Source: a virus
Strand: one strand, 5' to 3'
Virus record (IMG/VR): IMGVR_UViG_3300017967_000149
Location: 1-28,292 of that record
Length of the DNA: 28,292 nt
Translations under genes and position numbers: made by a program
Part shown: positions 1 through 28,292 of the stretch, one piece after another
Numbering within the stretch: position 1 is the stretch's first letter
Layout: every line of letters begins with the position of its first letter
The notes under the pieces: generated by a model
The model's input: the letters and a program-made list of their open reading frames with translations, nothing else
Database searches by the model: none
What the model was told of the DNA's origin: nothing

Positions 1-220
1 CAAGCATACCGGCACTTACGGTTACACGACCCTTGATGGGTAACAGACCTGTTAGGGCACTTACAACGGCAACCACTGCTTTTTTACTTTTAAGTGTTTG
101 TTCGAAGTAGCAAAAGATGTCCTTGAATAGTCCATGCTCTTTAATCATGCCCGCAATCATCATTACGAACACGATAAGAAGCAGATAAATCTGTCCGCTA
201 TATATTAAACTGTAATCCAA
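1..220 (-). CDS. N-terminus of an integral membrane protein (partial, TTG start)
   Basis: The reading frame runs off the left edge of the window and gives 73 residues. The chosen start is a TTG at 218-220, because GGAG lies at 228-231, a good ribosome-binding distance, and an in-frame stop lies just upstream. The first ATG in frame is 19 codons further in, inside a hydrophobic stretch, and is less likely. Two hydrophobic segments are visible, around residues 9-26 (GQIYLLLIVFVMMIAGM) and 45-61 (AVVAVVSALTGLLP). They are separated by a charged loop rich in Lys, Glu and Asp, so this is an inner-membrane protein. The stretch ending LLPIKGRVTVSAGML loosely resembles the pore-like part of polytopic transporter-type families such as DUF401, but that is only an impression. 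Unlike its neighbours it has its own consensus sigma-70 promoter, which suggests expression by host RNA polymerase early in infection. Confidence 0.7.
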   Translation of the reverse strand, partial: MDYSLIYSGQIYLLLIVFVMMIAGMIKEHGLFKDIFCYFEQTLKSKKAVVAVVSALTGLLPIKGRVTVSAGML

Positions 221-245
221 AAGAAATCTCCGTAAATTTTATACT

Positions 246-281
246 ATTACTTATTATAGATTAATTTACCTTGATTGTCAA
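246..281 (-). promoter_or_regulatory. Consensus sigma-70 promoter for the membrane protein gene
   Basis: On the minus strand a perfect -35 box TTGACA (276-281) is followed by exactly 17 bases and a perfect -10 box TATAAT (253-258). Transcription would start near 246, giving a leader of about 26 nt that contains GGAG at 228-231 before the TTG start at 220. The promoter sits in the 68-bp gap after the stop codon of the preceding late gene. No comparable -35/-10 pair was noticed in the other gaps. Confidence 0.8.
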
Positions 282-288
282 GTGGTTG

Positions 289-1398
289 TTAGATTGAACC
301 GAAGTTTTTGATGCTAATGCTACCTACCATTCCGGCATGAGCTTGGCACTGATATCTGTATCCTCCAGATATGCTTGATGGAATTTTCCAATACAGAGTG
401 CCCTGTGTCTTACCCTGTGCCGATGCGCCCGTCGATACAGTACCGTCAATGTCAACGTGTATCAATCCAGTATTGTAAGGAGTGGCTGTAGGATCCTGTA
501 TTTCAAATGGATGTCCTGTTAGTCCTGAAAGTTTAAATGCAATGGTGGCACCATTTAGTGCATAGACTGTTGGATTATTTCCAGTATATTGATCAAATAG
601 ATATGCAGATGATCCACTGTTAGTAACGGTAAGCATAGTAATTGCAGGCATATACGTTTGATCGATTGTAAAGTTTCCTGCCTGTACTTCCGTTAGATCT
701 GTAAAATCAGAAACACTGCTAACTGCATTTGTTATTGTTACGGTATCTGTTGCTGCATTTGTTGTGAGTGAAATACCTGCGCCTGCAACAAGAGTTAGTG
801 TATCTCCGGATGATTCAGCGACAACATTAGTTTGTCCACTTACTGCAATAGTTCCAAATGCATTTCCGCCACCACCTCCTGGAGTTGCTGAAATAGTAAT
901 GGAATCGTTATCAGCATCAGTTGTGATTGTTACATTAGAACCAGCAACTAATGTTAGTGTATCAGATGCAGTATCAGCAACAACATTAGTTTGTCCATCC
1001 ACTGCAAAGGTTGTAAATTTACTACCAGTGTTTTCGATAGTAATGGTACCATCATCAGCACTTGTTGTGCTTATTCCGTTCGCACCAACAAACTGAAGAG
1101 TATTACCAGAAGTAATAGTTCTAACAGTTGAATCATCAGCAGCAATAGTTAATTCAAAACTTCCCGAACCTCCACCAACGCCAGCAGCAGTTGCCTTAGT
1201 TAAGAAGTCTGCATCCGAAACGTTTGAAAGGTCATCAATGGCCATGCTATAGCCACCGGTCTGTGTTCCGTCATAGACCCTAAGAGTCTTGTTGTCCTGA
1301 TCGTAATAGATCTCTCCTCTTGACCCAAGTTTTCTACCGAGAAAATCCGAATCTCTTGGAACTACTCGTAAATTGTTTATAATAGGAAGTCTTGCCAT
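289..1398 (-). CDS. Virion/fibre-type protein with tandem beta repeats and a C-terminal cupredoxin-like domain
   Basis: 369 residues. Residues 1-60 (ARLPIINNLRVVP...GEIYYDQDNKTLRVYDG) are of a type common at the start of marine T4-like phage fibre or structural proteins. Three repeats of about 45 residues follow (80-124, 128-172, 181-225), separated by Gly-rich linkers (GVGGGSGS, PGGGGG), as in fibre shafts. Residues 250-369 look like a small cupredoxin: H296 in TGHPFEI, then YRYQCQAHAGMVGSI with C351, H354 and M357. These supply the His-Cys-His-Met set of a type 1 copper site, with the short C-x2-H-x2-M spacing known from amicyanin. Copper binding is inferred, not shown. The gene follows the enzyme cassette after an 18-bp gap holding a GATAAATA motif. 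The start is ATG, with AGGA about 11 nt upstream. Confidence 0.75.
   Translation of the reverse strand: MARLPIINNLRVVPRDSDFLGRKLGSRGEIYYDQDNKTLRVYDGTQTGGYSMAIDDLSNVSDADFLTKATAAGVGGGSGSFELTIAADDSTVRTITSGNTLQFVGANGISTTSADDGTITIENTGSKFTTFAVDGQTNVVADTASDTLTLVAGSNVTITTDADNDSITISATPGGGGGNAFGTIAVSGQTNVVAESSGDTLTLVAGAGISLTTNAATDTVTITNAVSSVSDFTDLTEVQAGNFTIDQTYMPAITMLTVTNSGSSAYLFDQYTGNNPTVYALNGATIAFKLSGLTGHPFEIQDPTATPYNTGLIHVDIDGTVSTGASAQGKTQGTLYWKIPSSISGGYRYQCQAHAGMVGSISIKNFGSI
724..1161 (-). repeat. Three tandem ~45-residue coding repeats
   Basis: Inside the 369-aa protein, residues 80-124, 128-172 and 181-225 share the pattern F-x-x-x-A-(x)-x-G-x-T-N...D-T-L-T-L-V-A-G-x-x-(I/V)-x-x-T-T...D-x-I/V-T-I. 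The second and third copies are also close at DNA level: the 17-base string caacattagtttgtcca occurs in both. The first copy is more divergent. This fits a beta-structured shaft grown by duplication. Confidence 0.65.
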
Positions 1399-1403
1399 AC
1401 TAA

Positions 1404-1411
1404 TATTTATC
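1404..1411 (-). promoter_or_regulatory. T4-late-type motif GATAAATA
   Basis: GATAAATA on the minus strand, six bases before the ATG at 1398, in an 18-bp gap. It matches the T4 late consensus TATAAATA in seven of eight positions. A start point 6-7 nt downstream would leave almost no leader, so promoter function is doubtful. The gene may simply be read from upstream. Confidence 0.3.
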
Positions 1412-1416
1412 CTATA

Positions 1417-1992
1417 CTAAGAACTTTGTTTGGTTTGATCTTGGTGCATAATATTCATGCCCACAATAATTCTGTCATTTTCTGTCTTATTAAATTCAAC
1501 ACCATGCCACGTATCCCCCCTAAAACACAGCAATAGACCTGGCTGGGGATCAAGATATATTTCAATATCCGGAAAAAATATTCTACCACTGTCCTTGGGT
1601 ACTGAAACATAATAAACAAGACTAAATGTTGATGGAAAATGAGAGTGAACAGCACAGCCGCTTTCCTTGTTGTATACATTACACCAACAGTCTATCATGT
1701 GTGGATTAAATATCGAAAAATTTAACTTTTCGTCAGCAATATGTTTTGTAAATATTTTTGCTGCCTGCGCCACCCTATTAAATCCTGAAGCATTTTCCAT
1801 ATCCCAGCCGCTTTGCCACACATTGATATTAATCTCATCATTGTATCCTTCAGGATTATTTTTTCTTTCCTGATTAATTGTTTCCATGATCTGTTGATTT
1901 ATCTCATCCTTATTATCAAGAACTGTGGTCCAGATCAGTGTGGGTCTCGGATGCTTTGTTTCAAACTCAAGTTGTTCAAAATTATTCTTCAT
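1417..1992 (-). CDS. Putative Fe(II)/2-oxoglutarate dioxygenase (2OG-FeII_Oxy_5 / TIGR02466-like)
   Basis: 191 residues, about the usual size for this family. The core reads W-C-N-V-Y (103-107), then AVHSHFPSTFSLVYYVSVP with H116 and H118, then SGRIFFPD, then PGLLLCFRGDTWHGV with the distal His H163, and R174 as the likely 2-oxoglutarate-binding Arg. The order H-x-H ... YYV ... G-x-I-x-F ... P-G-x-L-L-x-F ... H-x-V ... R is what I know of the TIGR02466 family. Members are presumed to be oxidative modifiers of unknown substrate, common in marine phages. The start ATG overlaps the stop of the previous gene by 4 nt (ATGA, 1989-1992), so translation is coupled. It is the last gene of the enzyme cassette. 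The HxH replaces the canonical HxD/E, so the metal site may be a three-His type. Confidence 0.75.
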   Translation of the reverse strand: MKNNFEQLEFETKHPRPTLIWTTVLDNKDEINQQIMETINQERKNNPEGYNDEININVWQSGWDMENASGFNRVAQAAKIFTKHIADEKLNFSIFNPHMIDCWCNVYNKESGCAVHSHFPSTFSLVYYVSVPKDSGRIFFPDIEIYLDPQPGLLLCFRGDTWHGVEFNKTENDRIIVGMNIMHQDQTKQSS

Positions 1993-2513
1993 GAATAAAC
2001 ATCCATAACATAAATTGTTCTGCGATCATTGCAGGGTTTTGTATTATGCACAAGCCAACTGGGTATTGCTATCCAGTCTCCGGGTGTTAGTTTAACCTTT
2101 TCAACTATTGATTCGCCATGGCTTACTGCCATTGGTCTTGGATCAAATAACAATAATTCTCCTTCGCCCCTAAGGTTTAGTATTACTGTTTTTAGATCAT
2201 TACCAGGTTCGTGAAAATGTGGATCCTGATACCCTCCCGTATTGTAATCAACTACCCAAGAACTCTTAATGTAATTAGATTTTATTTCTTCTTTAATATT
2301 TTTAATATTAGGTTGTAATATTTCTAACCACCTTGGCATCTTATCCTTTGGTCCAAAGGAATATTGCCAGCCCTTTTCCGTTGTTGATTCGTTCCTTCCT
2401 GTGGGATCAAGTTCTTTTTCAAAATCAATCCAATCGTCAAGTTCTTTTATAACGTCTTGGGTTAATTCAAATCGATCCTGCCATATGTTAGTAATAAACT
2501 TCTGTACTATCAT
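1989..2513 (-). CDS. Putative Fe(II)/2OG-type oxygenase with HxH motif
   Basis: 174 residues. The N-terminal 80 residues are helical and charged. The double-stranded beta-helix part carries Y-N-T-G-G-Y-Q-D-P-H-F-H-E (H99, H101, E102), then VILNLRGEGELLLFDPR, then LTPGDWIAIPSWLVHN with distal His H156, and an R164-R165 pair that could hold 2-oxoglutarate. This layout is typical of small phage Fe(II)/2OG oxygenases, though sequence similarity to a named family is not obvious to me. Both flanking junctions are 4-nt ATGA overlaps (2510-2513 and 1989-1992), which ties it to the DUF6065-like gene before and the oxygenase after. The substrate cannot be read from the sequence. It could also be a cupin-like protein without oxygenase activity. 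Confidence 0.65.
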   Translation of the reverse strand: MIVQKFITNIWQDRFELTQDVIKELDDWIDFEKELDPTGRNESTTEKGWQYSFGPKDKMPRWLEILQPNIKNIKEEIKSNYIKSSWVVDYNTGGYQDPHFHEPGNDLKTVILNLRGEGELLLFDPRPMAVSHGESIVEKVKLTPGDWIAIPSWLVHNTKPCNDRRTIYVMDVYS

Positions 2514-3295
2514 TTTTTTCCAAAGAATTTTTTAATCCTATTCCATAATGATTTATCATCATAGAAAAACTTTTTGTACATCCTTGCCACAAGTTTAGTA
2601 TCTCGAGTGATATTAATGGTATGAAAATATTTCTTCTTCTCATGCCATTCATAATCTTCATCGGTAAAATCTCTCACCACCAAATCAAATTCTTCATCAG
2701 ACAATGGTATAAGTTGTGCCATGGGAGTTCCAGCCTTAATGGTGTGTCTTCCAAGCAACTTTTTCCATTTTAATTGTATGTGTACTTCACTGCTATGGGC
2801 ACTATCAAGAACTCCTGCAAAATTTTCAAACTCAAAAGTATCTGGATACGGTATGGGTAACATTAAAAACTTTAATCCTTCTGGCACGATAATTTGCCAA
2901 GGAGTGTGAAGTTTAATTACTGTTTTTAAAACTCCAGGGCCCTTTGGAACATCTCTTGATATAGTATCATGAGAATGAGCATCAACGGGTGGTGTTTCAA
3001 GAAGTCTTTCTATCTGTCCACCTGGTAAATCGGCATTAAAATTTATTCCGTCGCCGGTTGTTTCTATGGTCACATCCCAAGGCAACGGTATGATGTAACC
3101 CTTGGCTGCAATATCAAAAATTCCAGGACATCTAAACGTGTGGGTATAAGGCTTTCCTTTTAATTCTGCGTTTACTTTTTTATGGTCCTCTCTCATTGCT
3201 TCCGCCCAGCGCCATTTATAGTTCTTTGCAGGAATAATAGGATAAACGTCTGATATTCCTTTTATCTTAGAAGCAAAAATTATTTTCTTTTTCAT
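2510..3295 (-). CDS. DUF6065-like protein of unknown function
   Basis: 261 residues. The central part reads F-R-C-P-G-I-F-D-I-A-A-K-G-Y-I-I-P-L-P-W-D-V-T-I-E (about 54-78), later TPWQIIVPEGLKFLMLPIPYP (about 131-151), then VHIQLKWKK and a late IKAGTPMAQLIPL. This succession (small-residue patch, P-x-D, PxG loop, then KxGxPxxxLIP) resembles DUF6065, a family known to me only as uncharacterised and often near phage oxygenases and modification genes. No catalytic signature is evident. There are several His residues (a DAHSHDT stretch at about 105-111) but no recognisable metal motif. It overlaps both neighbours by 4 nt (ATGA), placing it firmly inside the enzyme operon. The C-terminus is Lys/Phe-rich (IKKFFGKK). 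The family call is moderate and the function unknown. Confidence 0.6.
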   Translation of the reverse strand: MKKKIIFASKIKGISDVYPIIPAKNYKWRWAEAMREDHKKVNAELKGKPYTHTFRCPGIFDIAAKGYIIPLPWDVTIETTGDGINFNADLPGGQIERLLETPPVDAHSHDTISRDVPKGPGVLKTVIKLHTPWQIIVPEGLKFLMLPIPYPDTFEFENFAGVLDSAHSSEVHIQLKWKKLLGRHTIKAGTPMAQLIPLSDEEFDLVVRDFTDEDYEWHEKKKYFHTINITRDTKLVARMYKKFFYDDKSLWNRIKKFFGKK

Positions 3296-3888
3296 CCATT
3301 TTCCTTTATATCAATATCAAACACTAAATTAATTCTTTCTCTATTTGATAGATTAAAATCAACTTCGTGAGGCATCCATGCGGGCCATACCAAAAGATCA
3401 CCATCTCGAGGTTCATATCTAAATTCTCTCACAAATGGTGCTCCCCAATTACAATCGCTCATAATATTTGCTGGGTTCGTAAAAACAATTGCTCCTGTTC
3501 CTTCTCCTTGCAGATAATAAACTGCTGAAAACTGTTTAGATTTGTGAGAATGTAAAAAGTTCCTTGACATATAACCATTAACATTTGCCCAATAATTTAA
3601 TTTCACATCCCTTAAATCAGGAACATTTTTAAAAACAGGATCAACGCTGTCGTAGTGATTGGCAGCAACTTCAACTGTCTTAACTATTTCTTCAGCCAAC
3701 CAAGAAATATCTGAACATGGATTGTTCCATCTCCAGCACCCTTCATTTGATTTATTAATACCTTGGGGATTTAATTTTTGACAATCTTTAACTTCCTTTA
3801 TAAGGTTGTCAATTTGTTCTTGCGTTCCTATTCTCTTAAGAAACAGATCCGAGTGTATTAATCCTATTTGTTTAATCTTTTCTTCCAT
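3292..3888 (-). CDS. Putative Fe(II)/2OG dioxygenase (TIGR02466-like)
   Basis: 198 residues from the ATG at 3888. An ATG seven codons upstream (3909) lacks a ribosome-binding site, whereas AAGGA sits 5 nt before 3888. From 3888 the protein reads MEEKIKQIGLIHSDLF, and W-A-N-V-N leads to NFLHSHKSKQFSAVYYLQG (H113, H115), then TGAIVFTNPA, then RDGDLLVWPAWMPHEV (distal His H174) and R183/R185. These are the successive landmarks of the TIGR02466/PF13759 oxygenases, also seen in the 191-aa protein at the end of this operon. The gene overlaps the end of the halogenase by 17 nt, with its ribosome-binding site inside that gene, and overlaps the next gene by 4 nt. Coupled expression with the halogenase is therefore expected. 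The substrate is unknown. Confidence 0.75.
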   Translation of the reverse strand: MEEKIKQIGLIHSDLFLKRIGTQEQIDNLIKEVKDCQKLNPQGINKSNEGCWRWNNPCSDISWLAEEIVKTVEVAANHYDSVDPVFKNVPDLRDVKLNYWANVNGYMSRNFLHSHKSKQFSAVYYLQGEGTGAIVFTNPANIMSDCNWGAPFVREFRYEPRDGDLLVWPAWMPHEVDFNLSNRERINLVFDIDIKENG

Positions 3889-5389
3889 ACCATTCCTTGA
3901 GAAATTCATAATGATTAGGAAACATTTCTATGATTTTCTCAACCCTAAATTTTTGATTTTCTATGAAGTACTCAGCATATTTTTCCAAGTCTCCAGAAAG
4001 CATTCTTGGATGATTCTCGTATGCTCCTCCTGGAAACAACACTTGAAACCAATGTCCTATGTGAAAACTACTTTCCGGATGTAGGAAAAATTGTCTGTGT
4101 AAGTTAGGAACAAATTTCTTAATTGTTTCCATTACCTGGGGTGGTAATTTATCCGCTGTTTGTTTTCTTATATCTTGCCAGAACGGTGTATCGTTTTTTG
4201 TGCTGAAATGATAGTGTACCCAAACAAATGCCACAATTTCCCAAAACGATCTTTCATAACTTTCATTTAGCAATCTTTTAGAATTGTTTGACCAAACTCC
4301 CTGATTAATATTGAGCAGATGTGTTAGGATTTCAACTGCCTTGGTCGTAAACGTAATACCCGTGGCTTCGAGTGGTTCAACGAATCCGGCGCTCAGTCCT
4401 GCTGCCACAACATTTTTATGTGCTGTTGCTTTGTGTATACCACATTTCATGGTTAAATGATTGGCTTCTGCTTCGTACTCACCTATAGAATCTCGTAATT
4501 CCTTTTCTGCTTCTTCCGGAGAAATGTGTTTTGAACTATACACATAACCGTTTCCTATCCTATTAAAAATAGGAATGGTCCATCTCCAACCCGCTGTCAT
4601 TGTTGTTGCTTTTGTGTATGGATGACATTCTTCTTGGGGATTAGTGTATTGCTTTGGCATTGCTACTGCTCTATCACACGGTAATATATCATTTACTGGC
4701 ATAAAGTCAACACCAAGTTGTTTTTCTAATAATAATGAATTAAAACCTGTACAATCAATATAAAGATCTGCACTGTAAGAATTTCCATCCTTGTCTATCA
4801 ATTCCTTGATACCTTCTTCATCGGTCTTGATATCAACAATTTCAGTATCAACGGCTCTAATTCTATCTCCGACTATTTTTTTTAAACTATCAACTATTCC
4901 TAATGCTGCAAAGTGTACCGCTCCAAATTGTCTATCCCCGCTTAATGCATAATTTGTGTCAAGTCCTGCAAGTTTAGGACTCTTGTTTAATTTTGCTAAT
5001 TTGTAGGCAGGAAGATAATCAAGATATTCGTCAAGGCTCTTGTCAATAAAATAATCGGAAGTGTATAGATCTGGACCTATTTGTGTGTGTTCAATAAAAT
5101 CATTGTCCACAAAAAAGTTTTTATCAGTCCAACCCTCAAATTCAACACCAAGTTTAAATACTGCGTTGCTGGGTTCCATCCATGTCTTAGGATCAACTCC
5201 TGCGTCATAAAGAAATCTTGCTGTAGCAGGTTGTGTTCCTTCACCTACACCTATTGGACCAAGTTTGGTACTTTCGATAAGTGTTATCTTGCAGGGAAAA
5301 TTTATATTGTTAACCATAAAGGTTGCCGTGAGCCAACCACTTGTTCCGCCACCAAAGATTATTATATGATTTGCCTTCAGAATCCCCAT
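3872..5389 (-). CDS. Flavin-dependent (tryptophan-type) halogenase, viral
   Basis: 505 residues, the usual length for FADH2-dependent halogenases (PF04820). Landmarks: the dinucleotide-binding loop FGGGTSGW at 12-19; GVGEGTQP at 47-54; K79 in NAVFKLGVEFEGW, matching the catalytic Lys of PrnA/RebH; the fingerprint W-R-W-T-I-P at 268-273; and GFVEPLEATGI at 335-345. E341 would be the second catalytic residue, followed by Ala where bacterial tryptophan halogenases have Ser. Known members halogenate indoles, pyrroles or phenols with halide, O2 and FADH2. VirX1 from cyanophage Syn10 is a characterised viral relative that prefers iodide. No flavin reductase is in the window, so reduced flavin would come from the host. 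The gene begins 1 nt after the preceding stop, and the following oxygenase overlaps its end. Halogenase chemistry is a confident family inference; halide and substrate are unknown. Confidence 0.9.
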   Translation of the reverse strand: MGILKANHIIIFGGGTSGWLTATFMVNNINFPCKITLIESTKLGPIGVGEGTQPATARFLYDAGVDPKTWMEPSNAVFKLGVEFEGWTDKNFFVDNDFIEHTQIGPDLYTSDYFIDKSLDEYLDYLPAYKLAKLNKSPKLAGLDTNYALSGDRQFGAVHFAALGIVDSLKKIVGDRIRAVDTEIVDIKTDEEGIKELIDKDGNSYSADLYIDCTGFNSLLLEKQLGVDFMPVNDILPCDRAVAMPKQYTNPQEECHPYTKATTMTAGWRWTIPIFNRIGNGYVYSSKHISPEEAEKELRDSIGEYEAEANHLTMKCGIHKATAHKNVVAAGLSAGFVEPLEATGITFTTKAVEILTHLLNINQGVWSNNSKRLLNESYERSFWEIVAFVWVHYHFSTKNDTPFWQDIRKQTADKLPPQVMETIKKFVPNLHRQFFLHPESSFHIGHWFQVLFPGGAYENHPRMLSGDLEKYAEYFIENQKFRVEKIIEMFPNHYEFLKEWYGRKD

Positions 5390-5390
5390 G

Positions 5391-7067
5391 TTATTTTCTC
5401 ACCACAGCAACATAAACTCCATTCCACCAATCATTCTTACTTTCCTCTTCATTAAGAATAATTTTATCATATGATATTTTTCCGCCCATTGACTCTATTC
5501 CTTCTCTTGCTCCATTAACAACTCCGTCCCAATTAGCATCGTCAAACACCATTAGAACTTCATTTTTAAATGTACTCCAAAAATATTCAACTGCCTGTTT
5601 AGTAGTTGTCTGTTCGTGAGGACCGTCATAGAAAAACATCTGTATTTGATTACTCATTATGTCTGTTGGAGTTTCAAAAATATCATTATCAATAATCTTA
5701 ATTATGGAATCTCCTTTGTATTTTTCTATATTTTCTAAAAATGCATCCTTACTGTTTGAAGGTAAAGTTATGTCCTTTCTCTGCGGTTGTATCTGAGATA
5801 CCCACCTGTCTACGCAGAACATATTTAAATTATTGTTCTGTAGTATCGCACAGGTTGTTGCTCCAAGAAAACTTCCAATTTCAAGACAACTACCAACACC
5901 CTTTGCAAGATGGTTGAGCAATGTTTGTACTCTTGGTGATGTTAATCCAGGTATATCATTATAAACTGACGGTACGCCTGACTTGTGTATTGAATCAACA
6001 GTGTGCTTGACCAGATCACTATAATCAAGTTCAGATTTTCTATCGTGTATCTTATCGCAGTACTGGCATTCCCAACAATCAAATTTACAGTTCTTGATCT
6101 TGTCTCTCCAGACATCAATTGGTCTTTCCTCCATGTTAGATTCTTGAAGCCAATTTTCAAATCCGGGAACAACAAATTCTTCCCCTTGGGCATACTTGGT
6201 TATAATTTGCATGGTTTCGTTTAATCTTTCAATGTTTTCTCGACCGTGCATCTTAAAAACATCAATCCCAAGATCATTTAAAAACTCTTCCCAATCTTCT
6301 CTCCAGGGTGGAAGATTTGCAGTTTTTAGATAAACTGCCGGATCTTCAATTTCCCACTTAGGACAACTTACTCTGCTGATAGGATCGTTAAAGTATTGTG
6401 GTTGGTTTCCGTATCTTGTGTTATTGTATTCAAAGTGTTCTACCATCATAGGACATGATCCAAGGCATCCTTCATTGGCAAGCATACTATATTTTATATC
6501 CTTGCCTAAGTTTTTCTTAATCCATTCCTTTGCCTGTTTAAGTCTTAGCAGGGTATCTCTATCTCTCATCAAATCTCTATCAAGATTGATGTAGTCAAAT
6601 CCATACTTTGCAAGATTAACTATTTCTGTTGCTGTTCTCACATCTCTAAGGATTGTATTTTTTACATACAAATCGGGAAATGCGGCTTTAATTTGACCTG
6701 TTGCCATCCAATGGGTATGTGGAATGGTAGCCACTCTAATTCCCGCATCATAGAGATACTTAAACTGTTCAATGAATGTGTCAAGATTTTTCTGTGTAGG
6801 CGGAACAACAGTATTATTAAACGTAGCACTAATTTCAATACCAAGATATTTTTTAATTCCAATAGCGTTTTCTATCGCCCCTTGTGCATTTTCCTGGGTA
6901 GTTATGGTATCGCCCATTGCATCCTGAAAGAAAGGAGGCATTCTTGATGTAAAATAAACATCATATATCCAATCCTTGTGCTGATTAAGAAAATTATAAA
7001 ACAACTCAAATTGTTTTTCGTTTAATTTTGGATTGAGAGGAACTGAAAATATTTTTCTTGGTGTCAT
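5391..7067 (-). CDS. Fusion: U32/radical-type barrel with Cys cluster + class I SAM methyltransferase
   Basis: 558 residues. The ATG at 7067 is chosen because it makes an ATGA overlap with the previous stop; a TTG ten codons upstream is less likely. Residues 1-320 look like a TIM-barrel of the peptidase U32 (YhbU/UbiU) kind: FSVPLNPK, GIEISATFNN, YDAGIRVATIPH, YGFDYINLDRD, then LANEGCLGSCP. Cysteines at C201, C205, C235 and a C-x3-C-x2-C-x2-C group (C327, C331, C334, C337) could hold one or two Fe-S clusters. Residues 375-558 look like Methyltransf_24: CLEIGSFLGATT (SAM loop), MFCVDRW (acidic ribose contact) and FFYDGPHE. U32 proteins include O2-independent hydroxylases (UbiU/UbiV) and RNA hydroxylases (TrhP/RlhA). 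The fusion suggests a two-step modification such as hydroxylation then O-methylation. Domain calls are moderate, coupling is inference. Confidence 0.7.
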   Translation of the reverse strand: MTPRKIFSVPLNPKLNEKQFELFYNFLNQHKDWIYDVYFTSRMPPFFQDAMGDTITTQENAQGAIENAIGIKKYLGIEISATFNNTVVPPTQKNLDTFIEQFKYLYDAGIRVATIPHTHWMATGQIKAAFPDLYVKNTILRDVRTATEIVNLAKYGFDYINLDRDLMRDRDTLLRLKQAKEWIKKNLGKDIKYSMLANEGCLGSCPMMVEHFEYNNTRYGNQPQYFNDPISRVSCPKWEIEDPAVYLKTANLPPWREDWEEFLNDLGIDVFKMHGRENIERLNETMQIITKYAQGEEFVVPGFENWLQESNMEERPIDVWRDKIKNCKFDCWECQYCDKIHDRKSELDYSDLVKHTVDSIHKSGVPSVYNDIPGLTSPRVQTLLNHLAKGVGSCLEIGSFLGATTCAILQNNNLNMFCVDRWVSQIQPQRKDITLPSNSKDAFLENIEKYKGDSIIKIIDNDIFETPTDIMSNQIQMFFYDGPHEQTTTKQAVEYFWSTFKNEVLMVFDDANWDGVVNGAREGIESMGGKISYDKIILNEEESKNDWWNGVYVAVVRK

Positions 7068-7681
7068 TTTTTTGGATTCCCTAAAAATTCTAACCAACCT
7101 GTTAGAACATATTTTGTTTTATTCAATGGAGGATTTCCTCTATGAGTATGTGTGTATGAAGTTGGCCAAATGACCAATCTACCTTCTTTTGGATTTACTC
7201 TTTTTGAGAGGTATAAAAATTCTGTTTCTCCACCTTCGTTAATGGTGTTAAGATAAAGTTGCCATGCAACTATTCTTTTCGCTGCCGCAGAATCACTTGA
7301 TTCGTAATGCCAGTTATGATATCCCTGTCCTGGAACAGTTTTTTGTAATCTAATGCTTGACATTCCGTGCATTTCACTCGTGTGTAACACGCTATATGTG
7401 TCAGCATACATCTTATAACAGTCCCAAAATCTATTTAAAAAATTAAAAAATATTGGCGTTTCTTTAGTAAAGGTAATAACGTCTTTGTCAAGAAGAAAAG
7501 CAGTTTCGTCATTCTTTTCGTGTTTCAATCCATCCTGCGTTTCTTGCCTATCAAAAACAAGATTCATGGATTTAAGTCTTTCAAAATAATTTATAAATTC
7601 ATTACATTCTTCTGGCTTTAATACATTATCAAATACCATAAGAAAGTCATGATTGGTTACGATCTCTGGATTATGGTTCAT
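7064..7681 (-). CDS. Putative prolyl-4-hydroxylase-like Fe(II)/2OG oxygenase
   Basis: 205 residues. The N-terminus FLMVFDNVLKPEECNEFINYFERL (split over 13-36) is the usual opening of P4H-type oxygenases. The core has GYHNWHYESSDS with H125 and E127 as the HxE iron ligands, then RIVAWQLYLN, EGGETEFLY (the conserved GGET/E strand), NPKEGRLVIWP, then THTHRG with H180 (or H178) as third ligand, and K188/K190 for 2-oxoglutarate. Known relatives hydroxylate prolyl or other side chains, so a protein substrate is plausible but unproven. The end overlaps the next gene by 4 nt (7064-7067). No ribosome-binding site precedes the ATG; instead a CATAAATA motif and one arm of an inverted repeat lie directly against it. 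The true start could be a later Met (residue 15), but that would remove part of the N-terminal motif. Confidence 0.75.
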   Translation of the reverse strand: MNHNPEIVTNHDFLMVFDNVLKPEECNEFINYFERLKSMNLVFDRQETQDGLKHEKNDETAFLLDKDVITFTKETPIFFNFLNRFWDCYKMYADTYSVLHTSEMHGMSSIRLQKTVPGQGYHNWHYESSDSAAAKRIVAWQLYLNTINEGGETEFLYLSKRVNPKEGRLVIWPTSYTHTHRGNPPLNKTKYVLTGWLEFLGNPKK

Positions 7682-7709
7682 ACCGTATTTATGTGCGCAT
7701 ATTACGGTA
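7681..7709. promoter_or_regulatory. Inverted repeat enclosing a late-type CATAAATA motif
   Basis: Perfect 7-bp arms (taccgta 7681-7687 and tacggta 7703-7709) are separated by 15 bases. On the minus strand the loop contains CATAAATA (7684-7691, overlapping one arm), and the left arm reaches the ATG at 7681. The repeat spans the stop of the preceding gene (7702-7704) and the whole 20-bp gap. It could be a late promoter with an operator-like palindrome, or an RNA hairpin that hides the start codon. No T-run follows, so a simple terminator is unlikely. Confidence 0.45.
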
Positions 7710-8289
7710 GAAAATTAAATGTGATTGCTAATCTAACAGGTTTTTGGTTTGGATAGGAACTTGCATGGTAATGATTGCCGTTGAAAACTACTAATTTTCC
7801 TTGTGCTGGACTTACTTTTTTCTTTAGGGTATATTCTGTCGGCTTCTTGAATGGATGTGTTATGTTACTTTCTTCATAGAAATAAAAATCACCGTCACAA
7901 TCATTAACATAATAAACAGCCGTTGTGTGATCACTCCTTAGATCAACGTGGGGTTCATGAGATTCAGTGAAGGGATTCTTAAAGAATAATCCAATTCTAA
8001 TTCTATTAATAGGTTTATCCTTTAGCCCAAGAGGTTCAAAATAATCAAGTATCCATTTAATGTCATCAAAATGAGGAGAACATGGTGTTCCATCTATAAG
8101 CAAAGTATGAAACATGCCCACTATGGCATCATCTTCTAATATTATATCCTCATTTTCCTTAACACCCTTTACAGCATCATGAGTAAATGCATAGGGAAAG
8201 TTTGGCTTCAACATATAGTTGATCAGCCACTGTTGTTTTTCCTTTGGGATGAAGTCTTGTACTTCGAATATATCTTTAGTAATTGTCAC
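7702..8289 (-). CDS. Putative Fe(II)/2OG oxygenase, HxD type (GTG start)
   Basis: 195 residues from a GTG at 8289. The catalytic layout is complete: SHEPHVDLRSDHTTAVYYVND with H114 and D116, then GDFYFYEE, then PAQGKLVVFNGNHYHASSYP with distal His H175, and VRLAITFNF with R186 to bind 2-oxoglutarate. This is the canonical HxD...H...R arrangement, unlike the HxH members nearer the left end of the operon. The gene overlaps the previous one by 14 nt, and only a weak ribosome-binding site (CTGGAC) precedes the GTG, so translation is probably coupled. It opens the enzyme cassette. The substrate is unknown; the family includes hydroxylases of proteins, nucleic acids and small molecules. Confidence 0.75.
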   Translation of the reverse strand: MTITKDIFEVQDFIPKEKQQWLINYMLKPNFPYAFTHDAVKGVKENEDIILEDDAIVGMFHTLLIDGTPCSPHFDDIKWILDYFEPLGLKDKPINRIRIGLFFKNPFTESHEPHVDLRSDHTTAVYYVNDCDGDFYFYEESNITHPFKKPTEYTLKKKVSPAQGKLVVFNGNHYHASSYPNQKPVRLAITFNFLP

Positions 8290-8857
8290 GTCCAGGTTCA
8301 GACATGTCTAATTTTGCTTCTGGAGGTAAACCATGATCGCCCGGATTATGAATTAATAGACCAAATCTATTATGCAAGAGCTTTTTCGCTGATAGCAAAT
8401 CATTACAAGCATTAATTTCTGATTCGATAGCATTTTTCTTGCTTTGAAATCTCATGTTATCTGCTTTTGATAAAACAGAGTTAAAGTGTTTCCTTAGGTG
8501 AATTCTCATTTCTGTTTTTAAGAATTCACAAGTGTTAGCATCTTCCTCCGCAGTCAGAAAATAGTATGTCTTTTCTCCATCTGCTTCTGTTGATTCCATA
8601 AAAACATCTTCGTGTGCTGATGTTCCTGTTCTCAATCCAATTTTAAATTTGCCGGATTCGTATTTTGCTATTCCAAACTTTCCAGCCTTGGCTACTGACT
8701 CAGATACTTCCTCTGCATCGTAACTGGATAAGTTTACTTTTCCTCTGCTTTCCTCTGGAATGTAATAAGAAGTGTAAAGCCAATTGGTATACAGTCTTTC
8801 CATTTCAGGTAGGAGTCTTGGGTCATTACCGCCCAGTGTTTCACTGATTATATACAT
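8276..8857 (-). CDS. Unrecognised phage protein
   Basis: 193 residues with no family I recognise. The N-terminal third is mixed alpha/beta with aromatic residues (YTNWLYTSYYIPEE). The middle carries KFGIAKYESGKFKIGLRTG and EKTYYFLTAEEDANTCEF. The last 80 residues are helical and basic/acidic (LRKHFNSVLSKADNMRF, KKNAIESEINACNDLL), ending HNRFGLLIHNPGDHGLPPEA. No signal peptide or membrane segment is seen. The start ATG lies 17 nt inside the end of the preceding 343-aa gene, with GGAG about 12 nt upstream. It lies between the fibre genes and the enzyme cassette, so it could be a virion assembly protein or an accessory to the enzymes. I cannot choose. Confidence 0.6.
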   Translation of the reverse strand: MYIISETLGGNDPRLLPEMERLYTNWLYTSYYIPEESRGKVNLSSYDAEEVSESVAKAGKFGIAKYESGKFKIGLRTGTSAHEDVFMESTEADGEKTYYFLTAEEDANTCEFLKTEMRIHLRKHFNSVLSKADNMRFQSKKNAIESEINACNDLLSAKKLLHNRFGLLIHNPGDHGLPPEAKLDMSEPGRDNY

Positions 8858-9872
8858 CTTGTAACTTTACTCCTTGTTTTTTAGCATCAGATTCCTGTGC
8901 CTTTTTGACTTCTTCCATTCTCTGTTCCATATTGTTTCTGTCTTTTGGTTGAGAATTTTCTGACTGTTTGACCTTTCCTTCTTCATTAGTAACAAATGCT
9001 TTTGAAGTATCCACACTAATTGCTGTTGCTGCACCCGGATCTATACCAAGTTCCTTGGCATGTGCATTTTTAATTTTTTCCTGGTGAACTGTCATTTCAA
9101 GATTGTATCTGTGTGCAATGCTTATGATTTCGTTTTGTTGAGCTTCATCAAGAGTAACTATTGCGCTCATGTTTCCCGAGCCAATTCTACCATACATTAA
9201 AAGATCCATTGCTGCTTGTTTGGCAAGCCTAATGGTCCAATAGTGTCTTTCGTATAAATCCTCTTCAGGAGTATCAAAAACTTCAAGAAGAGATCTTCCA
9301 TCCTCAGTTTTTCCTTCGTCTGACTCAAGGAATTCGTTAATAAGATCGATATAATGATGTCTTTCTATATAGTGCTGTGCAGCAGTTTGTTTTAATCCAT
9401 TATTCCATGCTCTTAGTTCGCAGAGTTGTATTTCTAATTCTTTCTTTTGAATAGGATCGGCCGCTGCCTCAAATTTCATCTCGGCAAGTTCTAATTCAAG
9501 TTTTCTCTTTTCATTCTTGGTTTCCCATTCTTCGATTGCCTGCTCAAGAGTCTTTAATTCAATTAACCACTGTCTAAGTTTATGAAAAGGTGTTAATTGA
9601 TCAGCACCCTGAAAGTATTTCATCTTATATTTTGGATTGATCAGAGTCTTGTTAAGGCATCTTTCAAGAAGAGTTTGCTCTTGATTGGATAACTTATCCA
9701 AGTGTTTTGTTCTTAATTTTGTGTTGTATTCTGGAGTGTCGTATTCGGCGAAATAGTTCTTAGAATCCCAATGGGTAAGATTAAATTTTTTTCTTAATTC
9801 CTCTTCTTTCGGCGTTAATTCTCTACCCGCTGATATGTTTTTTAAAATAATTTCGTTTTTGTTTTCAGACAT
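8841..9872 (-). CDS. Unrecognised coiled-coil protein, possibly a fibre assembly or structural protein
   Basis: 343 residues, very hydrophilic. Residues about 100-165 form a long charged helix likely to be a coiled coil (ELKTLEQAIEEWETKNEKRK, then LELELAEMKFEAA, then KKELEIQLCELRAWN). The C-terminal 45 residues are Lys/Glu/Gln-rich and probably disordered or helical (NMEQRMEEVKKAQESDAKKQ). There is no enzyme motif, signal peptide or membrane span. A strong ribosome-binding site (GAGGAG, 9881-9886) precedes the ATG, and a CTAAATA late-type motif lies just upstream (9891-9897), so it probably starts a late transcription unit running into the enzyme cassette. Its place beside the 403-aa fibre-like gene suggests a chaperone, connector or scaffold role, which is a guess from position and coiled-coil content only. 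Confidence 0.6.
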   Translation of the reverse strand: MSENKNEIILKNISAGRELTPKEEELRKKFNLTHWDSKNYFAEYDTPEYNTKLRTKHLDKLSNQEQTLLERCLNKTLINPKYKMKYFQGADQLTPFHKLRQWLIELKTLEQAIEEWETKNEKRKLELELAEMKFEAAADPIQKKELEIQLCELRAWNNGLKQTAAQHYIERHHYIDLINEFLESDEGKTEDGRSLLEVFDTPEEDLYERHYWTIRLAKQAAMDLLMYGRIGSGNMSAIVTLDEAQQNEIISIAHRYNLEMTVHQEKIKNAHAKELGIDPGAATAISVDTSKAFVTNEEGKVKQSENSQPKDRNNMEQRMEEVKKAQESDAKKQGVKLQDVYNQ

Positions 9873-9890
9873 AAATTTTTCTCCTCATAC

Positions 9891-9897
9891 TATTTAG
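9891..9897 (-). promoter_or_regulatory. T4-late-type motif CTAAATA
   Basis: CTAAATA on the minus strand in the 30-bp gap before the 343-aa gene, followed closely by GAGGAG (9881-9886). It is one of two CTAAATA copies in the window; the other is at 28027-28033. The implied start point is just ahead of or within the ribosome-binding site, giving a very short leader. Confidence 0.45.
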
Positions 9898-9902
9898 TGA
9901 GG

Positions 9903-11114
9903 TTACTCTCTGAAACCGCAGTGTCCTGAACTGCATCCACCGTGTCCTTTTGGCTGGGTAGTTCCTCCAGTTTCAAATCCTGAGTTTGAAGCATAGTTTA
10001 ATACAAACGATCGGTTATTTTGGCTACCGTCATATGTACCAATGCAGTAACCCTTGTCCTGACCATGTCCGTAGTTTTCCTCGCCCATGTTTCCGAATGG
10101 TTTTCCTACGTTGGTAATTCTTCCTTCATTTACCGTGCTGGTTACACGGAATTGGTATCCGCCATTATAACCGCCTTGTTCGCCACCATAGCCCTTGCCA
10201 TCCTTGGAACTTAATCCCTTCTGCTGACCGTGTGCGCCTGCTGATGTTCCGACACCTGCGATTGATTCTGTTGAATATATGATACGCTGAGTCTGTCCTG
10301 AGTTACCCCAGTAAATACCTCTGTCCTCTCCTGATATGGAGGCAGAGTGATCGTTCCATCCACTTCCTCTATTTGAAGTGATGGTAAGTGTTGAGAAATC
10401 CCATCTTCTTACTTGGCCGCTTCCTTCACCATTTACCCAACCGTAGTTTCTGTCCGGATCCCAAACAAAACTGGTATTACCACCATTGAAGTTGATTGAG
10501 CCAGTGTCATTTCTTACTTCCGTTCTCATGTTAAACGCAGTAACGAATCCACCATTCCATATCATGGTTCTATTCAAATCAGTTGCTCCTGACTTGTAGT
10601 GGTAGTTTTGAATCCTACCGTTACCAAGGTTGGTTGTCGAATCGTTTGAATGTGTAATTCTGTTAACGTTGCTCCACAACTGACCATTTTGATAGCCGCC
10701 CATCATGTAACCAGTCGTAACAACCTGTCTTACCTTGAAAGGAACAGAAAGGAAAATTGTAAAGTTTCTTGTTGCCACTGACGAAATTGGAAGAGTTGGA
10801 TTTGCTTCAGTTGCAACAATCTGGAAGGCAAAACCACCGTTAATGTTAAGTGCCTGTAGAGTGTATGAACCACTCAATACACCAGTATTCGCATCAAAAG
10901 AAAATCCTGCAGGCAGAGCGCCACTCGCGGAAAATGTTACTGATCCGTAGTTTTTTGTATTAATTGCATCAGCGTCAAATACCGTAGTAAATCCGCCAGT
11001 TGCTGAAATGTTAGCAGTTCCTCCGTCAGCGGGAGATGAACCTCCAAATTCTGGACCTGCTCCTAACAGATATCTTCCTACTAATGGTTTTGCTATGTCC
11101 TGAAATCGTGGCAT
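9903..11114 (-). CDS. Fibre/adhesin-like virion protein with Ig-like domain and Cys/His tail
   Basis: 403 residues. The N-terminus (PRFQDIAKPLVGRYLLGAG) is followed by a low-complexity linker and, at about 55-122, a putative Ig-like (He_PIG type) domain marked by LPAGFSFDANTGVLSGS. Residues 130-390 contain Gly/Asn/Trp-rich beta repeats reminiscent of kelch or propeller blades (TGYMMGGYQNGQLWSNVNR, MIWNGGFVTAFN, GIYWGNSGQTQRIIYS, GYCIGTYDGSQNNRSFVLN). The last 15 residues form a compact Cys/His tail, K-G-H-G-G-C-S-S-G-H-C-G-F-R-E, that could bind a metal or form a disulphide at a fibre tip. The start is supported by AGGAG 6 nt before the ATG. Neighbours are the 230/232-aa paralogues and the 343-aa coiled-coil protein, so a role in the adsorption apparatus is likely. 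It is a virion protein by inference. Confidence 0.7.
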   Translation of the reverse strand: MPRFQDIAKPLVGRYLLGAGPEFGGSSPADGGTANISATGGFTTVFDADAINTKNYGSVTFSASGALPAGFSFDANTGVLSGSYTLQALNINGGFAFQIVATEANPTLPISSVATRNFTIFLSVPFKVRQVVTTGYMMGGYQNGQLWSNVNRITHSNDSTTNLGNGRIQNYHYKSGATDLNRTMIWNGGFVTAFNMRTEVRNDTGSINFNGGNTSFVWDPDRNYGWVNGEGSGQVRRWDFSTLTITSNRGSGWNDHSASISGEDRGIYWGNSGQTQRIIYSTESIAGVGTSAGAHGQQKGLSSKDGKGYGGEQGGYNGGYQFRVTSTVNEGRITNVGKPFGNMGEENYGHGQDKGYCIGTYDGSQNNRSFVLNYASNSGFETGGTTQPKGHGGCSSGHCGFRE

Positions 11115-11123
11115 TAACTACTC

Positions 11124-11816
11124 CTATCCAAATGATGCTAATGATCCAAACACTGTCCATGAACTTGCGGTTCTGACCAATGTAAAGGTTTGTAATTCAT
11201 ATCTGCTGGCTTGTGGCGTTGGTGCAGTATAACCAGCCCATCTAATGGTCTGAGAAACACCATCAACTTGGAATGCACTGGCATATCTTGCTGTGCCGCC
11301 CTGTATCAAAACCAATCCAACAGTAATAATTCTGTTATTTGTGGTTGGAACATTTGTTAAATTCATTGTAAAGTTTGCACTCATTGAACTGTGGTGCCAA
11401 AGATTAGATTCAGTAAAATCGTGAGTTACAACACCAGTTGCTCCAGTTTTGGCAGCAACAGTTTCTGCAATTTCAGCCAGTGTTGTTGTGCCAGTTGCTG
11501 TTAAATTTGTAAATGTAGCAGCGGCAGGTACCGAAGCACCAATTGTTAAGTTGTCAAGTTGGCCGCCATTAAAACCACCACCGATATATAAGTCTCCACC
11601 AACACCAAGTCCGCCTGTAACTACTGCTGCACCTGATGTTGAATTTGTACTTGCGGTAGTATTCGTAATTGTAAATCTATCGTCTGTGGTAATAATTCCA
11701 GTTCCTCGTGCATCTAACACAAGATCCTGGTTGATTGCTTTTGTAGAGACACGGTTTGTGGTAAGTTGGATATCACCTGCTACTGTTCCTCCACTTTGAT
11801 AAACTTTTCTTCCCAT
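11124..11816 (-). CDS. Fibre-like structural protein, paralogue A
   Basis: 230 residues, homologous along its whole length to the 232-aa product of the next gene upstream. Shared landmarks in order: a G-T-G-I-I-T-x-x-D-R-x-T-I-T-N strand, S-G-A-A-V-V-T-G-G-L-G-V-G-G-D-L-Y-I-G-G at 61-80, TFTNLTATGT-T at 101-111, TGATGVVTHD at 124-133, NFT-x-N-L-T-N near 148-155, a T-N-N-R (159-162), QGG, I-R-W-A near 191-194, and a W-T-V-F-G-x-L-x-S end. The GGxGVGGD(L)xxGG stretch is common in phage fibre shafts and the C-terminal 100 residues probably form a beta-rich head domain. It follows the paralogue by 28 bp with its own CATAAATA motif. No enzyme signature is present. Trimeric fibre or decoration protein is the best guess. 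Confidence 0.7.
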   Translation of the reverse strand: MGRKVYQSGGTVAGDIQLTTNRVSTKAINQDLVLDARGTGIITTDDRFTITNTTASTNSTSGAAVVTGGLGVGGDLYIGGGFNGGQLDNLTIGASVPAAATFTNLTATGTTTLAEIAETVAAKTGATGVVTHDFTESNLWHHSSMSANFTMNLTNVPTTNNRIITVGLVLIQGGTARYASAFQVDGVSQTIRWAGYTAPTPQASRYELQTFTLVRTASSWTVFGSLASFG

Positions 11817-11833
11817 AATTGTTTTCCTCTACG

Positions 11834-11841
11834 TATTTATG
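11834..11841 (-). promoter_or_regulatory. T4-late-type motif CATAAATA
   Basis: CATAAATA on the minus strand in the 28-bp gap between the two paralogous fibre-like genes. It differs from TATAAATA only at the first position. The ribosome-binding site AGAGG follows at 11826-11830, leaving little leader sequence. Confidence 0.45.
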
Positions 11842-11844
11842 CCA

Positions 11845-12543
11845 TTATCCATGAGATGTAAGGTTGCCCCATACGTCCCACGTGCTACCAACACGATAGA
11901 TAACGAATGTTAATATTTCAAATCTATTGGCATTAACGGTTGGTGTACCGTATGCCGCCCATCTAATACTTTCCGGGACTCCATTAATTTGCACAGCATT
12001 TCCAAGATATGCTGCTCCCCCTTGGTATAAGAATAAGTTCAGTGTGTATGATCTATTGTTTGTTGTTGCAAGATTGGTAAAATTTACCGTAAAATTGGAT
12101 GCTATGGAGGTATGAACCCAATTATTCGTCAACGCAGTATCATGAACAACAGTTCCTGTTGCTCCTGTAATTGCTTCTGCAACGTTAACAGTCTCAGAAA
12201 ATGTGGATGTTCCAGTTGCTGTTAGATTAGTAAATGTTCCTACTGAAGTTCCACCAATTGCCACACCGTTAAAACCGGAAACTCCACCAACGCTGATGTC
12301 TCCACCAACGAACAAGTCTCCACCAACTCCCATTCCTCCAGTTACCACCATTGCGCCTGTTCCTGAACTGTTTGAAGCGGTGCCATTAGTGATAGTAACC
12401 CTGTCGGGAGATGTGATAATTCCTGTTCCGTCAACGTTCAAAATAACGTCATCGTTATCGGCTAATGGAGCAATTTTGTTTGAACCAATGGCCAGATTAC
12501 CTACGTTCTTTGCTACGAATCCGGGGTGTATGTTACGTGGCAT
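11845..12543 (-). CDS. Fibre-like structural protein, paralogue B
   Basis: 232 residues, the duplicate of the 230-aa protein. The order of motifs is the same: GTGIITSPDRVTITN, GAMVVTGGMGVGGDLFVGG (about 64-81), TFTNLTATGTS, TGATGTVVHD, NFTVNFTNL, T-N-N-R, YQGGAAYLGNAVQINGVP, SIRWAAYGTP and a final W-G-N-L-T-S-H-G. The two differ mainly at the N-terminal 30 residues and around 80-100, where this copy has an extra GGDISVGGVSG stretch; the N-terminal difference may set which virion partner each docks to. The ATG has GAGGAATT upstream. It follows the 106-aa gene with an 18-bp gap, so it is likely read from the promoter at 20150. The function is inferred as virion fibre or decoration. Confidence 0.7.
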   Translation of the reverse strand: MPRNIHPGFVAKNVGNLAIGSNKIAPLADNDDVILNVDGTGIITSPDRVTITNGTASNSSGTGAMVVTGGMGVGGDLFVGGDISVGGVSGFNGVAIGGTSVGTFTNLTATGTSTFSETVNVAEAITGATGTVVHDTALTNNWVHTSIASNFTVNFTNLATTNNRSYTLNLFLYQGGAAYLGNAVQINGVPESIRWAAYGTPTVNANRFEILTFVIYRVGSTWDVWGNLTSHG

Positions 12544-12561
12544 TAATCAATTCCTCTTTTA

Positions 12562-12882
12562 TTAAGCAGTAGATGTTTCAATACCCATCACAACAACACT
12601 TACGTTTGTTGAGCTTGAGTAAACAACAATATTCTTACCTGCGTCAAGTACCAAACCAGTTCTTTCAAGTACACCGTTTCCTGATAACGAAGTATCATAT
12701 TCAATGTATTCATCATTTCCTGGTGATGCTGTAGATGCTACCGCCACTCTAACCGTAATTGCTGATGCGTTTCTGTTACAAATAGAAACTGTTGCAACTG
12801 CAAAATTGCTGGCTGGGCATGTGTACACCACGGTATCAGTCGTTGCTGATAAGTTGGATGCTCCAAGTCTTCCTGTTGCCAT
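12562..12882 (-). CDS. Small beta-rich structural protein
   Basis: 106 residues, all-beta by appearance: VVYTCPASNFAVATVSICNR, ITVRVAVASTAS, YIEYDTSLSGNGVLERTGL and KNIVVYSSSTNVSVVVMGI. The layout (a short protein with TVxxCPxxxxxxVxxxxxxN, VRVAV, then GxVLERTGLxLxxGxxIxVxS) is like small virion proteins of marine T4-like phages. It resembles the 110-aa product at 26526-26858 in size, order of strands and position beside a giant structural gene, so the two may be distant paralogues. A very good ribosome-binding site (GGAGGT) precedes the ATG. No enzymatic motif was seen. It may be a decoration protein or an oligomerisation partner of the large protein encoded just upstream. Confidence 0.65.
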   Translation of the reverse strand: MATGRLGASNLSATTDTVVYTCPASNFAVATVSICNRNASAITVRVAVASTASPGNDEYIEYDTSLSGNGVLERTGLVLDAGKNIVVYSSSTNVSVVVMGIETSTA

Positions 12883-12901
12883 TTTAGTTTACCTCCATAT
12901 G

Positions 12902-15900
12902 TTATACTAAAAAGTAGTTCATTGCCAGCGGATAACCAGTTATGCCGCCAGTAAAGTTAAATTTAGCATTCATTGTAATAGTTGTCGCACCGCCAACAGT
13001 TGTAATAGTGTTTCCACTTACAAAAATGTTACCAGCAGTTACGCTTCCTACGTTCAATGCTGCACCACCACCTCCAATTTGTGAAGCGATGTAAGCCTTA
13101 ATTGCTCTCTGTGTCGGAATGACACTGTCTGAATCCGCTGTAAAGAATGGATCTGTTGAGAATTCAGTGATTGTTGCTGATCCGCCACCAAGTGTAACTT
13201 CACCTAATGAAATTTCCTGTAGTCCGGAAATGTTAAATGCATCCGCATTCAACGTAGCAACACCCGTACTCTGTTCAACGCTGAACAAGTCACCAACTCT
13301 AAAGTTACCGTCTTGGTCAGTTGAAGCATAGAATACTCGTCCGCCATCCGCTTCGTAGGTTTCGTTGGCCTGTACTGGATCCTGTGTAGGTGTTCCTGGA
13401 TAATTAGTTTCTGCAAGGTTACCAGTACCAACATCAAGGAAGTCATGACCAGTCAATCTAACCTGTGAGTATCTAATTCTTGTTTCAACACCTGTTAGAT
13501 GATCAGCAGCCTCAGTACTTAATATTTCTGGACTTACTTGATAGAATGCAGTGTATGCACCATCATAAGATCCTCTAAGTGTTAGAATGCTAACAAGTTT
13601 AAATGTCCTGTCTGGTATGTGATCAAATACAACGTTAGAACCTGCTACAGGAACGTTTGTGATTCTTCTTACAGCAACGTATGCACCATCCTGGAATATA
13701 TCAGCATAACCGTCACCGTCACCGTCTCCAATTGCTGCCGAACCAGTCGTGTATTGAACACCTCTGTTTACAAAACTTGGCTGTCCAAGAGCACCGTCAC
13801 TAATTCTTACTGTGTGAGGTGGATCATATGTGTTACCTGGATCAGTTACAGTCATTGTTGGTGCTGTAACATATCCTGAACCTGGCTCAGTTAATCTAAT
13901 AGCAAAGATTTTTTCTGTTGAAACAAATGATCTTGCTCTTGCTTTTGCACCAGTTTTTAGATTTGCAACGTGTGTTCCAGAAGCATATGAAATAATTGCC
14001 CAGTGTCCCACTCTGTTTGGATTACCAAATGCAACTGCATTGTAACCGCTGAATGTGCCTGGACTTGGTAAATCAACTGCTTCCCAGTATATTCCATTTT
14101 CTGATTTCATCACAGTAGAATATCCAGTTACTGATGCAAGATATGTGGTTGCGATAAACACACCCTGACCATATCTTACCTGTTGATATCCTGCTGGATC
14201 TGTTGAATCTGGCGAACCCATTGTAGTTGCTGTCCAGTTTGCACCAGCATCACCACTGACTTCGCCGGCGTTGCTATCAGTTGCTACTACAACAAATGCG
14301 TTGTCACCATATGCAATGCTGTTCCATGTGTGCGATGCATTTAGATCTTCTGCTGTCCAACTTACGCCATCAAGACTTCTATTGATTGCACCTGTTGAAG
14401 CACTTGGTTTAACTGCAACATAATAACCTGCACCGTATGCAATGTCAACGAATCCTGTTGACTGTAACGTACCGTTTTGATCCCAAATCACACCGTCATT
14501 TGATACAGCAGTTGTTGTGCTGTTTGAAGCAATTGCAACATATTTGCCGTTACCGTAAACTACTGAACTCCAGTTTGCTGAAGCAGGCAATGCGGTCTGT
14601 GTCCATGTTGCTCCACCATCGTCTGAGTAAGCAGCAATGTCCGCACCTGATTGTACCGCAACAAATCTGGATACCTTAGCAATGGTTGAACCATCATCTA
14701 TCAAACCATGTGTGATACCTGTCCAGTTACCTGAACTTGGTAATGAGCCACCTGCTGACCAATTTGATCCATCGGAACTGATTGAAGATGTTGTTCCTGA
14801 ATTAGTAACAGCAATGTAAACACCACCCTTACCAGAACCTGTTTGATCAAATGCTTGGATGACACCATTTGAATCAACTGAAGTTATTGTTAATACTAAG
14901 TCATTTTCTGTGGTTGTACCACCAAGATTGTTTCCTGCTATAGTAACAGTTTCAAGTCTTGTGTATCCAGTACCACCAGATGTAATTGTTACATCATATT
15001 TCCAACCATTTCTTGTAACTGTAAATATTGCTCCTGTTCCTGAACCACTGTATGTGTATGCTGGTGTGTAAACACCCACAGTCTCACCATAAACGGCTCT
15101 CGTCCAAGTTGCTGAAGTGTGCATAGCACCAGTTGTGCTTGAAGTAGGAGGTGCAGTAAATGAAATTGCTGGTTCAATTGTATAAATTGACGAAGCATCT
15201 GGAGCAACTACCGTTGTACCTGGAATTATAGTATCAAAACCTGCTTGACCGTCTGATTCTCTAATGATGTTTGCTGTTTTTGTTGCAGCATCATTGGATT
15301 GTATGATACCATATTGTCCCGAACCAGTACCAGTAGTAATTGTAATTCTCATTCCTGCATAACCATTAGTTAACTGATCATCAGTTGCAGTAAGTTGTAG
15401 AGTGGTTGTTGTACCGCCACCCGATACACCTCCAGTCACTGTTAAGAATCCATCACCTCCGAGCTGTCCGGAAGAATCATCTCCAAGATCAAGTAATCTT
15501 ACCTGAGACACAGCACCATCACGGAATTCGTCCTGATCAACGTCTGCGTTAATACCACCACCCGTTATAGTCCAAGCAGCCTCTGTATAATCCTGACCTG
15601 CATGGTCATATTCAAACTGTAATATACTTGAGTTGTTGGTTAATACTGATCCTGCTGTTGCTTTAAATTGGAAAATGTTATCCACAACCGCTGTATTTGG
15701 AGTTTCTGTGGCATCAAAGCCTTCTGCTACTGAACCAAAGTCACCGTATGAGTTGTTACCGTTGGTACCTCTGATTCTACCACCGTTTGTTGATAGATAT
15801 CCAATGTGATTGTAATACGTGAACACCGAAACAAGTTCTGCTCTTCCGTTGTTATCAACCCAAGCACCAATACCATCACTCAATACCTGAGTAAAGTCGT

Positions 15901-18900
15901 TTGATACCATTGAGTCATTTCCACCGTTGTGTAGAGCACCATCAATCTTCTGACCAATACACGCGGTACCAATTGTTGTTACACCTTGGATGTATGGTGA
16001 ACGATCAATGATCCAAACTCTGTAGTCGTCTGGTCCCCAACCTGGATCAAGCGATGCATAAGCACCCGCTGATACCCTTGAAGTACCATTTGAATTTACT
16101 GCTAATAAGTCTCCAGTTAGTCCCTGTAGTGTACAATCTCTTAAACCTGTAGCATCTCTTAGATAGAACATATCCTCTTCAAGAGATCCTGTTACTGCAT
16201 TAGCATAGTATCTTCCTGCATAAATTGATTTATAGTTTCCAACAAATCTTGTATCGTATTTGAATGCATCGATATATCTGTCAACGTCTCTTTGACATAG
16301 TGTTGAATCGTAGTATAAATCAACAGTAAATGATGTTGTATAATTTGTAAGAGTGATAGCAGTTGTTGCATTTCTTGTTAGCGCAACCGTAAATGTTGTT
16401 GAACTTTCAACATTTTGTACATAGTAAGTTGTGCCTGTTGCTAATCCGCCACCAACACTTCCACTAAATCTAATAGCGGTGTTTCTCTGTAACCAACTTG
16501 TGTCTGAAATAGTAACTATATTTCCTGAACCAGAAGTTGCCGTTACAGTGTCAGTGTATGTTGAAGCAATCCATGCATCAACTTCAGCCTTGATAAAGTC
16601 TCTGTTTCTTTCAATTTGAAGAACAGCATAATCTCTCATTCTATCATTAGTTTGACAGATTGATCCATCAATGCTACCACTGAATATGATTGCTTCAAGA
16701 GTTTCAAATAATGCTTCTACTCTTGCAGCATATGTTGAATCTCCGTTTACGTATGTTGCAGTATCTCCTGCAATCGTTGATTTTACATTGTTATAGGTTG
16801 CAATAGTTGCAGCCTTCTGACCACCATCGTAAACATCAGAAGCAGTTGATCTTAGATATGCGTGTGCAGCCTTGACTGTTTTCCAGTTTGAATTAAACAT
16901 TGCGTCAAAACCGATCGCTTCAAGAATTAATCTTGTGTCTCTTTCACACTTAGCAACATTGTATGATAAACTTGGATAAGTTGCGGAAATAAATGAAGTT
17001 GCCGCAGATACCAATGTTTCCTGCTGTCCGTCAAGGGCAGCAAAAGCCGCTGTAAATGTTCCTGATACGCTTGCGTCAGCAGCACTTGGATAATCAATTG
17101 CATAAGCATCAAGTGTCAAAGAAGTGCCGTTAGTTAGTGTTGCAGTTGTACCGTCGTAGGTTGCTGAAAGTGTAAATTGATTTGCAGCCGGTACAGTTTT
17201 AATCCAATATTTAACACCTTCCGTTAATCCATTTCCTGCGTCAATAATTGTAATTGCATCACCAACACCAAGACCATGGTTTGCAGAAGTTGTACAAGTA
17301 TTAGTTGCGATGGTTGTGATTCTTACGGTTGGAGCAGATGTAGTTCCACCATTGATGATGTTATAGATAATATCCATGTTGTCTTCAATGAATGTTGCAG
17401 AACCTGCACTACCAGCAGTATCCTTAAATTGTGCAATTACACTTTGATTGGATGTTACTGTATTAGCCAATGCCGCTGTTGACATCATACCTTTTAGGTA
17501 ATTGTATGAAGCAAGCGTTGCTGTTTTTTCAGTAGAATCAAAAGCAAGTGCTCCGCCAGGTCCATCAAAATAAGCAAGACCAGCATTTAATGATTCTGAA
17601 TAACCACCATAGGTTAAGTCGTATACCATTGCATCAACAATGTATCCAACATCCTGTAAACATTTTGTTCTGCTGTATTTTACAGATGAATAGTTTGTGT
17701 CAATAAATTTCTTAACCTGTTCAGCAAAGAATTTTTTATTGTATAGAATGTTCTTTCTCGCATCTCCATAACCACTTAGGAATGAACTGTTATAACCTGT
17801 TGCATCAGGAATTGATCTCAATGCTGTGCTGCCAAGTCTCCAGTCAATGTTGTGTGCTGTGGATCTTGCTAATCTTGCAATGCTTTCACCAGTATCGTTA
17901 TCCGAATAAGGCCAAACCTTGCTTTGTGTTTCTGAGTTTCCTGAAGTAGGTGTAACTGTTGAACCCTGTGCAATCAAAGGTAAAATAGTTTCCATTCTTC
18001 CCAAAGAACCAATGCTGTATTTTGCATCAGTAATGTCAAGATTTCTATCCGATACTGCTGCTGGACGAATATTAGTACTTCTTAATTCATCTCCAAGTAT
18101 ACAAGTCTGTTCTGGAACAATGATTGGAAGAACTTCTCTGTAGGTACCTGTTGCTATTTTAATAAGATTGCTTGGAGAATATCTTGCTGGAACTCTTGAA
18201 GCATCTTCATCCTCAAGTGCATTTGTAATAATTTCTACAAGACTCGCAACGGTTGTATATGTTCCTGATTCAGCAGTAACATCTGAATCAAAAACCTGTG
18301 CAGCAATTGCAGTACTGTCATCGCTAACATTTTGATAAACTGTACCAGGAGCCTCTTGATTTAGGACTGCCTGCACAACAGTTAGCATGTGAGTGAAACT
18401 TTCAATGTCTTGTTCTTTTTCAGCACTTAAATTTAAGTATGGCTCACGCTCTGATTCATACAATGCTTGAACGTATGAATTTGCTGCTCCTCTTGATTTA
18501 ACATTTCCACCATGACCCAAGTCATAGATTAATGCGTCAACTATGAATCCAACGTCTCTTTCACACTTGTATTCATCATAATCAAAGTTATACCAAATGC
18601 TTGAAACGTCAGGAGCAGTGTTTGTAAAATAGTTTACCTGATAATCAATGTATGCCGTAACTTCTCTTTGAAGGAATACTCTGTTAAGTTCAAGCAATCT
18701 CTGTGCGCCAGGATTTCTTGGTCCTTTTTCAACTTGTTCCGCAGCATAACGAATTGTTTTCCATGGTTTGTCTATCGAATATCCTGATAACGGATAAGGT
18801 CTATCTTCACCAGTTGGTGAAACATAATAAACATGATCAACATCACCAAGTGTTGCCCACTCTGGGTAAGTAGCACCTGCTGTTAAAATTTGTCCTTCAG

Positions 18901-20131
18901 TTCCTACAGGTAATCTTGTTGGACCATTACCGCCGTAGTAAACAAGGTCACCAGTTGTTGTTAATACTGCAACCTCTGAACCAAGTGCTAATACGTTATA
19001 ATATGTTCCTGTTGTATCAGTTGCTGGAGATCTTCCAACATCACCAAGTGTTGTTGAGTCATCGTCTGCTGATGTGTGTGCCTGAACAACGATATAAGAG
19101 TTTCCGTTATAGACAACTGCGTCACCAAGTTTGTAATCTGTTGAGTTTTGCCACTCTCCCTGCCATGATATACCAGCATTTAGTCTTTCCCAGTATGAAG
19201 CATTAGGTGGTTCTTGGTTTGTGCTTGTTGCTGTAGCAAGATAAGTGTAACCATTTAATCTAACTACGTCACCTACCTTGTATGCTGTTACTCCGCTCCA
19301 GTCAGAAACAAAATTAAATCCTTCTGTGAATAGATCCCAATCAGATCCTGGTGTTGGAGTTGAATTCGTATGTGTTGTTTTGGCAATGTACTGATTACCA
19401 CCATACTTAACAATGTCTCCTGGTTGATATGAAGTTGCTCCGCTCCAGTCACCTTCGTATTCAAAACCTTTTACAAACTGTGTCCAGTATGTTGATTGAT
19501 CATTTTCAAAACTTGTGGCATCGGATGTATGATCCTGTGCAGTGATCCAAAGACCGCCGCCTGATAAAACAACATCATTTACCTTATAAGCAGTAGCAGT
19601 TGCCCAAGTACCTTTGTATTCAATACCTGTGTTAAACACTTCCCAGTTGGCAGATAGGTCTGAAGAAAATGTTCCAGAAGTATGTGTTGCTTTTGCACGA
19701 TATGTGTTACCACCGTATCTTACGATGTCACCAATTTTGTATGAAGTGGCTGTTGTCCAGTTTCCTTTCCAATCAAACCCTTCTGCAAATAAATCCCATC
19801 TTGATGCTGTTAAGTCAGTTTCAAATGCTGATGCTGCTGTATGACCAGCGGCAGCAACATATAAATTTCCACCGTATTTGACAATATCTCTTACTTTGTA
19901 AACGGTTGCAGTAGTCCAATCTCCCTTCCAATCCAGACCATCGGACATCTGGTTCCACTTTGTAGGAGAGTAAGTTAAGTCCGTATCAAAAGATGCTGCT
20001 GCTGTGTGTCCTACAGCACAGATATATGTTCGTCCGCCATATCTTATGACGTCATCTTTGTAGTAAGTAGTGGCTGTTGTCCAGTCACCCTTCCATACAA
20101 ATCTAATTCTACCAAGTTTAAATTCTGCCAT
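12902..20131 (-). CDS. Giant modular virion protein (2409 aa), paralogue of the 1990-aa protein
   Basis: 2409 residues in one intact frame. Residues 8-352: seven repeats with W-x5-Y-x-x-x-D-x-V/I-x-x-x-G-x-x-Y...HT, like carbohydrate-binding or chitin-binding-type modules. Residues 430-470: HVYYVSPTGEDRPYP...PWKTIRYA, the usual entry to a parallel beta-helix. A Cys-centred repeat (KCERDVGFIVDALIYD type) occurs at C523, C824, C1062 and C1279. A core at 1278-1480 (MFYLRDATGLRDCTLQGL, GQKIDGALHNGG, DGIGAWVDNNGRAELVS) is strongly conserved in the 1990-aa protein. Residues 1771-2050 are propeller-like with Asp boxes (YSDDGGATW). D2136/D2138/D2140/D2144 form a Ca-loop-like motif. Residues 2215-2352 are the shared C-terminal domain (STDQDGNFRVGDLFSVEQ). 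This is likely a large tail-fibre or adhesin protein. GGAG lies 7 nt before the ATG, with GATAAATA behind it. Confidence 0.85.
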   Translation of the reverse strand: MAEFKLGRIRFVWKGDWTTATTYYKDDVIRYGGRTYICAVGHTAAASFDTDLTYSPTKWNQMSDGLDWKGDWTTATVYKVRDIVKYGGNLYVAAAGHTAASAFETDLTASRWDLFAEGFDWKGNWTTATSYKIGDIVRYGGNTYRAKATHTSGTFSSDLSANWEVFNTGIEYKGTWATATAYKVNDVVLSGGGLWITAQDHTSDATSFENDQSTYWTQFVKGFEYEGDWSGATSYQPGDIVKYGGNQYIAKTTHTNSTPTPGSDWDLFTEGFNFVSDWSGVTAYKVGDVVRLNGYTYLATATSTNQEPPNASYWERLNAGISWQGEWQNSTDYKLGDAVVYNGNSYIVVQAHTSADDDSTTLGDVGRSPATDTTGTYYNVLALGSEVAVLTTTGDLVYYGGNGPTRLPVGTEGQILTAGATYPEWATLGDVDHVYYVSPTGEDRPYPLSGYSIDKPWKTIRYAAEQVEKGPRNPGAQRLLELNRVFLQREVTAYIDYQVNYFTNTAPDVSSIWYNFDYDEYKCERDVGFIVDALIYDLGHGGNVKSRGAANSYVQALYESEREPYLNLSAEKEQDIESFTHMLTVVQAVLNQEAPGTVYQNVSDDSTAIAAQVFDSDVTAESGTYTTVASLVEIITNALEDEDASRVPARYSPSNLIKIATGTYREVLPIIVPEQTCILGDELRSTNIRPAAVSDRNLDITDAKYSIGSLGRMETILPLIAQGSTVTPTSGNSETQSKVWPYSDNDTGESIARLARSTAHNIDWRLGSTALRSIPDATGYNSSFLSGYGDARKNILYNKKFFAEQVKKFIDTNYSSVKYSRTKCLQDVGYIVDAMVYDLTYGGYSESLNAGLAYFDGPGGALAFDSTEKTATLASYNYLKGMMSTAALANTVTSNQSVIAQFKDTAGSAGSATFIEDNMDIIYNIINGGTTSAPTVRITTIATNTCTTSANHGLGVGDAITIIDAGNGLTEGVKYWIKTVPAANQFTLSATYDGTTATLTNGTSLTLDAYAIDYPSAADASVSGTFTAAFAALDGQQETLVSAATSFISATYPSLSYNVAKCERDTRLILEAIGFDAMFNSNWKTVKAAHAYLRSTASDVYDGGQKAATIATYNNVKSTIAGDTATYVNGDSTYAARVEALFETLEAIIFSGSIDGSICQTNDRMRDYAVLQIERNRDFIKAEVDAWIASTYTDTVTATSGSGNIVTISDTSWLQRNTAIRFSGSVGGGLATGTTYYVQNVESSTTFTVALTRNATTAITLTNYTTSFTVDLYYDSTLCQRDVDRYIDAFKYDTRFVGNYKSIYAGRYYANAVTGSLEEDMFYLRDATGLRDCTLQGLTGDLLAVNSNGTSRVSAGAYASLDPGWGPDDYRVWIIDRSPYIQGVTTIGTACIGQKIDGALHNGGNDSMVSNDFTQVLSDGIGAWVDNNGRAELVSVFTYYNHIGYLSTNGGRIRGTNGNNSYGDFGSVAEGFDATETPNTAVVDNIFQFKATAGSVLTNNSSILQFEYDHAGQDYTEAAWTITGGGINADVDQDEFRDGAVSQVRLLDLGDDSSGQLGGDGFLTVTGGVSGGGTTTTLQLTATDDQLTNGYAGMRITITTGTGSGQYGIIQSNDAATKTANIIRESDGQAGFDTIIPGTTVVAPDASSIYTIEPAISFTAPPTSSTTGAMHTSATWTRAVYGETVGVYTPAYTYSGSGTGAIFTVTRNGWKYDVTITSGGTGYTRLETVTIAGNNLGGTTTENDLVLTITSVDSNGVIQAFDQTGSGKGGVYIAVTNSGTTSSISSDGSNWSAGGSLPSSGNWTGITHGLIDDGSTIAKVSRFVAVQSGADIAAYSDDGGATWTQTALPASANWSSVVYGNGKYVAIASNSTTTAVSNDGVIWDQNGTLQSTGFVDIAYGAGYYVAVKPSASTGAINRSLDGVSWTAEDLNASHTWNSIAYGDNAFVVVATDSNAGEVSGDAGANWTATTMGSPDSTDPAGYQQVRYGQGVFIATTYLASVTGYSTVMKSENGIYWEAVDLPSPGTFSGYNAVAFGNPNRVGHWAIISYASGTHVANLKTGAKARARSFVSTEKIFAIRLTEPGSGYVTAPTMTVTDPGNTYDPPHTVRISDGALGQPSFVNRGVQYTTGSAAIGDGDGDGYADIFQDGAYVAVRRITNVPVAGSNVVFDHIPDRTFKLVSILTLRGSYDGAYTAFYQVSPEILSTEAADHLTGVETRIRYSQVRLTGHDFLDVGTGNLAETNYPGTPTQDPVQANETYEADGGRVFYASTDQDGNFRVGDLFSVEQSTGVATLNADAFNISGLQEISLGEVTLGGGSATITEFSTDPFFTADSDSVIPTQRAIKAYIASQIGGGGAALNVGSVTAGNIFVSGNTITTVGGATTITMNAKFNFTGGITGYPLAMNYFLV
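19076..20110 (-). repeat. Seven tandem N-terminal modules of the 2409-aa protein
   Basis: Residues 8-352 hold seven modules of about 50 residues. Each begins W-K-G-D-W-x-x-A-T-x-Y or a close variant, followed by K-V-x-D-I/V-V-x-Y-G-G-x-x-Y and a HT near the end. The spacing is regular and Trp/Tyr are conserved, as in carbohydrate-binding-type modules. The same number of modules opens the paralogous 1990-aa protein. Confidence 0.7.
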
Positions 20132-20149
20132 TTTTTGCTCCGATGTTAC

Positions 20150-20157
20150 TATTTATC
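20150..20157 (-). promoter_or_regulatory. T4-late-type promoter GATAAATA for the 2409-aa gene
   Basis: GATAAATA on the minus strand in the 36-bp gap between the two giant genes. A start 6-7 nt downstream would give a leader of about 12 nt that still includes GGAG at 20138-20141. It would serve the 2409-, 106- and 232-aa genes. Confidence 0.55.
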
Positions 20158-20167
20158 ATTACGTTAA

Positions 20168-23100
20168 TTAAAAGCCGCGATCGAAGGATCTTATAAACAT
20201 GTTTTGTGCTAAGATCGATCCTTGAACTGACGCTTTGTCTCCTTCAAATTTCATTGTTCTTGGGAAATTAATACCAAGATTTAGTACGTTTGTTATTTCG
20301 CTTGGTCCAACCTTAACATTACCAGCAGTAAAACTGTTGGTTGCAAGATCTTCACCGCCAACGCTTAATCTGTTAGCCAAGTATGCAGCGACTGCTCTCT
20401 GCGTTGGTACAATGTTGTTTGAATCCTCAGAAAATAGTGGATCTGTTGAAAACTCTCTAATAACAACACTTGTTCCGCCAACTCTAATACCACCTAATCT
20501 TAATTCTGTTAGACCAGATAAGTCAAAGAAGTCAGCACTAATTGTAACAATACCTGTTGCCTGTTCAACAGCGAACAGTTCACCAGTTCTAAAGTTACCT
20601 GATTGGTCAGTGGATGTGTAGAATACCTTACCGCCCGACTCTTCGTATACTTCGTTTGCCTCAATGTATGTATAATTTGCCTGAGAGTATAAATCTGGAT
20701 AATTTGTTTCAGAAAAATTACCAGTTCCCACGTCAAGGAAATCATGGTTCGTTAATCTAACCTGAGAATACCTTTCTCTAATGGTAATAGCCGTTCCGTG
20801 TCCAACATTTTCTCTAATATCAATAGTTGGAGAAATTCTAAATGTTGCACTCAACCCGTTGTCAGTAATTGCTCCAAGTTCGGTAATTGCCACTAATGTT
20901 CTACTGTCTGCTTCGTTTCCGTTGATAATAATTCTCGCACCCGGACCTGGATAAGTTGTTAATCCTTCAACAGTAACAAATTTACCAACGGCGTATATAT
21001 CAGCAAATCCATCACCAGTAATGCTTACGGTAGTTGATGTATTATAGTTAGATCCTCTATTATTAAATGTAGGTTGAGGTAATACTCCGTCGCCAACTCT
21101 CAATTCAAAATCAGGATCTCCAGTATTATTTGGATCTACCAATGTTAAGGTGTTTCCAAGTTTTTCGTATCCACTACCTGGTTCCCATAATCTTACTTGG
21201 GCAACTCTACCCGATGCAAATGTAATTCTACCAAGTGCTCTTGCACCTGTTTGAATTGTGTTAAATTTATTTCCTGAAGCAACTGCAACCCATCTTCCTG
21301 TTCTTCCACCTGGAGTTGAATCTTCCGCCGAATCGTGTGGTGAACCAAATGTTACCGCAGACCATGCTGCGCTGGTAGCCAATGTTAATTCTTCCCAAAT
21401 ATTTCCACCGTAGGATTTAGCAGCAAATGTTGTTACTTCTCCAACATTGTCTCCTGCAATTGGTCTTCCACCCGTTGTACCCACAGCAATGAATACACCC
21501 TGTCCATATCTAATTTTTTTCCAGTAGTGTGCAGTTGAACCATCCTGTGTCGGAAGAGTTGCACCATACCAAACAATTCCATCAAAACTGTATGAAACAT
21601 CACCAGTCGAAGAAACTGCAACAAATCTATTGTTACCAAATGCAACTGAAGTCCAATCTTTCTGTGAACTGTCTGCAATAACGTCCATGACGTTACCGTT
21701 CCAGGTCCAAGTATCCGTTCCTGAGTTATAAGAACCAACGGCAGCAATGTTGTTTGAATTAGCAACAATAACAAATTTATTCTTACCATATGCAACATCA
21801 ACCCATTCATTTAGTGTTGAGTCTCCAACTGTTGGAAGAGTAACTGCTGACCAAGTTTGGCCATTGTTGGTACTGTAAGCAGCATCATTGGTGTTACTTG
21901 CTACCGCTAACCATACTCCGCCACCGTATTGAATGCTGTCCCAGTTGTCAGCACCAGGTAATGTTGCAGAACTCCATGTCACACCGTCGAGTGAATAAGC
22001 GGCTGCTGTTGTTCCTCTTCTTGCTGCAACAAATCTATTGTTTCCTGCTGCAAGTGTCCATGTTCCTGATGCAGGTAATGTAACAGCAGACCATGTCGTA
22101 CCGTTTCGTGATGTTAATCCACCTGCCGATCCAGTCTTGACCGCAACATATCTACCACCTGCTGGTTTACCTTCCCAAGTATACGTTAATATTGAGTTGG
22201 TTGAATCGTCAGTTGTTGTCGTAACAGTAATTGTTATGTCGTTATCTGGTGTTGATCCTCCAAGATCTTCTCCTGAAAGAGTAACAACATCATCCACTGC
22301 ATAACCTGCTCCTCCGGATGACAACGTTACCGCTGTATAATTTCTTCCGGATTTTGTTACTAAGAATTTTGCATTTAGTGCGGTTAAACCATCATCTTCG
22401 ACAACACTTCCTGTTCCTGCCGTACCTTCAACATTCACAAATGTTTCCGTGTTTTCACCATAAACAACATCATTGTATGTTCCTGAAGTTGACACTTCCA
22501 CTTCAGTTACTGTTGTAGGAGGTGCGCTAAACACTGGTTTTGGTTGGATGGTGTAGTTCAAAGAAGTATCCATGATAGTCACACTTGGAGTACCTGGAAT
22601 GATATGATCCCAACCTGGTTGACCATCTGATTCTCTCTTAACCGTAATCTTTTTGCTTGATTCGTCATATGATGTTATTTCACCATATTGACCTGCACCA
22701 GTACCAGAATTAATAAAGATTCTCATACCAAGATAATCATTTTCAACATTCGCGTCAGTTGCGCTTAGTACCAAACCAACTGATGTAACTGCTGGATCAA
22801 TGCTTGCCTGTGCGTTCGCATTTATGGTTACAAAGCCTCCTCCTCCAACGTCTGGAGTTGAATCGCTTGTGTCAATTATTCTTGCTTCGAATATACCATT
22901 GTCTCTTAGTTCGTCAAACGTTGTGCTTATGCCCGTTCCGGAACCAACCACTGTGGCAGTTGCTGAAGTATAATCCTGACCGCAATTTGAATATTCAAAA
23001 ACTTTAACACCTGTAGCAAGATCGCCAATGAATACCGACTCAACAGTTGCTTCGTTATTTCTTGCGTTTACTGTTGTCGCTTGGGGTGTTTCAGTTGCAT

Positions 23101-26100
23101 CAATTCCGTCTGCGATACAACCATATCTACCATAGGAGTTATTACCGTTTGTGGCACGTATCTTACCACCACTTTCTGACAGGTATCCCACCGTGCTATA
23201 ATAAGTGAACACCGAAACAAGTTCTGCTCTACCATTGTTAGTAACGTGTGCACCAATACCATCGTCAATTACCTGTGTAAAATCGTTTGATACCATTGAT
23301 TTGTAACCACCATTGTGTAGATTACCATCAATTTTTTGACCGGTAGAACCATATCCAAGAACTGTTACGCCTTGGATATATGGTGAACGTGTATTAATCC
23401 AAACAGTATTGTCCTCTGGACCCCAACTTGGATCGAGAGAAACATAAATTCCTCCAGTTGGTCTTCTATATAAATCAAAAACGTTTGGTGGATTTAGAGT
23501 TCCTCGTAATCCACTTAATGTACAGTTTCTTAATCCTGTAGCATCTCTCATGTAGAACATGTCTTCTGTGAGTGAACCAAGAACACTATTTCGATAATAT
23601 CTTGCGGCAAGCACGGATTTCCAATTTCCACCGTACTTGATATCGTATGCTATTGCATCGATATATTTTCTTACATCTCTTCTACAATTATCAGCAACGA
23701 ATGCATAGCCTGGGTAGTTAGTTTGCATGTATGCAACCGCTTCATATTCAAAGAATGTTCTGTTTGCTAATAATACTCTAATAGCGTTTTTTACACCCTG
23801 TGCAGTATTAGCAGTGTTTGAACCCGTTGCTGTTGGTTCTGAACCAGTGTCATTGATATGAAAATCTATGTAACTGATAATGTCGTCGATTAATTCTTCT
23901 GCTTTTGTTATTCCATCATCTATTGAAACAGTTAGTGGAAAGCCACTGGATCCACCAAGAATCACTACAGGATCTTCAGGATTTGAAGCAGTCTTGGTTA
24001 CTGAAAGTCCCTGCATGACATTTGAAATAAAACTCTTAATTCTGTTTAGTGTTAAGATTGTATAGTCAGCATCTCCAGCAAGTGCAGTAATTGCTTCCTT
24101 GGCTTTAATTGTTGTACTTCTTAATTCGTCTCCAAGAACAACGGTTCTTGGTGGAACGTATAATGGAAGGACTTCCTCATACAATCCTGTGGCAACATGG
24201 ATGGTTGTGTGTCCTGAATAATTGTCTGCTGCTCTTTCAAGTGCATATCTTACTGTTCTAAAAGGCTTTAATATGGTTCCGCCCGTGTTGGACTGATTAA
24301 CTATAACTGATATTGTTCCGCCATAGTTCATTTCGCCGTCAACAAAATAGTATAGGGTTGACGGAGTATTTGATGTAACCGTGATTTCTATGGATCTTTC
24401 GGCTGCTGTTAGATAACCACTTATGTAATCTCCTCTTGATACTTCTGTACCGTCAAGGTAATAAACAACATCACCATCATAAATAGATCCGCCCTGTGAA
24501 GTTCCGTTTGGATTGTCCGAAGAGAATAATAATGGATATTGTCTCATTGATTCATCCGATGATGTAAACGTATAAATGTTTCCAATTTCGAATGTTAAAG
24601 ATTTTTTCGCTACATTATCAACATAGACTTGACCGTCATCATCACTATAAACTGCTGGATTTAAACCCGTAGCAGCCTGAAGTAATACTGAAGTAGTTGT
24701 TACCGCATAAGTTGTGTACGTTGGCACTGGGTAATCATAGGCATCACTTCCATTTGGTGATACATAAAATTGTCTTGGAGTTCCACCATATACCTGATAA
24801 ACTACATTGTCAGAACCATTAATTTTTATTACTTCGCCTATTCTTCCAATGTCGACTCCAGTAGCACCAAGTGTACTTTGGTCGCCAACAAGGGTTCGGC
24901 TCAATCCATAGGTTAGTAACTGACCTTCCTTGGTCATTCCAATTAGTTCGTTACCTTGAATCAGTGTGTCCCAATAAAAGAAACCACTTCCGTTATCACC
25001 TGGAAAGTTTTCTGTGCTTGAAGTATGTTCAAGATTGTTTTTATAAACTGATCCTTTATAGGATACGACATCGTTGATAGAGTAAACTTGGTCTTCTATC
25101 CAAACTCCTCTCCAGTGTTGTCCTTCAGTTAACAGTTCCCAGTTTGATGTATCAAGATAGTCAAGTGTACTTCCGTCACTTACCGTATCAAGAAGTGCAA
25201 CATATAAATTACCACCACGTCTTACAACATCACCAGTCTTATAACTTACTGTTGATGACCAACTTCCTACAAAGTTATATCCTTTCGATAATTCTGCCCA
25301 GGCAGGAGTTCCTTGAGTTTGATAGATAGATTGAATAGGTTCATGTGCTGAATCTGAAGCATCATGAGAAACATTTGCTCTATATAAAACACCGCCATAT
25401 TTTACGACACTTCCCTGTCCATAATACGCAGATGAGCTCCATTCGCCTTCATATCCGCTTCCAAGAAATTCTAAATCAAAATTTGTAGCATCAAATGTTG
25501 ATGTCGACGTGTGTGCTGTTGTGCATCTAAATACCGTTCCTTGATAAAGCACAAGATCATAGAGTGCGTATGCAGTGGTTTCTTGCCATGCACCCACAGG
25601 ATCAATATTTTGTGTATAGATATCCCAATTAGATTGTTGGTCGGCTAATTCTGTTCCCGTACTTGATGCAGTGTGTCCTGTATTTGCACGATAAACTGCT
25701 CCACCCCATCTTACAAGATCTCCTACTCCGTATCTTACGCCCGCAGTCCATACTCCCTTAAAATGGCTCGAAATTACATAAGTTGTCCATTTTGATAAAT
25801 CAACATCCCATGTAGATTGTGAAGTGTGACCAGTGGCACAGTAGTATAAATTACCACCCTGTCTTACAATATCTCCCACACCATAAACTGTTGAACTTTG
25901 CCAATCGCCTCTGTAGAAAACACCATCGGTCATTTTTGACCATGCAGGAGACGGAGCACTATCGCTTGGATTAGCATAGTATGATTGATCAGCATAGAAG
26001 TCAGGATCGGAAGTGTGTTTTCTAATACAGACGTATGACGAACCACCAAACTTAACAATGTCGTCTTTGTTGTATACTGTCGCCGCCTGCCAGTTATTTC

Positions 26101-26140
26101 TCCAGGTATACCTAATTCTGCTTATCTTAAATTCTGCCAT
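20168..26140 (-). CDS. Giant modular virion protein (1990 aa), paralogue of the 2409-aa protein
   Basis: 1990 residues. Residues 8-395: seven W...Y...GD(I/V)V...GG..Y modules. QFYVSPNGSDAYDYPVP at 457-473 and KPFRTVRYALE at 625-635 lead into a pectate-lyase/DUF1565-like beta-helix with HVATGLYEEVLPLYVPPRTV and LGDELRSTTI. The conserved core is at 818-1016 (NCRRDVRKYIDAIAYD, MFYMRDATGLRNCTLSGL, GQKIDGNLHNGG, DGIGAHVTNNGRAELVS). A GGAGY/NDITITV module sits at 1274-1306. Propeller-like repeats at 1331-1625 include Asp-box matches (YSTNNGQTW, YSLDGVTW). The C-terminal domain is at 1786-1925 (RYSQVRLTNHDFLDVGTGN, STDQSGNFRTGELFAVEQ). Only one Cys-centred repeat is present, against four in the paralogue. 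A fibre or adhesin role is inferred; no hydrolase active site was identified. AGGA precedes the ATG by about 8 nt. Confidence 0.85.
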   Translation of the reverse strand: MAEFKISRIRYTWRNNWQAATVYNKDDIVKFGGSSYVCIRKHTSDPDFYADQSYYANPSDSAPSPAWSKMTDGVFYRGDWQSSTVYGVGDIVRQGGNLYYCATGHTSQSTWDVDLSKWTTYVISSHFKGVWTAGVRYGVGDLVRWGGAVYRANTGHTASSTGTELADQQSNWDIYTQNIDPVGAWQETTAYALYDLVLYQGTVFRCTTAHTSTSTFDATNFDLEFLGSGYEGEWSSSAYYGQGSVVKYGGVLYRANVSHDASDSAHEPIQSIYQTQGTPAWAELSKGYNFVGSWSSTVSYKTGDVVRRGGNLYVALLDTVSDGSTLDYLDTSNWELLTEGQHWRGVWIEDQVYSINDVVSYKGSVYKNNLEHTSSTENFPGDNGSGFFYWDTLIQGNELIGMTKEGQLLTYGLSRTLVGDQSTLGATGVDIGRIGEVIKINGSDNVVYQVYGGTPRQFYVSPNGSDAYDYPVPTYTTYAVTTTSVLLQAATGLNPAVYSDDDGQVYVDNVAKKSLTFEIGNIYTFTSSDESMRQYPLLFSSDNPNGTSQGGSIYDGDVVYYLDGTEVSRGDYISGYLTAAERSIEITVTSNTPSTLYYFVDGEMNYGGTISVIVNQSNTGGTILKPFRTVRYALERAADNYSGHTTIHVATGLYEEVLPLYVPPRTVVLGDELRSTTIKAKEAITALAGDADYTILTLNRIKSFISNVMQGLSVTKTASNPEDPVVILGGSSGFPLTVSIDDGITKAEELIDDIISYIDFHINDTGSEPTATGSNTANTAQGVKNAIRVLLANRTFFEYEAVAYMQTNYPGYAFVADNCRRDVRKYIDAIAYDIKYGGNWKSVLAARYYRNSVLGSLTEDMFYMRDATGLRNCTLSGLRGTLNPPNVFDLYRRPTGGIYVSLDPSWGPEDNTVWINTRSPYIQGVTVLGYGSTGQKIDGNLHNGGYKSMVSNDFTQVIDDGIGAHVTNNGRAELVSVFTYYSTVGYLSESGGKIRATNGNNSYGRYGCIADGIDATETPQATTVNARNNEATVESVFIGDLATGVKVFEYSNCGQDYTSATATVVGSGTGISTTFDELRDNGIFEARIIDTSDSTPDVGGGGFVTINANAQASIDPAVTSVGLVLSATDANVENDYLGMRIFINSGTGAGQYGEITSYDESSKKITVKRESDGQPGWDHIIPGTPSVTIMDTSLNYTIQPKPVFSAPPTTVTEVEVSTSGTYNDVVYGENTETFVNVEGTAGTGSVVEDDGLTALNAKFLVTKSGRNYTAVTLSSGGAGYAVDDVVTLSGEDLGGSTPDNDITITVTTTTDDSTNSILTYTWEGKPAGGRYVAVKTGSAGGLTSRNGTTWSAVTLPASGTWTLAAGNNRFVAARRGTTAAAYSLDGVTWSSATLPGADNWDSIQYGGGVWLAVASNTNDAAYSTNNGQTWSAVTLPTVGDSTLNEWVDVAYGKNKFVIVANSNNIAAVGSYNSGTDTWTWNGNVMDVIADSSQKDWTSVAFGNNRFVAVSSTGDVSYSFDGIVWYGATLPTQDGSTAHYWKKIRYGQGVFIAVGTTGGRPIAGDNVGEVTTFAAKSYGGNIWEELTLATSAAWSAVTFGSPHDSAEDSTPGGRTGRWVAVASGNKFNTIQTGARALGRITFASGRVAQVRLWEPGSGYEKLGNTLTLVDPNNTGDPDFELRVGDGVLPQPTFNNRGSNYNTSTTVSITGDGFADIYAVGKFVTVEGLTTYPGPGARIIINGNEADSRTLVAITELGAITDNGLSATFRISPTIDIRENVGHGTAITIRERYSQVRLTNHDFLDVGTGNFSETNYPDLYSQANYTYIEANEVYEESGGKVFYTSTDQSGNFRTGELFAVEQATGIVTISADFFDLSGLTELRLGGIRVGGTSVVIREFSTDPLFSEDSNNIVPTQRAVAAYLANRLSVGGEDLATNSFTAGNVKVGPSEITNVLNLGINFPRTMKFEGDKASVQGSILAQNMFIRSFDRGF
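24956..26119 (-). repeat. Seven tandem N-terminal modules of the 1990-aa protein
   Basis: Residues 8-395 hold seven modules with W-x5-Y-x-x-x-D-I/V-V-x-x-G-x-x-Y and a trailing HT or equivalent. Module lengths vary more (50-60 residues) than in the 2409-aa paralogue because of insertions before the last Trp. Equal copy number in both proteins suggests duplication of an already complete array. Confidence 0.7.
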
Positions 26141-26149
26141 AATCTAATC

Positions 26150-26515
26150 CTAACTTGAAATCCCCGATGGATGCGTATAAGACTGATTTATTCTTTGTAC
26201 CAACTGTCCTTCGTCATCCACATAATATAACATGTTTCTATCATCCCATCTGTACTGTGTCCAGTAAAGATTGTCAAATGCTTTTTCGTGATCTGCTTGA
26301 ATTCCTTCAAAATAATCAACACCTGGTTCAAAATCTTCAAAGTTTTCTGCAGGTCCTCCTGGAGTGTTTATTTCAATTGAATCCTTGTCTCTTAATTGAT
26401 CCTGTCTAACTAAAAATAATTCACCATCATCGTTCCTACGAACAGCATAAAAATATCTTGGGCTATCACCCAATGCTTCGTCTGGACTGGTTCCTATATA
26501 ATAATTACTTGGCAT
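26150..26515 (-). CDS. Small acidic phage protein, probably structural
   Basis: 121 residues, strongly acidic. It reads SNYYIGTSPDEALGDSPRYF at the N-terminus, then YAVRRNDDGELFLVRQDQL, then an FEDFEPGVDYFEG loop (59-71) and YWTQYRWDDRNMLYYVDDEG before a polar tail. The repeated W/Y-x-x-Y-x-W-D-D-R pattern suggests a beta-rich protein-protein interface. I do not recognise an enzyme family. Proteins of this type next to large fibre-like genes are familiar from T4-like marine phages, but unnamed. Its ATG follows AAGGAG at good spacing, 10 bp after the 110-aa gene. It is probably part of the same virion substructure as the 1990-aa protein whose gene follows. Confidence 0.6.
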   Translation of the reverse strand: MPSNYYIGTSPDEALGDSPRYFYAVRRNDDGELFLVRQDQLRDKDSIEINTPGGPAENFEDFEPGVDYFEGIQADHEKAFDNLYWTQYRWDDRNMLYYVDDEGQLVQRINQSYTHPSGISS

Positions 26516-26525
26516 AATTCACTCC

Positions 26526-26858
26526 TTACGATATCTCCACATAACTTATTGTTGAGTCAATACTGTTTTCAGTATCACTTACTAATCTCAATCCTGCCGT
26601 TTCAGGTAGTATCAATCTTTCACCCTGTGTAATAACTTTCACTGTACTGTTTGGCGGAATTGTTAATCCTCTAACATAATGTGCCTGTGTAGAGTTTTCG
26701 TCAATCACATAAAGATTAGCAACGACAGTATCATAATCTGTTGTGTTCGCAAGGTTAACTCCAATAACCGTTGCTCTAACTCCTGCCGGAATTTGAAGTA
26801 TATCAACTGGAGTAGTTCCAACGTCTGTGTTTACTGCATGTTTAAATACCGTTGCCAT
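26526..26858 (-). CDS. Small beta-rich structural protein
   Basis: 110 residues. Strand-rich sequence: FKHAVNTDVGTTPVDILQIP, VRATVIGVNLANTTDYDT, VVANLYVIDENSTQAHYVRG, IPPNSTVKVITQGERLIL and TAGLRLVSDTENSIDSTISY. The layout (V-G-T-x-P-x-x-I-L-x-I-P-A-G...T-V-I-G-V-N-L-A-N...G-L-x-I-P-P-N-S-T-V) is a small phage beta-sandwich pattern. It parallels the 106-aa protein at 12562-12882, which also sits by a giant structural gene. The ATG has AGGAT upstream and lies only 4 bp after the stop of the fibre-like gene, so the two are co-translated. No catalytic residue pattern is visible. Confidence 0.65.
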   Translation of the reverse strand: MATVFKHAVNTDVGTTPVDILQIPAGVRATVIGVNLANTTDYDTVVANLYVIDENSTQAHYVRGLTIPPNSTVKVITQGERLILPETAGLRLVSDTENSIDSTISYVEIS

Positions 26859-26862
26859 TTTC

Positions 26863-27930
26863 TTATCCTAACATTAAAGCATACTGAGCAGCAATGTCGT
26901 TTGCGTTTGCTTCGGAAACCGCACCCGATGCACCCGATGGAGATGCCCAAGCACTTCCATCCCAAACTTCGATAGCCTTTGTATCAGTATTATATCTTGT
27001 CATTCCCAACACCGCATACGCTGTTGGTCTCTCTGCATTCGTTCCTCTTGGAGGAACAAAACCGTTTGTTGTATCAATTTTAAAATATCCTGTTCCAGAC
27101 TGTGCAATTTGTGTAATTGCATTTACTGAAACATTTGTGATAACATTGTCAACAATTCTAAAGTTACCAAGTCTTACACCACCGGAACCATTTCCGTCAA
27201 TATAAAGATCCAACCCAGTTGTTGTTGTAATTTCGTTATCACGAAACATTAGATCCCCAACATCAAGAGTATTAATTGTTAAAGAATCTGTGTTTAAATT
27301 GTTTACGTATAAATTTGCCCATCTTAAACCCACAGCACCGATGTCGTATGTGTTGTCTGTTTCTGGAATTAAATCAGATGAAATTGCAGCATTAATTTGA
27401 ACTGAATCAGTTAATGCATCACCAATTGTAATATTACCACCAATTGTTACATCACCATCTGCATTAATATTTCCAGTTACATAAAGATTGCCGGTAATAT
27501 TTGTGTTTGATTGTAATTCTATAGAACCAGATCCATTTGGATTTAATTCAAGATTGGCATTACTATTTGTTGTAAAAATTCTGTTATTAGATATTTCAAG
27601 ATCATCAATCTGTAATCTTGAATTATAAATTACAGGATCGCTTCCCGAAGGAATAAAAGATATAGTAGATTGATCACTCGAAATAGTGTTACCAGTAATT
27701 TGTAAATTACCGATATCTAATTGATTGTCTATTGTAAGATTTGTTGCTTTTACTGTTCCGTTAACGTCAAGATCCGCGGTTGGCGAGCTCGTATTAACTC
27801 CGATGCGAGAGTTAACCACATCCAAATACAAAATATCAGGGTCACTTGCTCCATTTCTAAAGGACAAATTGACGTTATCTCTAACGAGATTTGCCTTTAA
27901 GAGCGGCCCACTTATACGACCAATTGCCAT
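26863..27930 (-). CDS. Tail-fibre-like virion protein
   Basis: 355 residues from the ATG at 27930, chosen because AAGGAG lies 5 nt upstream. A TTG twelve codons further up is not supported. The N-terminal part carries LYLDVVNSRIGVNTSSPTAD and L-D-V-N-G-T-V-K-A, the signature of phage fibre shafts. Repeating beta strands follow (LDIGNLQITGNTIS, LQIDDLEISNNRI, NANLELNPNGSGSIELQSNT, LYVTGNINADGDVTIGGNIT). Then comes NTYDIGAVGLRWANLYVNN, another fibre hallmark, and LYIDGNGSGGVRLGNFRIVD. The end, FVPPRGTNAERPTA and MTRYNTDTKAIEVWDGSAWA, is a widespread short head domain of phage fibres. No chaperone peptidase motif is present. It is the first gene behind the CTAAATACTATT promoter, with a leader of about 90 nt. 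Confidence 0.8.
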   Translation of the reverse strand: MAIGRISGPLLKANLVRDNVNLSFRNGASDPDILYLDVVNSRIGVNTSSPTADLDVNGTVKATNLTIDNQLDIGNLQITGNTISSDQSTISFIPSGSDPVIYNSRLQIDDLEISNNRIFTTNSNANLELNPNGSGSIELQSNTNITGNLYVTGNINADGDVTIGGNITIGDALTDSVQINAAISSDLIPETDNTYDIGAVGLRWANLYVNNLNTDSLTINTLDVGDLMFRDNEITTTTGLDLYIDGNGSGGVRLGNFRIVDNVITNVSVNAITQIAQSGTGYFKIDTTNGFVPPRGTNAERPTAYAVLGMTRYNTDTKAIEVWDGSAWASPSGASGAVSEANANDIAAQYALMLG

Positions 27931-28000
27931 TTGCTCTCCTTGTACGCGGGGATCCTGTCCCTCCAACCACCTTGCATTGCGGGTTGACCACAGTAAAAGA

Positions 28001-28020
28001 TTAACGTTGGTCTACGTTAA
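28001..28020. promoter_or_regulatory. Perfect 7-bp inverted repeat in the late leader
   Basis: TTAACGT (7) - six bases - ACGTTAA (7): a fully paired hairpin at the very 5' end of the transcript predicted from the promoter at 28021-28033. TCTTTT follows on the minus strand, so it could also act as a weak attenuator. 5'-end hairpins can stabilise phage messages; which applies here is not decided by sequence. Confidence 0.55.
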
Positions 28021-28033
28021 CAATAGTATTTAG
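28021..28033 (-). promoter_or_regulatory. T4-like late promoter CTAAATACTATT
   Basis: Minus-strand GGCTAAATACTATTG matches 11 of 13 positions of the extended T4 late consensus TATAAATACTATT, the best match in the window. It lies 14 bp after the stop of the upstream virion gene and about 90 bp before the next start. It would drive the 27930-20168 gene block with the phage sigma/sliding-clamp system. Confidence 0.75.
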
Positions 28034-28046
28034 CCTTTTGGTAAAA

Positions 28047-28292
28047 TTAACCAAGGATTAGACTGTATACATTACCAAGATCTTCCATAACACCTGTGGT
28101 AACTTCCTCACCACCACCAGTGGAAATTACATATCCACCCTTGGTTTGAGCCCCTACAGTGAGGGTAATATCATTGGCTGGAGTTGCTCCTCCAGTAAAC
28201 ACTGTTCCAAGAACAATTATTGTGTCTCCGGTTACATAACCATACCCAGCAGTTGTAACTGTAACAGTTAAAGATCCACCAGAAATAGTAAA
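28047..28292 (-). CDS. C-terminus of a virion-type protein (partial)
   Basis: Open from the right edge of the window to a TAA at 28047-28049; 81 residues visible. It begins FTISGGSLTVTVTTAGYGYV and continues T-G-D-T-I-I-V-L-G...G-A-T-P-A-N-D-I-T-L-T-V, ending VMEDLGNVYSLILG. The module S-G-G...G-Y-G-Y-x-x-G-D-T-I-I-V...N-D-I-T-L-T-V is the same kind seen once in each giant protein (2409 aa: about 1717-1749; 1990 aa: about 1274-1306). It is therefore probably another structural or fibre component. Nothing can be said about its length or N-terminus. Confidence 0.7.
   Translation of the reverse strand, partial: FTISGGSLTVTVTTAGYGYVTGDTIIVLGTVFTGGATPANDITLTVGAQTKGGYVISTGGGEEVTTGVMEDLGNVYSLILG

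Follow-up and report, generated by a model that had tools for sequence, protein, structure and literature searches.

The 28,292-nt stretch of viral DNA analyzed here (IMG/VR virus record IMGVR_UViG_3300017967_000149, all of which is called the window) comes from a phage with relatives among the viruses that infect cyanobacteria in water, and carries a run of enzyme genes among its virion genes. The question raised by this locus is what these enzymes act on. A reading of the DNA letters alone (hereafter the sequence-only reading) had described eight modification-type genes at 1417–8289 as one coupled unit, with the neighbouring fibre proteins or a host metabolite as possible substrates.

Genes and enzyme families of the cassette

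All eight open reading frames were present on the minus strand, and their families were supported by Pfam or PHROG matches (Table 1). The eight genes therefore stand as described, but the conserved unit reaches further upstream, to position 11114, where it takes in the gene for an adhesin and those for two helpers. The virion gene at 289–1398 is its downstream boundary and lies outside the cassette. Among the seven junctions of the eight-gene set, three were 4-nt overlaps, and a fourth is added if the fusion gene starts at the ATG at 7067. The halogenase gene overlapped the next gene by 38 nt, or by 17 nt when counted in the sequence from an ATG at the eighth codon of that gene, and the two remaining junctions were gaps of +1 and +20. 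The value of dN was well below dS wherever dS could be estimated, which indicates purifying selection. For TATAAATA and CTAAATA, which we take to be late-promoter motifs, we found 0 matches and 3 matches (5.3 expected), respectively, and we claim no promoter.

Table 1. Cassette genes and the downstream boundary gene, with positions in the window.
Feature	Position	Strand	Family and motifs
Probable fibre-tip adhesin	9903..11114	-	TF1417 (name used here); PHROG_1417; PF05345 over cut-off
Helper 1	8841..9872	-	PHROG_1409; placed with cyanophage cluster GC353 in this analysis
Helper 2	8276..8857	-	Same family as cyanophage cluster GC352
2OG-Fe(II) oxygenase	7702..8289	-	PF13640/PHROG_274; HxD..H..R
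2OG-Fe(II) oxygenase	7064..7681	-	PF13640/PHROG_61; HxE..H
U32-like domain fused to Methyltransf_24	5391..7097	-	PHROG_1458; probable start ATG 7067
Flavin-dependent (tryptophan-type) halogenase	3872..5389	-	PF04820 and active-site residues
PF13759-type oxygenase	3292..3909	-	PHROG_81; HxH..H..R
DUF6065-related protein	2510..3295	-	PHROG_7084; predicted dUTPase-like fold
PF13759-like oxygenase	1989..2513	-	PHROG_81 (Pfam below cut-off); HxH..H..R
PF13759-type oxygenase	1417..1992	-	PHROG_81; HxH..H..R
Baseplate wedge / tail-fibre connector (virion gene)	289..1398	-	PHROG_677, E 1.4e-32; distant cyanophage relatives

The halogenase matched PF04820 with 323.6 bits (cut-off, 21) and contained GxGxxG at 13, the catalytic lysine K79, WxWxIP at 268, and FxEPLE at 336 (C-terminal Glu). 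It has relatives of known structure and is homologous to VirX1, a viral halogenase that has already been characterised. The protein thus has every feature that we tested of the flavin-dependent, tryptophan-type halogenase family; activity on free tryptophan is putative.

The sequence-only reading had counted five Fe(II)/2OG-type oxygenases, and the HxD/E triad bears this out for two of them: the family of 7702–8289 had HxD, H and R in 48/48 members, and that of 7064–7681 had HxE in 42/42. The other three (1417–1992, 1989–2513 and 3292–3909) kept HxH...H and the Arg, whereas canonical enzymes have HxD/E. PF13640 was over its cut-off in 7064–7681 (48.3) and narrowly so in 7702–8289 (28.2 vs. 27). 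PF13759 was over its cut-off in 1417–1992 and 3292–3909 but below it in 1989–2513 (18.3 vs. 27), which was assigned via PHROG_81 (2.2e-13). The JmjC_2 family hydroxylates proteins, and we counted a JmjC_2 match within the S-CREM1 cassette in favour of protein modification by the cassette.

The fusion protein matched Methyltransf_24. Its N-terminal part had no Pfam match to Peptidase_U32 (PF01136) in any of 22 members, but when the fusion was compared with 27 U32 proteins profile to profile (hhalign), the similarity had P = 1.1e-4 over 204 columns, against 0.16–0.85 for four decoy profiles. It spanned the core of U32 proteins, with both their Cys stretch and their KxxGR-type end, and seven Cys were invariant among the 22 members. 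By this likeness, the N-terminal part resembles the U32-like hydroxylases TrhP, UbiV and RlhA.

The DUF6065-related protein of the window had no Pfam match of its own; 3/34 of its relatives matched DUF6065 (PF19541; best E 9.6e-7). Its AF2 model (pLDDT 94.8) resembled the dUTPase fold (VIA Z 10.5, rmsd 2.6 over 120 residues). When we applied dUTPase motifs I–V to the alignment, the motif III-like Gly and Asp were kept in 59 and 55 of 60 rows, and neither the motif II Ser/Arg nor the Gly-rich motif V was seen. The protein is therefore predicted to have a dUTPase-like fold without the full dUTPase catalytic motifs. Two patterns searched in cellular genomes gave two matches for this gene. We rejected the first as a cyanophage contaminant contig from its gene content and its near-identity, by eye, to P-TIM40; the second was a short Prochlorococcus single-cell contig.

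U32 enzymes hydroxylate RNA and 2OG enzymes can act on bases, and the U32-like profile match and the dUTPase fold would suit a cassette that modifies tRNA, rRNA or phage DNA, as would the genes named DNA methyltransferase that syn9 and P-TIM40 carry several kilobases downstream of their cassettes. We consider this very unlikely, given that dUTPase motifs II and V are missing from the DUF6065-like protein and that the enzymes have a fibre-tip gene and helpers as their near-constant neighbours, as described below.

Gene order around the adhesin and the fusion gene

The adhesin (403 residues) has an Ig-like domain followed by a predicted six-bladed Kelch beta-propeller and a conserved C-terminus. 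Its AF2 model (mean pLDDT 79) matched the Kelch fold with a VIA Z of 26.6 and an rmsd of 2.5 over 260 residues, and the Foldseek E was 5.6e-11. The gene probably encodes the cell-gripping fibre tip, or receptor-binding adhesin. The profiles of helper 2 and cluster GC352 both matched the same 121 proteins.

The fusion was found in 123 phage records. Our scans used the best 80 of 424, the best 80 of at least 544, and the best 80 of at least 595 matches, ranked by likeness to the query. After de-replication at 90% protein identity, the set comprised 74 loci (71 from IMG/VR and 3 cultured), in which the window is represented by a near-identical locus. Among the matches listed, 57 non-redundant loci had 5 kb upstream; the two helpers were present there in 56 and 56, and the adhesin in 55. 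All 55 adhesin loci had the order adhesin, helpers, fusion, with the helpers arranged one way in 45 and swapped in 10. In the 4 kb downstream of 70 loci (again among the matches listed), an oxygenase was found in 58, a DUF6065-like gene in 54, and a halogenase in 40. Because loci from the DUF6065 scan inflate the DUF6065 count in this pooled set, we also counted the listed loci from the U32 scan alone: upstream (n = 33), 31 had the adhesin and 32 and 32 the helpers; downstream (n = 47), 37 had an oxygenase, 33 a DUF6065-like gene, and 35 a halogenase.

In these counts, "oxygenase" means any of 12 clusters seeded either from genes adjoining the cassette or from the annotations of records. Pfam gave no match for the representatives of two clusters, which some records name ferrochelatase and minor coat protein; among the remaining representatives, one had only a sub-threshold match and one matched DUF6445. 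A strict recount with the three Pfam-supported families that hold the window's own oxygenases gave 56/70 pooled loci and 35/47 from the U32 scan alone.

The halogenase was absent from 30/70 pooled loci and 12/47 U32-scan loci, and is therefore dispensable to the unit. The most constant part is the adhesin, the two helpers and the U32 fusion, whereas the halogenase and the extra oxygenases vary. The idea of one coupled unit is supported by the conserved order and the recurrent fibre-tip gene upstream; as a definition of that unit, the eight-gene set omits the upstream part and treats variable genes as constant.

Fibre-tip genes near halogenase loci

Oxygenase-type genes were concentrated around the other enzymes. 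Among the matches listed, they accounted for 228/609 genes within 3 kb of halogenase, DUF6065-like or U32 genes and 8/173 beyond 5 kb (strict families, 138/609 vs. 7/173). At 55 of the 70 halogenase loci listed, an oxygenase lay within 3 kb (strict, 45/70), and 34 had three or more (strict, 21).

We also asked what lies upstream of the enzymes at 72 listed non-redundant halogenase loci. We used the 34 that had a second enzyme and three or more genes upstream, with oxygenases defined by the broad 12 clusters; singletons and loci with a short upstream flank were left out. A Kelch or glycine-rich fibre-tip gene lay within five genes upstream in 26/34 enzyme runs vs. 6/34 background blocks, where the blocks overlap one another and n is only 34, which makes p-values for this comparison indicative. 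Proteins of at least 180 residues counted as glycine-rich if Gly made up 24% of their final 160 residues, a criterion set after examples had been seen, and on this basis 8/34 runs had no fibre-tip gene upstream. After removal of nine Kelch-type loci, the count was 17/25. Halogenase singletons with upstream genes had a fibre-tip-like gene in 3/8. At two loci (L215 and L261), the U32 fusion lay behind glycine-rich fibre genes in place of the Kelch adhesin, so that the enzymes are associated with two unrelated types of fibre tip. In seven cultured phages with the halogenase–DUF6065 pair (Syn10 being judged by its likeness to syn9), genes named tail fibre or with a glycine-rich profile lay a few genes upstream. 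In the literature searched, we found no description of this enzyme–fibre linkage.

As evidence, proximity counts for less among the structural genes of a phage than it does in bacteria, and the tail-fibre region could be an insertion hotspot that gathers independent auxiliary genes. In ten cultured cyanophage stretches, the adhesin/U32 half and the halogenase/DUF6065 half occur separately, and the variable halogenase and extra oxygenases are found elsewhere in some phages: in HTVC008M and S-B64 the neighbours of the halogenase are terminase or nuclease genes, and in P-SSM2 it is near nrd genes, where genes named tail-fibre assembly are only on the opposite strand. Mere co-location is nevertheless unlikely in our judgment, since the order of adhesin, helpers and fusion is kept across de-replicated loci (55/57, apart from the helper swap), the linkage is seen again with another type of fibre unrelated to the first, and junctions in the window overlap.

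Cyanophage halogenases have been read as auxiliary metabolic genes for free-tryptophan chemistry, including ORF69 of S-CREM1 (PMC9964418, as excerpted), and cyanophage oxygenases as auxiliary metabolic genes in 2-oxoglutarate control (PMC3037559, as excerpted). Tailoring of a small molecule or host metabolite, such as free tryptophan or an antibiotic precursor, would fit the tryptophan-type family of the window's halogenase and the many small aromatics that VirX1 takes in vitro according to the excerpted text of PMC8407142. We find it improbable: none of the 16 window proteins scanned was a carrier protein, an NRPS/PKS or an enzyme of precursor synthesis, and the constant partners of the enzymes are the fibre-tip gene and helpers.

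Proposed modification of the fibre tip

From the operon and its linkage to the adhesin, we infer a substrate, a chemistry and a benefit. Gene order and the recurrent upstream fibre-tip gene make the neighbouring fibre proteins, already named by the sequence-only reading, the most likely, if putative, substrate. The reading we favour, with modest confidence, is that an operon among the structural genes, a region presumably expressed late, makes a fibre tip (the predicted Kelch adhesin), two helpers, and tailoring enzymes that modify the phage's own tip post-translationally. The adhesin, or the fibre it caps, would be modified after translation and before virion assembly: the oxygenases would hydroxylate side chains, the flavin halogenase would halogenate exposed aromatic residues, and the U32-like/methyltransferase fusion would add a further hydroxyl and/or methyl group, with the dUTPase-fold protein as an accessory scaffold or a repurposed enzyme. 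The likely purpose would be to alter how specifically the tip binds or how stable it is, or to vary its surface. The active site of VirX1 accepts bulky substrates, according to the excerpted text of PMC8407142, and we counted this in favour of fibre-protein modification.

Against modification of the phage's own fibre stand the optional halogenase, the phages that hold it away from fibres, and the adhesin residues, none of which covaried cleanly with halogenase presence. Several adhesin columns did differ strongly with it (e.g., R197, 34/38 vs. 2/31), but we found no clean target site and claim none, because halogenase presence follows lineage. We rejected as unsupported the idea that the C-terminal Trp of the adhesin is the halogenation site: the residue is Phe in the window and in the relatives nearest to it, and Trp is retained at loci that lack the halogenase. 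Closing the propeller may be all that the conserved C-terminus does.

More tentatively, and with real doubt, many aquatic phages may possess a modular system dedicated to halogenating, hydroxylating and methylating the receptor-binding tips of their own fibres, in which interchangeable enzymes are attached to two unrelated adhesin types, and VirX1 and many orphan cyanophage "2OG oxygenases" would be parts of this system and not of host metabolism. If so, the native substrate of VirX1 could be tested in phages already cultured, a large set of unexplained phage genes would share one function, and the host range of phages would also be shaped post-translationally, at a level invisible in sequence alone.

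Some known systems are similar in part. RiPP clusters with tailoring halogenases and oxygenases exist (e.g., MibH) and likewise combine a ribosomal product gene and several tailoring enzymes in one operon, but their precursor is a short leader/core peptide, in contrast to the adhesin with its predicted folded domain; no RiPP protease or exporter was found among the 16 window proteins scanned. In mimivirus, a viral collagen-like protein is hydroxylated by virus-encoded oxygenases, which resembles our proposal in that a structural protein is the substrate; that system is not known to include a halogenase, U32 fusion or DUF6065-like protein, and the fibre type differs.

A close cultured counterpart is the VirX1 locus of Syn10 and syn9, where, as in the window, fibre-type genes are followed by a halogenase gene, directly after it a DUF6065-related gene, and a run of oxygenase-type genes. 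VirX1 is the halogenase adjoining the DUF6065-like gene there, and the fibre genes are glycine-rich. Unlike the window, syn9 has two halogenases and a different small gene, and the stretch examined contains no U32 fusion; profiles gave about ten oxygenase-type genes, five of which belong to families that Pfam supports little or not at all. VirX1 has been treated as a biocatalyst, and fibre context is absent from the excerpted text (PMC8407142). Conversely, the "sericin-1-like"-GC352-GC353-GC354 block of Syn33 and P-HM2, with unnamed equivalents in S-CAM4, has the adhesin family, helpers and fusion of the window, but the helper order is swapped and the three mapped stretches contain no halogenase or DUF6065-like gene. 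The TF1417 family is labelled "sericin 1 precursor-like" in some cyanophage records.

The cassette and its larger unit

The eight enzyme-type genes that had been read from the sequence alone as one cassette were confirmed as intact ORFs, all on the minus strand, with matches to Pfam or PHROG profiles (halogenase, PF04820; oxygenases, PF13640 and PF13759; Methyltransf_24; and PHROG_7084). The window is a virus record of 28,292 bases; the phage is T4-like and related to cyanophages, and it carries large tail-fibre genes. A near-identical second contig (99.85–99.88% over 13–17 kb, in three overlapping loci) makes it unlikely that the arrangement is an accident of assembly. Against the related locus L095 (halogenase 83% identical), dN was 0.13–0.48 across 13 genes, and dS, estimable for all but three of them, was near saturation at 0.96–1.95, which indicates purifying selection. 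A motif search of the window found no late promoter for the operon.

Maps of related loci showed that the conserved block begins upstream of the cassette, with a PHROG_1417 protein (the probable adhesin) and two helpers. The adhesin model (AF2, mean pLDDT 79, N-terminus poor) matched Kelch folds (VIA Z 26.6, rmsd 2.5 over 260; Foldseek 5.6e-11). Among its relatives the N-terminal part varies, as does the number of copies (one to three in tandem); a G.SS[GA] motif lies ≤ 20 residues from the end in 71 of the 78 non-redundant members. Some carry an N-terminal INDTGYL..LP.GTTAQRP, which we take to resemble the N-termini of fibre proteins.

Features of the window and the assignments made to them
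Feature	Coordinates	Assignment	Remarks
Baseplate/fibre connector, distant cyanophage type	289-1398	PHROG match and distant cyanophage relatives	C-terminal end (YQCQAHAGMVGSI) resembles a cupredoxin copper site by eye; without a Pfam match
Cassette	1417-8289	Eight enzyme-type genes	
PF13759-type oxygenases	1417-3909	PHROG_81/PF13759	
U32-like/methyltransferase fusion	5391-7097	PHROG_1458	
Helper 2	8276-8857		
Helper 1	8841-9872		
Adhesin	9903-11114	PHROG_1417; Ig-like He_PIG domain (Pfam)	Residues 131-403 predicted six-bladed Kelch propeller
Adjacent fibre-like proteins	11124-11816, 11845-12543		Tandem paralogues by eye; agrees with tandem fibre genes in relatives

Gene order around the fusion

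A set of 146 fusion ORFs was reduced to 74 at 90% identity (71 from IMG/VR and 3 cultured). In the 5 kb upstream of the fusion (n = 57), each helper was found in 56 loci and the adhesin in 55; one locus lacked the adhesin and one lacked the adhesin and both helpers. The order adhesin, helper 1, helper 2, fusion was that of the window in 45 of the 57, and the helpers were swapped in 10. In the 4 kb downstream (n = 70), we found an oxygenase in 58 loci (56 when only the three families of the window's own oxygenases were counted), a DUF6065-like gene in 54 and a halogenase in 40. The adhesin, helpers and fusion were conserved together (55/57), and the halogenase was a less constant member.

Because part of this set came from a DUF6065 scan, the count was repeated on the loci of the U32 scan alone (best-ranked 80, 49 non-redundant). 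Upstream (n = 33), the adhesin was present in 31 and the helpers in 32 and 32; downstream (n = 47), a halogenase was present in 35, an oxygenase in 37 (strict count, 35) and a DUF6065-like gene in 33. Oxygenase genes numbered 99, halogenase genes 42 and DUF6065-like genes 40 from −6 to +5 kb of the fusion (550 other genes of ≥ 80 residues, enzymes included), compared with 14, 0 and 0 in the remainder of the loci (257 genes). At 75% identity, with contig ends unfiltered, all three kinds lay within eight genes in 25 of 50 loci, and none of them in 6.

Enzyme families

Pfam Peptidase_U32 matched none of 22 fusion members. An initial profile comparison used three E. coli U32 proteins (P = 0.0088; one unrelated protein, 0.17); with 27 U32 sequences, P was 1.1e-4 over 204 columns (four decoy profiles, 0.16–0.85). 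In the alignment the Cys stretches coincide, and the fusion's GIDVFKMHGRE end falls on the GI-FKIEGR end of U32; seven Cys are invariant in the family. On these sequence grounds we call the fusion U32-like, not a U32 member. U32 enzymes are Fe-S, oxygen-independent hydroxylases.

The DUF6065 profile matched 3 of 34 relatives of the DUF6065-like protein, whose AF2 model (pLDDT 94.8) has a predicted dUTPase fold (Foldseek 3ecy 2.9e-4; VIA Z 10.5, rmsd 2.6, 120 residues). In 60 aligned rows, a motif III-like Gly and Asp were kept in 59 and 55, and motifs II and V were not seen; by these motif definitions the protein is not a dUTPase.

The halogenase keeps GxGxxG (13), Lys79, WxWxIP (268) and the FxEPLE stretch (336); K79 and E341 are invariant across 13 phage halogenases. 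In the PDB, tryptophan 6-halogenase (4.7e-68) and VirX1 (1.7e-52) are among its relatives. VirX1 is matched over its full length (1271 bits) by syn9 gp42, the syn9 halogenase that adjoins the DUF6065-like gene.

The designation of the oxygenases as Fe(II)/2OG-type suits the PF13640 enzymes, whose families retain HxD/E and the distal His (≥ 41/42 and 48/48 sequences), and is less secure for the PHROG_81/PF13759 type. There the motif is HxH (250 and 240 of 253; distal His 250, Arg 247): across the family, in 240 of 253 sequences, a His stands where the acid would normally be, and these "putative 2OG-Fe(II) oxygenases" possibly have a three-histidine metal site. The PHROG_274 family has HxD..H..R in 48 of 48 sequences, and its window member matches PF13640; such genes are labelled "DNA endonuclease V" in cyanophage records (cassette genes of L005, L002 and L006). 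Cassette neighbours recorded as ferrochelatase or as minor coat protein are possible additional oxygenases; a Pfam scan of their representatives gave no match. Two small proteins encoded between the fibre-tip gene and the enzyme genes (L250:4352-4864 and L259:7493-8008) look by eye like oxygenases minus the metal motif and had no Pfam match.

Linkage to fibre tips and putative decoration

A halogenase-profile scan (best-ranked 80 loci, 72 non-redundant) yielded 70 loci with enough flank. An oxygenase-type gene lay ≤ 3 kb from the halogenase in 55, and three or more in 34 (strict count, 45 and 21). Oxygenase-type genes made up 228 of 609 genes near halogenase, DUF6065 or U32 genes versus 8 of 173 beyond 5 kb (strict, 138/609 versus 7/173). 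Among runs of ≥ 2 enzymes with ≥ 3 upstream genes, a Kelch or glycine-rich fibre-tip gene was among the five upstream in 26 of 34, versus 6 of 34 background blocks, and in 17 of 25 after removal of nine Kelch-type loci.

In the cultured-phage stretches compared, the two halves of the larger unit occur apart. Syn33, S-CAM4 and P-HM2 have adhesin, helpers and fusion, and are not among the 14 records matched by the DUF6065-like search. In S-RIM44, Sf-FP1, Sf-FR1, syn9, S-CREM1, P-TIM40 and Syn10, the stretch holds a small gene, one or two halogenases, a DUF6065-like gene and several oxygenase-type genes. Two or three glycine-rich-profile genes directly precede the small gene in each of the six mapped, five of which seeded that profile; in a Pfam scan of 15 such proteins, drawn from cultured and IMG/VR loci, 14 were hits to Gly_rich_2. 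Overall, the fusion was found in 123 phage records and the adhesin family in 105. In L215 and L261, the fusion itself sits behind glycine-rich fibre genes.

The same enzymes therefore follow two unrelated types of fibre tip, which is our strongest reason for favouring the tip as substrate. Against it, the halogenase is absent from 30 of the 70 fusion loci, the fibre region may be a hotspot, and some phages carry the halogenase away from fibres: in HTVC008M and S-B64 it adjoins terminase and nuclease genes, and in P-SSM2 it lies close to nrd genes, the tail-fibre assembly genes being on the other strand. In the reading we favour, adhesin, helpers and enzymes would be made together from the operon during virion production (a timing suggested by position), and the enzymes would act on the adhesin ahead of assembly. 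The oxygenases would hydroxylate it, the halogenase would place halogen on its exposed aromatic residues, and the fusion would hydroxylate and/or methylate it. Enzyme content differs between phages, which fits a decoration that would tune binding or make it more diverse. We infer the substrate, sites, order and benefit of modification. The sequence-only reading is partly supported and sharpened: the conserved unit, now with its fibre-tip linkage, is well supported, and modification of the tip is offered as a testable function. Fibre halogenation, if found, would be of a new kind. An association of adhesin residues with halogenase presence was rejected as evidence of target sites because it is confounded.

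Among the matches listed in open-licence PubMed Central, the portions retrieved made no connection between modification of fibres and the halogenases or oxygenases of phages. They tie 2OG oxygenases to 2-oxoglutarate levels (PMC3037559), read the halogenase as free-tryptophan chemistry and name protein modification among possible oxygenase roles (PMC9964418), repeat a speculative role in antibiotic protection (PMC2984593), suggest halogenation of host metabolites (PMC10452541), describe an open active site in VirX1 (PMC8407142) or mention VirX1 as a family member (PMC8269204, PMC12645471). The virion proteomics of S-CREM1 detected only 14 phage proteins (PMC9964418).

At L232:2162-2956, a sulfotransferase gene (PF00685, 1.6e-13) adjoins a halogenase/oxygenase run that itself follows a glycine-rich gene, and may provide one more decoration. 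A 188-kb contig of a bacterial assembly (NZ_RMVE01000006.1, Nonlabens xiamenensis; L183) has a halogenase cassette, by eye near-identical to that of cyanophage P-TIM40, and is probably contamination. Further halogenase relatives (MT835646 and MT837902 among them) are present in phage records of human faecal origin and in four that bear the name Campylobacter phage.
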